This document shows, one piece after another, positions 1 through 64,000 of a DNA stretch of 64,000 nt (positions are counted from its first letter, which is position 1; the number at the start of each line of letters is the position of its first letter). Source of the stretch: Bacteroidota bacterium (GTDB lineage: Bacteria; Bacteroidota; Bacteroidia; JAHEXY01). The stretch spans positions 124,001 to 188,000 of the forward strand of contig JAHEXY010000006.1 in assembly GCA_023251875.1 (NCBI GenBank). The letters are read 5' to 3'. The notes beneath the pieces were generated by a model. That model saw only the letters and a program-made list of their open reading frames with translations. It had not been told where the DNA came from and searched no databases. The position numbers and the translations under genes are program-made.

Positions 1-508
1 AAAGACGATCGATAAAACCATCTTTATTAATGGCAGCAATTACGCCAAGAATAATTCCCAAAAGCGTAGCAATAAACATAGCAACAATAGCAAGTAAAGC
101 TGTTTGTGGCAATGCTTGCAATATAATTTCCGATACATGCCTCTTGGTTTGATAAGACCGCCTTAAATAAGGTGCTTTTAGCACTACTACTTTTGATTTA
201 AGATGAAATAAAGGAATACTATTTTCATATTTATCTTTAGATAAATAGAGATAATGCTCTTCGTTTTTTTCTTCATGAATAGAAATGGGAGATAAATCAT
301 TAAGATACATGGCATATTGGGTGAGCAAGGGTAAATCTAAACCAAGATCTTTATTAATAATTTTGATTGATTCTTCATCAGCTCTTTGCCCTAGCATCAT
401 ACGTGCAGGATCTCCGGGGAGCAAATTAAAAAGCATAAATACCACTGTTATTACCCCAAATAACACTAGTAGTCCGTATAAAATTCTTCTTAAAATGAAA
501 CTGAACAT
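1..508 (-). CDS. Opp/Dpp-type ABC transporter permease, 5' part only
   Basis: Partial gene that runs off the left edge; the first 169 codons are present, starting at the ATG at 508. The protein starts MFSFILRRILYGLLVLFGVI, a first membrane helix preceded by the RR pair usual in this family. It then has LLPGDPA at about residues 29-35, the hallmark of DppB/OppB inner-membrane permeases for peptides or nickel. A hydrophilic periplasmic stretch of about 90 residues follows. The next visible helix (LPQTALLAIVAMFIATLLGI) matches the start of the binding-protein-dependent transport domain. Family membership is clear from these motifs; the substrate cannot be inferred because no partner gene is in the window. 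The start lies just downstream of the DoxX-like gene on the same strand (29 bp gap), so it could be the last gene of that transcript. Confidence 0.85.
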   Translation of the reverse strand, partial: MFSFILRRILYGLLVLFGVITVVFMLFNLLPGDPARMMLGQRADEESIKIINKDLGLDLPLLTQYAMYLNDLSPISIHEEKNEEHYLYLSKDKYENSIPLFHLKSKVVVLKAPYLRRSYQTKRHVSEIILQALPQTALLAIVAMFIATLLGIILGVIAAINKDGFIDRL

Positions 509-537
509 TCAAATTAGAAATTAGCTAATTAGCTAGG

Positions 538-1743
538 CTAATTAACATTAATACTGTATTTATCTTTTATTTCGTTAAAACTTGGCACATCATTATAATG
601 CCACATCGCTATAACAGTTCCATTTTTAATAAGCATGAGGCCAGGGTTAGAGCGTATCATGGTTTTAAGAGGTGTGGCATCACATAAATAATAGGGATAT
701 AGGGTTTGTACATCGTGACGATAATCTTCAACTTCATTATCAAGAGAAGCTGTTAGGCCAATAAATTGTATTCCTTTCTTTTCACATTCTTGTTCTAAAT
801 CATTAAGCCCCTTATCGGCTTTATGACTGGCTTTTTTCACATCATATACTACCACCCAAAAACTATAATTAGGATTATGAAGTAATGAATCCGTAATATC
901 TTCTCCGGTTTCCATATCCGTAACAAAAAAATCATGAATAGGAGCCTCAATGCCTTTTTTTAATATGGTTTGTTTGGCTTCAACATAGTCCCATTGTTCT
1001 TGGTAATTTTCCGGAAATTGCTCAAACTCTTTTGTTTCACCGGAGGCTTTATTTTTCAATACATACATGTATTTGATACTATCCGGCACTCCAATCATTT
1101 TTTCAGAAATGTTATTGCCTATTTTAAACGGACGAAAATCAACAATGGGTAAATGCCAAAAACAATAGAGTGTAAAAGCAAAAGAAGCCAATATGCTTGC
1201 GCCTCCTGCTACATCTCCTTTTATTCCTACCAGAGATGAGGTTCTTTCAATTTCATATCTATTGGCAAATAAAACTAAAATAGGAAAAAGAGAGACTATG
1301 TCAATTAATAAAGACTGCCAAGGTTCAAATTTAATAGCATCTCCAAAACAACCACAATCTTTCATGTAGCTCAAGTTTTCAACTTTAAGTGAAAATAGTT
1401 TGGTAAAGAAAACCGAAAAAGAGGCCTCAGGATGGTCGATAAAATAATTGTTGCAAACGGTTGAAATTTTTAAAAACAAAAAGAACAACATCATTAATAA
1501 CAAAAGCCATGAGGTTTGCCTCATTCTAAGCCCTAACAAAGTAATAAGGCCCAGAGCTACTTCAATAGAACAAACTACAATAGAAATATAAAGTGAATAG
1601 GGCTGCATCCAAAGCATACCAAAAACTTCCCAATACTCATCAAGTTTATATGAAAATCCTAAGGGGTCGTTTGCCTTTACAATTCCGGAGAATAGGAATA
1701 AAAAGGCTGTTAAAATTTTACACAGTGTAAAAAAATGCTTCAT
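538..1743 (-). CDS. DoxX/MauE-like membrane protein with C-terminal thioredoxin-like domain (BT_3928 type)
   Basis: A 401-residue inner-membrane protein. The first 200 residues carry about five hydrophobic helices (near 1-22, 45-70, 77-95, 145-162, 180-200). The loop motif DCGCFGD at 129-135, followed by PWQSLLID, is typical of the DoxX/MauE redox-associated family. Residues about 205-401 look like a periplasmic thioredoxin-fold domain: FWVVVYDVKKA resembles the first strand and helix, but there is no CxxC. The remaining visible cysteines suggest a non-catalytic or atypical redox role. Its start overlaps the stop of the DUF1599 gene as ATGA, so the two are translationally coupled; from what I know of Bacteroidota genomes this pairing is conserved, often beside tpiA. 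The exact reaction is unknown; a role in electron flow or thiol chemistry is inferred from the family. Confidence 0.75.
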   Translation of the reverse strand: MKHFFTLCKILTAFLFLFSGIVKANDPLGFSYKLDEYWEVFGMLWMQPYSLYISIVVCSIEVALGLITLLGLRMRQTSWLLLLMMLFFLFLKISTVCNNYFIDHPEASFSVFFTKLFSLKVENLSYMKDCGCFGDAIKFEPWQSLLIDIVSLFPILVLFANRYEIERTSSLVGIKGDVAGGASILASFAFTLYCFWHLPIVDFRPFKIGNNISEKMIGVPDSIKYMYVLKNKASGETKEFEQFPENYQEQWDYVEAKQTILKKGIEAPIHDFFVTDMETGEDITDSLLHNPNYSFWVVVYDVKKASHKADKGLNDLEQECEKKGIQFIGLTASLDNEVEDYRHDVQTLYPYYLCDATPLKTMIRSNPGLMLIKNGTVIAMWHYNDVPSFNEIKDKYSINVN

Positions 1744-2300
1744 TTTACATTTTCTAGTTGACTCATCATAATCAATGCAAATACTGAATAATTAACCATA
1801 TCCATATAATTTGCGTCAATACCTTCTGAAATTAGGGTTTCTCCTTTATTATCTTCAATCTGTTTTATACGCAAAAGCTTCATTAAAATAAGATCTGTAA
1901 AAGAACTGGTACGCATATTTCTCCAGGCTTCTCCATAATCATGGTTTTTGGCCTCCATCAAACTACGGGTTTTGGTAACATATTTATCAAACAATCGAGA
2001 TGCCTCTTCAGCCTCAAGTTCCAACTTGGTTTCATAACCCAGCTCAAGTTGAATAAGCGCAATAACGGAATAATTAATGATTCCAATAAACTCTGAACTA
2101 ATATCTTCACTTATTTTTTGAGTTCCTTTTTCTTCAATTGTTCGTATACGTTGGGCTTTGATAAAAATCTGATCGGTTAATGAACTTGTACGTAATACAC
2201 GCCATGCACTACCATAATCTTTCATTTTTTTGATAAAAATATCTTTACATTTCTTAATTACAGTATTGTATTCAGAAAGGGTATTAGAAGTATCTGCCAT
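1740..2300 (-). CDS. DUF1599 (nucleotide modification associated domain 1) protein
   Basis: A 186-residue soluble protein made of two copies of the same module. The first copy has KDYGSAWRVLRTSSLTDQ at residues 27-44 and the second HDYGEAWRNMRTSSFTD at 120-136. Each is followed by an RI..IE segment and a NYSV.ALI helix (76-83 and 170-177). This matches DUF1599, a family placed by comparative genomics near nucleotide-modification enzymes; no reaction has been assigned to it that I know of. The internal duplication suggests a pseudo-dimer. It is first in a short transcript with the DoxX-like gene, which begins inside its stop codon (4-bp overlap). The ATG at 2300 is preceded by an AT-rich leader without a clear ribosome binding site. 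Confidence 0.8.
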   Translation of the reverse strand: MADTSNTLSEYNTVIKKCKDIFIKKMKDYGSAWRVLRTSSLTDQIFIKAQRIRTIEEKGTQKISEDISSEFIGIINYSVIALIQLELGYETKLELEAEEASRLFDKYVTKTRSLMEAKNHDYGEAWRNMRTSSFTDLILMKLLRIKQIEDNKGETLISEGIDANYMDMVNYSVFALIMMSQLENVK

Positions 2301-2419
2301 TGTTAATTGATAGTTTTGCTTAAAATTAATTTATTTTAGCAAAAATTAGTATAAATACTTTGTAAAAAAATACAAATGATTTGTTAATAGATGAATAAAC
2401 CAATAATTTTTTGTGATGC

Positions 2420-2434
2420 TTCGACTACGTTCAG
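2420..2434. repeat. Dispersed TTCGACTACGYTCA element, copy 1
   Basis: The 15-mer TTCGACTACGTTCAG is one of three related copies in the window; the others are at 13875-13930 and 49355-49376. All lie between genes, and the sequence is recognisable as a repeat common in Bacteroidota intergenic DNA. Confidence 0.5.
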
Positions 2435-2471
2435 CCAATGAGCATTTAGTTAAGGAATAAAAATTTAAAAA

Positions 2472-2535
2472 CCATTGAGTTATGACTTAACAAATCAGTT
2501 TTTTTGTTTTTATGACAAAAAAACTAACTCAATGG
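2472..2535. repeat. Bulged hairpin with two nested perfect arms
   Basis: Outer arms CCATTGAGTT (2472-2481) and AACTCAATGG (2526-2535) pair perfectly. Inner arms AGTTTTTTTGT (2497-2507) and ACAAAAAAACT (2515-2525) follow directly on the right side, with a 15-nt bulge on the left. The right outer arm contains the ATG of a 26-codon open frame (2532-2612). The rest of the DUF1599-parB gap holds nothing else that I recognise. Confidence 0.55.
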
Positions 2536-2637
2536 CAGAAGCAAATTTAAAAATAATAACGGCACTAAAATTAATTCTTGAAGGAGTTGCAAACACAGCA
2601 GAACATTATTAAGGATACTTTTGAGGATTTTGATTGA

Positions 2638-3558
2638 CTAATTCTTAACCATCAAATACTGCTCCAATCTTCCCAAAATAATTTCTAATTCTTGTTCTGA
2701 TGAAAAAGGTATTTCAATTTTTCCTTTGTTGGCAGCAGTTTGCTTGAGCTCTATTTTAGTGTTAAGTGTTTGAGATAAATTTTTTAATGAATCTTGAAAT
2801 TTGTTTGATAGAGGTGCAGTTTTAGTTTTTTCTTTATTTTTTTTAGGCTTAGAAACATAATTGTTTAAACTGCGCACAATTTCTTCTACATCTCGTACAG
2901 AAAGATCATAATCTAAAATATCATTTAATATTTGTAATTGTTTTTGATGGTCCGTTACATTAATAAGTGCACGTGCATGGCCCATGCTTACTAAATTTTT
3001 TCTTATTGCTAGTTGTAATTCAGCAGGAAGTTTTAACAAGCGTAAATAATTTGTAATGGTAGACCTTTCTTTACTTACACGTCCGCTTAATTCTTCTTGT
3101 GTTAAGCTACACTCTTCAATTAATCTTTGGTAACTAAGGGCAATTTCAATAGCATCTAAATCTTCACGCTGTATGTTTTCAATCAATGCTAATTCAAGCA
3201 TGGCTTGGTCGTCAGCAATACGAATATAAGCGGGTATTTCAGTTAATCCGGCAATTTTAGAAGCTCTAAAACGTCTTTCACCAGAAATCAATTGGTATTT
3301 TTCAGGTGCCACTTTACGAACCGTAATGGGCTGTATAACCCCATAACGCAAGATGGATTCAGCAAGCTCGGCCAATCTTACTTCATCAAATTCGGTTCTG
3401 GGTTGAAAAGGATTGGTTTCAATTTGTGACAAAGCAATATTGGGTGCAATACCTGCTACATCAACTTTTTTGGTTTGTGTAAGATGATTGGGAATAATGT
3501 TTTCGGGTTCGGCTAATAAAGCTCCTAATCCTTTGCCTAATGCTCTTTTCTTTTCCAT
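2638..3558 (-). CDS. parB: Chromosome-partitioning protein ParB (Spo0J family)
   Basis: A 306-residue DNA-binding CTPase that loads at parS sites and, with ParA and SMC, segregates the origin region. The basic N-terminus MEKKRALGKGLGALL is typical of chromosomal ParB and is thought to contact ParA. The ParB/Srx domain spans about 40-130 with NPFQPRTEF and GERRFRASKIAGL, the arginine-rich CTP-binding box. A helix-turn-helix with SQEE-like TQEELSGRVSKERSTITNYLRLL follows at about 150-180, and residues 240-306 form a dimerisation region. Length and order match the family. It lies 75 bp downstream of parA on the same strand, and a strong inverted repeat fills that gap. The start at 3558 is an ATG followed by the conserved lysine-rich segment. 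Confidence 0.95.
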   Translation of the reverse strand: MEKKRALGKGLGALLAEPENIIPNHLTQTKKVDVAGIAPNIALSQIETNPFQPRTEFDEVRLAELAESILRYGVIQPITVRKVAPEKYQLISGERRFRASKIAGLTEIPAYIRIADDQAMLELALIENIQREDLDAIEIALSYQRLIEECSLTQEELSGRVSKERSTITNYLRLLKLPAELQLAIRKNLVSMGHARALINVTDHQKQLQILNDILDYDLSVRDVEEIVRSLNNYVSKPKKNKEKTKTAPLSNKFQDSLKNLSQTLNTKIELKQTAANKGKIEIPFSSEQELEIILGRLEQYLMVKN

Positions 3559-3578
3559 ATAAATTTAGTTTTTCGTTG

Positions 3579-3637
3579 TTAGTTACTAGTTATTAGTTAT
3601 TAGTTGTATACACGAACAACTAATAACTAGTAACTAA
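3579..3637. repeat. Long inverted repeat between parA and parB
   Basis: The left arm (3579-3606, 28 nt) is built from TTAGTTAC and TAGTTAT-type units. The right arm (3617-3637, 21 nt) is its exact reverse complement except that the left arm holds one extra 7-nt unit (TATTAGT). The loop is TATACACGAA. In the parA-parB transcript this forms a 21-bp AU-rich hairpin that begins over the parA stop codon (3634-3636) and ends 21 nt before the parB start. Confidence 0.7.
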
Positions 3638-4452
3638 ATATTTTCTACATTAACATTTATTATTTTATCTTCTTCAGCAATTTTCGTCATTTTATTTTTT
3701 TGTAAAACTTCTCTCGCTAAATTCAAATAATTGATGGCTCCTTTTGATGAAGCATCGTGCATAATTACCGATTGTCCAAAGCTTGGTGCTTCACTTAACC
3801 TTGTATTGCGATGAATAATGGTATCAAAAACCAATTGTTGAAAATGTGTTTTTACTTCTTCAACTACTTGTGCCGCCAAACGCAAACGAACATCGAACAT
3901 GGTAAGTAAAATACCTTCTATTTCTAAATCAGGATTTAATCGAGTTTGAACAATTTTTATGGTGTTCAATAATTTTCCTAATCCCTCTAAAGCAAAATAT
4001 TCTGATTGAACAGGAACAATTACTGAATTAGCTGCTGTTAATGCATTAACTGTAATTAAGCCTAATGATGGAGAGCAATCAATAATGATGAAATCATAAA
4101 GATGTTTTATTTTTTCAATTACTTCTTTCATCATGTATTCTCTACTTTGTAGATTAATCAATTCTATTTCTGCTCCAACCAAATCAATATGAGCAGGTAA
4201 TAAATCTAAATTTGGAGTAGTAGTATTGAGAATAATGTGTTGAGGTTCTACTTCATTCACGATACATTCGTAAATACTGGTTTTAATGTTACGAGGATCA
4301 AATCCTACACCAGATGTTGAATTGGCTTGCGGATCTGCATCAATTAATAAACATTTGTATTCTAAAACACCAAGACTTGCTGCTAAATTAATGGCTGTAG
4401 TTGTTTTTCCAACGCCTCCTTTTTGATTTGCTATTGCTATTATTTTTCCCAT
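3634..4452 (-). CDS. parA: Chromosome-partitioning ATPase ParA (Soj family)
   Basis: A 272-residue deviant-Walker-A ATPase that binds nucleoid DNA non-specifically and drives ParB-parS complexes apart. The deviant P-loop [14 protein letters not shown] is at residues 11-24, including the signature Lys at 11. [16 protein letters not shown] (Walker A') follows near 35-50, and [19 protein letters not shown] supplies the Walker B region near 120. Length matches short chromosomal ParA without an N-terminal HTH. It is the promoter-proximal gene of parAB. Its leader carries a CAACTAACA-rich segment also found before parB, clpB and the M16 peptidase gene. The last codons and stop lie inside the inverted repeat that separates it from parB. 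Confidence 0.95.
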
Positions 4453-4455
4453 CGT

Positions 4456-4490
4456 ATGTTAGTTGTTCGTTGTTGGTTTTTTGTTGTTAG
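4456..4490 (-). promoter_or_regulatory. CTAACAAC-rich leader in front of parA
   Basis: Read on the minus strand, the leader just before the parA ATG is an unstructured run of CTAACAAC and GAACAACTAAC units. It shares the 16-mer TTAGTTGTTCGTTGTT (plus strand) with the clpB leader at 8090-8105. Similar leaders precede parB (3565-3606) and the M16 gene (38141-38169). Confidence 0.4.
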
Positions 4491-4502
4491 TATTTTGATT
4501 AT

Positions 4503-4588
4503 AGCTTTCTAAAAATTGTATTATTTTGTTTCCTCTCCCTTAATCCCTCTCAAGAGAGGGAGACCTCAAGGATAATTTTTAGAAAGCT
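4503..4588. repeat. Palindromic MITE-like element, copy 1
   Basis: Perfect 15-nt terminal inverted repeats AGCTTTCTAAAAATT (4503-4517) and AATTTTTAGAAAGCT (4574-4588) flank a core with its own C-rich/G-rich hairpin (CCTCTC ... GAGAGGG). A second copy with the same termini and length lies at 55797-55887. It ends 2 bp from the stop codon of the hydrolase gene at 4590. Confidence 0.7.
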
Positions 4589-4589
4589 T

Positions 4590-5306
4590 TCAACCTACAC
4601 TCACCTTTGCATTAATAATATCAAGACTAGATAATTCAGTATTAATGTCCATTAAAAAGAGTTCTTTTCCTGCATTTGAAAATTTTACTTTGGCAGCTTG
4701 TTTATTAATTACTATAAATGGAAATGTGTCAAAATGCATTCCAATAATTTTATCACATTTAATAAAATTAGCTGCAATAAGAGCATCAGAAATACCCATG
4801 GTAAAATTGTCGCCAATGGGTAAAAAAGCAAAATCAATTTTTTTATATTCTCCTAATAATTTCATGTCTTGCATGAGAGCTGTATCTCCTGAATAATAAA
4901 AATTACCCTCGTTACTTTCTATAAAGAATCCATTGGGATTACCGCCATAAGAACCATCTGGAAATGAACTTGAATGTAATGCGGGTGTTAATAAAACAGT
5001 TCCAAAATCAAATTTCCATTGCCCACCGGTATTCATGGGATGAACTGCAGGAACTTGTTCTTTTTGTGCAAACCATTGTGTTATTTCCCAATTAGAAATT
5101 ATAGTAGCCCCTGTTCTTTTTGCAATTTGAGCAGCATCTTGCATATGATCTTGATGTGCATGCGAAATAAGAATATAATCAGCTTCTATCAAATTAATAT
5201 TTATAGCAGATGCCTGCGGATTGGGAGAAATAAAAGGATCGAAAATTAATTTCTTACCGCCAACATGAATTAAAAAACAAGAATGACCGTAGTATTTTAT
5301 CTTCAT
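4590..5306 (-). CDS. UPF0173-type metal-dependent hydrolase (metallo-beta-lactamase fold)
   Basis: A 238-residue cytoplasmic protein. The start MKIKYYGHSCFLIHVGGKKLI and the metal motif HAHQDH (His49, His51, Asp53, His54) identify the metallo-beta-lactamase superfamily, YtkL/UPF0173 branch. Further ligands are likely the His in TPALHSSSF and the Asp in YSGDTALM, with GMHFDTFPF supplying the last His. The length is close to the family norm and all ligand positions are present, so it should bind two metal ions. The substrate is unknown in the family. It stands alone between clpB and parA; a MITE-like palindrome touches its stop codon. A CAAAAATA match (5333-5340), the complement of a -7 box, lies about 27 bp before its start and may be its promoter. 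Confidence 0.85.
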   Translation of the reverse strand: MKIKYYGHSCFLIHVGGKKLIFDPFISPNPQASAININLIEADYILISHAHQDHMQDAAQIAKRTGATIISNWEITQWFAQKEQVPAVHPMNTGGQWKFDFGTVLLTPALHSSSFPDGSYGGNPNGFFIESNEGNFYYSGDTALMQDMKLLGEYKKIDFAFLPIGDNFTMGISDALIAANFIKCDKIIGMHFDTFPFIVINKQAAKVKFSNAGKELFLMDINTELSSLDIINAKVSVG

Positions 5307-5473
5307 AGTTCAATTGCATTTTTTGGATAAAACAAAAATACAATTTTGCCGTGAAACGTGGAACGCAAGTTTATCGTTTGTTGAAAAGTTTTTTGTGAAG
5401 ACCAAAGTCGGGACTCAGAAGACAGAAGACGGAAGTAAAAACTCTTCCAACTCCCGTCTCCCGACTTCTAAAT
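5307..5473. other. Gap between hydrolase and clpB with GA-rich imperfect hairpin and parS-like half sites
   Basis: The gap contains GTGAAACGTGGAAC (5351-5364), two parS-like half sites in tandem rather than inverted. It also holds an imperfect hairpin formed by AAGTCGGGA (near 5405) and TCCCGACTT (near 5459), with AGAAGACGGAAG-type repeats between. The hairpin lies directly after the clpB stop codon and could act in transcript termination. Confidence 0.35.
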
Positions 5474-8086
5474 CTAATTCTGCTTCACCAATTTCGCCAC
5501 ATTTCTAAATACAAATTCTTTATTTTCTAGATCAACCAAAATATCGGAGTCTTTATTTATTTTGTTTGCTAGAATTTGTTTCGATAATTCATTTAAGATT
5601 TTTCTTTGAATTACTCTCTTAATTGGCCTTGCACCAAATTGAGGGTCAAATCCCAATTGAGCCATCCAGTCAGCAGCTTCATCCGTCATGGCAATATGAA
5701 CGCCTTGCTGTTCCAACATTTTAAATACGGAATTAAATTGCAGCTTCACAATTTCTTTGGCATCTTCTCGCGAAAGCGGATTAAACATTACAATTTCGTC
5801 AATACGATTTAAAAATTCGGGTCTGATGGCTTTCTTTAACAAATCAAAAACTTCAACTTTGGTTTTAGCAATTACTTTGTCTCTGTTTTTTTCTGTTAGC
5901 TCCTCAAAATTTTGTTGAATAATAGGAGAGCCAATATTAGAAGTCATAATAATGATTGTATTCTTAAAATTAGCAACTCGACCTTTATTATCCGTTAATC
6001 TACCATCATCCAACACTTGCAATAAAATATTGAATACATCAGGATGTGCTTTTTCAATTTCATCAAGCAATACAACTGAATAAGGTTTTCTGCGAACCGA
6101 TTCGGTTAGTTGTCCACCTTCATCATAACCTACATATCCCGGAGGTGCACCAATAAGGCGAGATACCGAATGGCGTTCTTGGTATTCCGACATATCAATA
6201 CGAGTAATCATGTTTTCATCATTGAACAAGAAATCAGCAAGGGCTTTTGCTAATTCTGTTTTTCCAACACCGGTTGTTCCCAAAAAAATAAATGATCCTA
6301 TTGGTCGTTTTGCATCTTGCAAACCAGCACGGCTTCTACGAATGGCATCTGAAACAGCCATGATGGCATCTTCTTGTCCAACCACACGTTTATGCAATTC
6401 TTGTTCAAGACTTAATAATTTTTCACGCTCACTTTGTAGCATGCGCGTAACAGGTATACCCGTCCAACGAGCAACTACTTCAGCAATTTCTTCTGAATCC
6501 ACTACTTCTTTAATCATAGAAGAATCAGCTTGCGTTTCAGTTAGTTTCTTTTTTAAATCTTCTAATTGTTTTTCAGCCTCTTTGGTTTTTCCATAACGGA
6601 GTTCAGCAACTTTTCCAAAATCGCCATTGCGTTCAGCTTGTTCAGCTTCAAATTTATATTGTTCAATATTTTGTTTTACTTGTTGAATATGATCAATTAC
6701 ATCTTTTTCAGATTTCCATCTTGTTTGTAACTGATTTTTTTCATCATTTAAATTGGCAATTTCTTCACTTAGTTGTTTTAATCGAGTTTGATTATTTTCT
6801 CTTTTAATAGCCTCACGTTCTACTTCAAGATGCATGATTCTTCGTTCTACAACATCTAATTCTTGTGGTTTGGAATTGATTTCTAATTTTAATTTTGAAG
6901 CAGCTTCATCAATTAAATCAATGGCTTTATCCGGTAAATAACGGTCTGTTATGTACCGTTGAGATAATTCTACAGCAGCAATAATGGCTTCATCTAAAAT
7001 TTGAACCTTATGGTGGTTTTCATATTTTTCTTTTATACCACGTAAAATAGAAATTGCATCTTCGGCACTGGGTTCATCAACCAATACTTTTTGAAAACGC
7101 CTTTCGAGTGCTTTGTCTTTTTCAAAATATTTTTGGTATTCATTAAGCGTAGTGGCTCCAATGGCTTTTAATTCTCCACGCGCCAATGCCGGTTTTAAAA
7201 TATTGGCAGCATCCATTGCGCCTTCTCCCCCACCTGCACCTACAAGCGTATGAATTTCATCAATGAAAAGAACAATTTCTCCTTCAGCTCCAATCACTTC
7301 TTTTACTACAGCTTTTAATCGTTCTTCAAATTCTCCCTTGTACTTGGCTCCGGCAATGAGAGCCCCCATATCCAATGAAAAAATTTGTTTTGTTTTTAAA
7401 TTTTCAGGAACATCGCCATTGATAATTCTATGCGCCAAACCCTCTGCAATTGCAGTTTTACCAACGCCCGGTTCTCCAATTAAAATGGGATTATTTTTTG
7501 TTCTACGAGAAAGAATTTGTACTACGCGTCTTATTTCTTCTTCTCGACCAATAACAGGATCGAGTTTACCATTACGCGCCAGTTCATTTAAATTTTTAGC
7601 ATATTTATTTAATGCATTATAGGTTTCTTCTTGACTTGCGGAAGTAACTTTTGCTCCTTTACGCATTTCTTTAATAGCAGCTTTTAATTCTTTTTCGTTT
7701 ATGCCGCTATCTTTCATCATGCGAGACACAGTATCGTCAGCAGCCAATAATCCTAATAAAACATGTTCTATTGAAACAAATTCATCTTGAAATTCTTTTA
7801 AATAAACATTCGCCTTTTGCAAAGCTTTATTTGCTGCTTGAGATAAGAATGGCTCTCCACCAGAAACTTTTGGATAAGATTGAATTATTTTATCTAAAGC
7901 TTGCTCAAATATTTTTGTATTTACACTTAATTTTTTAAGCAAAAAGGGTGTAACATTTACATCAGCATTTAAAATGCCTTTAAGTATATGTCCGCTCTCA
8001 ATGGCTTGATGGCCTTGCTCCATAGCAATTTGTTGCGCTTGCTGTATGGCTTCTTGCGATTTAATGGTGAAATTATTTAAGTTCAT
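5474..8086 (-). CDS. clpB: ATP-dependent disaggregase ClpB
   Basis: An 870-residue Hsp100 chaperone that, with DnaK/DnaJ, extracts polypeptides from aggregates. All expected parts are present. The Clp-N domain (about 1-145) has [13 protein letters not shown] and EHVLLGLL repeats. The first AAA+ module has [15 protein letters not shown] (about 205) and the Walker B stretch [14 protein letters not shown]. The middle coiled coil (about 405-525, rich in E, K, Q and R) distinguishes ClpB from ClpA and ClpC. The second AAA+ module has [15 protein letters not shown] (about 605) and [14 protein letters not shown], followed by the D2-small domain. Full length, no frameshift. It is monocistronic by spacing; the leader carries the same CAACTAAC-type sequence as parA. 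Confidence 0.97.
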
Positions 8087-8087
8087 A

Positions 8088-8121
8088 TGTTTAGTTGTTC
8101 GTTGTTAGTTAATGGTTGTTA
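8088..8121 (-). promoter_or_regulatory. CTAACAAC-rich leader in front of clpB
   Basis: The segment directly before the clpB ATG reads as CTAACAAC/GAACAACTAAAC on the minus strand and shares a 16-nt core with the parA leader (4456-4490). Confidence 0.4.
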
Positions 8122-8261
8122 GAAAATCTATATATAAAATCTTAACCTCAAATATCAATTGTGTTACCAAGATATGAAATGAGATATATTGTCAGCAAGA
8201 TTGATCTTAATCATGCTGAAAAGGCATTTTACACTGAGGAATGATGCCAAATAGGCAATAA

Positions 8262-8297
8262 AAAAGCCAAGAACAGGAAGAATTGTTCTTGGCTTTT
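8262..8297 (-). terminator. Rho-independent terminator after the FISUMP gene
   Basis: Arms AAAAGCCAAGAACA (8262-8275) and TGTTCTTGGCTTTT (8284-8297) pair perfectly over 14 bp with an 8-nt loop. On the minus strand this is followed by a T-rich stretch, 40 bp after the stop of the gene at 8338. Confidence 0.8.
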
Positions 8298-8337
8298 AAT
8301 TATAATGTTAGTAACAAGGATATTTATTAAGTCACAT

Positions 8338-9261
8338 TTATTCTTTAATGAGTTTTCTCTCTACTATAGAATTAGTACCAATTATCTGAATCAGATAAAC
8401 ACCTTTGAAAAGCATACTCACATTGATTTCATTCATTCCTGTATTTAAATTATTTGCAAACACAGATTTTCCTAACATATCATAAACTATTATTTTTCCG
8501 TTTTCTATTCTAGCATTATTTATAAAAAGTCTATCATAAATTGGATTGGGATAAATTTGAATATTATCATTTTGATTAATCTCATTTATTTTTGCAGCAA
8601 CATCACTAATACAACGTACAGACCAGCCATCTCCCTTCATGTCAGCGCCTATTATAGCCGATTCTTCACTATAATTCATAGTCAGGTTTCTGGCAGTATA
8701 TTGATCAACTACGGTAGAACTCCACCATATCCCAAAATATCCAACTTCATCGAAAAAGAAATAACCATTTGAATCGCGTTGGCCACCAGGGAGGGCTGTA
8801 AAACCAAATTGGTTAGTTGCTCCTTTATTTGGACTATCCCAATGTGTTATACCAGTTTCTTTTAATTTGCCTCCCGCAACACTTTCTCCACCTAAATAAT
8901 CTGTCAGTATCTTCAATTCAGCTTCGGTAGGTATATGCCACCCTGTAGGAGCCAAACCACGGGAATCATCTACAGCATACCAATTGTATAATCTTCCATA
9001 AGTATCAGCATAAGAAGGAATGTTAAAGAAATTACAATAAGCCCCTACTAAAGTGTCGCTCCACTTTACCGTATCAGTAATATTGGGTATGGCATCGCCA
9101 TTACGATAATGAGTAGTTTTCAAATTCTCAACCATCCATACTTGTGTTCCAATTGTAACAGTATTGTAAGTATTGCCATCAATATCTGTTACAATAGTTT
9201 GTGCATCGGCTTCAAATGCATTTAATGCGAGCCCAGCTAAAAATAAAAATGTGTGTTTCAA
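8338..9261 (-). CDS. FISUMP-domain secreted protein with T9SS type A sorting domain
   Basis: A 307-residue exported protein. Residues 1-20 are a signal peptide ending ADAQT. Residues about 22-215 are a FISUMP domain (Fibrobacter succinogenes major paralogous domain), shown by TDIDGNTYNTVTIGTQVWM, VENLKTTHYRNGD, YGRLYNWYAV, GWHIPTEAE and FTALPGGQR, ending WSVRCISD. After a short linker, residues about 236-307 form the T9SS C-terminal domain (IQIYPNPIYDRLFIN ... GVYLIQI ... ERKLIKE). The family has a C-type-lectin-like appearance and no established activity, so surface display is the only firm statement. It is a single gene with its own terminator. The 303-bp gap behind it (9262-9564) holds the rocD promoter and nothing else I recognise. 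Confidence 0.9.
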   Translation of the reverse strand: MKHTFLFLAGLALNAFEADAQTIVTDIDGNTYNTVTIGTQVWMVENLKTTHYRNGDAIPNITDTVKWSDTLVGAYCNFFNIPSYADTYGRLYNWYAVDDSRGLAPTGWHIPTEAELKILTDYLGGESVAGGKLKETGITHWDSPNKGATNQFGFTALPGGQRDSNGYFFFDEVGYFGIWWSSTVVDQYTARNLTMNYSEESAIIGADMKGDGWSVRCISDVAAKINEINQNDNIQIYPNPIYDRLFINNARIENGKIIVYDMLGKSVFANNLNTGMNEINVSMLFKGVYLIQIIGTNSIVERKLIKE

Positions 9262-9518
9262 TAAGTATATAATTTGAATTAAAATTTATTTTAATCAAAG
9301 TAACAACAAGGTAGCTTAACTTGAAACCATAAAATTTATAAATATTACTCGCCCATAATTTATTAAGGTGTAATTGTAATTCATATTATTGTTTGATATA
9401 TAGATGTTTATTTATGTAAATACAATGATACATTAAACCTATTCAATCAAGTGTTTTTTGAAAATATTTAAGCTCCTTTTTAAATCAAATAGTATCGGAT
9501 TATTTTAACGAGGCTTTT

Positions 9519-9545
9519 TTGTACCCATAAATTTGGGTATCTTTG
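9519..9545 (+). promoter_or_regulatory. rocD promoter with overlapping small palindrome
   Basis: TATCTTTG (9538-9545) fits the Bacteroidota -7 box TAnnTTTG. A TTG lies 16 bp upstream (9519-9521), slightly closer than the usual 17-23. TACCCA (9522-9527) and TGGGTA (9534-9539) form an inverted repeat that runs into the -7 box and could be an operator. Confidence 0.5.
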
Positions 9546-9564
9546 CGCCATAAAATTATTTGTT

Positions 9565-10803
9565 ATGCAAGCTACTATGAAAAACGAAATCACATCGGCA
9601 CAAGCCATGCAATTGGAAGATAAATATGGAGCACATAATTACCATCCTTTACCGGTAGTTTTAACTAGGGGAGAAGGAGTTTATGTTTGGGATGTTGATG
9701 GAAAACGGTATTATGACTTTTTATCTGCATACTCAGCCCTTAACCAAGGGCATTGTCATCCTAAATTAATAAAGGCAATGGTAGATCAGGCGCAAACCTT
9801 AGCGCTTACTTCAAGAGCATTTTATAATGATCAATTAGGAGTATATGAAAAATACATTACCCATTATTTTGGTTACGATAAAGTACTTCCTATGAATACA
9901 GGTGCAGAAGCTGTAGAAACTGCACTTAAATTGTGCAGAAGATGGGCTTATGATAAAAAAGGAGTAGCTTCTAATCAAGCAAAAATAGTAGTGTGTGAAG
10001 GAAATTTTCATGGGCGCACTACTACAATAGTTTCATTTAGTACAGATCCTGATTCAAATAAAAATTTTGGTCCGTATACTCCCGGTTTTGTTACTATCCC
10101 ATATAATGATGTAAATGCATTAGAACAAGCTTTACAAGATACTACTGTTGCCGGATTTTTGGTTGAACCCATACAAGGTGAAGCCGGTGTAAAAGTGCCT
10201 GATGAAGGTTATTTAAAAAAATGTTATGATTTGTGTAAAAAACACAATGTGCTTTTTATTGCAGATGAAGTTCAAACAGGATTGGCTCGTACCGGCCGTA
10301 TGTTGGCATGTGATTATGAAGATGTAAAACCCGACATGTTAATTTTGGGAAAAGCATTATCAGGAGGTATTTATCCGGTTTCAGCTGTTCTTACTAATGA
10401 TGAAGTGATGCTTTGCATAAAGCCGGGCGAACACGGTTCTACCTATGGAGGCAATCCAATAGCTGCTAAAGTAGCTATTGCTGCGCTTGAAATTTTAAAA
10501 GAAGAACATTTGGAAAGAAATGCTTATCATCTTGGAAATATTTTGAGAACAGAACTAAAAAAATTACAAGCACAAACTGATATTATTTCTGTGGTAAGAG
10601 GAAAAGGCTTGTTAAATGCTATTGTGATAAAACCTAAAAATAATAAAACCGCTTGGGATGTTTGTTTGGCCTTAAGAGATAATGGTTTACTGGCAAAACC
10701 TACTCATGGAGATATTATTCGTTTTGCACCACCACTTGTAATGACGGAAGATCAATTGCTAGATTGTGTTGATATTATTAAGAAAACTATTTTGGCATTT
10801 TAA
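9565..10803 (+). CDS. rocD: Ornithine aminotransferase
   Basis: A 412-residue PLP enzyme that converts ornithine and 2-oxoglutarate to glutamate semialdehyde and glutamate, linking arginine and proline metabolism. It begins near [19 protein letters not shown], characteristic of ornithine rather than acetylornithine transaminases. It has [20 protein letters not shown] (about 112), GNFHGRT, and [15 protein letters not shown], whose Asp binds the PLP ring nitrogen. The Schiff-base lysine is in [15 protein letters not shown] (about 261), and HGSTYGGNP follows. Length and motif order are normal. The start at 9565 is an ATG 20 bp after a good -7 box; a second ATG four codons later (MKNEIT) is an alternative. 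It converges on purM with 28 bp between the stops. Confidence 0.93.
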
Positions 10804-10831
10804 AAGAATTGCATATTACTACTTTAAATAT

Positions 10832-11992
10832 CTAATAATTGAAAGTTCCATATTCAGATCTGATGCTTAATTTTTTTGAATCAGATTCTTCACATCGTCC
10901 AATAATTTTTGCTTCGATATCAAATTCATTTGCAATTTGAATAATTTCTTCTGCGTACTGAGTGGGAAGATAAATTTCCATTCGATGTCCCATGTTAAAA
11001 ACTTGGTACATTTCTTTCCAATCCGTTTTAGATTGTTCTTGAATCAATTGAAATAGAGGAGGGCTTGGGAATAAATTATCTTTTATTACATGCAGTTGAT
11101 CAATAAAATGAAGCACTTTGGTTTGCCCACCACCAGAGCAATGAACAATACCATGAATATTCTTACGATGTTTCTCTATTATTTTTTTCATCACAGGTGC
11201 ATAGGTTCGAGTAGGTGAGAGTACCAGTTTACCTGCATCAAGTGGCGTGGAAGTTTTTTCTGTTAGATTTTTGTTTCCTGAATAAACCACTTCTTTAGGA
11301 AGTGTGGTATCAAAAGATTCAGGATATTTTTCTGCAATGTATTTTGAAAATACGTCATGGCGGGCAGAGGTTAAGCCATTGCTTCCCATGCCTCCATTGT
11401 ATTCATCTTCATAAGATGCCTTTCCGTAAGAAGCCAATCCTACAATTACATCACCTTCTTGGATAGTATCGTTTGATATAACTTCCGATCTTTTTGTTCT
11501 TGCCACAACAGTTGAATCAACAATAATGGTTTTTACCAAATCACCAACATCAGCCGTTTCGCCACCGGTTGAATAAATACCAATTCCTAAAGAGCGTAAT
11601 TTTTCTAAAAATTCTTCTGTGCCATTTATTATTTCAGCAATTACTGCACCGGGAATTAAATTTTTATTTCTTCCGATGGTTGATGAAAGAAGGATGTTAT
11701 CCGTTATGCCTACACAAAGTAAATCATCAATATTCATCACAATGGCATCTTGTGCAATGCCTTTCCATACTGATAGATCTCCGGTTTCTTTCCAATATAC
11801 ATAAGCAAGTGAGGATTTGGTTCCTGCTCCATCGGCATGCATTACCGTACAGTAATTGGGATCTCCTGTTAAAAGATCGGGAACAACCTTACAAAAGGCT
11901 TTTGGAAAAAGCCCCTTATCAATTTTACTTATTGCATTATGCACATCTTCTTTTTGAGAAGAAACACCGCGTTGTAAATATTTGTTTGTCAT
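10832..11992 (-). CDS. purM: Phosphoribosylformylglycinamidine cyclo-ligase (AIR synthase), Bacteroidota long form
   Basis: A 386-residue enzyme of purine synthesis that closes the imidazole ring of FGAM using ATP. The glycine/aspartate-rich motif HADGAGTKSSLAYVYW (about 52-67) and QDAIVMNIDDLLCVGI (about 84-99) are ATP/metal-binding segments of the PurM/SelD/ThiL fold. STGGETADVGDLV and GLASYGKASYEDEYNGGMGSNGL follow. The C-terminal half has HCSGGGQTKVLHF. The length is about 40 residues above Proteobacterial PurM, but from memory this is the usual size in Bacteroidota. A possible -7 box (complement of CAAATATA, 12062-12069) is upstream, inside a short protein-like frame. Confidence 0.88.
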   Translation of the reverse strand: MTNKYLQRGVSSQKEDVHNAISKIDKGLFPKAFCKVVPDLLTGDPNYCTVMHADGAGTKSSLAYVYWKETGDLSVWKGIAQDAIVMNIDDLLCVGITDNILLSSTIGRNKNLIPGAVIAEIINGTEEFLEKLRSLGIGIYSTGGETADVGDLVKTIIVDSTVVARTKRSEVISNDTIQEGDVIVGLASYGKASYEDEYNGGMGSNGLTSARHDVFSKYIAEKYPESFDTTLPKEVVYSGNKNLTEKTSTPLDAGKLVLSPTRTYAPVMKKIIEKHRKNIHGIVHCSGGGQTKVLHFIDQLHVIKDNLFPSPPLFQLIQEQSKTDWKEMYQVFNMGHRMEIYLPTQYAEEIIQIANEFDIEAKIIGRCEESDSKKLSIRSEYGTFNY

Positions 11993-12042
11993 AGTTTAAT
12001 TCTTTTACTACAGAGACACGAAGGCACAGAGAAATATATTCT

Positions 12043-12174
12043 TTAAATAATTTTCTCTTCCCAAATATAGGCTCTTTTGCTTTGATATTCTATTTCACAA
12101 TAGGGATACCCATCAACAATATCTATTACTTTAAATCCAACCTTTATTTTAAGCAAGCGTAATAGAATGAAATT
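12043..12174 (-). pseudogene. Possible remnant or very small gene upstream of purM
   Basis: Between tRNA-Arg and purM one minus-strand frame reads as plausible protein without an ATG. After a TGA it contains LLKIKVGFKVIDIVDGY and CEIEYQSKRAYIWEEKII, then TAA at 12043-12045. A TTG at 12154-12156 could start a 37-residue product. Composition (balanced charged, aromatic and hydrophobic residues) differs from the low-complexity frames usual in this AT-rich DNA. It may be the 3' end of a lost gene or a short real gene; I do not recognise a family. Confidence 0.25.
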
Positions 12175-12208
12175 TCAAAATGTTTACCTCAAAATTTTTT
12201 TTCAACAA

Positions 12209-12233
12209 AAAAGCCCTGATTTACAGGGCTTTT
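12209..12233 (-). terminator. Terminator downstream of tRNA-Arg
   Basis: Arms AAAAGCCCTG (12209-12218) and CAGGGCTTTT (12224-12233) pair perfectly over 10 bp with a 5-nt loop. On the minus strand the right-hand side ends in a T run. It lies 13 bp after the 3' end of the tRNA. Confidence 0.75.
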
Positions 12234-12246
12234 ATAGCATTCTAGG

Positions 12247-12320
12247 TGATCCCGATTGGATTCGAACCAATGACCTACTGCTTAGAAGGCAGTTGCTCTA
12301 TCCAGCTGAGCTACGAGATC
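12247..12320 (-). tRNA. tRNA-Arg (anticodon TCT)
   Basis: Minus-strand cloverleaf: acceptor GATCTCG pairs with CGGGATC (one G-T), D arm GCTC/GAGC, anticodon stem ACTGC/GCAGT around loop CTTCTAA (anticodon TCT), and T arm ATTGG/CCAAT around TTCGAAT. The discriminator is A. CCA is not encoded. It is followed by a terminator at 12209-12233. Confidence 0.95.
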
Positions 12321-12447
12321 AATTTTTTATAGAAAGTCTGCAAATTTACAACCTTAGATCGACAATATCAAAGAATCTACTAAAAGAGAGGAAATAAAAA
12401 CGAAACTCTTTAGGAATTCTTATCCTTCTTCATTGCACATCTTTTTG

Positions 12448-12455
12448 TACCTTTG
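12448..12455 (+). promoter_or_regulatory. Putative -7 box of der
   Basis: TACCTTTG matches the Bacteroidota -7 consensus TAnnTTTG and lies 74 bp before the der start. No TTG stands at the expected -33 distance, so this rests on the -7 element alone. Confidence 0.4.
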
Positions 12456-12529
12456 CGCAATATTTTTATTACTATCTAATTAATTTCTTGAACATTCAAC
12501 TTTGAACGTTTAAACTGTAAACTCCCTTT

Positions 12530-13834
12530 ATGGCAAATATTGCAGCAATTGTTGGCCGGCCCAATGTAGGAAAATCAACTCTTTTTAACCGCTTGGTTGA
12601 ATCAAGAGATGCTATTGTGGAAGAAACTGCAGGTGTTACACGTGATCGTCATTATGGAAAATGTGATTGGAATGGTTATGAAATTTCAATTATTGATACG
12701 GGTGGTTATGTAGTAGGTTCTGAAGATATTTTTGAGGAAGAAATTCGTAAACAAGCTCAATTAGCAATAGATGAAGCCAGTGTAATTCTTTTTATGGTTG
12801 ATGTTTACAACGGTATAACGGAAACAGATAAAGATATAGCACAGTTACTTCGTAGATCAAAAAAAAATGTATTGGTTGTAGTAAATAAGGTTGATAACAA
12901 TGAAAGAATTCCTGAAGCAAGTGAGTTTTATAGTTTAGGATTGGGTGAAATTTACTGCATTTCTTCTGCATCAGGCAGTGGAACCGGAGATTTGCTTGAT
13001 GAAGTTGTAAAGTTTTTAGATAAAGACGACAAAATAGAAGATGAAACCATACCTAAATTTTCTATTATTGGTAGACCCAATGTTGGTAAATCTTCTCTCT
13101 TAAACTCATTAATTGGGCAAGAGCGCCAAATTGTTACAGATATTCCGGGTACTACGCGCGATTCTATTTATACACGATACAAACATTTTGGATTCGAATT
13201 TTTTTTGGTTGATACTGCCGGAATACGTAAAAAAGGTAAGGTAAAAGAAGATCTGGAATTTTATTCTGTTATGCGTTCCATCCGATCAATTGAAAGTTGT
13301 GATGTATGTTTGTTGGTTATTGATGGAAAAGAGGGTTTTGATGCGCAAGATGTGAATTTATTTTTCTTAGCTGAAAAAAATAAAAAAGGAATTGTAATTC
13401 TTGTAAACAAATGGGATTTGGTTGAAAAAACTACCAATAGCACCAAAGAATATGAAGAATTTATAAGGGCTAAAATTGCTCCTTTTACAGATGTACCCAT
13501 TTTATTTGTTTCTGCCCTAACCAAGCAACGTATTTTTAAAGCAATGGAAACGGCTTTAGAAGTATTTAAACTAAGAAACCAAAAAATAACTACCTCTGCA
13601 CTTAATGATTTTATACAACCTGTAATTGAGGCCTACCCTCCCCCATCTACAAAAGGAAAAGATATCAAGATAAAATATGCTACTCAACTACCTACAAGAA
13701 CACCTGCTTTTGCTTTCTTTTGTAGCAATCCGCAATATATAAAAGACCCCTATAAGCGTTATTTAGAAAATAAGTTTAGAGCGCATTTCAATTTTACGGG
13801 AGTTCCTATATCTTTATTTTTTAGACAGAAATAA
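12530..13834 (+). CDS. der: Ribosome-assembly GTPase Der (EngA)
   Basis: A 434-residue double GTPase required for maturation of the 50S subunit. Two tandem G domains are visible. The first has [12 protein letters not shown] at about 8-19, DTGGY (G3) and NKVDNN (G4). The second has [12 protein letters not shown] at about 181-192, DTAGI (G3) and NKWDLVEK (G4). The C-terminal KH-like domain (about 350-434) ends with [24 protein letters not shown]. The tandem-domain order is unique to Der. Start at ATG 12530, directly before [15 protein letters not shown], leaves no room for an earlier start. Upstream are a -7-like box and tRNA-Arg on the other strand; tex follows 229 bp downstream on the same strand but with its own gap. 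Confidence 0.97.
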
Positions 13835-13874
13835 TACGTATTATAAAATTATTTTTATCCTCCTTTTCTGAGTC

Positions 13875-13930
13875 TTCGACTACACTAAGACTGACAATGT
13901 TTGCTTGTCGCACTTAGCATAGTCGCAGAA
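13875..13930. repeat. Dispersed TTCGACTAC element, copy 2, forming a hairpin
   Basis: Arms 13877-13897 and 13905-13925 are inverted copies matching at 17 of 21 positions (both contain CGACTA ... GACAA in complementary form), with loop TGTTTGC. The start TTCGACTACACTAAG relates it to the copies at 2420 and 49355. It lies in the der-tex gap, which holds no gene. Confidence 0.55.
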
Positions 13931-14063
13931 TATGGTAGCCTCAATTTCTAAAATGTAGAATTTAAACAAGCTCTCGTTATTAAATGAAATTTGTTTGCCT
14001 ATCTTTTTCTATCGTTTTTTCTAGCTGCTGGATTATTTATCTTTACAATTCTAAAATATAAAC

Positions 14064-16289
14064 ATGATAGAGATACATTTTTATAAAAAAATTGCAACAC
14101 AATTAAACATTGCAGAAAAACAAGTATCCGCCACTGTGAAATTGTTAGATGAAGGTGCAACAATTCCTTTTATTGCAAGATACCGTAAAGAAATAACAGG
14201 GAGTTTAGATGAAGTGCAGGTGAGCAATGTACGTAATGAAATTGAGCGTTTACGAATATTACAGAAAAGACGAGAGGCAATTATTGAATCGATAGAAAGT
14301 CAAAATAAATTAACGGAAGACCTAAAGTTTAAAATTTCAAATGCTGAAACGATAGCAGCTCTTGAAGATATTTATTTACCCTTTAAACCCAAAAGGAGAA
14401 CTCGAGCTACCCTTGCACGCGAAAAAGGATTAGAGCCATTAGCTCTATTACTTTTTAAACAAACCCAAATTGATATAAAAAAGGAAGCGCTCATTTATAT
14501 TTCAACCGAAAAAGGAGTTAATAATTTTGAAGAAGCTCTTGCAGGAGCAAGAGACATTATTGCAGAATGGGTAAATGAAAATGCCTTGGCAAGAGAAAAA
14601 ATTAGAAGTCTTTTTAAACGAAAAGCTACTATAAAAAGTAAAGTGCAAAAAGGTAAAGAACAAGCTGGTGAAAAATTTAGAGATTATTTTGATTGGGAAG
14701 AAAACATAATGAATTGTCCTTCGCATCGCTTATTAGCCATATTTAGAGGAGAAACAGAAGATGTATTGAATGTAAAAATAAAACCTCTCGAAGAAGATGC
14801 CTTAGAAATTCTTTGTACGCAATTTATAATTTCAAATAATGCTTCTTCTACTCAAATAAAATTAGCTATCGAAGATGCCTATGCTAGAATGATGCAAGCC
14901 AGTATTGAAAGTGAAATTAGGGTGCTTGCAAAAGAATTGGCTGACGAAAAAGCCATACAGGTTTTTGCTGATAATCTGCGAGAATTATTATTAGCTTCTC
15001 CCTTAGGGCAAAAAGCCATTTTAGCAATAGATCCAGGTTTAAGAACAGGTTGTAAGGTGGTAGCTCTAGATAAACAAGGCGCATTATTAGAGGATACCGT
15101 AATTTATCCACACGAACAAAATAAAATTATACAAGCGAAACAAACAATTATAGCACTTTGCGCCAAACATGCTATAGAAGCAATTGCCATTGGTAACGGA
15201 ACTGCAGGTAGAGAAACAGAAAATTTTATCAGAAGCATTAAAGAACTGCCCAAAGAAATGAATGTGATTATGGTAAATGAAAGTGGGGCTTCTATTTATT
15301 CTGCTTCAGAAGCAGCCAGAGAAGAATTTGCCGATAAGGATATTACCGTTCGTGGGGCTGTTTCTATTGGCCGTAGGCTTGCTGATCCCTTGGCTGAATT
15401 GGTAAAAATTGATGCCAAATCAATTGGTGTAGGACAATACCAACACGATGTAGATCAAAATTTATTAAAGAAAAAATTAGACGAAGTTGTTGTAAGCTGT
15501 GTAAATAAAGTTGGAGTTGAACTCAACACTGCAAGCAAACAATTACTCTCTTATGTATCTGGTTTGGGGCCTCAATTAGCAAGTAATATTATTAAATATC
15601 GCAACGAAAATGGAGCATTTAAATCTCGTAAAGATTTAAAAAAAGTAGCTCGCATGGGTGAAAAAGCATTTGAACAAGCAGCCGGATTTTTACGTGTTGC
15701 CAACTCTAAACATCCATTGGATAAAAGTGCTGTTCACCCTGAAAGTTATGAAATTGCAGAAAAAATAGCCACTGATTTAAATTGTAGTATTGAACAATTA
15801 ATGGCTGATAAAGAATTGCGTAAAAAAATTAATTTGCAAAAATATGTTACAGAAAAAGTGGGTTTACCAACCTTAACAGATATTTTATGTGAATTGGATA
15901 AGCCGGGGCGAGACCCTCGTAAATCATTTGAAGTTTTTCAATTTGATAATAGTGTACATGATATTAAAGATTTGCAAGTAGGAATGCTTTTACCTGGCAT
16001 TGTTACCAACGTAACTAATTTTGGCGCTTTTGTAGATATTGGTGTTCACCAAGATGGTTTGGTGCATATAAGTCAATTATCAAATACTTTTGTGAGTGAC
16101 CCAAACAAAATTGTAAAAGTTCAACAACAAGTAATGGTAAGGGTTACCGAAATAGATATACAACGTAAACGAATAGCTCTTTCTATGAAAGAAGCCATTC
16201 AGGCAAGTATAAAATCAGATGTAAAAGAAGCAACCTCTTCGCTAAGTTTAACGGACCAATTGGCAGCTTTAAAGAACAAGTTTAAATAA
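14064..16289 (+). CDS. tex: RNA-binding transcriptional accessory protein Tex
   Basis: A 741-residue protein with the full Tex layout. The N-terminal helical region has ATIPFIARYRKEITGSLDEVQ (about 31-51) and EDIYLPFKPKRRTRA. The YqgF/RNase H-like domain has ILAIDPGLRTGCKVVALD (about 319-336) and IAIGNGTAGRETE. A helix-hairpin-helix region has YVSGLGPQLASNIIKYR and FKSRKDLKKVARMG. The C-terminal S1 RNA-binding domain has PGIVTNVTNFGAFVDIGVHQDGLVHISQLS (about 650-680). It binds structured or elongating RNA; the name reflects effects on toxin expression in Bordetella. The length is slightly under Proteobacterial Tex (about 770). Start ATG at 14064 precedes the usual helical N-terminus. Confidence 0.95.
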   Translation: MIEIHFYKKIATQLNIAEKQVSATVKLLDEGATIPFIARYRKEITGSLDEVQVSNVRNEIERLRILQKRREAIIESIESQNKLTEDLKFKISNAETIAALEDIYLPFKPKRRTRATLAREKGLEPLALLLFKQTQIDIKKEALIYISTEKGVNNFEEALAGARDIIAEWVNENALAREKIRSLFKRKATIKSKVQKGKEQAGEKFRDYFDWEENIMNCPSHRLLAIFRGETEDVLNVKIKPLEEDALEILCTQFIISNNASSTQIKLAIEDAYARMMQASIESEIRVLAKELADEKAIQVFADNLRELLLASPLGQKAILAIDPGLRTGCKVVALDKQGALLEDTVIYPHEQNKIIQAKQTIIALCAKHAIEAIAIGNGTAGRETENFIRSIKELPKEMNVIMVNESGASIYSASEAAREEFADKDITVRGAVSIGRRLADPLAELVKIDAKSIGVGQYQHDVDQNLLKKKLDEVVVSCVNKVGVELNTASKQLLSYVSGLGPQLASNIIKYRNENGAFKSRKDLKKVARMGEKAFEQAAGFLRVANSKHPLDKSAVHPESYEIAEKIATDLNCSIEQLMADKELRKKINLQKYVTEKVGLPTLTDILCELDKPGRDPRKSFEVFQFDNSVHDIKDLQVGMLLPGIVTNVTNFGAFVDIGVHQDGLVHISQLSNTFVSDPNKIVKVQQQVMVRVTEIDIQRKRIALSMKEAIQASIKSDVKEATSSLSLTDQLAALKNKFK

Positions 16290-16318
16290 AAGTCCCTCTT
16301 TTTTCTACATACAATTTT

Positions 16319-17206
16319 TTACTTCATCTCAGCAATTACTCCGGCAATCTTATTATACGTAGGCTTGCTTACGCTTGTTAATGGCAAACGCAAGTTATCA
16401 GTTGCTATTTTTACTATTTCAAGAGATGCTTTTATTCCCGCAGGATTGCCTTCTGCAATTAAAAGATCCATTATTTCTAATAATTTAAAGTGCAATTCAC
16501 GGGCTTTATTCCAATTGCCTTTAAAAGCATTTTGAACCATATCAGAAAATTCTTTTGGAAAAGCATTGGCAGCAACAGAAATTACTCCCTCTGCACCTAA
16601 AGCTAATAATGGATAGGTAAGCATATCATCACCTGAAATCATTAAAAAATCTTTTGGTTTGTGTTTTAAGATTTCCATGCATTGAAATAAATTTCCGGAA
16701 GCTTCTTTTACTGCTATAATATTTTCGAGTTCTTCGGCCAATTTCAGGGTAGTTTCAGCAGTAATATTGGACGCTGTACGTCCTGGTACATTATAAACAA
16801 TAACAGGAACAGGAGAAATATTAGCAATGGTTTTATAATGCAAATAAATGCCTCTTTGGCTGGGCTTATTATAATAAGGAGAAACAGATAAAACAGCATC
16901 TATATTTTCGAAATCAGTGTCTTTTATTGTATTTACAATATCTTGGGTACTGCAACCGCCAATACCTAATACTACCGGTACCCGATTATCGGCCATTTCA
17001 ATTACATAGTCAACTACTGCATGTTTTTCATCTTTGTTTAAGGTTACCGTTTCTCCGGTTGTTCCTAACACCACCACATAATCAACGCCTCCAACAATAA
17101 CATGATCCACTACTTTTTTAAGACTTTTAAAATCGATGCTTCCATCTTTGTGAAAAGGAGTAACAAGCGCTACGCCTGTTCCTTTGAATTGTATTTTTCT
17201 ACTCAT
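16319..17206 (-). CDS. dapA: 4-hydroxy-tetrahydrodipicolinate synthase
   Basis: A 295-residue TIM-barrel lyase that condenses pyruvate with aspartate semialdehyde at the first committed step of lysine and diaminopimelate synthesis. It begins KGTGVALVTPFHKDGSIDF, has the loop VLGTTGETVTLN (about 45-56), and VYNVPGRTASNI with the conserved Tyr (about 139). The Schiff-base lysine is in IAVKEASGN (about 167). MISGDDMLTYPLLALGAEGVISV follows. All residues expected for a true DapA are present, including the Arg in NVPGRT. The start overlaps the end of the DUF6913 gene by 8 bp, so the two are probably cotranscribed. Convergent with tex, 29 bp apart. Confidence 0.95.
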   Translation of the reverse strand: MSRKIQFKGTGVALVTPFHKDGSIDFKSLKKVVDHVIVGGVDYVVVLGTTGETVTLNKDEKHAVVDYVIEMADNRVPVVLGIGGCSTQDIVNTIKDTDFENIDAVLSVSPYYNKPSQRGIYLHYKTIANISPVPVIVYNVPGRTASNITAETTLKLAEELENIIAVKEASGNLFQCMEILKHKPKDFLMISGDDMLTYPLLALGAEGVISVAANAFPKEFSDMVQNAFKGNWNKARELHFKLLEIMDLLIAEGNPAGIKASLEIVKIATDNLRLPLTSVSKPTYNKIAGVIAEMK

Positions 17207-17750
17207 GTGAATTTATTAATTGTAAATAATGTTGAGCCTGCAACATAAAATTATCCATACTATCGTTTTGATTGATATCAATAAATAGATCATGTATCAA
17301 TTTATTTTGAGGAGATAATTTTCCTACTTTAAAGGATGCTTGAGAAAGTCCCGCAATATAATATGCCGGTTTGTTATTTTCAAAATTTAGATCAATCAAA
17401 ATATCAAATTTTTCATTGATAAAATTATTAACAACAGGATTTTTTGAATGATTGTACCAATTTAAATCAGCCGAAGAAAAAAAATCAAAATCTAATTTTG
17501 CTAAATGATGTGCTTGAAATGTTTTAGCATTAATAAATCCCAATCCCTTTATTTTCTTTTTATTTTCTTTAAAAATTCTCACCCAATTTTTTACAGTATT
17601 ACAAGTGTTTTCATTTGTAGCATCATATAAAATTCCTATACGCTCTGCATTTTTAATATTAATTGCTTTTACATTTCGTTTCACTGAAAGCATTTTTTTA
17701 TTAAAAATATAATCGCCAATAGTATGCTTTATTTTATTTGTAATACTCAT
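17199..17750 (-). CDS. DUF6913-type small protein of unknown function
   Basis: A 183-residue soluble protein with no signal peptide. The basic N-terminus (about 1-30) leads into an alternating alpha/beta pattern: ERIGILYDATNENTCNTVKNW, IKGLGFINAK, FDFFSSADLNW and FDILIDLNFENNKPAYYIAGLS. The recurring DFFSSADLNWYN and DLN segments are what I remember for DUF6913, a Bacteroidota family found beside dapA. The fold may resemble a response-regulator-like Rossmann unit, but no catalytic motif is evident. Overlaps dapA by 8 bp and the upstream subtilase gene by 4 bp (17747-17750), so the three genes form one tight transcript. Function unknown. Confidence 0.6.
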   Translation of the reverse strand: MSITNKIKHTIGDYIFNKKMLSVKRNVKAINIKNAERIGILYDATNENTCNTVKNWVRIFKENKKKIKGLGFINAKTFQAHHLAKLDFDFFSSADLNWYNHSKNPVVNNFINEKFDILIDLNFENNKPAYYIAGLSQASFKVGKLSPQNKLIHDLFIDINQNDSMDNFMLQAQHYLQLINSHE

Positions 17751-19426
17751 TGCTTAAGTACTTTTTTGATAAACGATTTCTTTTCAGTTCGCAGCTTAAA
17801 AAAATAAATTCCATTTGCCAGATTTTTCAAATCAGGAATGAGCATGGGATTGTATGAATCTTTGTAAACGGTTTCTTGTCCGGTATAAACTCTTTTTCCA
17901 ATTTCATTTGTTATCTCAATATTTACATCTTGATTTGACGTAGAATAAAACCAAATATTCAATTTATCTTTAAATGGAACAGGAAATACTTTTAATAATT
18001 CGTCTTGATCATAATCTGTTATACTTACTCCTGTAAGTACAATATCAGCCATTGCCAGATTTGGAATACCATAACCAATATAATAGTCAGGATTGTTGTA
18101 TTGACTGGCACTTTGTTCAATAGCCAATTTAATTTCCATGTTGCTTAAATCAGGATGAGCCTGCCATAAACAGGTTGCAGCACCAGCCATAATGGGAGAA
18201 GAAAAAGATGTTCCACTTCCATTTTGAATACCTCCGCTTGGAGAAGCGATAGTTGCATTATATCCTTGAGTAGCTACATTGGGCTTAATTCTTCCATCAT
18301 AAGTAGGGCCAATAGAACTAAAACTCGCATAGTTTTTGTTTGCATCAACAGCTCCGAGTGTTAACACACTATCTCCATCAGCTGGTGCTGTAATATATTT
18401 CCATGAACTATTGCCTTCATTTCCTGCACTAGAAACAACAAGAACACCTTTACTAGCCAATATATCTGCAGCTTTTGTAATGGTTGAAGTATTGCCATCC
18501 ATATTGGCATAAGTAAGATTTAAAGATGAATTATCAAATTCAGAATAACCTAATGAAGAATTAATAACATCCGCACCCACACTATCTGCAAATTCAGCAG
18601 CAGCAGCCCAATTGTCTTCTTCAATAGGATTTTCAGTAGCGGCATCTTCTGAACGCAGTAACCAAAAACTTGCTTTGGGTGCAGTGCCTACAATTTGTCC
18701 GGGTAAATTGCCACCCATGGTAGAAAGAACTTCCATACCATGATTATCATCATCATAAACACTATCATTGCCCTCAACAAAATCCCATGTTCCTAGAATT
18801 TGATTATTGGCACGTAAACTATCAAACACAATTAATTTATCTGCATTCTTAAAACCGGCATCAAGTACTGCTATTACCATTCCTTTACCATCATATCCCA
18901 GGCTATGAAGTATATCTCCACTAATCATGGTAATTTGATTAGATGCTGAACCATAATTATAAGTAGATCCATTTGTAGATGCTGTTTCATTGTTTTCAAG
19001 CAATTGAAAAGTTTCTTTGGTAAATTTATTGTACTCATTTTTATCATAAGAAGTTTTAAACATGGCAACCGGACTAGCGCCTTTTACAAACGACAAATTT
19101 TTTATTTTACTTAAAATAGCAGTATCTGTAGTGTAAATAGTAACCGCATTAAACCATTTAGAGCGGTTCAATACTTTTGCGCCTTTATTGGTAATACTAT
19201 CAATATACCATGAGTTTACTGGTAAATCATTTTCCTGAATAGCAATATTTTGTTTTATTCTTCTATCAATTGCTCTTTGTGAAAGAAAAGCCGAAGGATT
19301 GCTAATACTATATGAAGAATTATTTTTATCAGTAAATTCTATCCAATATTTAGAAAATGTTTGCGCATGAAGGCTTAAAGCACTCCATAATGTAATTATG
19401 CAAAACAAACTGGATAAAAATCGCAT
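17747..19426 (-). CDS. Secreted subtilisin-like serine protease (S8) with T9SS sorting domain
   Basis: A 559-residue exported protease. Signal peptide at 1-21 ends HAQT. An inhibitor-like propeptide (about 25-150) contains KYWIEFTDK and RAIDRRIKQNI. The S8 catalytic domain has Asp in VIAVLDAGF (about 187), His in DDDNHGMEVLSTM (about 228), oxyanion-region NSSLGYS and SSAGNEG, and nucleophile Ser in GTSFSSPIMAGA (about 410). Residues about 480-559 are a T9SS C-terminal domain (KVFPVPFKDKLNIWF ... GIYFFKLRTEKKSFIKKVLKQ). The triad is complete, so it should be active outside the cell or on its surface. It is first in the transcript leading to DUF6913 and dapA. The homologue at 47660-49327 keeps the protease but not this CTD. 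Confidence 0.92.
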   Translation of the reverse strand: MRFLSSLFCIITLWSALSLHAQTFSKYWIEFTDKNNSSYSISNPSAFLSQRAIDRRIKQNIAIQENDLPVNSWYIDSITNKGAKVLNRSKWFNAVTIYTTDTAILSKIKNLSFVKGASPVAMFKTSYDKNEYNKFTKETFQLLENNETASTNGSTYNYGSASNQITMISGDILHSLGYDGKGMVIAVLDAGFKNADKLIVFDSLRANNQILGTWDFVEGNDSVYDDDNHGMEVLSTMGGNLPGQIVGTAPKASFWLLRSEDAATENPIEEDNWAAAAEFADSVGADVINSSLGYSEFDNSSLNLTYANMDGNTSTITKAADILASKGVLVVSSAGNEGNSSWKYITAPADGDSVLTLGAVDANKNYASFSSIGPTYDGRIKPNVATQGYNATIASPSGGIQNGSGTSFSSPIMAGAATCLWQAHPDLSNMEIKLAIEQSASQYNNPDYYIGYGIPNLAMADIVLTGVSITDYDQDELLKVFPVPFKDKLNIWFYSTSNQDVNIEITNEIGKRVYTGQETVYKDSYNPMLIPDLKNLANGIYFFKLRTEKKSFIKKVLKQ

Positions 19427-19471
19427 GATAAAAGATTGGGGCGACTAAGATACAAATAATTGGGTGCTATT

Positions 19472-20230
19472 TTAATCTCCGTAAGAAATTAATTTTTGTG
19501 TGCATCGCACCCCGTAAGTTACCCTTTCGGCTATAGGAACATTATAAACTGTATCGGAATAAAAATAAATCATTTGTTTATATACTAAACCAATATCTTT
19601 AGCATAAACAGCTTGGTATTGCTCATCGTTAATTTGAGTGAGAAATTCATGCCAAACAGTAACTGTATTATTATAAGAAGTTAGGCTATCTAAATCAAAC
19701 ATTTTATCTACCAAAGTATCTTTTACATCAATTGAAATATCTGAATCGTCATTATAAGTTTTTTTTCTTTCCAATATACTATAAATACTAAAATTATTAT
19801 ATGAATTTAAATCCCATTCCATGTTATTTTGCGGTGGAAAAATAAAGGATTCATACCTCACATCTTCTTCAATTTTTTCAACATGAGTTGCTGTTTTTGT
19901 AAGATACCATATATCAGAAATAGCCCATAAAGACGAATCTCCTTCACGTTTATATCTTTCAATTTTATAAGATAATCTTCCTTCGTTATCAGTAAATGTA
20001 TCAGCATAAATTTCTTTTGTTTGATAGGATATTGTGTAAACTGTATGATCATTGTCATCATAAACGGTAGAATCAACAGAGTAAACAAACCAAGAGCCTA
20101 AAGAAACAGGATAATAATCATAACCCATATCAGTTGATGAAGCATCATCACTTGAATCTTTTTTACAAGAATAGAAACTGATGAATAGAAGAATAAAAAG
20201 GCATTGATAAATATGATATTTTTTAATCAC
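19472..20230 (-). CDS. Lipoprotein of unknown function, tandem paralogue B
   Basis: A 252-residue predicted lipoprotein: a hydrophobic signal (about 8-21) ends in FYSC with Cys22 as the lipidation site, followed by KKDSSDD, the acidic stretch that Bacteroidota use for surface lipoprotein export. The mature part begins MGYDYYPVSLGSWFVYSVDST and contains EIYADTFTDNEGRLSYKIER and HVEKIEEDVRYESFI. It is mostly beta strand. It is a clear paralogue of the gene directly upstream (20223-20969), which it overlaps by 8 bp. No catalytic motif is visible; function unknown. The phrase YPVSLGSW.VYSVD is common at the start of Bacteroidota lipoproteins of this type. Confidence 0.8.
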   Translation of the reverse strand: MIKKYHIYQCLFILLFISFYSCKKDSSDDASSTDMGYDYYPVSLGSWFVYSVDSTVYDDNDHTVYTISYQTKEIYADTFTDNEGRLSYKIERYKREGDSSLWAISDIWYLTKTATHVEKIEEDVRYESFIFPPQNNMEWDLNSYNNFSIYSILERKKTYNDDSDISIDVKDTLVDKMFDLDSLTSYNNTVTVWHEFLTQINDEQYQAVYAKDIGLVYKQMIYFYSDTVYNVPIAERVTYGVRCTQKLISYGD

Positions 20231-20969
20231 CGTAAGAAATTAATTTTTGTGTAAAACTAACACCATAACTTACTCGTTCCTCAATTGGATCATCAGTAAT
20301 GTTGCTTGAATAATAATAAATCATTTGTTTATATACCATGCCAACATTTTTAGCATAAACAGCTTGGTATTGCTCATCACTAATTTGAGTAAGGTATTCA
20401 TGCGAAATAGTAACCGTATTGTTGTATGATGTAAGGCTATCTAATTCAAATGTTTCATTTACCAAAGTTTCCTTTACATCAATTCCAACAGCATCATCCT
20501 TTCTTTCCCAATTGGAGTATACATTATAATTATTATACAAATTCAAATTCCATTCTGTATTGTTTTGAACCGGAAAAATAAGTAATTCGTATCTAACGTC
20601 TTCTTCAATTTTTTCAACATGATTTGTTGTTTTTGTTACATACCATACATCTGAAATTGCCCACGAAGAAGAGTCTCCATCGCGTTTATAGCGTTCTATT
20701 TTATAGGATAATCTGCCTTCGTTATCAGTAAATGTATCGGCATAAATTTCTTTTATTTGATATGAAAGAGTGTATACACTATCAGTATAATCGTCATAAA
20801 CGGTTGAGTCAAGAGAATAAACATACCAAGAGCCAAGCGAAATAGGATAATAATCATAACCCATATCGCTAGAAAAAGAATCATCGCTTGAATCTTTTTT
20901 ACATGAATACAAACCCATCAAAAATAAAAATAGCAGCAGATATTTGATTCCGGGTTTTAGCATTATCAA
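20223..20969 (-). CDS. Lipoprotein of unknown function, tandem paralogue A
   Basis: A 248-residue predicted lipoprotein with signal at about 7-22 and lipobox GLYSC (Cys23), again followed by KKDSSDD. From MGYDYYPISLGSWYVYSLD onward it aligns with paralogue B along the whole length: IKEIYADTFTDNEGRLSYK is shared almost exactly, and the C-termini both end TQKLISYGD. The differences cluster between residues 145 and 175. The two genes overlap by 8 bp, so they arose by tandem duplication and are cotranslated. Function unknown; outer-membrane or surface location is inferred from the lipobox and acidic stretch. Confidence 0.8.
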   Translation of the reverse strand: MIMLKPGIKYLLLFLFLMGLYSCKKDSSDDSFSSDMGYDYYPISLGSWYVYSLDSTVYDDYTDSVYTLSYQIKEIYADTFTDNEGRLSYKIERYKRDGDSSSWAISDVWYVTKTTNHVEKIEEDVRYELLIFPVQNNTEWNLNLYNNYNVYSNWERKDDAVGIDVKETLVNETFELDSLTSYNNTVTISHEYLTQISDEQYQAVYAKNVGMVYKQMIYYYSSNITDDPIEERVSYGVSFTQKLISYGD

Positions 20970-21077
20970 GACAAAAATTAGATTTTTAGTACTACTTTAA
21001 GCGTATATTACGAAAAAAAATAAAAAAGGTTCGCTTTTAGGAATAATTTTTATTTTTACCAATAAAACCTCTATCAA

Positions 21078-22328
21078 ATGAATATGTTACTTAAATCAGC
21101 AAAAATTATTGATTCATCTTCTCCATTCAATCAAAAAGTAAAAGATATTCTTATCAAAGATGGGCAAATTGTTACCATTGCCGACAAAATAAAAGAAGAA
21201 AAAGATATAGCGGTTTTTACCAGAGAAAATTTACATGTTTCTATAGGCTGGTGTGATATGCATACCAATTTAAGAGACCCAGGTTTTGAACACAAAGAAA
21301 ATATTGAATCAGGAATATTAGCAGCAATTGCCGGTGGTTATACAGCTATAGCTTGTAGCCCTAATACATTACCTGTTATTCATTCAAAATCAGAAGTAGA
21401 ATATGTAATTAATAAAGCAAAAAATAGGGCTGTTGGTATTTTTCCAATTGGAGCCATTACTAAAAACTTAGAAGGAAAAGATTTAACCGAAATGCATGAC
21501 ATGCTGCAAGCCGGAGCTATTGCGTTTTCTGATGGTAAAAAAACCATTAAAAATACGGGTATGATAAAAATAGCCATGCAATATGCAAAAGGTATAAATA
21601 CATTACTCATTATTCATCCTGAAGATAAAGATTTAGCGCCTAGCGGAATGGTACATGAAGGTGTACACAGCACTCGATCAGGTTTAAGTGGAAGCCCTTC
21701 ATTAGCAGAAGAAATAATGGTTTCTAAAAATATTGAACTAGCAGCTCATTATGGTGTTAAAATTCATTTTTTAGCCGTTTCTACTTCTAAATCTGTTGAA
21801 TTAATTAGGGCGGCTAAAGCCAAAGGCATACAAATTACTGCAGGAGTAAATGCCTATAATTTATTGTTGGATGATTCAAATATTGAAACTTTCGATTCAA
21901 ATTACAAAGTAAATCCTCCATTAAGAACAAAAAGTGATATTGAAGCATTAATAAATGGATTAAAAGATGGTACTATTGATGTAATTAATTCTGATCATTC
22001 ACCGGAAGATGAAGAATCGAAAATTGTAGAGTTTGATCAAGCCAGATTTGGAATGATTGGGCTTGAAACAGCTTTTGCAGTCATCAATACGAGCTTAAAT
22101 AGTAAATTAAGTACAGAACAAATAATAGAAAAAATTGCTATTAACCCACGTAAAATATTGGGTATCCCCTCTCCTACTATTGCAGAAAAAAGCAAAGCTA
22201 ATTTAACCTTATTCGATCCTTCTTTTAAATGGACTTTCGGCTTAGCTGATATAAAATCAAAATCTAAAAATACTCCTTTTATAGGTACTGATTTTATTGG
22301 GAAAGCATTGGGGGTTATTAATTCTTAA
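21078..22328 (+). CDS. pyrC: Dihydroorotase-like amidohydrolase with altered metal motif
   Basis: A 416-residue member of the amidohydrolase superfamily, dihydroorotase class, which would form dihydroorotate in pyrimidine synthesis. The TIM-barrel start is DMHTNLRDPGFEHKENIESG (60-79). In a normal enzyme this reads DxHxHxR; here the second His is Asn64. The segments IIHPEDKDLA and SDHSPEDEE stand where the His ligand and the catalytic Asp are expected (the Asp at about 306 is kept). Flavobacterial pyrC-annotated proteins I recall have lost even more of these residues, so this belongs to that divergent branch. It may be a pseudo-dihydroorotase or use another metal arrangement. The gene is single, ends at a terminator (22374-22396), and ATG 21078 could be replaced by the ATG two codons later. 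Confidence 0.75.
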   Translation: MNMLLKSAKIIDSSSPFNQKVKDILIKDGQIVTIADKIKEEKDIAVFTRENLHVSIGWCDMHTNLRDPGFEHKENIESGILAAIAGGYTAIACSPNTLPVIHSKSEVEYVINKAKNRAVGIFPIGAITKNLEGKDLTEMHDMLQAGAIAFSDGKKTIKNTGMIKIAMQYAKGINTLLIIHPEDKDLAPSGMVHEGVHSTRSGLSGSPSLAEEIMVSKNIELAAHYGVKIHFLAVSTSKSVELIRAAKAKGIQITAGVNAYNLLLDDSNIETFDSNYKVNPPLRTKSDIEALINGLKDGTIDVINSDHSPEDEESKIVEFDQARFGMIGLETAFAVINTSLNSKLSTEQIIEKIAINPRKILGIPSPTIAEKSKANLTLFDPSFKWTFGLADIKSKSKNTPFIGTDFIGKALGVINS

Positions 22329-22373
22329 ATATCTTTTTCATCACTTCTTCGTATTTTATTATTCTTTAGGTTA

Positions 22374-22396
22374 GAGCTATTGATAGCTCGTTTTTG
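22374..22396 (+). terminator. Terminator after the dihydroorotase-like gene
   Basis: GAGCTA (22374-22379) and TAGCTC (22384-22389) form a 6-bp stem with a TTGA loop, followed by GTTTTTG. Short, but correctly placed 46 bp after the stop. Confidence 0.5.
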
Positions 22397-22408
22397 TATA
22401 TAAATGCG

Positions 22409-22416
22409 TAATTTTG
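22409..22416 (+). promoter_or_regulatory. Putative -7 box of dusB
   Basis: TAATTTTG fits TAnnTTTG and lies 36 bp before the dusB start. No TTG is at the right -33 distance. Confidence 0.4.
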
Positions 22417-22452
22417 CCGATCTAACAAGAAGTAAAATACCAAGCCATTCGC

Positions 22453-23490
22453 ATGCCATCAATAGGTAACATTACACTTCCAGAATTCCCTTTACTACTT
22501 GCCCCTATGGAGGATGTAAGTGATCCTCCATTTAGAGCAGTATGCAAAGACAAAGGAGCAGATTTAATGTATACGGAATTTATCAGCAGTGAAGGCTTAA
22601 TCAGAGATGCTATAAAGAGCCGTAAGAAGTTAGATATTTTTGATTATGAAAAACCAATAGGCATACAAATTTTTGGTGGAGATGAAGATAGCTTAGCAAT
22701 GGCTGCCAAAATTGTAGATGCAACCAATCCTGATTTATTAGATATTAATTTTGGATGCCCTGTAAAAAAAGTTGCTTTAAGAGGTGCCGGAGCCGGTGTG
22801 CTAAAAGATGTTGATTTAATGGTTAAATTAACTTCGGCAGTAGTTAAATCAACTTCATTACCAGTAACAGTAAAAACAAGATTAGGTTGGGATGATCATT
22901 CACTCAATATAGAAGAAGTAGCAGAACGTTTGCAAGATGTAGGAATTAAGGCGCTTGCTATTCATGGACGTACCCGTGCGCAAATGTATAAAGGAAGTGC
23001 CAATTGGGAATTAATAGGTAAGGTTAAAAGCAATCCCCGTATTACAATCCCCATTTTTGGCAATGGAGATATTGATAGTCCGCAAAAAGCATTGGAATAC
23101 AAAAACCGTTATGGTGTTGATGGCATCATGATTGGACGAGCTGCTATTGGCTATCCCTGGATATTTGATGAGATAAAACATTTTATGAAAACAGGAGAGT
23201 TACTCCCCCCTCCTACTATTGAAGATAGAATAGCCATTTGCAAAAAACATTTGTATAAATCATTTGAATGGAAAGGTCCTGTAATTGGAATCTTTGAAAT
23301 GCGGAGGCATTACGCCAATTATTTAAAAGGTTTACCGGATATTAAAGAGTTTCGACTCAAATTAGTTACACTTAATACAGTGGAAGAAATTGATGCTGTA
23401 TTGGATGAAATTGCTATAAAATATGCCGGATACGAATTTAAAAAAACACCCATTCAGTTGATCGATTACCATGAAAAATGTCCTTTGTAA
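22453..23490 (+). CDS. dusB: tRNA-dihydrouridine synthase (DusB type)
   Basis: A 345-residue FMN-dependent enzyme that reduces specific uridines in the tRNA D loop. LLLAPMEDVSDPPFRAVCKDKGA opens the TIM barrel (about 14-36). IQIFGGDEDSLAMAA and DINFGCPVKKVALRGAGAG (about 96-114, catalytic Cys in NFGCP) follow. VTVKTRLGWDD, AIHGRTRAQMYKGSANW and IFGNGDIDSP line the FMN site. The C-terminal helical tRNA-binding domain has EMRRHYANYLKGLPDIKEFR, the form usual in Bacteroidota DusB. All key motifs are present. Its TAA is immediately followed (0 bp) by the stop codon of the convergent gene at 23491, so no room exists for a terminator of either. Confidence 0.92.
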   Translation: MPSIGNITLPEFPLLLAPMEDVSDPPFRAVCKDKGADLMYTEFISSEGLIRDAIKSRKKLDIFDYEKPIGIQIFGGDEDSLAMAAKIVDATNPDLLDINFGCPVKKVALRGAGAGVLKDVDLMVKLTSAVVKSTSLPVTVKTRLGWDDHSLNIEEVAERLQDVGIKALAIHGRTRAQMYKGSANWELIGKVKSNPRITIPIFGNGDIDSPQKALEYKNRYGVDGIMIGRAAIGYPWIFDEIKHFMKTGELLPPPTIEDRIAICKKHLYKSFEWKGPVIGIFEMRRHYANYLKGLPDIKEFRLKLVTLNTVEEIDAVLDEIAIKYAGYEFKKTPIQLIDYHEKCPL

Positions 23491-24930
23491 TTAAATGCTA
23501 TTCTTAGGCATTAAATCTCTTTCTGCTATTTTTCTTAGCAACCATGTTACATCAGCTAAAGGTTTTGTGCTAGTAATACTATTTTGTAAAGTATTTCTAT
23601 TTCCTTTTTTAGAAAGATCATTGTTGCATATTTCTTCAACTAATTTTAAAAAATTTAAATACGCCATACGTTGGTACTCCGAAATCAGTTTATTCTTTTT
23701 AATAAATGTGGTAAATGAGGCAATACAAGCAAATAATGCATCATGATCATTCTTTTCATAAAAAGTTTTAACTAAAAGATTTTTCGAATCGAGCTGGTAA
23801 TACAAATCGGTAAACTCCACTTGTTGTAGCTGTTTTAATACAGAAGAATAGTGTTTGTTATAAAAGGCAAAATAGGCGCTGTTAAATAAATAAGCATTTT
23901 CTCTTTCATCAGCATTTAATTTGTTTTTGTATGCCTCAATAAAATTGCCTATCCATTCTGCATGATCAAGCCTTAAGCCAACCACCACAATATTCTTATA
24001 ATCCCATTGAGAAAGTGCTCCATCTGTTAATATTATTGCTGACTCAAGTAATACTTGATAGATGTGGAAAAGCTCTGCTAAAAAAATTGATTTTCCCAGG
24101 TTTATTCTTTTAATACAATAGTTTTGAGCAAAAGCATACATATCCCGCAATTCCACTTTAGTAAAAATACCATGATTTTGATCTAGGGTTTCTTTTAGAG
24201 CAAAAAAATGTTTTTCATTTTCTCCATCCGTTAATGTTAATAGAATTTGATAATAAATGGCAATAGCCGGGATGTGCTCGTATGATTTTTTTTCTAGATG
24301 TAGTAATACTTCATTAAGCATTGAAATGTCGTATTCTACAGCAATAACATTTTGTCTGTTTAAAATTTCGCAGCAATATTTTAGTTTGGTTGATAAATAA
24401 TACCAATCTAAATTATCACTCATCATTTGCAAACTTTCATCAATTTCTCTGTTTTTAATTTTGCTGTTAAATGAGTGTATGCTTGCATTAATAAGGTGTT
24501 GGTGAAAATAGAAATCAGCATCTTTTAATTCAATTGTTTTTAAATTTTCTTCTTCGCTTTTTTGTTTGCTTAAAAAATATTTATCAAGATTTCTTTTGTT
24601 ATATGAACGAAGCAAGAGAGTAGTTTTATAAGTGCTTTCTTTTTCTAATTCGGTGTAAATAAGAAATTCTTCCAGTAATTTTGAAGTATCAGATAAAACG
24701 TATCTTAATTTTTTATTGTCATACTTTTCTTTTGGATAAATTTTTTTGAATAGGCTTTCTTCTATAAGATTGCGTGAATCATAACTTGGATGATATTTTT
24801 TAATTATCTCAACTAATACAACCAAATCTTTTCTTTTATTAAAGAAACTTGATTTAACGTACCTCTCAAACCAATGAAATTCTTCACCGCTTAAGGTTTT
24901 TAACAAAGAAAAGAGCTTGTTTTCGGTCAT
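23491..24930 (-). CDS. Large helical (TPR-like) cytoplasmic protein of unknown function
   Basis: A 479-residue protein without signal or membrane segments. It is predicted almost wholly helical by composition (long K/E/L/Y stretches without prolines), in the manner of degenerate TPR repeats. The N-terminus MTENKLFSLLKTLSGEEFHW followed by FERYVKSSFFN resembles the start of the unlinked gene at 57255-58691 (SDKLIQIVKSLSSIEKGEFK). The two have nearly equal length (479 and 478), so I regard them as distant paralogues. I recall many such proteins in Bacteroidota but no assigned function. A role as a protein-interaction scaffold is a guess from the repeat-like architecture. Ends exactly where dusB ends. 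Confidence 0.65.
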   Translation of the reverse strand: MTENKLFSLLKTLSGEEFHWFERYVKSSFFNKRKDLVVLVEIIKKYHPSYDSRNLIEESLFKKIYPKEKYDNKKLRYVLSDTSKLLEEFLIYTELEKESTYKTTLLLRSYNKRNLDKYFLSKQKSEEENLKTIELKDADFYFHQHLINASIHSFNSKIKNREIDESLQMMSDNLDWYYLSTKLKYCCEILNRQNVIAVEYDISMLNEVLLHLEKKSYEHIPAIAIYYQILLTLTDGENEKHFFALKETLDQNHGIFTKVELRDMYAFAQNYCIKRINLGKSIFLAELFHIYQVLLESAIILTDGALSQWDYKNIVVVGLRLDHAEWIGNFIEAYKNKLNADERENAYLFNSAYFAFYNKHYSSVLKQLQQVEFTDLYYQLDSKNLLVKTFYEKNDHDALFACIASFTTFIKKNKLISEYQRMAYLNFLKLVEEICNNDLSKKGNRNTLQNSITSTKPLADVTWLLRKIAERDLMPKNSI

Positions 24931-25119
24931 ATTATTTCGACAAGTATTATTTTGTAATTACCTGTATTTTAGTTTATTATATTGATAAATAAATAAGAAA
25001 TAGCGATAATAGTTTCGGCAAATTAGATAAAAAGCTTTTGATTCGGAAGCTTTATTGATCGAAATTTGAATTCATGATCATAAAACAACAAAAATTCATA
25101 AATTAAAAAACTTAAAAAC

Positions 25120-27291
25120 ATGAAAACGAAAAAAAATAGTAAACATGATGCGCCAGATATTGGCAGCAACATAAAACAAGAAAAAGTAAATTCAAAAAAG
25201 AAAGACAAAATGAAAACTACGGAAACAAATTTATTTCAAACACCATTTAATTTTAGTTTCATAAAATCGATGGATCATAATTTTATTTTGAGTTTGATAT
25301 TGTTTCTCTTTCTTTTTAATCAACCTGCAATTTTTGCACAGTGGAGTAATATTACTCCTTCAAATTATGGATGTGATAATATTACATTTGTAGAAGACAG
25401 TATTTGTATTGTTCAAACAAGTTCAAATTATATAAATAAATCTACTGATGCAGGACAAAGTTGGAATGCTTATCAAATAAGTTCAGTAAAGACTCAATAT
25501 AATCTATACTTCATAAATAAAAATGATGGATATGCAATTACAGATGATGGATTTATTTATTCAACTTCAAATGGAGGTGTTCTTTGGTCTTTTCATGATA
25601 CTGTTGATTTAGCACAGTCTCTTATTGCAAATAAGTATACTTTAACCAATGTATGTTTTATAAATAAAGATACGGGCTTTGTTTCTTTTAAAAATTCATC
25701 AATTGGCCCTAAAACATACATTTGCAAAACAAGTGATGGCGGTGAAAATTGGACAAGTTCTATGGTAACGGGAGAATCAAAGCAACTCTATTTTATTGAT
25801 AATTTTATTGGTTTTTTAGTTACAGACGATTATATATATAGAACTGATGATTGTGGTTCAAGTTGGACTGCCGTTCTTGGTGGCTCATCCTATTATTTTG
25901 GACCTTATGGAGGCTCAAGATACTTACAGTTTGTGAATGCAACAGAAGGATTTTTAGTTGATGCTTATGGTCATTTATATAAATCAACAGATGCGGGATT
26001 AAATTGGAATATATTCTATACAAATACCCAATATGAATTTGCTCAACTTTCATTTGTTGATGAAAAGAATGGTTTCATGGGAGGCCCTCATTATGGCCAT
26101 ATTTATAAAACAGATGATGGTGGAATAACCTGGAATATTAACTCATTTCCTGAAGATTCCATTTTTGGGCTTTATTTTTCTAACGAAAATTTAGGTTATG
26201 CAATTGGTGCGCCAGGCCGTTTATACAAAACTTCAAATGGAGGTGTTGATACTATAAAAAATGTTGATGTTTGGCCGGGAGATGCCAATGGAGATAAAAC
26301 GGCCGATGTATATGATGCATTAAATATTGGCTTGGCTTATGGAGAAATAGGAACAGTAAGAAGCAATGCTTCTTTAACATGGGCTGCCCAACCTGCAACA
26401 GATTGGACTTCCTATTTTAATAGTTTAGTAAATCATAAACATGCAGACTGTGATGGCAATGGATCTATTGATGTATATGATGGATTAGCTATTTTGCAAA
26501 ATTATGGTTTAACTCATTTAAAAAATAGTGCCTCAACATTGGTTGATGTAAGTACAAATGATCCTTATTTATATGTTGATCTTACTCAAGATAGTGTTGG
26601 CATAAGTACATCTGTAAATGCTCCAATAGTTTTAGGTTCATCTACACAACAAGCTTATAATGTATATGGAATTGCTTTTTCAATTAACTATGATAAAGAT
26701 TTGGTTGATTCAGGTTCTGTATCCGTTTCATTTGCTAATTCATGGTTAGGTACCGAAGGAGTAGATTTAATGGGGATGTATAAAGACATACCAAGTGCAG
26801 GGAGGGTTGATGTTGCCATAGTTCGTACTGATCATGCAAACAAAACAGGTTATGGAGATGTTGGCTCACTTGATTTTGTAACTACAGATAATGTTTCCGG
26901 TAAAACTGTACAAGAAAAAACGCTCAATTTTTCTATTAGCAATGTTAAAATGATTGCCAGTGACGAAACTATTTTAGGTGTAAATACATTAGCAGATTCC
27001 TTGATTGTTTATGATTTACTTGCTGGAATTAATAAAATTGACAATGCTAATATTAATATCAAATTATATCCTAATCCAATTACAGATGAAATTGCAATTT
27101 TTACCGAAGGTGCCGGTGAATTAAAAAGCATATTTATTAATAATACGCTAGGTCAAATTGTGCGTGAAGAAAATGTGCATGGAAAAACATTCGCAAAAAT
27201 TGATGTGCAATCAATAAAAGCTGGAGTATATACCATGCAAATAGTAACTACAAAAGGCACTATAGTAAAGAAAATTTTATTGAAGAAATAG
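25120..27291 (+). CDS. Secreted YCF48-like propeller protein with dockerin-type repeats, cohesin-like domain and T9SS tail
   Basis: A 723-residue exported protein. A hydrophobic signal (about 52-74, ending AIFAQ) is preceded by an unusual lysine-rich 50-residue extension; translation may really start at Met51 (ATG 25270). Residues about 75-380 are repeated YCF48/BNR-type blades with SxDGGxxW-like turns (STDAGQSWN, TSDGGENW, TDDGGITWN). At about 388-470 lie two calcium loops of dockerin type (GDANGDKTADVYDALNIG and DCDGNGSIDVYDGLAIL) separated by an insert. Residues about 485-630 look like a cohesin-like beta sandwich (VYGIAFSINYDKDLVDSG). About 645-723 is the T9SS CTD (IKLYPNPITDEIAIF ... GVYTMQIVTTKGTIVKKILLKK). 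Likely a surface-bound adhesion or scaffold protein. Its gene ends at a bidirectional terminator. Confidence 0.8.
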   Translation: MKTKKNSKHDAPDIGSNIKQEKVNSKKKDKMKTTETNLFQTPFNFSFIKSMDHNFILSLILFLFLFNQPAIFAQWSNITPSNYGCDNITFVEDSICIVQTSSNYINKSTDAGQSWNAYQISSVKTQYNLYFINKNDGYAITDDGFIYSTSNGGVLWSFHDTVDLAQSLIANKYTLTNVCFINKDTGFVSFKNSSIGPKTYICKTSDGGENWTSSMVTGESKQLYFIDNFIGFLVTDDYIYRTDDCGSSWTAVLGGSSYYFGPYGGSRYLQFVNATEGFLVDAYGHLYKSTDAGLNWNIFYTNTQYEFAQLSFVDEKNGFMGGPHYGHIYKTDDGGITWNINSFPEDSIFGLYFSNENLGYAIGAPGRLYKTSNGGVDTIKNVDVWPGDANGDKTADVYDALNIGLAYGEIGTVRSNASLTWAAQPATDWTSYFNSLVNHKHADCDGNGSIDVYDGLAILQNYGLTHLKNSASTLVDVSTNDPYLYVDLTQDSVGISTSVNAPIVLGSSTQQAYNVYGIAFSINYDKDLVDSGSVSVSFANSWLGTEGVDLMGMYKDIPSAGRVDVAIVRTDHANKTGYGDVGSLDFVTTDNVSGKTVQEKTLNFSISNVKMIASDETILGVNTLADSLIVYDLLAGINKIDNANINIKLYPNPITDEIAIFTEGAGELKSIFINNTLGQIVREENVHGKTFAKIDVQSIKAGVYTMQIVTTKGTIVKKILLKK

Positions 27292-27314
27292 AATTAAGTT
27301 TTTTATCTATATCC

Positions 27315-27348
27315 AAAATGCACGAGATCTTTTGATTTCGTGCATTTT
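27315..27348 (+). terminator. Bidirectional terminator between convergent T9SS genes
   Basis: Arms AAAATGCACGAGAT (27315-27328) and ATTTCGTGCATTTT (27335-27348) pair over 14 bp with one G-T, loop CTTTTG, followed by T. Mirror symmetry of the A and T runs lets it serve both the gene ending at 27291 (+) and the one ending at 27373 (-). Confidence 0.85.
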
Positions 27349-27372
27349 TATTAAATGCAATGAGATGAATAC

Positions 27373-29454
27373 TTACTCTTTCAAAAACTTTTCATTATAA
27401 ACAGTACTCGAAGAAAGCATTTGAATAAAATACATGCCCGGCTTTAGAAAACCAACAGGAAGAGCAATTGTTTTTTCATGATTTAAGTTATACGAATAAA
27501 TCTTTTTACCATGCACATCAAATAATTCAATTTTATCTGGAAGTTCATTTGAAAAATTTAAATTTAAATAATCGGCAGTTGGGTTGGGTATGATCTTAAA
27601 TCCAGAAATTTGTTTGATGTCTTTTATACCCATAGCAATATCATTTGCATAAATATCATCTATAAAAATATTATTACCACCTCCACTTTCAAATGAAAAC
27701 TTTACAAGAAAATCGGATACCCAATAAGAAGATGTGATATTGGTAATTTCTTTATACTTCCATTCATTAATTGATAATGGATAAAAAGCCGTATCTGTAT
27801 TTTTTACTGTAGCAAGAGATGAACCGCTAATCAAAGATTTTAAACTCCAGGTTGCACCACAATCATTAGAAATATAAATTCTTAAATATTCGTTATTTGC
27901 ATTTAGCTTATTGGCATAAGCATATCGAAAAGAAAGTACAAGACTACTAAATGAGCTAAGATCAATGGTACTAGATATTAATTCATCTGTTCTTCCTTTA
28001 AAAGGATTCGAAAAATTATCAAGCATTACAGATTGTGTTCCGCTATATGCCGCTTGATTGCTTAGTTTCCACCCATCTTCATCATCACTATTGATTACAT
28101 TCCAATTATCACCAAGTGTGTTTGAAAGTGTATCAAAAGTTTCTAAATAGGGAGGTGTATATCCGGTAGACGGTAAAACCGTAATATACGTTTGCTTAGT
28201 AGAATCTACTGTTTGTATTCCATTACCTGCAATTAATGTTACATCATATTTACCTGGTATTGTATAAGTAATTGCAGGGGCAGAATCAGTACTTGTAGCC
28301 GGACTACCACCTGAAAAAGTCCATTGTGTGCTAGAAATACCATGATACGATACATCAGAAAAATTCACTTTTTCTCCTGCACATATAACAGTTCTATCGG
28401 CATTAAAATCAGCTTTACAAGGCGTGTTATTTTCAACACCGGTAGCAATTAAATTTTGTGCAGACCAAAGATTATTTCGCTTTGCAACACTTGAGTTTAA
28501 ACAGGCCCTCATTCTTTGTTTCTGCCCTTCGGTAAACATTCTAGTAGTGCAATAATCATATTCCATATAATTTTGAACATTATCAATTGGGCTGTTGCAT
28601 GATGCTCCTGCTGTATTGCATGTTTGCCATCCAACAGTATTAGGTGTATCATCAACGCCATCATCACTACCACAATTTGCAGTATCTCCTGGGCTCCAGT
28701 AAGGAAGATTAGGAGCATTATTACCACCCCATGTATGTTGCAGATTGAGATAATGCCCAACTTCATGCGTTAATACCAAAGAAGTAAATTCACTTGATGC
28801 GCCAATTGAACCAAGATAATCATACTGAATTACCACCCCATCCCATAATGGAAAAGTATCTACAGAAGCCGGATTAAGGCAATGGCCTGCAAGGCCTGCC
28901 GCATTTGCTACTACCCAAATGTTTAAATATTGATCGGGGGGCCATTGGATAATAGATTTTACAGAATGATCACCAACATACGTTAAAGTATCTGCAATAT
29001 GGTTAATTCCATTTGTGCAATTTCCATTGGGATCAAGATGTGCAAGACGAAACTCTATTTTGCAGTCAGCTACTAGATGACGAAATTCTTGTCGTATGTC
29101 AGAGGTATCTGTATCTTCATTTCTAAAATCAGTATTGAGTACTGTAATAGCATTTTTCACTTGTGAATCATCTATATTTTCATCGCCATAATTGTGAATA
29201 ATATGAAACACAACAGGAATGATATATAGAGAATCGCTATCGGAAGCTTGTTTAAGTTTTCTATAGGCTTCCGTATGTACATTTAATCTAGATTGTGCAT
29301 TAATAATACTAGAATGAAACTGCTGAAATTGATCAAAAAAAATCTTTTGCATTTTATCTGATCCGCAATACTTTAAATTTTCAACAGACTGTGAAAAGGA
29401 TAGAATTCTAACTAGGAATAAAAAAGAAAAAAATAAAATTCGTTGCATTTTCAA
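27373..29454 (-). CDS. Secreted M43 (cytophagalysin/pappalysin) metalloprotease with PKD, jelly-roll and T9SS domains
   Basis: A 693-residue exported zinc protease. Signal peptide about 1-22. The catalytic domain (about 40-330) has the long zinc motif HEVGHYLNLQH (about 228-238), with all three His and the Glu, and the Met-turn NYMEYDYC downstream; PNTVGWQTC lies between, as in M43 peptidases. A PKD domain follows (about 345-425, with TQWTFSGGSPATST). A choice-of-anchor J type jelly roll comes next (about 430-600, with FDTLSNTLGDNWNVINSDDEDGW split over that region, and FIDDIYAND at its end). The T9SS CTD is about 615-693 (FKIIPNPTADYLNLNF ... KPGMYFIQML). Expected to degrade extracellular protein. 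A -7-like box (complement of CAAATTTA, 29479-29486) is just upstream. Confidence 0.92.
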   Translation of the reverse strand: MKMQRILFFSFLFLVRILSFSQSVENLKYCGSDKMQKIFFDQFQQFHSSIINAQSRLNVHTEAYRKLKQASDSDSLYIIPVVFHIIHNYGDENIDDSQVKNAITVLNTDFRNEDTDTSDIRQEFRHLVADCKIEFRLAHLDPNGNCTNGINHIADTLTYVGDHSVKSIIQWPPDQYLNIWVVANAAGLAGHCLNPASVDTFPLWDGVVIQYDYLGSIGASSEFTSLVLTHEVGHYLNLQHTWGGNNAPNLPYWSPGDTANCGSDDGVDDTPNTVGWQTCNTAGASCNSPIDNVQNYMEYDYCTTRMFTEGQKQRMRACLNSSVAKRNNLWSAQNLIATGVENNTPCKADFNADRTVICAGEKVNFSDVSYHGISSTQWTFSGGSPATSTDSAPAITYTIPGKYDVTLIAGNGIQTVDSTKQTYITVLPSTGYTPPYLETFDTLSNTLGDNWNVINSDDEDGWKLSNQAAYSGTQSVMLDNFSNPFKGRTDELISSTIDLSSFSSLVLSFRYAYANKLNANNEYLRIYISNDCGATWSLKSLISGSSLATVKNTDTAFYPLSINEWKYKEITNITSSYWVSDFLVKFSFESGGGNNIFIDDIYANDIAMGIKDIKQISGFKIIPNPTADYLNLNFSNELPDKIELFDVHGKKIYSYNLNHEKTIALPVGFLKPGMYFIQMLSSSTVYNEKFLKE

Positions 29455-29478
29455 TTACATTTTAAATAATAGAGAATG

Positions 29479-29486
29479 CAAATTTA
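29479..29486 (-). promoter_or_regulatory. Putative -7 box of the M43 protease gene
   Basis: CAAATTTA on the plus strand is TAAATTTG on the minus strand, matching TAnnTTTG 25 bp before the start. The -33 element is not evident. Confidence 0.35.
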
Positions 29487-29517
29487 GCAGATAATTTAGA
29501 GTAGAGAACAGAAAAAT

Positions 29518-30756
29518 CTAAGCTCTTACCTTTTTCATACTTTGTACTCCGATTTCGAGAATCGTATTTACAGCTGATTTTAATGGACTCCTATTGGGTT
29601 TCGGGTTTTCTCCTTTACTCATCATTTTTAATTGCTCTGTATACCAAACAATTTCAAGAGGAATTATATTATCTAGAAATTTTAAACCTGTACTTAATGG
29701 TTTTACTTTGCTTTCAACATTATTATCGCCTTTTAATAATTTATTAGGAAACTCCGGATCAAGGGCAATAGATCTGGCTAAGCCAATCATATCACAAGCA
29801 CCACTATTTAATGCATCGTTCATACTTTTTAATGATCTAAAACCACCTGTTAACATTAAAGGTGTTTTAACAACTTTTCTTACATCTTCACAGTATTCTA
29901 AAAAATAAGCCTCTCTTTTTCTTGTACTTTCTTTAATTTCTTTTGGTCTACCGGTCATTGCTTGTGCTTCATAAGTACCACCTGAAATCTCGATAAGATC
30001 CATACCTTGTTCAGAAAGATGTTGAACTACAGCCATTGATTCTTCTTGCGTAAATCCTCCTTTTTGAAAATCGGCCGAATTTAATTTTATACTAACCGGG
30101 AATTGATTTCCTACTTCTTTTCGAATGGCTTTATAAATTTGGCTTACAAAACGCATCCTGTTTTCTATTGTTCCTCCCCATTGGTCTGTTCTTTGATTAT
30201 GAAGTGGCGATAAAAATTGACTCACCAAATAACCATGTGCACCATGAATTTGAACTCCTGTAAACCCATTATCTTTAGATACCTTTGCAGCATAAGCAAA
30301 AGATTCAATAATGTTATAAATTTCTTTTTCGGTAAGTGCTCTAGGCTTGTTAAACATCTTATTTAATGGAGATCCGTATCCAATAGCCGATGGTGAAACC
30401 GGTTCTTTGCTTAAAAAATTAGGAGATTGTTTGCCGGGATGATTTATTTGTGCCCACAAATGTGTATTGTTTTGTGTACCTGCTTTGGCCCATTCTTTTA
30501 GGTTAGTATCAATACTATCTTTTTCAAAAACAACATTATTGGGTTCTCCCAATGCCGTATGGTCGATCATGATATTGCCGGTAATTAGTAAACCAGATCC
30601 TCCATTTGCCCAACGTTTGTATAATGTATTCAAAAAACTATTTGACTTATAATCTTTGGTGCCCATGTTTTCGCTCATGGCAGATTTTCCAATACGATTT
30701 TTTATTAGTGCTCCACAAGGAAGTTTTAATTCGCTGGCTAGTAAATTAGTAGTCAT
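29518..30756 (-). CDS. Old Yellow Enzyme family NADH:flavin oxidoreductase
   Basis: A 412-residue FMN-dependent ene-reductase-type TIM barrel. GALIKNRIGKSAMSENMG opens the domain (about 15-32). LWAQINHPGKQSP contains the conserved Gln and His region (about 100). GFTGVQIHGAHGYLVSQFLSP (about 164-184) carries the His-Gly-Ala-His substrate-anion motif. NQRTDQWGGTIENRMRF is the family signature. LMLTGGFRS and CDMIGLARSIALDPEFPNKLL bind the FMN phosphate. No FeS/NAD-binding C-terminal domain is present, so it is the short OYE form; physiological substrate unknown. Divergent from azoR, which also encodes a flavin reductase; both may serve quinone or electrophile detoxification, by inference only. 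A -7-like box (complement of CAAATTTA, 30780-30787) precedes it. Confidence 0.85.
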   Translation of the reverse strand: MTTNLLASELKLPCGALIKNRIGKSAMSENMGTKDYKSNSFLNTLYKRWANGGSGLLITGNIMIDHTALGEPNNVVFEKDSIDTNLKEWAKAGTQNNTHLWAQINHPGKQSPNFLSKEPVSPSAIGYGSPLNKMFNKPRALTEKEIYNIIESFAYAAKVSKDNGFTGVQIHGAHGYLVSQFLSPLHNQRTDQWGGTIENRMRFVSQIYKAIRKEVGNQFPVSIKLNSADFQKGGFTQEESMAVVQHLSEQGMDLIEISGGTYEAQAMTGRPKEIKESTRKREAYFLEYCEDVRKVVKTPLMLTGGFRSLKSMNDALNSGACDMIGLARSIALDPEFPNKLLKGDNNVESKVKPLSTGLKFLDNIIPLEIVWYTEQLKMMSKGENPKPNRSPLKSAVNTILEIGVQSMKKVRA

Positions 30757-30779
30757 AATCAGGTTATTTAAAGGATGGG

Positions 30780-30787
30780 CAAATTTA
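30780..30787 (-). promoter_or_regulatory. Putative -7 box of the OYE gene
   Basis: CAAATTTA on the plus strand reads TAAATTTG on the minus strand, 24 bp before the start codon; no clear -33 element. Confidence 0.35.
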
Positions 30788-30970
30788 TTACAATAGATGC
30801 ATTTTTAATAATACATTTTTAGAATCATATCGGCACACAAATAGTAGCAATAGATATAGAAGTTGCTATCTTTATCTGCATTTCATGCGGAGTTATTAAA
30901 ATTTAATCCCTTCAGGATTTTTACAAAAATTTGTCGTACACCCAAGAAAGGATATTTATAAAAAAATAGG

Positions 30971-30978
30971 TAATTTTG
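30971..30978 (+). promoter_or_regulatory. Putative -7 box of azoR
   Basis: TAATTTTG lies 43 bp before the azoR start and matches TAnnTTTG; no TTG at the expected distance upstream. Confidence 0.35.
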
Positions 30979-31021
30979 TCGATTCAAGAATTTACTAACC
31001 ATTAATAATTAAATTAAAAAA

Positions 31022-31642
31022 ATGAAAAAGATATTGCATGTTATTTCAAGCCCGGTAGGCGAAGGTTCTTTTAGTATTAAACTCGGAAATGCTATAGTTG
31101 AAAAAGTTAAAGCAACTAATCCTGGTAGTACAGTTAAAGAAAATAATTTGGTTACAAAACAATACCCTCATTTAGTAGGAGCAGAAATTGCTGCTTTTTA
31201 CACACCTGAAGCGTACCGCACACCTGAAAATATCGCTTCTCTTAAAGTTTCAGATGAAGCCATAGCTGAACTTATGGAAGCAGATGTAATTGTTATTGGA
31301 GCTCCGCTTCATAACTTTGGTATTCCATCTGTTTTAAAAGCCTGGATTGATCATGTTGTAAGAGTTGGTGTTACTTTTAGCATGTCAGAAAAAGGTTATG
31401 CTGGTTTAATTAAGCCTGGTAAAAAAATGTATATCGCAATGGCATCAGGAGGTATTTATTCTGAAGGCGCTATGCAAGCTTATGATTTTAATGCTCCTTA
31501 TTTAAAAGCTGTATTTGGTTTTATTGGTATTACAGATGTAACTGTTGTACGTGCCGAAGGAACTTCAATGCCGGGAGTAAAAGATACTGCTTTAGAAAAA
31601 GCAATTGCTGGTATTCAAATTAACACACCCGTATTGAATTAG
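31022..31642 (+). CDS. azoR: FMN-dependent NADH-azoreductase / quinone reductase
   Basis: A 206-residue flavodoxin-fold enzyme of the AzoR family, which reduces quinones and azo dyes with NADH. The N-terminus KKILHVISSPVGEGSFSIKLGNAI is the FMN phosphate-binding strand-loop-helix (the usual Ser-x-Ser pattern is here SSPVGEGSFS). ADVIVIGAPLHNFGIPSVLKAWIDHVVRVGVTF (about 89-121) is the most conserved part of the family, contacting the isoalloxazine ring. ASGGIYSEG supplies the second FMN loop. The length matches E. coli AzoR (about 200). The gene is followed 34 bp later by truA on the same strand and could be cotranscribed with it. Confidence 0.9.
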   Translation: MKKILHVISSPVGEGSFSIKLGNAIVEKVKATNPGSTVKENNLVTKQYPHLVGAEIAAFYTPEAYRTPENIASLKVSDEAIAELMEADVIVIGAPLHNFGIPSVLKAWIDHVVRVGVTFSMSEKGYAGLIKPGKKMYIAMASGGIYSEGAMQAYDFNAPYLKAVFGFIGITDVTVVRAEGTSMPGVKDTALEKAIAGIQINTPVLN

Positions 31643-31676
31643 TATAATTGATTTTAAAAGTATAAGAACCAATTAA

Positions 31677-32510
31677 ATGCAATTACCTGAGCAGATCAAT
31701 TGGCAAAGATATTTTTTTCATGTTGGATATTGTGGCACTAATTATCATGGTTGGCAAAGGCAAGCCAAGGTAGTTAGTGTACAATCCATACTAGAAGGCG
31801 CCCTTAGTAAAATAATAAAAGCTCCTGTTACTATTTATGGTTGTGGAAGAACAGATACCGGTGTTCACGCAAGCCAGTATTTTTTTCATGTTGATATAGA
31901 ACATAAATGGAATTTTGATCTGCAATACAGATTAAATAAAACCCTTCCTGAAGATATTGCCGTTTTTGATATTATTCCTATAGAAGGATGCTTACACGCC
32001 AGATTTGATGCTACACAAAGAACGTATGACTATTTTATTCACACTTATAAAGATCCTTTCTTACAAAATATAAGTTCATTGTATTTAAAAACAAATCTTG
32101 ATTTCGATAAAATGAAAGCGGCTGTTGCTTTGCTTAGTCAATATGATGATTACCGTGCACTTTGTAAATCGCCAGACAAACATAAAAATACCATTTGCAA
32201 GGTAAGTTCAGCTCATTTATTTGTTGATTCAAGTGGAGATAGAATACGGTTTCAAATTTCTTCCAATCGTTTTTTAGGAAGCATGATAAGAATAATTGTA
32301 AAAAAATTACTCGACATTGGTAATGGAGAACTTAGCCTTAACGAATTTGAATCTTATCTGATAAAAAAAGAATGTAAAGAGAAAAGCAAATTGGCTTTTC
32401 CTCAGGGCCTTTATCTTTCAAAAATAACGTATCCCTTTTTAGATGTAAAACCAAGAACAGAATTTTCTAGTATACTTCAACACAATGTTGATGCTTGGCA
32501 ATTGATTTAA
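31677..32510 (+). CDS. truA: tRNA pseudouridine(38-40) synthase
   Basis: A 277-residue enzyme that isomerises uridines 38-40 in the anticodon arm. GYCGTNYHGWQRQ (about 14-26) is the conserved N-terminal strand. GCGRTDTGVHASQYFFHVD (about 57-75) carries the catalytic Asp. LNKTLPEDIAVFDI and HARFDATQRTYDYFI are the other family motifs. FLGSMIRIIVKKLLDIGNGELSL forms the C-terminal helix. About 10-15 residues longer than typical TruA, mainly at the two ends. Its stop codon overlaps the stop of the convergent adhesin gene (32507-32510), so the 3' ends are interlocked without a terminator. Confidence 0.93.
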   Translation: MQLPEQINWQRYFFHVGYCGTNYHGWQRQAKVVSVQSILEGALSKIIKAPVTIYGCGRTDTGVHASQYFFHVDIEHKWNFDLQYRLNKTLPEDIAVFDIIPIEGCLHARFDATQRTYDYFIHTYKDPFLQNISSLYLKTNLDFDKMKAAVALLSQYDDYRALCKSPDKHKNTICKVSSAHLFVDSSGDRIRFQISSNRFLGSMIRIIVKKLLDIGNGELSLNEFESYLIKKECKEKSKLAFPQGLYLSKITYPFLDVKPRTEFSSILQHNVDAWQLI

Positions 32511-35500
32511 TTCAACACAATCATTTTGCGCTGCGCTGAACTGTTGGTAATAAATTTGAGATAATAAATGCCTTTAGCAAGATTACTCAAGTCAATTTCT
32601 GTTTTAATATTATTGGATAAGGATACCAGTTGTTTTTCTTTAATTACTTCTCCATTAACAGAAAGAATTTGAATATCTATTTGCTCATTGGCTGCTCCCA
32701 TCCAACCTACAACAACATTGCCCGTAGTTGGGTTTGGATAAACAGATAAATTATTATCGGTATTCATTTCATTTATTCCATCTGAACTAATGGTTACCAT
32801 TACGGTATCATAATCATAACCACAATTTCCTTTTGTTTTTAATACCACCTGATAGGAGCCTTTTGCCGGATACGTATGAGAAACATTTTCGTCAAATGAT
32901 ACAGAGTTATCTCCAAATATCCAATAGTAATTAGTAGTATAGGTTGATGTATTTGTAAAATTAACGGTTAAGCCGTTTACAGAATAGGTAAATGCAGCCT
33001 TTGGTGATTCCTCAGCATTAATGGTAATTTTATTGGTGCTTGCACAACCATAATTGGTATCGGTTACAGTTAATAAATAGGTTATTGTTGAATCAATCGT
33101 TACAACTGGATTTTGAGAGCTTGAACTTGATAAACCTGCAACCGGAGACCAAGTATATTCATAAGCATTTTTATAAAAGTTATCTATTTTAATATTATCC
33201 AATCCCCATGTATCATAATAATCTCCATCGAAAGAATATTGAATCCATCTTAATCTCGTTGCTGCTGTTTGTGCTGCTAAAGGAATAGCAGCTGTTACAG
33301 TAGTAAATAATCCATACATGCTTGTGCCTGCATAATAGGTTTCTAATTTATTCCAAGTTTGCCCCCCATCTGTTGAGTATTGAAGAAATACATCATCACC
33401 TGTTTCTGCAGGATCGCAATAGTAATAATAGTCGATATATAAATCAAACTGTACATTTCCACCCTTGATTAAATTTAAATCAACCGTTTCTGCATAGCGC
33501 TCTATACCATAATAAAAATAGATTGAGCTAGTGGTATAAAAACAATATGTACCAATGTATCCTGTATAATCCGCCCATAGTGAATAATTAAAATTGTCGA
33601 AATCTTCTTTAAAATCTATTGAAGATTGTGTTTCAAATTGTAATACTGTGCCTTTGCAAACTGTTGTACTGTCTTCAATAATAGTAACTGCAGGATCTGC
33701 ATTTACAACAGCAATTGCAGAAGTTTTGTAATGACAACCATTATTGTCATAAACAGTAGCATAATAATTTCCGCTCTGCGAAACAGTAATCGATTGTGTT
33801 GTATTTCCATTTGACCATATATAAGCCACACCCGGAGTTGCCATCAATTGAACGGAACCTCCTTTGCAAAATGTAGTAGCCCCATTTGCATTAATGGAAG
33901 ACACAACAGGAACAACGGTAGCTAATGTAGCTGTATCGGCCGCTACACAACCACCGGCAAAAGTAGTTTGTACAGAATATGAGCCTTGATCAGCTATATA
34001 AATTAATTGAGTAGTATCACCCGTGGACCATAAATAATTATTGGCTTTTGTTGATTCTAATTTTAATGTATCTCCAAGACAAATTGTTGTATTGTTATTC
34101 GTAATAATATTGGATGGTAAATTAAATGCAGATAATGTAAAGGTATCTGTTCCACTACAACCTAATTGCGCATCCATCACGGTTACCTGAAAAGTTGTTG
34201 TTGCATTAACCGTAGCAAGTGGATTTGCAATTGTAGCATCGGAGAGATTTGCTACCGGTGTCCAAGAATAAGTATACGTATTATTAAGTGCAGTTGAATC
34301 AGTAGTAGTTATTTTTACATTGTCTAAACCCCACCAATCGCACGAAATACAGCTATAATACAATTGATACCATCTTAATCTTGTTTTTGAAGTTTGTGCA
34401 GCTTTAGGTATGGCTAAACTAACCGTTGTAAAGGGATCATAAGTATTGTAGCCTGCATAATAAATACCCATATTATTCCAGGTGTTTCCTCCATCGGTTG
34501 AATAATCAAGGTAAATATCTTTGCCATAATCTACCGATTCGCAACCACTGTTATAAGAAATAAACAAATCAAATTGAATGGTACCGTCAAGACCCAGATC
34601 CATATCTTTTGTTGTGGCATATCTGTCATCAGCATAATTTCCAACTCCAAAAAAATAAAGTGCATTGGTAGGTCCTCCGCAATATTTTCCAATAAAGCTA
34701 TTCGAAGTTTCTGTCCAAAATGAATTGTCAATGGTAGGTTCAAAATCTTCGGCATAATTACTTCCCCCAACTTTAACGGTTAAATCTAAACTTCCTCCTT
34801 TGCAAATTGCATTTGTATCTGCTAATATTCTTGTAACCGGCCCATGGTTTACAATTTTTATTGAATCAGAATGTAAAAAACAACCATAGCTATCAAATAC
34901 TTTTAAAGCATATTTTCCTGTATTGTGAACTGTTATTGATTGGGTACTTTCTCCAGTGCTCCAAAAATAAACCAATGCAGTACTTGAGCTTAATGTTACA
35001 CTATCATTAAAACAAAAATCTGTTGGGCCACTAGCAGTAATTACCGGAACTATTGATGGGTATTGAGAAATGGTTTTAGGATTAGATGTAGAAGAACATC
35101 CTCCCGGATAAATAACAGTAACAGTATAAGAACCTGCATCAGAAACATAAGCAGTTTGATTGGTATCTCCATTCGACCATAAGTAATATTTTGCAGTATT
35201 GGCAATTAATGCAGTTGTATCTTCCATACAAATTGTTGTAGCTCCCTTTACAGTAATACTTGCTGTAGAGGGTGTAAATACAGTTATAGAGGCTGTATCT
35301 GTAGTAGCGCAACCAAGAACTGTGTCGGTTACAATTACTGTGTAAATTATACTGCTATTTACAGAAGATGCTGTTGGATTAGCAATGGTTGTATTGGATA
35401 AACCGGTACTAGGCGACCATTTATATGTATACGGTTTGCTACTAAGATTGGTATCAACAGATGAAATTTTAATATTGTCAATTGCCCAATAATCGCAATA

Positions 35501-36754
35501 CTGGCAAGTATAAGTAGATTGGTACCATCTTAATCTTGTATGAGAAGTTTGAGCTGCAGCTGGTAAACTTACGCTTATTGTTTTAAATGGATCGTAGTCC
35601 GGAATACTTGCATAATATATACTTACAGAATTCCAGTTTTTACCACCATCGGTTGAATAATCAAAATAAACATCCTCACCATAATCAGCTGCTTCGCAAG
35701 TATAGGTGTAGTCAATATATAAATCGAATTGCATGTTTCCTCCGGCCGATAAATCAAGGTCATTGGTTATTGCATAGCGATCATCTAAATAGGTTCCTGC
35801 ATCATAGAAATAAAGAGCATTGCTGGTACCACCACAGCCGGTTTCAACAAGGCCTAATGAAATAGTATTCCAAAATGCTTTATTAATGGGATCAAAATTT
35901 TCAGTATAATTTCCACTTATAGCAACATTTAATTGCGTGTTTCCTCCTACACAAACAGAAGGATCTTGAGAATATGCAATAACGGGTGGTTTTGCAGAAG
36001 TAACTTCTACAGTATCAGAATAGGCTAAACATCCATTTTTATCAGCACTCAATACATAATAATTTCCAACAGTACTTGTTTTAATAGTATTGGTAGTTTC
36101 TCCTGTATTCCAATAAAAAACATTGCTTTGAGAACTTGCTGTTAATTTTACAGTGTCTTTATCACATATTTGAGTGTTACCATTTACCGCAATAGTAGGC
36201 AGAGCAAAAGGAGTACAATTCTGCTCCATTGTAATTTCATCCAATCCCCATACATCATAACCCGAGCCTGTAAATTTAGTTTGGCTCCATTTTAATCTTA
36301 CTTTCGATTTTTTTGCTGCACTGGGTAAATAAGCTGTAGTAGCAGTAAAATAGGAATAGGTATAAGTATAGGCTTTAAAAGTTTGAATGCTGTTCCATGT
36401 TATTCCTGCATCAGTTGAGTATTCTAAATAAATATCATCTCCACTATTAGCAACATCACAACCCGAAGCAGAGTAATACGAAATAAATAATTGAAACGAC
36501 ACTTCATCAACAAAAGTTAAATTCAAATCAACTGTTTCAGCATATCTTTCTGTTGCACCGGAAAAATACATGGCATCTTGATAGGCATACCATCCGCAAC
36601 TTGACGCTTCTGCTCCTCCTTGTATGCTTGTCCATTGGGCTGTATTGGTAGGATAAAAAGTTTCATTAAAAATTTGCAATTGAGAAGCTGAACTTGACAA
36701 AAATTGAAGTAATAGAAGATTCAAAAAAAGAGAAGATAATTTTTTCATAAACAT
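32507..36754 (-). CDS. 1415-residue T9SS adhesin with four reelin-like jelly-roll repeats and Ig/PKD-like domains
   Basis: A large exported protein. Signal about 3-24. Four homologous modules of about 145-150 residues sit at about 28-176, 283-430, 670-813 and 1051-1191. Each runs E.F ... CGG..NALYF ... RYA.T.DLDL ... QFDLYI.Y ... DYSTDGG.TWN ... PAAQTS.TRLRWYQ ... CDYWAIDNIKI. The order ALYF, YSTDGG..W, LP.AAQT..TR.RW and W..D.I resembles the reelin repeat. Between them are Ig-like segments (ICM.DT..L ... YLWSNGDT.QT ... GSYTVTV) and PKD-like ones (SP..GLSN.TIANP). A PKD domain (about 1255-1320) precedes the T9SS CTD (about 1335-1415, LSVYPNPTTGNVVVGW). No catalytic motif, so adhesion is inferred. 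The start MFMKK may be replaced by Met3. Confidence 0.85.
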   Translation of the reverse strand: MFMKKLSSLFLNLLLLQFLSSSASQLQIFNETFYPTNTAQWTSIQGGAEASSCGWYAYQDAMYFSGATERYAETVDLNLTFVDEVSFQLFISYYSASGCDVANSGDDIYLEYSTDAGITWNSIQTFKAYTYTYSYFTATTAYLPSAAKKSKVRLKWSQTKFTGSGYDVWGLDEITMEQNCTPFALPTIAVNGNTQICDKDTVKLTASSQSNVFYWNTGETTNTIKTSTVGNYYVLSADKNGCLAYSDTVEVTSAKPPVIAYSQDPSVCVGGNTQLNVAISGNYTENFDPINKAFWNTISLGLVETGCGGTSNALYFYDAGTYLDDRYAITNDLDLSAGGNMQFDLYIDYTYTCEAADYGEDVYFDYSTDGGKNWNSVSIYYASIPDYDPFKTISVSLPAAAQTSHTRLRWYQSTYTCQYCDYWAIDNIKISSVDTNLSSKPYTYKWSPSTGLSNTTIANPTASSVNSSIIYTVIVTDTVLGCATTDTASITVFTPSTASITVKGATTICMEDTTALIANTAKYYLWSNGDTNQTAYVSDAGSYTVTVIYPGGCSSTSNPKTISQYPSIVPVITASGPTDFCFNDSVTLSSSTALVYFWSTGESTQSITVHNTGKYALKVFDSYGCFLHSDSIKIVNHGPVTRILADTNAICKGGSLDLTVKVGGSNYAEDFEPTIDNSFWTETSNSFIGKYCGGPTNALYFFGVGNYADDRYATTKDMDLGLDGTIQFDLFISYNSGCESVDYGKDIYLDYSTDGGNTWNNMGIYYAGYNTYDPFTTVSLAIPKAAQTSKTRLRWYQLYYSCISCDWWGLDNVKITTTDSTALNNTYTYSWTPVANLSDATIANPLATVNATTTFQVTVMDAQLGCSGTDTFTLSAFNLPSNIITNNNTTICLGDTLKLESTKANNYLWSTGDTTQLIYIADQGSYSVQTTFAGGCVAADTATLATVVPVVSSINANGATTFCKGGSVQLMATPGVAYIWSNGNTTQSITVSQSGNYYATVYDNNGCHYKTSAIAVVNADPAVTIIEDSTTVCKGTVLQFETQSSIDFKEDFDNFNYSLWADYTGYIGTYCFYTTSSIYFYYGIERYAETVDLNLIKGGNVQFDLYIDYYYYCDPAETGDDVFLQYSTDGGQTWNKLETYYAGTSMYGLFTTVTAAIPLAAQTAATRLRWIQYSFDGDYYDTWGLDNIKIDNFYKNAYEYTWSPVAGLSSSSSQNPVVTIDSTITYLLTVTDTNYGCASTNKITINAEESPKAAFTYSVNGLTVNFTNTSTYTTNYYWIFGDNSVSFDENVSHTYPAKGSYQVVLKTKGNCGYDYDTVMVTISSDGINEMNTDNNLSVYPNPTTGNVVVGWMGAANEQIDIQILSVNGEVIKEKQLVSLSNNIKTEIDLSNLAKGIYYLKFITNSSAQRKMIVLN

Positions 36755-36804
36755 GCAATTTGGGAGATGTTAGAAAAAGAGAATGCTATCAATAATATTT
36801 TGCG

Positions 36805-36812
36805 CAAAGGTA
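36805..36812 (-). promoter_or_regulatory. Putative -7 box of the adhesin gene
   Basis: CAAAGGTA on the plus strand is TACCTTTG on the minus strand, about 50 bp before the start codon. A CAA 26 bp further (36839) could be an overly distant -33. Confidence 0.4.
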
Positions 36813-36878
36813 AGAAAAAGAGTAGGCTAGATGAGAAACAAAAAATAAAGAAAATCGGCTATTTTTAGAACTTGTTAT

Positions 36879-38132
36879 TTATTTTGATTCATAAGTAAGC
36901 ACACTCAATTTTCTTTCGTCATAAATATCTCGAGAAACTTCCATTAATTCTTTTGCACTTACTTTTTCAATTTCTTTGTAAACTTTTTCAAGAGAATCGA
37001 TTCTGTCAAATAACAGCATACTTTTTCCCATGGTTTGCATAAGATTATGGTTGCTTTCTGCAGCAATAGATATTTGACCGATCAATTGTTGTTTGGCTTT
37101 TTTTAATTGTGCTGTTCCGAGCAAAGTACTTCTTAGTTTTTTTAACTCTAACATTACTAATGAAAGTGTTTTTTCAAAAGAGTTTTTTTCTGTACCCAAA
37201 TAAATACTGGCTATACCTGTATCAGAATAGGATGCATAACTTGATTCGATATTATAAGCTAAACCGTGTTTTTCTCTTACTGTCATGTTTAACCTTGAGT
37301 TCATACAGGGTCCGCCCAAAATATTATTTAATAAAATAAGAGCTGTTTTATGTTTATGAGAAGCATGGTAAGCAATGCCGCCAATCATGCAATGCGATTG
37401 ATGCGTTTGTTTATGCTCAGTTCGCTCGGTAGGTTTATACGATTTAAACTTTTTACGTTCAATTTTTTCTGCTTTGGCTTTAATAGTAGAGAAATTTTTC
37501 TCTACTAATTCATGCAATACTCTAGCATCCATTTTACCAACCGAACTAATTACAATTTCTGATGGCAAATAATTTCTATTAATAAATTTTTTAATATGAC
37601 GGGCATTAAAAGTTTTAAGATGTTCCGGTGTTCCCAATATTGATTGGCCAAGCGGATGCGAACCAAAAACCATACTCTCAAAATCTTCATAAATTTTTTC
37701 GGCAGGTGAATCGTTATAAGAATTAATTTCATCCATGATAACGGCCTTTTCTTTTTCAATTTCTTTTTCTGGAAAAGTTGAATTGAAAGTAATATCGGCC
37801 ATGAGCTCTATAGCTCTTTCATAGTGTTCGTATAAAATAGTTGTATAAAGACAGGTTTCTTCTTTTGAAGTATAAGCATTTATTTCACCACCAACATCTT
37901 CAAGCCTACTTAAAATATGATAAGCTCTTCTTTTTTTTGTGCCTTTAAAAAGTGTGTGTTCAATAAAATGTGAAAGTCCATTTTCATGTTCTAATTCATC
38001 ACGCGTACCTGCATTAATAAACACACCTACATGCGCAACATTTGTGCGTATTGGTCTGTGCACAACTCTTACTCCATTTGGCAATGTAAAAAATTGGTAA
38101 TGGTGTTTATTTGCAATTCCTGGAATACCCAC
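36879..38132 (-). CDS. M16 family zinc peptidase
   Basis: A 417-residue pitrilysin-type peptidase. The inverted zinc motif HFIEH (HxxEH) at about 56-60, in GLSHFIEHTLFKGTKKR, and the third ligand Glu in an INSYNDSPAEKIYEDFE-like region downstream mark an active N-terminal domain. NGVRVVHRPIRTNVAHVGVFINAGTRDE precedes it. The second half (about 215-417) is the inactive M16_C domain (LAYNIESSYASYSDTG). One polypeptide of this size matches the mitochondrial processing peptidase/PqqL-like bacterial class; many cut signal or transit peptides. No signal peptide. The start is GTG at 38132; no ATG lies nearby. The leader has the CAACTAAC-rich motif, and a -7 box (complement of CAAAGGTA, 38206-38213) lies upstream. 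Confidence 0.88.
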   Translation of the reverse strand: MGIPGIANKHHYQFFTLPNGVRVVHRPIRTNVAHVGVFINAGTRDELEHENGLSHFIEHTLFKGTKKRRAYHILSRLEDVGGEINAYTSKEETCLYTTILYEHYERAIELMADITFNSTFPEKEIEKEKAVIMDEINSYNDSPAEKIYEDFESMVFGSHPLGQSILGTPEHLKTFNARHIKKFINRNYLPSEIVISSVGKMDARVLHELVEKNFSTIKAKAEKIERKKFKSYKPTERTEHKQTHQSHCMIGGIAYHASHKHKTALILLNNILGGPCMNSRLNMTVREKHGLAYNIESSYASYSDTGIASIYLGTEKNSFEKTLSLVMLELKKLRSTLLGTAQLKKAKQQLIGQISIAAESNHNLMQTMGKSMLLFDRIDSLEKVYKEIEKVSAKELMEVSRDIYDERKLSVLTYESK

Positions 38133-38140
38133 TTTATTTT

Positions 38141-38169
38141 TTGTTAGTTGTTAGTTGTTAGTTGTTCGA
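38141..38169 (-). promoter_or_regulatory. CTAACAACTAACAAC leader before the M16 gene
   Basis: Three and a half tandem copies of the 7-mer TTAGTTG (plus strand) end in TTCG, directly in front of the GTG start. It is related to the leaders of parA, parB and clpB. Confidence 0.4.
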
Positions 38170-38205
38170 AAAACTAGATTAATAAAATCAATTAACAACT
38201 ATACA

Positions 38206-38213
38206 CAAAGGTA
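38206..38213 (-). promoter_or_regulatory. Putative -7 box of the M16 gene
   Basis: CAAAGGTA on the plus strand is TACCTTTG on the minus strand. It lies 74 bp before the start, so the CTAACAAC repeats would fall inside the 5' UTR. Confidence 0.4.
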
Positions 38214-38265
38214 GCTATAAATATGGATTATTGGGGGAACGGATAACATAAACTATCAAGTAAAA

Positions 38266-39441
38266 TTAAGCTGTTTCAGGGGCATATGGCCTGGCATACA
38301 AAGCTATGTCTTTTGCAGTTATTTGTTTGTTACACAATATAATAAGGCGTTCCACTACATTTCTAAATTCACGAATATTTCCGGTCCAATTAAGCTGCTG
38401 AAGTTCTTTAAGAGCATCTTTAGTAAATTCTTTTTCCGGCATGCCATAATCTTCACAAATTTGCTTGCTAAAGTGCTCAGCTAGAATGGGAATATCATCT
38501 TTTCTATCGTTTAAAGAAGGTACTTGAATAACTATAACACTTAATCGATGGTATAAATCTTCACGAAAATTATTTTCTTTAATTTCTTTAGTGAGATTCT
38601 TATTGGTTGCAGCTATAACTCTCACGTCTACAGTTATTTCTTTACCTCCTCCTACCCTACTGATCTTATTTTCTTGTAATGCTCTTAAAACTTTTGCTTG
38701 GGCAGCCAAACTCATATCACCAATTTCATCTAAAAATAAAGTTCCACCATGGGCTTGTTCAAATTTTCCTATTTTTTGTTTATCGGCAGAGGTAAAAGCG
38801 CCTTTTTCATGCCCAAACAACTCACTTTCAATAAGTTCTGATGGTATAGCAGCGCAATTTACTTCAATCATAGGTCCGTTAGCCCGATTGCTTTTTTCAT
38901 GAATCCAATGGGCAACCAATTCTTTTCCGGTTCCATTACCCCCAGTAATAAGTACACGAGCATCCGTTGGAGCCACTTTTTCAATCATGTCTTTTATTTG
39001 ACCAATTGCTTTTGACTCGCCCACCATTTCATATTTTTTATTGACTTTCTTTTTCAGCGTTTTGGTTTCTACAACTAATTTAGATTTATCTAATGCATTG
39101 CGCACTGTGATTAACAATCTATTTAAGTCAAGTGGCTTGGCAATAAAATCAAAGGCTCCTTTTTTTATGGCTTCAACGGCAGTATCAATAGTTCCATGAC
39201 CGGAAATCATCACCACCGGAACTTCAGGTTTTAATTCATGAATTTTTTGAAGCACTTCAATGCCATCCATCTGAGGCATTTTTATATCGCTAAAAACAAT
39301 ATCATACATGTTATGACTAAACAATTCTAAACCCAGCTTTCCATTTTCAGCATCATCAACTTTGTATTTTTCATATTCTAAAATATCGCGTAAGCTATTA
39401 CGTATACTGCGTTCATCGTCTATAATTAAAATGCGAGGCAT
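38266..39441 (-). CDS. NtrC-like response regulator with AAA+ domain but no DNA-binding domain
   Basis: A 391-residue two-domain regulator. Receiver domain about 1-122: acidic pair DDE (8-10), phosphorylatable Asp52 in FSDIKMPQMDG, and Lys in FIAKPLD (about 102). AAA+ sigma-54 activator domain about 140-375: ITGGNGTGKELVAHWIH (Walker A), ESELFGHEKGAFTSA, GGTLFLDEIGDMS (Walker B) and GNIREFRNVVERL near the end. The loop that contacts sigma-54 normally reads GAFTGA; here it is GAFTSA. After about residue 380 only ITAKDIALYARPYAPETA remains, so the Fis-type helix-turn-helix is absent. I recall this short form as widespread in Bacteroidota. It probably acts from solution or via a partner; the kinase is not in the window. 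Confidence 0.88.
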   Translation of the reverse strand: MPRILIIDDERSIRNSLRDILEYEKYKVDDAENGKLGLELFSHNMYDIVFSDIKMPQMDGIEVLQKIHELKPEVPVVMISGHGTIDTAVEAIKKGAFDFIAKPLDLNRLLITVRNALDKSKLVVETKTLKKKVNKKYEMVGESKAIGQIKDMIEKVAPTDARVLITGGNGTGKELVAHWIHEKSNRANGPMIEVNCAAIPSELIESELFGHEKGAFTSADKQKIGKFEQAHGGTLFLDEIGDMSLAAQAKVLRALQENKISRVGGGKEITVDVRVIAATNKNLTKEIKENNFREDLYHRLSVIVIQVPSLNDRKDDIPILAEHFSKQICEDYGMPEKEFTKDALKELQQLNWTGNIREFRNVVERLIILCNKQITAKDIALYARPYAPETA

Positions 39442-39522
39442 GATTTTTTAGTTTATAAGTTCCATATTTGAAAGTTCAATTTAGGTAAAATATTTTTTTG
39501 TTTTATATTATTTATGAAATCA

Positions 39523-39555
39523 AAAAGGATCATCTTTTTTTAAGATGATCCTTTT
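39523..39555 (-). terminator. Terminator closing the SPFH operon
   Basis: Arms AAAAGGATCATCTT (39523-39536) and AAGATGATCCTTTT (39542-39555) pair perfectly over 14 bp with a T5 loop. It lies 31 bp after the last gene of the operon on the minus strand and separates it from the regulator gene at 39441. Confidence 0.85.
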
Positions 39556-39585
39556 GTTCTTAATAGTTCCATTACCAGAAATCTT

Positions 39586-40461
39586 CTATTTTTTATATTT
39601 CCTATTTCTGAATAATTTTTCGTAACCATCTTTAACTTCGCTGTTCCAGCCAATCATGTATTGTGTAAATCCACTAATTTCAAGTTCAGTTAAAGATGAA
39701 AATGGATTAACCATAACATCATTAGGAATACTATATTGGGCATAAGTTTTAGATTTACCCTTTCCGCTAACTTCAGGCGTATATAAATTGGCCGCTCCAA
39801 AAAGATTTAAAATTTCAAAAGCAAAAATACTAGCGTAATTAAAACTGTTAATCTCGTATTCAATATTCTCATTACTTGCTCTATTCATTGAAACTGAAAT
39901 TTGTTTACTTCTTTCGCCATTGAGCATAAAAAACAATACTACATTTTCTGTATGGTATTCATCTCTTAATAGAGCAATTAAACGTTCTGTATTGTTTGGC
40001 TTTGTAACATGAGGGAAACTATCCGTCCATACTTTTGTATCATACATATTGCCTACTAATTTCGAAACATTGTCCGACCATTTATTAATTTTATCCAAGC
40101 CTAATCCATTATTAATATTATACAAAGCATTGGATAATTTTTCCGGAAAATTTTTATCAATGGTTTGTTGTTTCTTAAAATATTCGAATCGAAAATTTAA
40201 GGGTATTTCTTCTTTAGTTGCTTTTTCTTTAATCCAATCCATTGCAATTTTTAATGAGTCGATTGTGCGGTTAACATCTTTTTGTTCCCAATTGGGCAAT
40301 TCTTTTATATCGACAAAAACAGCATAAACCAATACATCACCTCTTAGTTTTTTACATACATTGGCATTCATAGCCCAGCGATTGTCTGTATCTTTATAGG
40401 TAGCGCAAGAAGAAAGGCTTAATAATAGAATCAATAAATATATACTATAGAAATTTCTCAT
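39586..40461 (-). CDS. Lipoprotein with degenerate metallopeptidase-like motif, paralogue 2 of the SPFH operon
   Basis: A 291-residue predicted lipoprotein: signal with lipobox LSSC (Cys19), then ATYKDTDNRWAMN. The core has DVLVYAVFVDIKELPNWEQ (about 44-62), a long helix with DSLKIAMDWIKEKA, and strands ENVVLFFMLNG. The segment FEILNLFGAANLYTP (about 213-227) lines up with the AHEILHLFGAxDLY zinc motif that I recall from uncharacterised bacterial metallopeptidases, but both His are replaced (Phe and Asn). It closes with IPNDVMVNPFSSLTELEISG and YMIGW. It is the last gene of the SPFH operon, overlapping the preceding paralogue by 4 bp (ATGA), and is followed by a strong terminator. Function unknown; a pseudo-enzyme or ligand-binding role is inferred. 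Confidence 0.7.
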   Translation of the reverse strand: MRNFYSIYLLILLLSLSSCATYKDTDNRWAMNANVCKKLRGDVLVYAVFVDIKELPNWEQKDVNRTIDSLKIAMDWIKEKATKEEIPLNFRFEYFKKQQTIDKNFPEKLSNALYNINNGLGLDKINKWSDNVSKLVGNMYDTKVWTDSFPHVTKPNNTERLIALLRDEYHTENVVLFFMLNGERSKQISVSMNRASNENIEYEINSFNYASIFAFEILNLFGAANLYTPEVSGKGKSKTYAQYSIPNDVMVNPFSSLTELEISGFTQYMIGWNSEVKDGYEKLFRNRKYKK

Positions 40462-41372
40462 TTATACATTTTAATTTGCTTGTGGTTTTTATTGCTCTTT
40501 ACCATAATAAATAATTTTTCATATTCCGGATCAATTTTATTAGTCCAACCAATTAAATAGCGTGTGTAAGCACCTATTTCTAAAACAGAAAGCGGATCTT
40601 TATAATCAACCATTATATCTTTGGGAAATTCTTTTTGTGCAAAGCCCAGATATTGCACTTGCATTTTACTGAGTGAACTTGGTTGTAATGGGCTTGCTCC
40701 AAATAAAGTAATAATTTGCTGGGCAATTATTGAAGGATCTTTATAGCTGTTAATTCCGTATTCAATTTCATCATCGCTACCATAATTACAGGTTACGTAA
40801 GCATCTTGTATGTAATAATTATTCATCATAAAAAGTAACACCACACAATCCACTTGGTATTTCTTTTTAAGTTTAGAAACCAGTTTGCTTAAATTACTTT
40901 TAGGAATTCCGGGAGGTAATTTTTCTGTAGCAGAACTCCCCATACCCACCATTACTTTTTTAGCTAGCGCATTAGCCCACTTGTTTATTTTATCTGTTCC
41001 ATCTTTTACTTCGAGTGTAAAGCTTTTATAAAGCGATTTGTCAGGCAATTCCTTTTTTAAGGGAACAAATTTTTTGTTTGATTGGTAATAATCAAATTGA
41101 ATATTTAAGGGAACTCCTTCGGCATTGGCTTTTTCTTTTATCCAATCAACAGCATATTGAACAGAGTCAACTGCCGATTGTATATCATAACCCACCCAGG
41201 GTTTAGAAGTTTTAGAATCAACAAAAATAGTGTAAACCAGCACTTCTCCTTTTAATTTTTTACATTCATTTCTATTCATTGCCCAGCGGGTATCTACTCT
41301 TTTTGCCAAAAAACAGCTACTCAATGCTAAAACAATAATTGAAACAAGTAGAATAGGTATAAATTTTCTCAT
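40458..41372 (-). CDS. Lipoprotein with degenerate metallopeptidase-like motif, paralogue 1 of the SPFH operon
   Basis: A 304-residue predicted lipoprotein with lipobox LSSC (Cys20) and mature start FLAKRVDTRWAMN. It aligns with paralogue 2 throughout: GEVLVYTIFVDSKTSKPWV, VQYAVDWIKEKANAEGVPLN, VDCVVLLFMMNN, IEYGINSYKDPSIIAQQIITLFGASPL, FPKDIMVDYKDPLSVLEIG and YLIGWTNKIDPEYEKLF. At the position of an HExxH motif it reads AQQIIT (about 217-222), so no zinc ligand remains. The C-terminal tail (SNKNHKQIKMYK) is basic. Its ATG overlaps the stop of the SPFH gene by one base (TAATG), showing translational coupling. Periplasmic or outer-membrane anchoring is inferred from the lipobox without an acidic export stretch. 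Confidence 0.7.
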   Translation of the reverse strand: MRKFIPILLVSIIVLALSSCFLAKRVDTRWAMNRNECKKLKGEVLVYTIFVDSKTSKPWVGYDIQSAVDSVQYAVDWIKEKANAEGVPLNIQFDYYQSNKKFVPLKKELPDKSLYKSFTLEVKDGTDKINKWANALAKKVMVGMGSSATEKLPPGIPKSNLSKLVSKLKKKYQVDCVVLLFMMNNYYIQDAYVTCNYGSDDEIEYGINSYKDPSIIAQQIITLFGASPLQPSSLSKMQVQYLGFAQKEFPKDIMVDYKDPLSVLEIGAYTRYLIGWTNKIDPEYEKLFIMVKSNKNHKQIKMYK

Positions 41373-42544
41373 TATTCTTTTTTATCTGTATTTAATAATT
41401 TTACGCCCAATATACTTTCTAACATGGAAGCCTCTTTTCCATTACCTCCAGCCATATAAGTAGTAGGCAATTGAATTTTAGCTAAGGCTTCGGCAACACC
41501 AATTTTAGTATCCATTTCAAATTGGGCCTTTTGTTGAGGTGTTAAACCTGCAGTAACCATTTTAGAGTTTTTATAAGATTCAGCATCGGCATCCGTTTTT
41601 ATTTTTTGAGCCGCTAATATAGCAGTTTGTGCTTGTAATGCAGCTACTTCTTTTTCTTGTTCTGCTTGGGTAATGGCTTGTGCTTTTAAAACCTCTTGAT
41701 CCCATTTGGCTTTTGCTGCACTAGCTTTACCTTGTAATTCAGTAGTTATGGCATCTTGTTCGGCTTTTTTAGAGTTGGCAATTGCTGTTTGAACTTGCAT
41801 GTATGCTTCTTGTTGAACCTTAATTTGTTTTTCAACTTCATCATCATAATCAATAGCATTTAAGGCTAAGCCTTGCAAGTTTACATTGTATGTTTTTATT
41901 GCAGAAACTTCTTGACGAACCGGCAGATTATTATTTTGAACTATTTTTACTATAGTAACGGTTTTATCCGTATTCATTAAATCATCATGAATTTTAACAT
42001 CTTCCTGAATGGTTCTATAAACACCGTTAATAGATTGATCTTCGATATAAGAAAGTAAATCATTTCTTTTTTCGGCAGAAGATTCTTTTGACGACATCAG
42101 TGGCCCTGTCATATAAACGGATTTGGTAACAACTTGACGAATAAGCTGTTGCTCTATAGCTTCTTGTGAGCCAAAATCAGTATGTAGTTTTAAAATTGCT
42201 TTTTCGTCAGAAGGCATATACCAACGTACAGATCCGGAGATTTGAGCATGGCCTCCATCATTAAATCTAATTTTAATGGATTGGTCTTCCTTTTTACCTT
42301 CGTCACCCTCTTTACTAAACCAAAATTGATTTGATTTTTTGTAGTGTGTAGCAGTTCCAAAATTCTGAGTAACGGGGCCTGGCGATGTATAAACAGTTAC
42401 CTTACCCGTAAAGGCACTTTGCAGAATAACAATTTCAGAGTTATCTACGTTTTCAACTATCTTACCCGAAAGTAAAATAAAGGTGATAAATAATACTCCC
42501 AATCCAATTAAGAGTAATTTTTTTAGTGTAAAATTAGTGTTCAT
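41372..42544 (-). CDS. SPFH (band 7/prohibitin-like) membrane protein
   Basis: A 390-residue protein with one N-terminal membrane helix (about 9-27), preceded by KK. By the positive-inside rule the bulk is periplasmic, as in HflK/HflC. The SPFH domain covers about 30-225: VENVDNSEIVILQSAFTGKV, HAQISGSVRWYMPSD, EQQLIRQVVTKSVY and VKIVQNNNLPVRQE. A long Ala/Gln/Glu/Lys coiled coil (about 232-325) follows, then a short tail with IQLPTTYMAGG. SPFH proteins assemble into large membrane-bound rings or cages that organise proteases and membrane domains. No NfeD or FtsH gene is adjacent; instead the gene is coupled to two lipoproteins downstream and a small coiled-coil protein upstream (18-bp gap). 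Confidence 0.88.
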   Translation of the reverse strand: MNTNFTLKKLLLIGLGVLFITFILLSGKIVENVDNSEIVILQSAFTGKVTVYTSPGPVTQNFGTATHYKKSNQFWFSKEGDEGKKEDQSIKIRFNDGGHAQISGSVRWYMPSDEKAILKLHTDFGSQEAIEQQLIRQVVTKSVYMTGPLMSSKESSAEKRNDLLSYIEDQSINGVYRTIQEDVKIHDDLMNTDKTVTIVKIVQNNNLPVRQEVSAIKTYNVNLQGLALNAIDYDDEVEKQIKVQQEAYMQVQTAIANSKKAEQDAITTELQGKASAAKAKWDQEVLKAQAITQAEQEKEVAALQAQTAILAAQKIKTDADAESYKNSKMVTAGLTPQQKAQFEMDTKIGVAEALAKIQLPTTYMAGGNGKEASMLESILGVKLLNTDKKE

Positions 42545-42562
42545 CGTTTTTTGTTAAAAATA

Positions 42563-42841
42563 TTATTTTAATAGATTATCTGATTCATCTTTTAGTTGTT
42601 CCGCTGATTTAAAGTGTTCAGTAATTTCATTTTGTGTTTTTTTTACTTCTTCAACTTTATCTTTAGCTACCGCTATTTTTTCATCCAATGATTCTTTGTT
42701 TATTATTTGTTTTTTTTCTTTAGCATTTAATTTTCTAAATGAACCAAATAATGGTTTATTTAAGAGGATGGGTAAAAAAAATTCAGTAATGGAAACCAAT
42801 ATTATGGCTAGCACTACTATTAATTCAATTGTTCTCCACAT
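42563..42841 (-). CDS. Small membrane protein with cytoplasmic coiled coil, first gene of the SPFH operon
   Basis: A 92-residue protein: one membrane helix (about 6-28, IELIVVLAIILVSITEFFLPI), a basic stretch (FRKLNAKEKK, about 35-45), then an acidic/basic heptad-like region (about 50-92, EKIAVAKDKVEEVKKTQNEI) likely to form a coiled coil. The basic residues after the helix place the C-terminus in the cytoplasm, opposite to the predicted side of the SPFH protein. It begins the operon and is separated from the SPFH gene by only 18 bp. I know no named family. A role as membrane partner or cytoplasmic handle of the SPFH assembly is inferred from the operon. The upstream gap to 43097 shows no clear promoter. 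Confidence 0.65.
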   Translation of the reverse strand: MWRTIELIVVLAIILVSITEFFLPILLNKPLFGSFRKLNAKEKKQIINKESLDEKIAVAKDKVEEVKKTQNEITEHFKSAEQLKDESDNLLK

Positions 42842-43096
42842 ATTATTTTCTTTTTGATACGTTCTAATTTATTTGATCCGTAAAAGTACAGCTCTATGCT
42901 ATTTTATTTTGCATTAAATAGCTTAATAAGGTAAAATGTAACCAGTATAGATAGTATGAGATAAAAAGGAAACAGAATTTACATTTAGCAGTAGTTTTAC
43001 AACTGTGTCAATTTCAACAAAAAGACATTTTTTCAAGAAATGAAAGTAAAACCAATCAAATTGCTTGTTTTGATTAATCGAACTCATGTTCACATA

Positions 43097-45151
43097 TTAA
43101 CTACGATTCCAAAATCTTAGCAAGAGCACTTCTAAACCTAAAAATAACAAGGCTAAAAAAAGGCATAACTTCCAAAATCGTTTTCCCATGTTAATTTCAG
43201 CAACAGCAGTTTGCACTGAATTTTCATTTGCTTTCATCACCGAAAACTGTTTAATGCCTAGCTTTTCTGCATCTGCCAATAATTCTTCAGGCTTATTGTA
43301 TTTTAATAAAGATTCTTTTCTATTGTAATTAAAAGCTACAGCTGAAATTTTATTTCCGGTTTCAGAAACCAAATCATAATTACCGGCTGTTGTAATTTGA
43401 TCGTTCACCAGTAAATTGGTTTTGCCATTTTCATTTCTGTGTTCCGGAATAATATCAACATTCAATTGAGCATTTTTTAAATGAAAAACGTTTTCGTCAC
43501 CCGTTAAATTACTATTCGCTTCAATGGACTGATTAGTAGCAATAGTTTGATAAATAGCAGCTTGGTTTTGCATACTGTTAAGTGCAATTTTATAGATAAC
43601 CGGAACAAAAATAGCGTGCATGGGAAAATTTGAAAACGATAAATCCAATGGCGTAGCAAAAAGATAAACCATTCCTTTTTCAAAAGAATATTGATTTAGA
43701 AAATCATCTCCATTTTCTAATTTCATTAAATTTTCAGCAGTAGACTTAATGGGCTTGCTAATACTGTAATGGAGAGAAACAGATGGAAGATTTATATTCT
43801 CAGGTTTTTTCTCAAACAAATCACTAAAAATAGAATGTTCCGTATTAATCTTATCTATTTTAGTTTTATTCTTATTTAAAAAGAGATAAGAACTGCCCGT
43901 TATTGCATTTAAAAAAGTAGTGTAAGAAAGCGAATCAATTGCCCCGTGTGGAAATACAGCTACTGTTCCTCCATTTTTAACATAATGATTCAGTTCTTGC
44001 GAAAGACCTGAAGAAATATTTTTCAAACTATTTAATACAATTAAATTATTCTTACTTAATGAAGCATAGTCAATTTGTTTTTCAAAAATAGTAGCGAAAA
44101 TAAAACTTGAATCTCCAATAAAAAAATTATTTAAGTATCGGTTCACGCTATCTCCATTAATGCACAAAACGGATATTTGATTGTTAATTTGATAGGATAA
44201 AAAGAAATTATCATCAAAAGTTACCGGATAATCCGTAATAGAAACCTCTGCCGATTGAATACCCACTTCGGTAGGCGTAAATGAAAGTTTAACATCTGCA
44301 TAGGCATCCGGTTCAACCGTATAACTTGAAAGTGCTTTTTGTTTTCCGTTAATCATTAGTTTAATAGGGTTATTTTCAATTTTTTTACTTGAAACATTTC
44401 TAATGCGCACATTCAATTCATCTACCTTGTTTAATTGCCTAACCGGACTAGAAAACCAACATGAATCGACATAAATATTTTGCACATTTTGTGCACTAAG
44501 CGGAATCAATTGCGTTTCACTTATTGTATCATTGCTAATGTTTTCCCAATCGGCCATACCCAATTGAAAATCAGAAATAATATAACATTGTCCGTTTTTT
44601 ACATTCTGGCTGTTCAATAATTCTTTTTGTCGGGTATTAATTTCACTTAAAGTTCGGGTATTTGAAGAACTAACAATTTCTTCGATAAGATTAAAAGCAT
44701 CTTCTTTACCCACAAAATGCTGGTGGCGTGCTTCAAAATTATTAGTAATAATTTGAAACTGATCAGTAGATGCATATTGCTTTACAATTTCAGTAGCCAT
44801 TTTTTTTGCATTGTTCAGCAAGCTTCCATTGTCATTTACGGCATCCATGCTAAATGAATTATCAACATAAATGCTCACATGCTTATTGCCCGTTTCAACA
44901 GCCTTGTTTTCAACAGGAATATAAGGTTGGGCAAACGCAAGCACAATGCATGAAAGAGCTAAAATTCTACAAGCTAAAACCAACCAATGCTTCAATTTAG
45001 ATTTAGCTTGAGTGCTTTGTTGAATGTCTCTTAAAAAACGAACATTCGTAAAGTAAACCTTTTTATACCGCCTTAAATTGAATAAATGAATAATGATAGG
45101 GATAGCGATTGCTGAGAGCGCAAATAATAGTTCTGGATGGAGAAAATTCAT
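43097..45151 (-). CDS. BatA/VWA-domain membrane protein
   Basis: A 684-residue inner-membrane protein. The BatA N-terminal domain (about 1-80) has two helices: LFALSAIAIPIIIHLFNLRRYKK near 9-31 and a second near 56-76, with NVRFLRDI between. A VWA-like domain follows (about 90-260), keeping the MIDAS pattern DxSxS in VDNSFSMD (about 95). The middle is a long periplasmic region with Ig-like strands and a DUF4159/glutamine-amidotransferase-like section (YLNNFFIGDSS ... GGTVAVFPHGAID). A C-terminal helix (about 660-680, LCLFLALLFLGLEVLLL) closes it. Related proteins are named for aerotolerance in Bacteroides, but here no MoxR or BatB partner is adjacent. The promoter TTTG-N20-TACATTTG on the minus strand (45157-45188) is so close to the ATG that the mRNA may be leaderless. 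Confidence 0.85.
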   Translation of the reverse strand: MNFLHPELLFALSAIAIPIIIHLFNLRRYKKVYFTNVRFLRDIQQSTQAKSKLKHWLVLACRILALSCIVLAFAQPYIPVENKAVETGNKHVSIYVDNSFSMDAVNDNGSLLNNAKKMATEIVKQYASTDQFQIITNNFEARHQHFVGKEDAFNLIEEIVSSSNTRTLSEINTRQKELLNSQNVKNGQCYIISDFQLGMADWENISNDTISETQLIPLSAQNVQNIYVDSCWFSSPVRQLNKVDELNVRIRNVSSKKIENNPIKLMINGKQKALSSYTVEPDAYADVKLSFTPTEVGIQSAEVSITDYPVTFDDNFFLSYQINNQISVLCINGDSVNRYLNNFFIGDSSFIFATIFEKQIDYASLSKNNLIVLNSLKNISSGLSQELNHYVKNGGTVAVFPHGAIDSLSYTTFLNAITGSSYLFLNKNKTKIDKINTEHSIFSDLFEKKPENINLPSVSLHYSISKPIKSTAENLMKLENGDDFLNQYSFEKGMVYLFATPLDLSFSNFPMHAIFVPVIYKIALNSMQNQAAIYQTIATNQSIEANSNLTGDENVFHLKNAQLNVDIIPEHRNENGKTNLLVNDQITTAGNYDLVSETGNKISAVAFNYNRKESLLKYNKPEELLADAEKLGIKQFSVMKANENSVQTAVAEINMGKRFWKLCLFLALLFLGLEVLLLRFWNRS

Positions 45152-45156
45152 AAGAT

Positions 45157-45188
45157 CAAATGTAATTATTCAATATTCAAAACCCAAA
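45157..45188 (-). promoter_or_regulatory. Consensus promoter directly at the start of the BatA/VWA gene
   Basis: On the minus strand TTTG (45185-45188), 20 bp, then TACATTTG (45157-45164) is an almost ideal Bacteroidota promoter. The start codon is at 45149-45151, 5 bp after the -7 box. Confidence 0.5.
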
Positions 45189-45323
45189 GATTTTACTCTT
45201 TTACTCGCTCCTCAATTTAACACTTTAACCGTTTATAATATTACCAAAACCATCCACAAAAAATTGTTCAAAAAACACCTAAAAACTACTTATAAACATA
45301 GGCTTTTATTGCATACTTTTTAG

Positions 45324-45331
45324 TATCTTTG
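45324..45331 (+). promoter_or_regulatory. Putative -7 box of gyrB
   Basis: TATCTTTG matches TAnnTTTG and lies 33 bp before the gyrB start. No TTG at the right spacing upstream. Confidence 0.45.
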
Positions 45332-45334
45332 TAA

Positions 45335-47329
<1,995 letters not shown>

Positions 47330-47428
47330 CTATAATAAGTTATTTAAAAATGATTCTCTATCCTTTTGCCAAAACATGATGCCAGATAAAAAATAATTAC
47401 TAATTTCGCAGTCTCTAAATAAAACGTT

Positions 47429-47503
47429 CGGGGCGTAGCGTAGTCCGGTCATCGCGCCTGGTTTGGGACCAGGAGGTCGCAAGTTCGAATCTTGCCGCCC
47501 CGA
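47429..47503 (+). tRNA. tRNA-Pro (anticodon TGG)
   Basis: Acceptor CGGGGCG pairs with CGCCCCG. The D arm begins GCG and ends CGC, with AGTCCGGTCAT in between. The anticodon stem CCTGG/CCAGG encloses TTTGGGA (anticodon TGG), and T arm GCAAG/CTTGC encloses TTCGAAT. Discriminator A; CCA is not encoded. A terminator follows 4 bp downstream. Confidence 0.96.
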
Positions 47504-47507
47504 CATA

Positions 47508-47536
47508 AAAACCATCTTCTATGAAGGTGGTTTTTT
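47508..47536 (+). terminator. Terminator after tRNA-Pro
   Basis: Arms AAAACCATCTT (47508-47518) and AAGGTGGTTTT (47524-47534) pair over 11 bp with one G-T and are followed by further T residues. Confidence 0.75.
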
Positions 47537-47659
47537 ATTTGTACAAATTTCCAAAAATTTCATACGGAGATTTCTATTCCGGCAATTTTCAGAAAACATT
47601 TTTTATAGAAATTAATTCTTTAATTTTACTTACCCATTAACGGGGATTAAAAATAAAGC

Positions 47660-49327
47660 ATGCATCAAACTTATTTAAAATTCTTCCTCTTAATAAGTAT
47701 CTTAATTACCCATGTAATGGGATATGCTCAAGAAAATAAGTATTGGATCTTTTTTAAAGACAAACCCAATGTAAATTTTGATCCTTACCAATACTTTGAT
47801 GCCAAAGCAATTGAAAGGCGCCTTCAACAAAATATCCCCCTAAGTGATTATTCTGATTGGCCTGTAAGCGAAGCCTATATCGCTCAAATTTCTTGTAATG
47901 CTGATTCCGTTGGAAAAAAAACAAGATGGTTCAATGCACTTATTGCCTATGCAAAGCCAGAGCAAATTGAACAAATAAAAGAACTTTCATTTGTTGATCA
48001 TGTTGAACCTGCTAATAGCTATTCGGCTTTAATTACAGCATATAAAAATGCTACTAAAGATTCTTTTAAACTTGATTTAAACAATGAAGAAAAAGATTTA
48101 CTCAATCGCCAAACTACAAGAATGGGAGCCGTTCATTTTAAAGAAAAAAACATAGATGGAACCGGAATCCGCATTGCCATTTTTGATGTTGGTTTTCCTT
48201 CGGTTGATACACATCCGGCATTTGAGCATTTACGAAAAAATGGAAAAATTATTAAAACGTATGATTTTATAAAAGAAAACGAAAATGTATACCATAGTGC
48301 CTCTCACGGAACAGAAGTATTATCCTGCATTGCAGGAAAAATAGACGATAAAAATATTGGACTTGCAACCGGATCTGAATTTTTATTAGCTAGAACAGAA
48401 AAAATGGCTGTTGAAGTTTTTTCTGAAGAAGAAAATTGGCTTGCTGCTGCTGAATGGTCTGATAAAAACGGAGCAGATATTATTAATAGTTCATTAGGTT
48501 ATACCAACAAGCGCTATTTTACCAATCAAATGAATGGTCATGAAACTTTGGTTACAAGAGCTGCAAATATGGCAGCTTCAAAAGGGATATTGGTTGTGAA
48601 CGCAGCAGGAAATGAAGGTGATTCAAAATGGCATATTATTGCCGCACCGGCCGATGCTGATAGTGTGCTTTCTGTAGGAGGTATTGATCCCTACAATGAT
48701 TATCATGTTTCTTTTAGTTCATTTGGCCCCACAGCAGATAAAAGAATGAAACCAAATGTATGTGCTTTAGGAATTGTTATTGCAGCCAGTCCGAATGGTT
48801 TAACACAAACACAAGGAACTTCTTTTTCAAGTCCGCTTACGGCCGGCTTTGCAGCATGTGCGTGGCAAACCAAACGCAATTTATCCAATATGGAGCTCTT
48901 TAAAGAAATTGAAAAATCATGCAATCTCTATCCTTATTTTGATTATGCTCATGGTTATGGAATTCCTCAAGCTAATTATTTTACCAATACATCTCTACAA
49001 GATCCAGAACCTACATTTAAATTTGAAAAAGATGGTAATATTTTAACCGTAGTATTAACAGATGAAAAAACAAAAGATAATCCTTACCATAGCAATTCCT
49101 ATACCGGACAATATTTTTTTAATGAACAATCGGATTTAGATGTGAAACAATCAGCCGATAGTTACCACATGTATTACCATATTGAAGGTAAGGATGGCAT
49201 TCTGAAATCATACTATATTATAAATGTTGAAAAAAGCGAAGTACTCTCATTTAGTTTAGGCGAATTTGAAAAAGGTGAAAAATTAATGGTGCACTATAAA
49301 AAATATACAGCTACTTATTCATTTTAA
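47660..49327 (+). CDS. Secreted subtilisin-like serine protease (S8), without a T9SS tail
   Basis: A 555-residue exported protease, homologous to the one at 17747-19426. Signal about 1-22 (ends GYAQE). The propeptide resembles that of the homologue (KYWIFFKDKPNVNF, AKAIERRLQQNI). The triad is complete: Asp in IAIFDVGFPS (about 174), His in SASHGTEVLS (about 216), Ser in GTSFSSPLTAGF (about 388); NAAGNEGDS and NSSLGYT are conserved too. Instead of a type A CTD, residues about 445-555 form a different beta-rich domain ending in a Lys/Tyr-rich tail (HYKKYTATYSF) with no YPNP or GxY motifs. It is therefore probably periplasmic or released by another route. Start at ATG 47660 directly before the basic, hydrophobic signal. 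Confidence 0.88.
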   Translation: MHQTYLKFFLLISILITHVMGYAQENKYWIFFKDKPNVNFDPYQYFDAKAIERRLQQNIPLSDYSDWPVSEAYIAQISCNADSVGKKTRWFNALIAYAKPEQIEQIKELSFVDHVEPANSYSALITAYKNATKDSFKLDLNNEEKDLLNRQTTRMGAVHFKEKNIDGTGIRIAIFDVGFPSVDTHPAFEHLRKNGKIIKTYDFIKENENVYHSASHGTEVLSCIAGKIDDKNIGLATGSEFLLARTEKMAVEVFSEEENWLAAAEWSDKNGADIINSSLGYTNKRYFTNQMNGHETLVTRAANMAASKGILVVNAAGNEGDSKWHIIAAPADADSVLSVGGIDPYNDYHVSFSSFGPTADKRMKPNVCALGIVIAASPNGLTQTQGTSFSSPLTAGFAACAWQTKRNLSNMELFKEIEKSCNLYPYFDYAHGYGIPQANYFTNTSLQDPEPTFKFEKDGNILTVVLTDEKTKDNPYHSNSYTGQYFFNEQSDLDVKQSADSYHMYYHIEGKDGILKSYYIINVEKSEVLSFSLGEFEKGEKLMVHYKKYTATYSF

Positions 49328-49354
49328 TTTAATTATATGGCTTTTTTATGACGT

Positions 49355-49376
49355 TTCGACTACGCTCAACGTGACA
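49355..49376. repeat. Dispersed TTCGACTACGCTCAACGTGA element, copy 3
   Basis: Begins TTCGACTACGCTCAACGTG and lies in the 96-bp gap after the subtilase gene. Related to copies at 2420-2434 and 13875-13930. Confidence 0.5.
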
Positions 49377-49423
49377 TTGCCTAAGGATTATACTGAACTA
49401 AATAAAATTAACGAATTAATAAA

Positions 49424-50188
49424 ATGACAAAGAATCTCAAATTTACATCATACTCAATTTTCAATTTTCAATTAACTGCAAAACTATTTGTAATCGCACT
49501 GGTGTTTACAAGTATCTTTGCATGTAAAAATAACGTAGTTGCGCAAGCAGTGGTTTTTGAAGAACAGGTAGATACCACTCCTGATCCTAGTTCTTTTGGG
49601 CCGAACAAAAAAAACTTCATTCACCTTTTTGTTGGTTTTGGTTGTATTGTTGGCCCTGCAGAAAATGCCGGAAGTGCTATTAAATATGGAATATCTTCAG
49701 ATCTTGAAATAGCTTATCGGTATAAAAGAAAAATTTCAAATTTTTATGCTTGGGGAACTGAATTGGGTTATCACGGCAGTAGTTTTATTTTAAAACAAGA
49801 TGCTCAAAAAACATTACCCAATTCAACTATTAATAAAAATGAACTTTTCAAATTTTATAATTTAGCTTTGGGTATTTACAATCGTTTTAATTTTGGCAGA
49901 AGAGGTAATGCTATAGGTAATTACGTGGATATAGGGGGAAATGCAGAATTTCCTTTTTCTATTGTGCACATTGCAACCAATGATGGGGCTAACGGTACGG
50001 TTGTAAAAACGCTTACTTCACATTTAGATTATGTAAACAAGTTGAATTACCATGCTTTTATCCGTTTCGGCTCAAACAGATATGCCCTAAAAGCGGCTTA
50101 TCGTTTTTCTGATCTTTTTAAATCAGGTAATGCTTATGCTGAATTACCGAGATTTGCTGTGACTTTGCAAGTGGGTATACATAAGTAA
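49424..50188 (+). CDS. Probable outer-membrane beta-barrel protein
   Basis: A 254-residue exported protein. The hydrophobic segment (about 20-33, AKLFVIALVFTSIFAC) and the site near VVAQA (about 38-42) form a signal; the preceding 18 residues are encoded partly by the common AT repeat TTTTCAATTTTCAATT and look like a fortuitous N-terminal extension, but no other start codon is in frame. The mature part shows alternating patterns typical of transmembrane strands with aromatic girdles (SSDLEIAYRYKRKISNFYAW, YNLALGIYNRFNF, YVDIGGNAEF, YHAFIRFGSNRYALKAAYRF) and ends in a strand (FAVTLQVGIHK). This suits a small porin-like or OmpW/OmpA-barrel-sized protein. Family not recognised. Its stop is 8 bp from that of the convergent gene. 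Confidence 0.6.
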   Translation: MTKNLKFTSYSIFNFQLTAKLFVIALVFTSIFACKNNVVAQAVVFEEQVDTTPDPSSFGPNKKNFIHLFVGFGCIVGPAENAGSAIKYGISSDLEIAYRYKRKISNFYAWGTELGYHGSSFILKQDAQKTLPNSTINKNELFKFYNLALGIYNRFNFGRRGNAIGNYVDIGGNAEFPFSIVHIATNDGANGTVVKTLTSHLDYVNKLNYHAFIRFGSNRYALKAAYRFSDLFKSGNAYAELPRFAVTLQVGIHK

Positions 50189-50196
50189 AGTATCTT

Positions 50197-53049
50197 CTAC
50201 TTTAGCATACTTACCTTTCCAATATAAGAATGATGCTCTCCAAAAATATCTAGGTTTTTTACTTTCCAGATGTATACATCTTCCGGAACTAAATGAGAAG
50301 CATCTTGTTTTTTTCCATCCCAAGGTTTTGTTACATCCTCAGTTTCATAAATTTGATCTCCCCAACGATCGAAAATATACATGGCAAAATTAGTCTTATC
50401 TATTCCATACATTTTAGGCATGAAAGAATCATTTATTCCATCTCCATTGGGTGTAAATGCAGAGGGCGCATAAAATGCATATTGGCCTTTAATCTCAACA
50501 TATTTATAAGTAGAGTCTACACAACCATCAGTACTCACTACAAATAAACTTACCTTAAAAAATCCGGTATCTTCATATATATGAGATGGATTTTGATTTG
50601 TAGCACTAGTACTATCACCAAAATTCCATTGCCAAATAGAGGCTCCAATTGAAGCATTAATAAAATTAATATTGGGTTCGAATAAAGTGCCCGATTCAGG
50701 ACTAAATGTAAAATCAGCAACAGGATTACTATACACATTTATAATATTGGTAAACGGCATTGAATCTAAACAACCATCGTTGGTTACAATTGTAAGGTCG
50801 ATACTGTATGTTCCGGGATTGGTAAATGTATGGCTTGGATTTTGAATAGAAGAAGTATTATTAGCTCCTGAATTTATATCTCCAAATACCCAACTGTATG
50901 ATAAAGCAGTTGGAGTAGTATTATCGAAAAAATTAACTGTTAAAGGAGCGCAACCATCATTATCAGGATAGAGAACATCAATTAATGGCAAAGGAAAAAT
51001 GCCTACACTAACAGAATCCATAACCGAAGGACTGTTGCAATTATCAGAGGCTTCTACATAAATCATTGTTTGTGTATTGGGTGTTATAGAATAAGTACTA
51101 TCAGGTAAAAAGAATCCTCCGTTATTCCAATTGTAAAAATATGGAGCTACTCCCCCACTTACATTTGCTGTTACCACAATACTTTCACCAGGACAAACTA
51201 TTGCTGCCGGATCAAGACTTAAAGAAATATTTAATGGACTTGCTAAATAAATAGTAACACTTGTATCAGTAGATACACAATTATTAGCATCCGTTACAAA
51301 AACGGTATAAGTTGTATTGCTTACCGGGGAAACAGTATTTGAAGCTGAAGATGCTAAGCCATTATCCCAAGTATAAGTATAGGGTAAGATGCCTCCTGTT
51401 GCAGAAGCAATAATTGTAGCACTTGCGCCTACACAAATAGAATCATTAGGCGAAACAGATATCATTATTGGCTCTGCTTCATTTATTGAAACGGTGGTAT
51501 CATCAGAACATCCTGTTGCATCTGTAACCGTAACTTGATATACTCCTGCAACAAGATTAGTAGCTATTGCTGTTGTTTGTGCATTTGGATCATTCCATAA
51601 ATAAGTAAATGGATTATTGCCTGCTGATGCAGCTACACTTGCTTGCCCATCATTACCTCCATTACAACTTACATCATTATATGTAGTAGTTAAACCTAAA
51701 TTTGCGCCAATAGTTATCGTTACTGAATCTTGTGCAATACATCCATTCGCATCCGTAGCTGTTACATAATAAACGGTAGAAGTATTTACCGTAGCTACAG
51801 GGTTACTAATATTAGCATTACTTAAACCTGCTGTTGGAGTCCATTTGTATTTTATGGCTCCTTGGTAATTAGCAGATAAATTAATTTGACCACCCCCACT
51901 GCATAAACTTGTATCAGTACCGGCAGTCATTGTAAAAGCATCACTAATAGTAAAAGACAACGTATCTGTAAACTGATAGCCACAAACCAAATATTGGCCG
52001 GTAATTAATAAGGTTTCCGTTCCTTCAGTAATACCATCATTTGCCACACTAATTGAAATTAACTTAGTTGTTTCTCCAGGAGAAAAAGTATAAGAAGTAG
52101 GCACTCCGGTATAATCTATTCCATCCGTTGCCGTTCCGGATGTAATTAAATCTACCGTATAAGATGAAGCTAAATCCCCCGTTCTGTGAATTTCAAAAGA
52201 AAGATCTTTACATCCTTCAACACCAACAGAATCAATCATGGTTATATATGCATAATCGCTATCGCAGGTTAAACCTGCTTTATCTAAAAATACACCAGAA
52301 TCATATACGCCATCGCCTCCATCTGCAATAGCAATTTTCATATGATAGGTTTGACAAGATTGTACCGGAGATTTTGCAATCATGGGAATTGTAAATCCAT
52401 CATACTCTATTGTATTCCCATTTTTGTTATCAACAAAATAGGCAGAGTTAGCTAAACTTGTACAATTACTATTATTACCATTAGAGCCAACACTTCCATT
52501 GTTTACTGAATTAATTGCAACAGCAGTAGTGGTATTGGGTACTGTAGCAATATTTTGTGTTCCTGTAATGCCGGGTCCACTAATAAAAAAAGCGAATACA
52601 TCATTTACATTAGCACATACATATTCATTGTATTCTTCAGATGCAAATACATAATTAATTTTTAAAGTATCGCATGAAGGAATAATATCAAATTCTAAAA
52701 TACAAGCATCAAAAGTGTTACCGCCAATTATAGCTTTTAAATCGGCATCTCCGTTTCCATTATTATCTTTTCCGGCTCCCCCACTATTATTAGGCCCTAT
52801 TGCCTTATCGGCATCTCCTGAAGTTAAAAGTATTCCACTGTTTAATCCTAGATTGGTATTGTTGGCAGTAAAAGTTCCACAAGCTCCATTGGGGCAATTT
52901 AGTGTTGCATTAGTAACAACAGCTCCTTTACCAACAATTGCTTTAGCCAATGTTTGAGCCGTTACACTAGAATTTATTGTTAACTGACAATAAGATGTTT
53001 TTGGGACAAATAAGTAGAGTATAGTAAAAATCACGCCATATCGTAACAT
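50197..53049 (-). CDS. 950-residue T9SS type B protein with choice-of-anchor L, Calx-beta and PKD domains
   Basis: A large exported protein. Signal about 1-22. The choice-of-anchor L domain (about 30-262) has NTNLGLNSGILLTSGDA, LEFDIIPSCDTLKINYVFAS, EEYNEYVCANVNDVFAFFIS and MKIAIADGGDGVYDSGVFLD. A Calx-beta-like strand set follows (about 275-370, DLASSYTVDLITSGTATDGID). Several Ig/SprB-like repeats (about 375-690) contain ATDANGCIAQDSVTITI and NDVSCNGGNDGQASV; two PKD domains (about 700-850) contain YSWVFGD and WQWNFGDS. The C-terminus (about 858-950) is the gliding-motility type B sorting domain: APSAFTPNGDGINDSF, FDRWGDQIYET, PWDGK and YIWKVK. SprB-like repeats and type B tails are typical of adhesins; partners are usually PorP/SprF proteins, not present here. 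Confidence 0.9.
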   Translation of the reverse strand: MLRYGVIFTILYLFVPKTSYCQLTINSSVTAQTLAKAIVGKGAVVTNATLNCPNGACGTFTANNTNLGLNSGILLTSGDADKAIGPNNSGGAGKDNNGNGDADLKAIIGGNTFDACILEFDIIPSCDTLKINYVFASEEYNEYVCANVNDVFAFFISGPGITGTQNIATVPNTTTAVAINSVNNGSVGSNGNNSNCTSLANSAYFVDNKNGNTIEYDGFTIPMIAKSPVQSCQTYHMKIAIADGGDGVYDSGVFLDKAGLTCDSDYAYITMIDSVGVEGCKDLSFEIHRTGDLASSYTVDLITSGTATDGIDYTGVPTSYTFSPGETTKLISISVANDGITEGTETLLITGQYLVCGYQFTDTLSFTISDAFTMTAGTDTSLCSGGGQINLSANYQGAIKYKWTPTAGLSNANISNPVATVNTSTVYYVTATDANGCIAQDSVTITIGANLGLTTTYNDVSCNGGNDGQASVAASAGNNPFTYLWNDPNAQTTAIATNLVAGVYQVTVTDATGCSDDTTVSINEAEPIMISVSPNDSICVGASATIIASATGGILPYTYTWDNGLASSASNTVSPVSNTTYTVFVTDANNCVSTDTSVTIYLASPLNISLSLDPAAIVCPGESIVVTANVSGGVAPYFYNWNNGGFFLPDSTYSITPNTQTMIYVEASDNCNSPSVMDSVSVGIFPLPLIDVLYPDNDGCAPLTVNFFDNTTPTALSYSWVFGDINSGANNTSSIQNPSHTFTNPGTYSIDLTIVTNDGCLDSMPFTNIINVYSNPVADFTFSPESGTLFEPNINFINASIGASIWQWNFGDSTSATNQNPSHIYEDTGFFKVSLFVVSTDGCVDSTYKYVEIKGQYAFYAPSAFTPNGDGINDSFMPKMYGIDKTNFAMYIFDRWGDQIYETEDVTKPWDGKKQDASHLVPEDVYIWKVKNLDIFGEHHSYIGKVSMLK

Positions 53050-53444
53050 ATTTTTTAATTTATCAGATTAAGAGAAACGCAAGTTATAAATAATTTTTAT
53101 ACTTATCAATGCTACTAATTATTATTTAAGTAACTGAGATATTATACACTTATCACAAAATCATCACTATTTACTTTAATTGACAATGAGATTAAATAAA
53201 AAGAGAAAGTTTGAAAAATATTTTTCAACATAGAGAGAAAATGGGACAAACAAAAATGAAAATATCTACTTTTGTAAAATATAAATTGAAAGATTAAAAA
53301 TTGGAAGATTGAAAAATTTAAGTTTTTAGGATACAAAAACCTTCTGCTAAATTCTAAAGTCTACTAATATTCCGTTGGATCAGAAGTTTTAAACAACAAC
53401 ATTTAATATTTCAATTTTACAATATTTCAATTTTTAATTACTTC
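53050..53444. other. AT-rich gap before pcrA
   Basis: This 395-bp divergent gap contains a possible -7 box TACTTTTG (53267-53274, plus strand) and AT-rich repeats of the TTTCAATTTT type near 53400-53440. I see no gene or RNA in it. Confidence 0.4.
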
Positions 53445-55793
53445 ATGAACTATCTAGCTGAATTAAATGATCCTCAACGCCAAGCTGTAGAATGTACCGA
53501 TGGGCCTGTAATGATTATTGCCGGTGCAGGATCTGGAAAAACCCGCGTACTTACTTATAGAATTGCTCATTTGCTTAATAAAGGCATTGATTCTTTTAAT
53601 ATTCTTTCGCTAACCTTTACGAATAAAGCAGCTCGCGAAATGCGTGAGCGAATCACTAAAATTATTGGAGGCACTGAAGCAAAAAATTTGTGGATGGGAA
53701 CTTTCCACTCTGTATTTGCTAAAATATTAAGAATAGAAGCCGAAAAAATTGGCTATCCTCAAAATTTCACCATTTACGATACAGAAGATTCTAAAAGCCT
53801 TATAAAATCTATTGTTAAAGAATTTGGCTTAGATGATAAAGTTTATAAGCCGGGGCTAGTTTACAATAGAATTTCAGGAGCAAAAAACAGTTTAATATCA
53901 TGGGCATCTTACTTAGCTAATCCTGATTTAATGAGCGAAGATAGAAGCAGTGGCAAACCTAAATTGGGAGAAATTTATAAAGTGTATACAAATAGATGCT
54001 TTAGAGCCGGAGCCATGGATTTTGATGATTTACTATACAACACCAATATTTTGTTGAGAGATCATCCGGAGGCTTTGCATAAATACCAACATAAGTTTAA
54101 ATACATAATGGTAGACGAGTACCAGGATACCAATTTTTCTCAATATGTAATTGTTAAAAAATTAGCAGCGCTCTATCAAAATATTTGTGTGGTGGGTGAT
54201 GATGCTCAAAGTATTTATGGCTTTCGGGGAGCCGATATTCAAAATATTCTCAATTTTGAAAAAGATTATCCCGATTTAAAAACTTTTAAACTGGAACAAA
54301 ATTACCGTTCTACACAAAATATTGTTAATGCCGCCAACAGCATTATTGCTAATAACCGCAATCAATTAAAAAAACATACTTGGACTGAAAACGAAACCGG
54401 CACCAGAATAAAAGTTGTGCGTGCATTAAATGATAATGAAGAAGGTAATTTGGTTGCCAATTCCATTTTTGAAACTAAAATGCAAAAGCAAATTCGTAAC
54501 GATGATTTTGCTATTCTTTACCGTACCAATGCACAATCACGATCGATGGAAGAAGCTTTGCGAAAATTAAATATTCCTTATCGCATTTATGGTGGACTTT
54601 CATTTTACAAACGAAAAGAAATTAAAGATCTTATTGCCTATTTTGCCTTAACTATTAATCATAAAGACGAAGAAGCATTAAAAAGAATAATTAACTATCC
54701 TACTAGGGGTATTGGAAACACTACTCTAGATAAAATTATTGTTGTTGCCAATGAAAAAAATGTGAGTTTATGGGATATTATTTCAAACATTGAACAAGAT
54801 AATATTGGTATTAATTCAGGCGCTACCAATAAAATTTCAGACTTTGTTACCATGATAAAAAGTTTTGCCATTATGGTAAATACCCATGGTGCTTATGATG
54901 TAGGTTTGCATATTGCTAATGCATCAGGTCTTTTAAAAGATTTATATAACGATAAATCGACCGAAGGTGTGAGCCGTTACGAAAATATTCAAGAATTATT
55001 AAATGGATTAAAAGAACTCTCCGTTAATTTTGAAACGGGTGAAGAAAGTGCCAAACGCCTTACTGATTTTATGGCCGAAGTAGCTTTATATACCGATGCC
55101 GATACCGAAGGGGAAGATGATACCAATAAAGTTTCACTTATGACTATTCATGCTGCAAAAGGTTTAGAATTTAAATATGTTCATATTGTTGGCTTAGAAG
55201 AAAATCTCTTTCCATCACAACTTTCCATTAATTCACGAGAAGACATGGAAGAAGAAAGGCGCTTGTTTTATGTAGCTGTAACGCGTGCAGAACAAGAAGT
55301 AATGATTTCTTATGCTTTAAATCGTTTTAAATGGGGCAATCTTACAAGCTGCGAACCTAGCCGTTTTATTGAAGAAATAGACCCTTCATTTATTGATACT
55401 ATAGAAACAAAAAAATCAAATGGGTTTGATATAGGAAAATCTTCATACCAATCAGAATCATTTGCCGAAAAAGAATGGAACTCCAATTATTCTTCAAAAC
55501 CTAAACAGCAAACAAGCCCAACAACAAATACGGTAACATATCAATCTACTCCCAGGTTAAAAAAAATGGTAGAAGCAACAAAATTGCAAACAAGTTCTAC
55601 ACAATATGATGATGTAAGTAACAGCCTTCAAGTTGGTATGCGTGTAGAACATGAAAGGTTTGGCAATGGCGCAATTATAACTATTGAAGGCAATGCTGCC
55701 AATAAAAAAGCAACTATTCAATTTGATACTGTAGGTTCAAAACAGTTGTTATTAAAGTTTGCTAAGTTGAAGATTGTTAATGAAACCGTATAG
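53445..55793 (+). CDS. pcrA: UvrD/PcrA-type 3'-5' DNA helicase
   Basis: A 782-residue superfamily 1 helicase that unwinds DNA during repair and removes RecA or stalled polymerase. LNDPQRQAVECTDGPVMIIAGAGSGKTRVLT (about 7-37) joins the Q motif with Walker A. LTFTNKAAREMRERI is motif Ia. VDEYQDTN (about 225) is motif II. VGDDAQSIYGFRGAD is motif III. QNYRST (about 284) is motif IV. VSLMTIHAAKGLEFKYVHIVGLEENLFP (about 564-590) is motif V, and EEERRLFYVAVTRAEQEV is motif VI. A basic C-terminal tail (about 655-782) ends in a Tudor-like LQVGMRVEHERFGNGAI, the RNA-polymerase-interacting element of PcrA/UvrD. Full length and intact. A MITE-like palindrome follows its stop by 3 bp. Confidence 0.96.
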   Translation: MNYLAELNDPQRQAVECTDGPVMIIAGAGSGKTRVLTYRIAHLLNKGIDSFNILSLTFTNKAAREMRERITKIIGGTEAKNLWMGTFHSVFAKILRIEAEKIGYPQNFTIYDTEDSKSLIKSIVKEFGLDDKVYKPGLVYNRISGAKNSLISWASYLANPDLMSEDRSSGKPKLGEIYKVYTNRCFRAGAMDFDDLLYNTNILLRDHPEALHKYQHKFKYIMVDEYQDTNFSQYVIVKKLAALYQNICVVGDDAQSIYGFRGADIQNILNFEKDYPDLKTFKLEQNYRSTQNIVNAANSIIANNRNQLKKHTWTENETGTRIKVVRALNDNEEGNLVANSIFETKMQKQIRNDDFAILYRTNAQSRSMEEALRKLNIPYRIYGGLSFYKRKEIKDLIAYFALTINHKDEEALKRIINYPTRGIGNTTLDKIIVVANEKNVSLWDIISNIEQDNIGINSGATNKISDFVTMIKSFAIMVNTHGAYDVGLHIANASGLLKDLYNDKSTEGVSRYENIQELLNGLKELSVNFETGEESAKRLTDFMAEVALYTDADTEGEDDTNKVSLMTIHAAKGLEFKYVHIVGLEENLFPSQLSINSREDMEEERRLFYVAVTRAEQEVMISYALNRFKWGNLTSCEPSRFIEEIDPSFIDTIETKKSNGFDIGKSSYQSESFAEKEWNSNYSSKPKQQTSPTTNTVTYQSTPRLKKMVEATKLQTSSTQYDDVSNSLQVGMRVEHERFGNGAIITIEGNAANKKATIQFDTVGSKQLLLKFAKLKIVNETV

Positions 55794-55796
55794 CCT

Positions 55797-55887
55797 AAGG
55801 GCTTTCTAAAAATTGATTTTTTATGCCCTCATCCTAGCCTTCTCCCATTGGTGAAGGGGAAATAAAAATAATTTTTAGAAAGACCTT
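55797..55887. repeat. Palindromic MITE-like element, copy 2
   Basis: Arms 55797-55814 and 55870-55887 pair over 18 bp with one mismatch and contain CTTTCTAAAAATT, the same terminus as copy 1 at 4503-4588. The core again holds a C-rich block (CCCTCATCCTAGCCTTCTCCC, split across the middle) and a G-rich one (GAAGGGGA). It begins 3 bp after the pcrA stop codon. Confidence 0.7.
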
Positions 55888-55897
55888 TAAAATATGC

Positions 55898-56010
55898 ACA
55901 AGAAAAAGCCCCGGATTTCTCCGAGGCTTTTAGAGTATTTCGATAACCATTTGGGTGGTCAACTATCATATTCTTTCCCCCTAGTCGGAACATGATTGAA
56001 ATACTCAGTA
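55898..56010 (-). ncRNA. Candidate three-way-junction RNA with its own terminator
   Basis: Read on the minus strand, a perfect 9-bp stem GAGTATTTC/GAAATACTC (55998-56006 with 55933-55941) encloses 56 nt. Inside are one hairpin with ATCAT/ATGAT and TTCC/GGAA around GACTAGGG, and a second hairpin ACCA/TGGT around CCCAAA. A Rho-independent terminator follows at once: AAAAGCC and CGG pairing with CCG and GGCTTTT around a 6-nt loop (55904-55931), then TTTTTCTT. The closed layout plus terminator argues for a discrete small RNA ending near 55898. No -7 box of good quality was seen (TACCTGC near 56018 is partial). The rest of the pcrA-era gap (56011-56207) holds nothing I recognise. Confidence 0.4.
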
Positions 56011-56207
56011 TTGAGCAGGTATTTATTTACACGTTTTATTATTGTGAATTTAGTCTGTTTTAAATAAACTTCTATTACTGATTTTGGAAGGATTATTAAT
56101 GGCAAAAGTGGCTTTTCCCATCATAAAAAACAATTAAACAATTTATTATCAGATAATTAAAAAGGAGTGTTTGCGGAAAAAATTAAATAAATAGGCTCAA
56201 TATTATT

Positions 56208-57080
56208 TTACATATACCCAAATTTCTTCAACTCGCCTTCTTTGCTTCGCCAATCTTTATTCACTTTTACAAAGAGTTCAAGAAACACATGCTTACCTAA
56301 AAAGTTCTCAATATCTCTACGAGCTGCAGTTCCTAATTTTTTAATGGCTAAACCTTGATGACCAATAATAATTGCTCTTTGAGTTTCTCGCTCAACAATT
56401 ATTTCGGCTCGTATTTTTGTAATTTTTGCTTCTTCTTTAAAAGTATCTATAATTACTTCTGATGAATACGGAATTTCCTTCTTATAATACAATAAGATTT
56501 TCTCTCTAATAATTTCTGAGATAAAAAATCGTTGGGATTTATCTGTTAATTCATCTTTAGGAAAAAAAGGCTGTGCTTCAGGCAAATGACTCAAAATGGC
56601 ATTGAGAACAGTAGTTAAATTAAATTTATTTAATGCCGATACAGGAATAATTTGAGCTTTGGGTAATCTAAATTTCCATTGATCAAATAAATCATCCAAT
56701 TCTTGTTGTTCAGAAAGATCGACTTTGTTTAACAATACTAAAATGGGTACTTCTAAAGTAATTAGTTTTTCTATAATGGCTTCATCAATGTTTTTATCTT
56801 TAATATCAATCACCAATAAAAGTACATCTGCATCTTCATAAGCCCCTTCTACAAAATGCATCATACCTTCTTGTAATTTATAAGCAGGTTTTATAATTCC
56901 AGGGGTATCTGAATATACAATTTGAAAATCTTCCCCATTTACAATGCCCATAATTCTATGCCTAGTGGTTTGGGCCTTTGGCGTTATTATCGAAAGCTTC
57001 TCTCCTACCAATGAGTTCATCAGTGTTGATTTACCAACATTGGGTTTTCCAATAATATTTACAAATCCGGATTTATGCAT
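56208..57080 (-). CDS. era: Ribosome-assembly GTPase Era
   Basis: A 290-residue GTPase that binds the 3' end of 16S rRNA during 30S maturation. The G domain has [22 protein letters not shown] (P-loop, about 5-26), PKAQTTRHRIMGI (switch I), YSDTPGIIKPAYKLQ (G3) and LLNKVDLSEQ (G4). The C-terminal KH domain has ERETQRAIIIGHQGLAIKKLGTAARRDIENFL (about 233-264) and LFVKVNKDWRSKEGELKKFGY. All motifs are intact and the length is normal. It stands alone; a -7-like box (complement of CAAATATA, 57120-57127) lies 40 bp before the ATG at 57080. Confidence 0.97.
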   Translation of the reverse strand: MHKSGFVNIIGKPNVGKSTLMNSLVGEKLSIITPKAQTTRHRIMGIVNGEDFQIVYSDTPGIIKPAYKLQEGMMHFVEGAYEDADVLLLVIDIKDKNIDEAIIEKLITLEVPILVLLNKVDLSEQQELDDLFDQWKFRLPKAQIIPVSALNKFNLTTVLNAILSHLPEAQPFFPKDELTDKSQRFFISEIIREKILLYYKKEIPYSSEVIIDTFKEEAKITKIRAEIIVERETQRAIIIGHQGLAIKKLGTAARRDIENFLGKHVFLELFVKVNKDWRSKEGELKKFGYM

Positions 57081-57119
57081 GTTGATTTATTCTTTTCCAA
57101 AGGAGCTAAAGCGTGCACA

Positions 57120-57127
57120 CAAATATA
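57120..57127 (-). promoter_or_regulatory. Putative -7 box of era
   Basis: CAAATATA on the plus strand is TATATTTG on the minus strand, matching TAnnTTTG about 40 bp before the start. Confidence 0.35.
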
Positions 57128-57254
57128 GGTAGTAAATGGAACACTCATACTATTTTTATCACTCTTTGTGACTATAGTGTAAGAATGTTTCATTATGTCA
57201 ATTATGTTTTGTATTATCAATACACATAAAGGTCAGGAATAAATAGAATAACAC

Positions 57255-58691
57255 TTGAAATCCGATAAGCTCATACAGATTGTAAAAAGCCTTTCATCTA
57301 TAGAAAAAGGAGAGTTTAAAAAACATGTAAGAAAACTAAGCGGTAATAGCGAAAAACAATACATATCACTTTTTGAGAATATAGACAAACATGGTGTATA
57401 TAGCGCTGATGGCGCATCCGTAAAAAACTACTTATATAATACCCTTCTTGATTTTTTGGAAAATTTTAGTGTTGTAGATCCGATTGAAGATAGTATTAAT
57501 AAATCAGTAAAACGGGCACAGTTGCTTTATGGAAGAGGGATATATAATTCCTGTAACGATCTTGTTATGGATGCCTGCCAAAAAGCAGAAAAATATGAAT
57601 GTTACCCACAGCTTTTACAATTATATGATATCAAACTTTTGCTGATTGCCCGTAAGAATGATAAAAATCTGGGAGAAAAAGTAGAAGATGTTATGAATGA
57701 CAAGGCGACTGTTATTAAGAAAATAGATATTCAAACCCATTATCACCGTTTGTTTATATTGGTTAATAATTTTTACGCACAATATCAAGCATTAAAAGAG
57801 CATACTGAACTTTTGGTTATAGATGAGTGGAAGAATACACCCCTCATGCAAGACGAAAAACATGCCATAACATTTTATTCTAAATTTTATTATCACGCTT
57901 TTCATCAATTGTATGCTGCCATTCTGAAAAAAGATACTTTTCAGATTAAACAAGATATTTTTCATTTATGGGAGGCGCATCCATATATGAAAGAAAAAAA
58001 TCCTTCGCTGTATTTTAATGTACTTTCTACCTGCATGCTGGCATTTTATCAGCGTAATATGTTTGATCGTTATACCGGTTTATTAAAAAAGGCTGAAACT
58101 ATAAAACCTCTTACTGAAAATGATAGGATTAATTTTACATATCGTATTTATAAGCATCATTACGATTTGTTAATGGTTAAACATGACTATAAGAGATTGC
58201 CGGAAATAGGAGAAAAAGCTCGCAAACAACTTGAACCAGTATATATTTCGCCCATACATTATTCGAGAATTTATATTGGAATGGAATTTTCTTTAGCAGT
58301 GGGATGTTTTTTAGCAGCAGAATACAAAAAATCGCAGAACCATGTTAATCTTTTGCTTAATACGGTAACGGCAAATCAAGAGAGTTGGCAGTATATGTAT
58401 TATTCGGCTCGCTTATTACAATTGCTTATTTTTTATGAAATGGAAGATTATACTTATTTGAACGACCTGATTGTTTCCACCAATAAATATTTTAGAAGGC
58501 ATCATGTGCTTAAGCCTGTGCATTTACTATTAATGAATCATTTAAAAAATACCATGCTTGCTTTTGGTAAAAATGAACGTGTTGAAAAATTCAAGGCCTT
58601 TAAAGATGAACTGGAAAAGCTGTCAACTCCTTCTGACCTACATGCCATTTTTCAGTTTGATATTTATATTTGGGTTGGCCGGTATGTGTAA
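57255..58691 (+). CDS. Large helical (TPR-like) protein, distant paralogue of the 23491-24930 product
   Basis: A 478-residue cytoplasmic protein, helical throughout by composition. The N-terminus SDKLIQIVKSLSSIEKGEFKK resembles the beginning of the 479-residue protein at 23491-24930 (KLFSLLKTLSGEEFHWFERY). Both are followed by a short KxYxxLF/VxxIxxY-type helix and a YVLSD/NYLYNTLLDFLE helix where the first domain ends. The remainder is a series of about 35-residue helix pairs (for example NSCNDLVMDACQKAEKYECY). The start is TTG at 57255; no ATG is close by in frame, and the homology to the other protein begins at once after it. Function unknown. Convergent with the RHS gene, 62 bp apart, so it is in the place where an immunity gene would be expected but on the opposite strand. 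Confidence 0.6.
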   Translation: MKSDKLIQIVKSLSSIEKGEFKKHVRKLSGNSEKQYISLFENIDKHGVYSADGASVKNYLYNTLLDFLENFSVVDPIEDSINKSVKRAQLLYGRGIYNSCNDLVMDACQKAEKYECYPQLLQLYDIKLLLIARKNDKNLGEKVEDVMNDKATVIKKIDIQTHYHRLFILVNNFYAQYQALKEHTELLVIDEWKNTPLMQDEKHAITFYSKFYYHAFHQLYAAILKKDTFQIKQDIFHLWEAHPYMKEKNPSLYFNVLSTCMLAFYQRNMFDRYTGLLKKAETIKPLTENDRINFTYRIYKHHYDLLMVKHDYKRLPEIGEKARKQLEPVYISPIHYSRIYIGMEFSLAVGCFLAAEYKKSQNHVNLLLNTVTANQESWQYMYYSARLLQLLIFYEMEDYTYLNDLIVSTNKYFRRHHVLKPVHLLLMNHLKNTMLAFGKNERVEKFKAFKDELEKLSTPSDLHAIFQFDIYIWVGRYV

Positions 58692-58753
58692 TTGCAGAAT
58701 GAGATATCAATTAATGACTAATGATAGCTTTGCCGAAATTTAATTTTGTATCT

Positions 58754-61700
58754 TTATTTAATTGGCTGTGGTGTTCCTGGCGTTGCGCCAGCCCCTTTTT
58801 GTCCATTGGGTAATTCGTACTGAGTCATACCTCCAGGAGCACTTACAGACGGCCTTGGAGCTGCAGTTCCTGTTCTTAAAGTGGCTCCTGCTGGTACTTT
58901 AACAGTTACCAAATGAGTTGGAGCACTATTTAGCGCCAAACCTTGTTGCAATTCAACTCCACTCTTACCTGCAACTTCAGCAGGATCTGCAAGCCAAGCT
59001 CCAGTTAGAGTAGATCCAGATGGATTGCCGGGTTCAGTGCCCCGTGGAAAAGTTGCTTCATTTTTTAGTGTAATATCGTACACCTCACCATCTGCAAGAT
59101 ATGGGGAATCCCATCCTTTTGCCGGATTCGTATGGCGAGCATTTGCTAAAGCAGGATCCACCCTTTCAACAGTTGCCAAAGTACCTTCTCCTTGTTGAAC
59201 AATTGTTTTACTGCCCGACTCTGAAGAACTGCCTGCATGAATACCCGGGGCTAAATCTACACCGGTTAGTGCGCCTCCTCCAGTTGCTACTAATTCTGTT
59301 CCTGCAGTTATACCTACTCCACCCATTGACTCTGCTGTTAAGCCGCCAACTAAAGCTGGATAGGCCTCAACCACAACTCCTGCTGAGCCCCAAATAATTG
59401 CTCCTGTAGCTGCTGCGGTAACAAGTCCGCGAATTCTTCCACTGACAGTTGATAAATCAACTTCTTCTCCTGTTAAGGTCTTCCATGTCCATGCACCCAG
59501 TACCATTGCTGCATCTCCCCACGCTTTTCCATCTGGATCTATATTGTTAACAGGGTCGTTCCCCATGGCAGTATAAGGTGATTCATCAGCAAATTTTTCC
59601 GCCAATGGGTCCATACTCAACCATCTTCCTACACGAGGGTCGTACAAGCGGGCACCAAAATCGTATTCGTTTCCTTCGCCTAGTATTTCGTTATCTTTTT
59701 CTTTGCCCTGAAAACCATAGCGGCTATTGGTGGTATTATAGGTATTGCCTGCCATTTGCATTCCGTAGGGATAATAATTGCTCAGGCTGCTGATATCGGC
59801 TGTAAAGCTGCAGGGTACTTTGGCTGTACTTAAAGTAGAAAGTTTAATGTCGCTAAAAGTGGCGCGTACATTGCCTAGGTGATCGGTAATTTCGTATTGT
59901 TTGTATCCTATTTTTCGTTTGTTTTCATTGGAAGTTGTGAGTGTTTTATTGGTTATTACCCCATTAGCAATAGTTCTAACTGTAATGCCCGATGGTTTAT
60001 AAGTACCAATTCTAGAGGAAGCAGTAATGGGAATTTCTTTTAAACTTAATGTTTTGTTGGTATTAGCAGTTGAAGCACTTTCATCATATGCCGCCACGGT
60101 ATTTCCTTTTGCATCTAAAATATAATAAGTATAGGCAATGGTGCTGCCCGAAGTAGATTTTTTTGAAATGCGATTACCCATGGCATCATACGTAAATTCA
60201 ATTGTTTCACCAGATGATTTGGTAACTTTAACAGGTTTGTTCCATACATTCCAGGTAATGCTGTTGACGTTATTACCTTTATCCATACTTAAATTTCCAA
60301 TTTCATCATAACTGTAATTCCCACTAGCCTGAGCATCTATATCAACAGTATAATTTGATGAAAGTTTATCGTCTTTGATATAATTGATTTTATTGCTCCA
60401 TGATTTATAATTATAGGTTAGATTATCCATATCGGTTTTAGATGCACTATAACCATTGCGTAACAGGGTTTTTATATTTCCATTATCGTCATAACTGATA
60501 GCCATTTTATAATCGGTATTGGAAGCAAATGCACTACCGCTATATTTATAAAAATTGGCATTGGTAAGTCGGTTAAAATCATCATAGGTGTATTGGTAAC
60601 CCCAGGCATCTTTGTACGACATAGATTTATCGGCCAATTTGCTTACTTCTGAAGCAATATTGCCATTGTATTGTGAATTTGCAGTAGAACTTCCTGTGCT
60701 TGGAAGCAAACAATATTTATTGCTGTTGTTACTGTTATATGAAGAATTATTTTTATAAAAATCACCACTGTAATAATTTAACATGGAAGAAAAAATATCC
60801 GTTGCAAAATTGCTGCCATTATCGGCTCCCGGATCAATTGTTGCATCTAAAGAAGTATGATTAATTCCTTTTAACCAGCCTTGCAGGGTATATACATAAT
60901 CTACACCCTGTATTTTATCTTCGCCTGTTTCAACTCTCTTTAATGGGCCGTGTTTGTAATAAGAATAAGAAGCATCGGCATCATAAATTTTATCATCAAC
61001 CGATGTTTCTACTTTGGTAAGCCTTGCATTGGCATCATAAGTAAGTTTTTTGAAAAACTGATCTACTTGCCCGGTATTGTATTTTATTTTGGTAAGCAGG
61101 TTGGAAATTAAATCATATTCGTATTCAATTATTCTTACATCAGAAGTATTATATTCCATAGCGGCATTATGCACATATAATTTGGCTACATTGCCATGTG
61201 CATCATAAGAATAAGCTATGTACGAATTATCTTCATTTTTTACATAACTGATTCGGTTACGCAAATATTTTTGCGAGTTAGATGAAGCCAAATACGAACA
61301 AGCTTTCGAATAAGTAATAGTACTGTGATTAACATTTCCGTACGAAGGATTCTTGATATTGTCGGTATAGCTTTGAGGCATACTGCTGATATCATTAGCG
61401 TAATCGTTGCTTACTTCTCCTGTTTCTATTGTTCTTCCAAATTCATCATATTTGACATAGGCATATTTAGCATTTGCTTTTTGTTTTTCGTTTTGACTAA
61501 AGCGAAGGCGGTTATAACTATCGTAAATGTAATTTGTTTCGCCTCCGTCAGGCGTTTTTTTGCGGATAACATTTCCTGCAAAATCATAATCGTATTCAGT
61601 AACATAAGTAAGGTAAGGATGGCTGGTTAAACGACTGGTGCAAGAGGTTCCCACTCCTTTAGGCTCAACACTACGAACCAGATTACCTGCCCTATCGTAA

Positions 61701-63457
61701 TAAAAAATGGTGTAAATATCATCATCTCTACATACTGCAATAGTTTGCTTGTTTTTATTGGTAAAGGTTTCTGTTTTATTATGGTTTTCATCGTAAGAAG
61801 TAGTTTTAAAAATATCATCAGCATTGGGAGCTTCATCTCCAAATAATTTTATAAGTTCTGTATCGTCTGCTTTTCCATAACTGATGCTTGGAGTTTTGCC
61901 TGATCCCATTTTCAGGTATTTACCTACACCTGAGCTTTCTTTTATACGCCCACTGCCATCGTTTTTATAAAGCACATAACTAAAAGGATAGCCCTGTGCA
62001 GAAGGAATGGTTTTATCGGTATTGAAATCGGAATAATAACTGTAAAATTGGCCTGATGAAGTTGTATCGTTAATGGCATTGGGTGATCGGTAGGTGGCGT
62101 CTGCGGCAAAGTCAGATGCGGTATATATATTTCCCGAATGTCGTAATAAATAGGCTTGGTATTCAAAAGAAGTTCTATTGGTGAGTGGTACCGGCATACT
62201 TTGTAATGCAGCATTGGCTGTATAATCATATACTGTTTGATTGGCTACTACAAAATTTTCACTTCTGTTTATGGCCTGGCTTTGCTTTACCATGCCAAGA
62301 TTATTGGCGTATGTTTTGGTTTCGTATTGTTTGATAGAAGTAGAGGCATCGCCTTCGCTAAAGGTTCGGCTGTATATCCAGTTAATATCATTATAACTGT
62401 CGTTATCAGTATACCAAAAGCAATAAGATGGAACGCTTGCGCTGCCAAAGAATAGCTGAGAAGCACTTGTTGTAGTACTCCATTTTCCATAATTTCTGCT
62501 GTTGGCAATGCCGCCTTCATATACATTGCCAACCGGCCTTACCCTCCACGCATAATAACCGCTTCCTTCTCCAATAGTAAGTTTTAGATAGCTGTATATG
62601 GTTTTTACTCCCGATATTGTTGTGCTAAAAGTATCGTTTTTGTCTAAAAATAGATTTAGGGCATCATTCCAATCAATTTTTTGTGAAGTAATGGTTCTTT
62701 CATCTGAGTTAGTATTTTCGCTGGTATTGTACAAACGCAACAATTGAAATTGCCAGTAAGGAACATCCGTAATAGCAGCAGGTACAGAATAGGTGATTTT
62801 TCCCATAGCATCTATAGTTGAAGGTGCTGTATAGGAAGATACCCATGAAAATAATTGCTGGCTGCTTGCGGTGCTAATTTGACTGATAGTAGTTGACAGA
62901 TTGCTTACATCCAGAGTATATTGAATTTCGTGTGTGAGCTTAAGCGTAAAATACAATTGAACATTGGCATTTACAGAAAGTGATGATGGGGTAATATAGA
63001 GCATATTTACATCTGCCTGTTTTGATGGGTTGCTGCTGAACCAATCATCAACATCTAATTCATATATTATTTCCGGTGACGCACTACTTAGGCTAAGTGT
63101 AATAACTTTTCCTGCTGATCCATCAGTTGTATAGGTTGCGTAACTTACAGCCGACCCACTAGTAGGAACTTTATAAGGTTTAATAGTTAATTTTATGCTG
63201 CTTGTAACCGTATTGGTACCAAAAAGATAATCAGAACCTAAGTTTAAATAAATGCGTAGTTTAGAATCAGTATTTGTGCGGCTAAGGCCCGAATTACTTT
63301 CTTTTTGTGCAAATATTTTATAGGTAGTAGCAGACGAAATAGCCGATGACAATTGCGAATAGCTATAACTCTGACTTTGACTTACTGATAGGCCATATAG
63401 CTGTATTGTAAACAGCAGGCAAACAAAAAAGATACTGATGGAACGAATGGCTTTCAT
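58754..63457 (-). CDS. RHS-repeat secreted protein with toxin-like C-terminal domain
   Basis: A 1567-residue exported protein. Signal about 1-22. The N-terminal 520 residues are beta-rich and variable. YD/RHS repeats follow (about 560-1180; for example YDRAGNLVRSVEPKG, YDFAGNVIRKKTPDGGETNY and FTYDAMGNRISKK). The RHS-associated core is YGFQGKEKDNEILGEGNEYD followed by FGARLYDPRVGRWLSMDPLA (about 1255-1290), ending NDPVNNIDPDG. After this conserved break the last 270 residues are different: a hydrophobic Gly/Ala segment, then KGWDSPYLADGEVYDI, ATFPRGTEP, WLADPAEV, VKVPAGATLRTG and GGMTQYELP. This order resembles toxin C-termini of polymorphic systems. The DNA coding for it is visibly G+C-richer than its surroundings. 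No immunity gene follows on the same strand. Confidence 0.8.
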   Translation of the reverse strand: MKAIRSISIFFVCLLFTIQLYGLSVSQSQSYSYSQLSSAISSATTYKIFAQKESNSGLSRTNTDSKLRIYLNLGSDYLFGTNTVTSSIKLTIKPYKVPTSGSAVSYATYTTDGSAGKVITLSLSSASPEIIYELDVDDWFSSNPSKQADVNMLYITPSSLSVNANVQLYFTLKLTHEIQYTLDVSNLSTTISQISTASSQQLFSWVSSYTAPSTIDAMGKITYSVPAAITDVPYWQFQLLRLYNTSENTNSDERTITSQKIDWNDALNLFLDKNDTFSTTISGVKTIYSYLKLTIGEGSGYYAWRVRPVGNVYEGGIANSRNYGKWSTTTSASQLFFGSASVPSYCFWYTDNDSYNDINWIYSRTFSEGDASTSIKQYETKTYANNLGMVKQSQAINRSENFVVANQTVYDYTANAALQSMPVPLTNRTSFEYQAYLLRHSGNIYTASDFAADATYRSPNAINDTTSSGQFYSYYSDFNTDKTIPSAQGYPFSYVLYKNDGSGRIKESSGVGKYLKMGSGKTPSISYGKADDTELIKLFGDEAPNADDIFKTTSYDENHNKTETFTNKNKQTIAVCRDDDIYTIFYYDRAGNLVRSVEPKGVGTSCTSRLTSHPYLTYVTEYDYDFAGNVIRKKTPDGGETNYIYDSYNRLRFSQNEKQKANAKYAYVKYDEFGRTIETGEVSNDYANDISSMPQSYTDNIKNPSYGNVNHSTITYSKACSYLASSNSQKYLRNRISYVKNEDNSYIAYSYDAHGNVAKLYVHNAAMEYNTSDVRIIEYEYDLISNLLTKIKYNTGQVDQFFKKLTYDANARLTKVETSVDDKIYDADASYSYYKHGPLKRVETGEDKIQGVDYVYTLQGWLKGINHTSLDATIDPGADNGSNFATDIFSSMLNYYSGDFYKNNSSYNSNNSNKYCLLPSTGSSTANSQYNGNIASEVSKLADKSMSYKDAWGYQYTYDDFNRLTNANFYKYSGSAFASNTDYKMAISYDDNGNIKTLLRNGYSASKTDMDNLTYNYKSWSNKINYIKDDKLSSNYTVDIDAQASGNYSYDEIGNLSMDKGNNVNSITWNVWNKPVKVTKSSGETIEFTYDAMGNRISKKSTSGSTIAYTYYILDAKGNTVAAYDESASTANTNKTLSLKEIPITASSRIGTYKPSGITVRTIANGVITNKTLTTSNENKRKIGYKQYEITDHLGNVRATFSDIKLSTLSTAKVPCSFTADISSLSNYYPYGMQMAGNTYNTTNSRYGFQGKEKDNEILGEGNEYDFGARLYDPRVGRWLSMDPLAEKFADESPYTAMGNDPVNNIDPDGKAWGDAAMVLGAWTWKTLTGEEVDLSTVSGRIRGLVTAAATGAIIWGSAGVVVEAYPALVGGLTAESMGGVGITAGTELVATGGGALTGVDLAPGIHAGSSSESGSKTIVQQGEGTLATVERVDPALANARHTNPAKGWDSPYLADGEVYDITLKNEATFPRGTEPGNPSGSTLTGAWLADPAEVAGKSGVELQQGLALNSAPTHLVTVKVPAGATLRTGTAAPRPSVSAPGGMTQYELPNGQKGAGATPGTPQPIK

Positions 63458-63698
63458 ATGTATATAATTTTATTTTTTAGTAGTCATATGGAATACGCCA
63501 TGTTATATTCATTCGTGTTTGTGCACGTTCGGTGCATGGCTATTTCATAGTGATATATTATGTAATTGTGTTAAAATAAATTTAAAACGATAAGGCGCTA
63601 AATCCACATTATGTCTTATATAAGGTTTATGATGTTCATTATAATTAGGATAATTGTTATATATATTATTTATTGTCAATTATTTACCAAAAGACAGT
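63458..63698. other. AT-rich gap upstream of the RHS gene
   Basis: This 241-bp stretch separates two minus-strand genes of the RHS locus. I see no terminator hairpin or clear -7 box; the DNA is AT-rich with TATA-like runs around 63655-63680. Confidence 0.3.
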
Positions 63699-64000
63699 TT
63701 ATCGTGTTTCTGTTGAATTTCCGTAATGCGTTTCGCTAATGGTTCTTATTCCTTTTTCGGTTTCGGCAATTTTTCTGATTAACTTTCCTTCAGCATTGTA
63801 TTGGTAAAAAGTTCCAAAATGCTGACTATCAAAAGTTGTTAACAAACGAAGTGTATTTGGATCGTAAACATAGCAAGTCATTTCCGCAGAATAAGGTTGC
63901 ACACGAACATCATCCAGGTATATTTTTGAAGACATATCTCCGCTTATTTTAATAACTGGCATAAAAGTGTTTCCTTCAGTAAGGGTAGAGCTCCATGTGG
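63699..64000 (-). CDS. C-terminal end of a large RHS-locus partner protein, partial
   Basis: The frame is open to the right edge, with stop at 63699. The visible 100 residues read TWSSTLTEGNTFMPVIKISG onward, then IYLDDVRVQPYSAEMTCYVYDP, FGTFYQYNAEGKLIRKIAETEKGI and end SETHYGNSTETR. The sequence DDVRVQP..A.M..YVYDP..L and TFY.YN.EGKL.R...ETEKGI is one I remember from the ends of very large Bacteroidota proteins encoded directly upstream of RHS/DUF6443 genes. They are beta-rich secreted proteins ending in one degenerate YD repeat. The internal ATG at 63960-63962 is not the start. Its size and N-terminus lie outside the window. Confidence 0.65.
   Translation of the reverse strand, partial: TWSSTLTEGNTFMPVIKISGDMSSKIYLDDVRVQPYSAEMTCYVYDPNTLRLLTTFDSQHFGTFYQYNAEGKLIRKIAETEKGIRTISETHYGNSTETR

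Follow-up and report, generated by a model that had tools for sequence, protein, structure and literature searches.

The minus-strand operon of four genes at 39586..42841 of the window (the 64,000-nucleotide stretch of a Bacteroidota genome that was analysed) is probably a fusion, specific to its lineage, of two modules that are independent of each other and have two genes each. One consists of a small transmembrane (TM)/coiled-coil protein and an SPFH protein that would form a ring, the other of a pair of lipoproteins that would not cut. This reading follows from two observations: the lipoproteins are missing from SPFH loci elsewhere, and an orthologous lipoprotein pair exists in genomes without this type of SPFH protein.

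Layout of the operon and fold of the SPFH protein

The operon is composed of the following features, given in gene order:

42563..42841, minus strand: small TM/coiled-coil protein gene (ORF of 92 aa)
41372..42544, minus strand: SPFH protein gene (ORF of 390 aa)
40458..41372, minus strand: lipoprotein A gene, lipoA (ORF of 304 aa)
39586..40461, minus strand: lipoprotein B gene, lipoB (ORF of 291 aa)
39523..39555, minus strand: terminator-like hairpin with a 14-bp stem that closes the operon

The junctions are an 18-bp gap, a TAATG (1-bp overlap), and an ATGA (4-bp overlap), and the hairpin region folds with −19.4 kcal/mol (z = −4.1 against shuffles). ORFs, junctions, and terminator hairpin are all as an earlier note on this DNA had described them. 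The two overlaps suggest coupled translation and speak for a genuine unit of four genes in this genome. The spacing by itself points to one transcript for the four genes; a scan for sigma-70 promoters at the operon gave fewer sites than in shuffles and none that was convincing. GC and GC3 are close to those of the neighbours, with the small gene being somewhat AT-richer, so that recent foreign DNA was rejected as the origin of the operon. A prophage location was likewise rejected given the flanks, where a BatA-like and a gyrB-like gene and the genes of a sigma-54 regulator and an M16 peptidase are located.

The SPFH protein comprises an N-terminal TM helix (residues 7–26), the SPFH domain, a helix of about 98 residues (235–332), and a disordered tail. 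Its AlphaFold model (pLDDT 82) has the SPFH domain followed by the long helix that characterizes the SPFH/Band 7 superfamily. It matches known SPFH structures in Foldseek (erlin, prohibitin, HflK/C, QmcA, and stomatin, with E values down to 8e-10), which identifies it as a genuine SPFH protein. The Pfam Band_7 score of 19.9 bits lies under the cut-off of 23.6, which is a detection threshold and no structural feature of the superfamily. As the predicted fold is clear, the low score is read as divergence; 69 of 83 members of the family match Band_7 at E ≤ 1e-3. In 82 of 84 relatives, more positive charge lies on the N-side of the SPFH TM helix than on its C-side; the bias of the small protein is the opposite in 67 of 81. 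These charge patterns fit the proposed topology, in which the SPFH domain is predicted to lie outside the inner membrane in the periplasm and the coiled-coil tail of the small protein in the cytoplasm.

The predicted N-in orientation with a periplasmic SPFH domain is shared with the HflK/HflC–FtsH complex, whose structures 7wi3 and 7vhq are fold matches. The operon differs from it by having one SPFH gene instead of two, and the identity over the structural match is only about 11–15%. No FtsH-like gene was found among the operon's neighbours. In the SPFH–NfeD pairs (QmcA–YbbJ and FloA–NfeD), the SPFH gene likewise adjoins a dedicated gene for a small membrane protein, but the partner in the window lacks an NfeD domain and has a single TM helix and a coiled coil that is predicted to be cytoplasmic. 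The QmcA–YbbJ structure 8z5g also matches the fold of the model. According to PMC13086221, where it is named YbbK–YbbJ, this complex protrudes into the cytoplasm, whereas the SPFH protein of the window is predicted to face the periplasm. NfeD was found neither in the operon nor, at E ≤ 0.01, in the whole genome, in a search that was positive for 12 of 14 control genomes. Of the proposal that the lipoproteins replace the usual NfeD or FtsH partner, one part holds, namely that the small protein and the SPFH protein form a unit with no NfeD beside it; the lipoproteins as the partner are not supported.

The small membrane partner in phages and genomes

The small protein contains one TM helix, a juxtamembrane motif (TEFFLPILLNKPLFGSFRK), and a charged coiled coil that is predicted to be cytoplasmic. 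It forms a conserved pair with the SPFH protein. At 78 of 98 SPFH loci (23/25 viral and 55/73 genome loci), the SPFH start is directly preceded by the end of a short ORF whose product has an N-terminal TM helix, compared to 7% (31/435) of other long genes from the same DNA; near-copies among Bacteroidales loci were counted separately, and the counts are not fully independent. The gene-neighbourhood test that had been put forward for the four-gene system, whether SPFH homologues are usually unaccompanied, thus comes out in favor of the small protein and against the lipoproteins, which accompany none at the other loci examined. At about 20% of the SPFH loci, above all in Nitrospirota, the small protein is absent or undetected. 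The scan accepted ATG starts only and therefore has some misses; the small protein of the Yanofskybacteria locus L071 starts with GTG. Small proteins often show a TQ...P...LFP.FR motif, and the looser pattern TQ...P.......F..F is present in 47 of 81 and in 4% of shuffled sequences. IPFY takes the place of the TQ-type pattern in 19 of 81, mostly in the crAss/Bacteroidales branch. The partner in the crAss001 pair Gp92–Gp91 (L004:5709-7137) ends in IPFYYW, as do those at Bacteroidales loci such as L118 and L076. The aligned small proteins share no family in Pfam or PHROG.

SPFH relatives also occur in phages. A tblastn search of phage records gave 36 matches, among them a 462-kb uncultured phage (59% over residues 26–300), crAss001 Gp91 (37%), and T5-like Vibrio phages (25–28%). 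Gp91 and phrog_11908 (E 6e-38) belong by sequence to the same family as the SPFH protein of the window; further phage SPFH/Band 7 genes named for comparison are those of T4-like and RaK2-like phages. Phage SPFH genes have been mentioned without a function (PMC1524935, PMC7760394), and neither the paired small gene nor the conserved two-gene module was found described in the literature on them. In IMG/VR, 20 contigs carry a relative. In the best of these, L011 (74% identity), genes for a tail sheath and for a head maturation protease of the ClpP type lie no more than 2 kb from the SPFH gene. On several large-phage contigs (L016–L022), an AAA ATPase gene is found together with the small protein and SPFH genes, often with a thioredoxin-like gene before the set or a TM protein after it. 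A plasmid copy from Skermanella rosea (L007:5866-8123) has the SPFH gene followed by a gene for a 62-aa TM protein, and a restriction-modification pair lies nearby.

When 84,980 genomes of bacteria and archaea were scanned, 77 SPFH loci were obtained, 13 of which are from Bacteroidota at about 80% identity. The remaining loci are from Bacteroidales, Patescibacteria, Nitrospirota, Verrucomicrobiota, Acidobacteriota, Obscuribacterales, and two archaeal bins. Some of the 77 loci may be phage contigs inside bins; others, L043, L045, L049, L058, and L100 among them, lie between genes that are usual for a chromosome, and the flanks are also chromosomal in the close Bacteroidota genomes. Phage and genome sequences are interleaved in the SPFH tree, with 11 label changes, at least nine of which are forced by well-supported branches. 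The window sequence and those of 11 Bacteroidota genomes form a clade that is sister to phage L011 (99 SH-aLRT), and the gene was apparently inherited within this clade. Neither the sharing of the SPFH gene with phages nor the degenerate peptidase-like nature of the lipoproteins was part of the earlier note.

A lipoprotein pair without the zinc motif

LipoA and lipoB each carry an L-S-S-C lipobox in their sequence and, as had been noted, are paralogs (40% identity over 289 residues). Their relatives in a class-wide search of Bacteroidota are mostly single genes that carry HEFLHLFGAxDLY. In a phylum-wide sample the lipoproteins were found only in this genome (G000) and in G193; a class sample was needed to detect the family. 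HExxHxFGxxD is present in family members of 13 other genomes and in a third copy in this genome (L041:1468-2388; G000:C20:20338-21087), whose zinc motif is intact (HEILHVFGAADLY) and whose start resembles a signal peptide and lacks a lipobox. At the aligned site, lipoA reads QQIITLFGASPL (QQIITLFGASP) and lipoB FEILNLFGAANL (FEILNLFGAAN). Both have lost the motif and retain a Met-turn-like motif, which is DIM in lipoA and DVM in lipoB.

The intact family members share HExxHxxGxxD and a downstream Met-turn-like motif with metzincins (M12B, reprolysin-like); lipoA and lipoB differ from metzincins by the loss of the HExxHxxGxxH/D zinc motif. Matches of the family to the reprolysin clan of Pfam recur but are weak (E 0.004–0.01), and no Pfam model scores above its cut-off. 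A PDB profile search with the family gave nothing useful. The lipoA model (pLDDT 43) is too poor to serve as proof; metzincins are prominent among its top 50 Foldseek matches, all of which have E ≥ 0.25. Taken from the sequences, the motif, the Met-turn-like residue, and the weak reprolysin matches suggest a putative peptidase (metzincin) fold, and lipoA and lipoB look like proteins derived from a zinc peptidase that have lost the active site. With neither of them having the zinc ligands, their role would be binding and not cleavage.

The genomes G461 and G639, both from another taxonomic family, contain a tandem A–B pair that lacks the motif and is not accompanied by an SPFH gene of this type. 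LipoA of the window clusters with their A copies (95/96), and lipoB clusters with their B copies (87/92), so the lipoprotein pair appears to be older than its link to the SPFH gene.

Relation between the two modules

When lipoA and lipoB were searched against the collected SPFH loci by tblastn, they were found only in this genome. None was present at the 77 genome loci, the 20 viral contigs, or the annotated phage and plasmid loci that were examined, nor did a search of phages, plasmids, and viral contigs return any. From the 13 genomes with an SPFH protein of about 80% identity the lipoprotein family is absent altogether, with one match (E = 0.008) inside a 622-aa frame being taken as spurious. 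Conversely, the genomes that have the family either lack this type of SPFH protein or encode a distant one on another contig. These searches, in genomes from outside the order of this one, speak against the four genes as one conserved system and do not support the lipoproteins as the partner of the SPFH protein.

The small protein and the SPFH protein would contact each other and most likely form a ring in the inner membrane, with its wall on the periplasmic side. The TM helix and the juxtamembrane motif of the small protein would pack into the base of the ring, while its coiled coil would extend into the cytoplasm; the small protein would fill the role that NfeD has for other SPFH proteins. 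The lipoproteins most likely are non-cutting binders that face the periplasm. Through translational coupling, the four proteins would be made together in this genome, and with such coupled production the ring may corral the lipoproteins or their clients. Contact between the two modules is speculative, and recruitment of the lipoproteins by the ring is possible, with its support confined to this genome.

How the modules came to lie together can be explained differently. The adjacency might be a recent operon merger and nothing else, without functional consequence, which deserves serious consideration even if it is not the expected outcome. It is favored by the separate existence of the modules everywhere else sampled, but the stop–start overlaps suggest coupled translation, beyond what read-through would need. 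Another explanation is a single complex of all four proteins, in which, as the earlier note proposed, a periplasmic SPFH ring recruits the lipoproteins. These might be pseudo-peptidases that hold substrates and take the place of FtsH or NfeD. The single direction, the short gap and overlaps, and the one terminator fit such a complex, as does the periplasmic face that is possible for the SPFH domain and the lipoproteins alike; SPFH complexes often hold proteases, as in the E. coli FtsH–HflKC structures. A single complex is nevertheless unlikely, given that no other SPFH locus has the lipoproteins, that genomes with the most similar SPFH proteins lack the family, and that the orthologous A–B pair occurs elsewhere without this SPFH type.

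A distinctly unlikely origin for the first module is a phage-derived pair that the host keeps as a membrane guard, for example against DNA entry by related phages or as a buffer of membrane damage in the course of infection. Outside the Bacteroidota clade no sequence is closer than that of phage L011, the pair is frequent in phages, and a restriction-modification system lies near the plasmid copy. On the other hand, a PADLOC search gave no match, and the pair lies on chromosomes and seems to have been passed down within the clade. Highly improbable, finally, is a periplasmic chamber in which an SPFH ring exchanged with phages and the dead peptidase-like lipoproteins would bind clients without cutting them and rival or regulate the intact paralog.

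Under the favored reading of two fused modules, the small protein and the SPFH protein provide a simple two-gene unit for testing. SPFH genes of unknown use occur in phages from crAss001 to huge phages, and an SPFH family with a specific small partner in phages and many phyla offers a handle on binding partners. The lipoproteins are an example of peptidase-like proteins that occur as a pair, are probably inactive, and are kept across Bacteroidota families.

Other Bacteroidota encode a more distant and longer SPFH type of about 450 aa (L032–L038, L166, and L167), for which no small partner was found at L033 and L036. In the Yanofskybacteria locus (L071:5676-9814), ORFs judged by eye to be secD- and secF-like lie downstream of the pair. 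The genome of the window has five SPFH genes, of which those outside the operon are located on other contigs.
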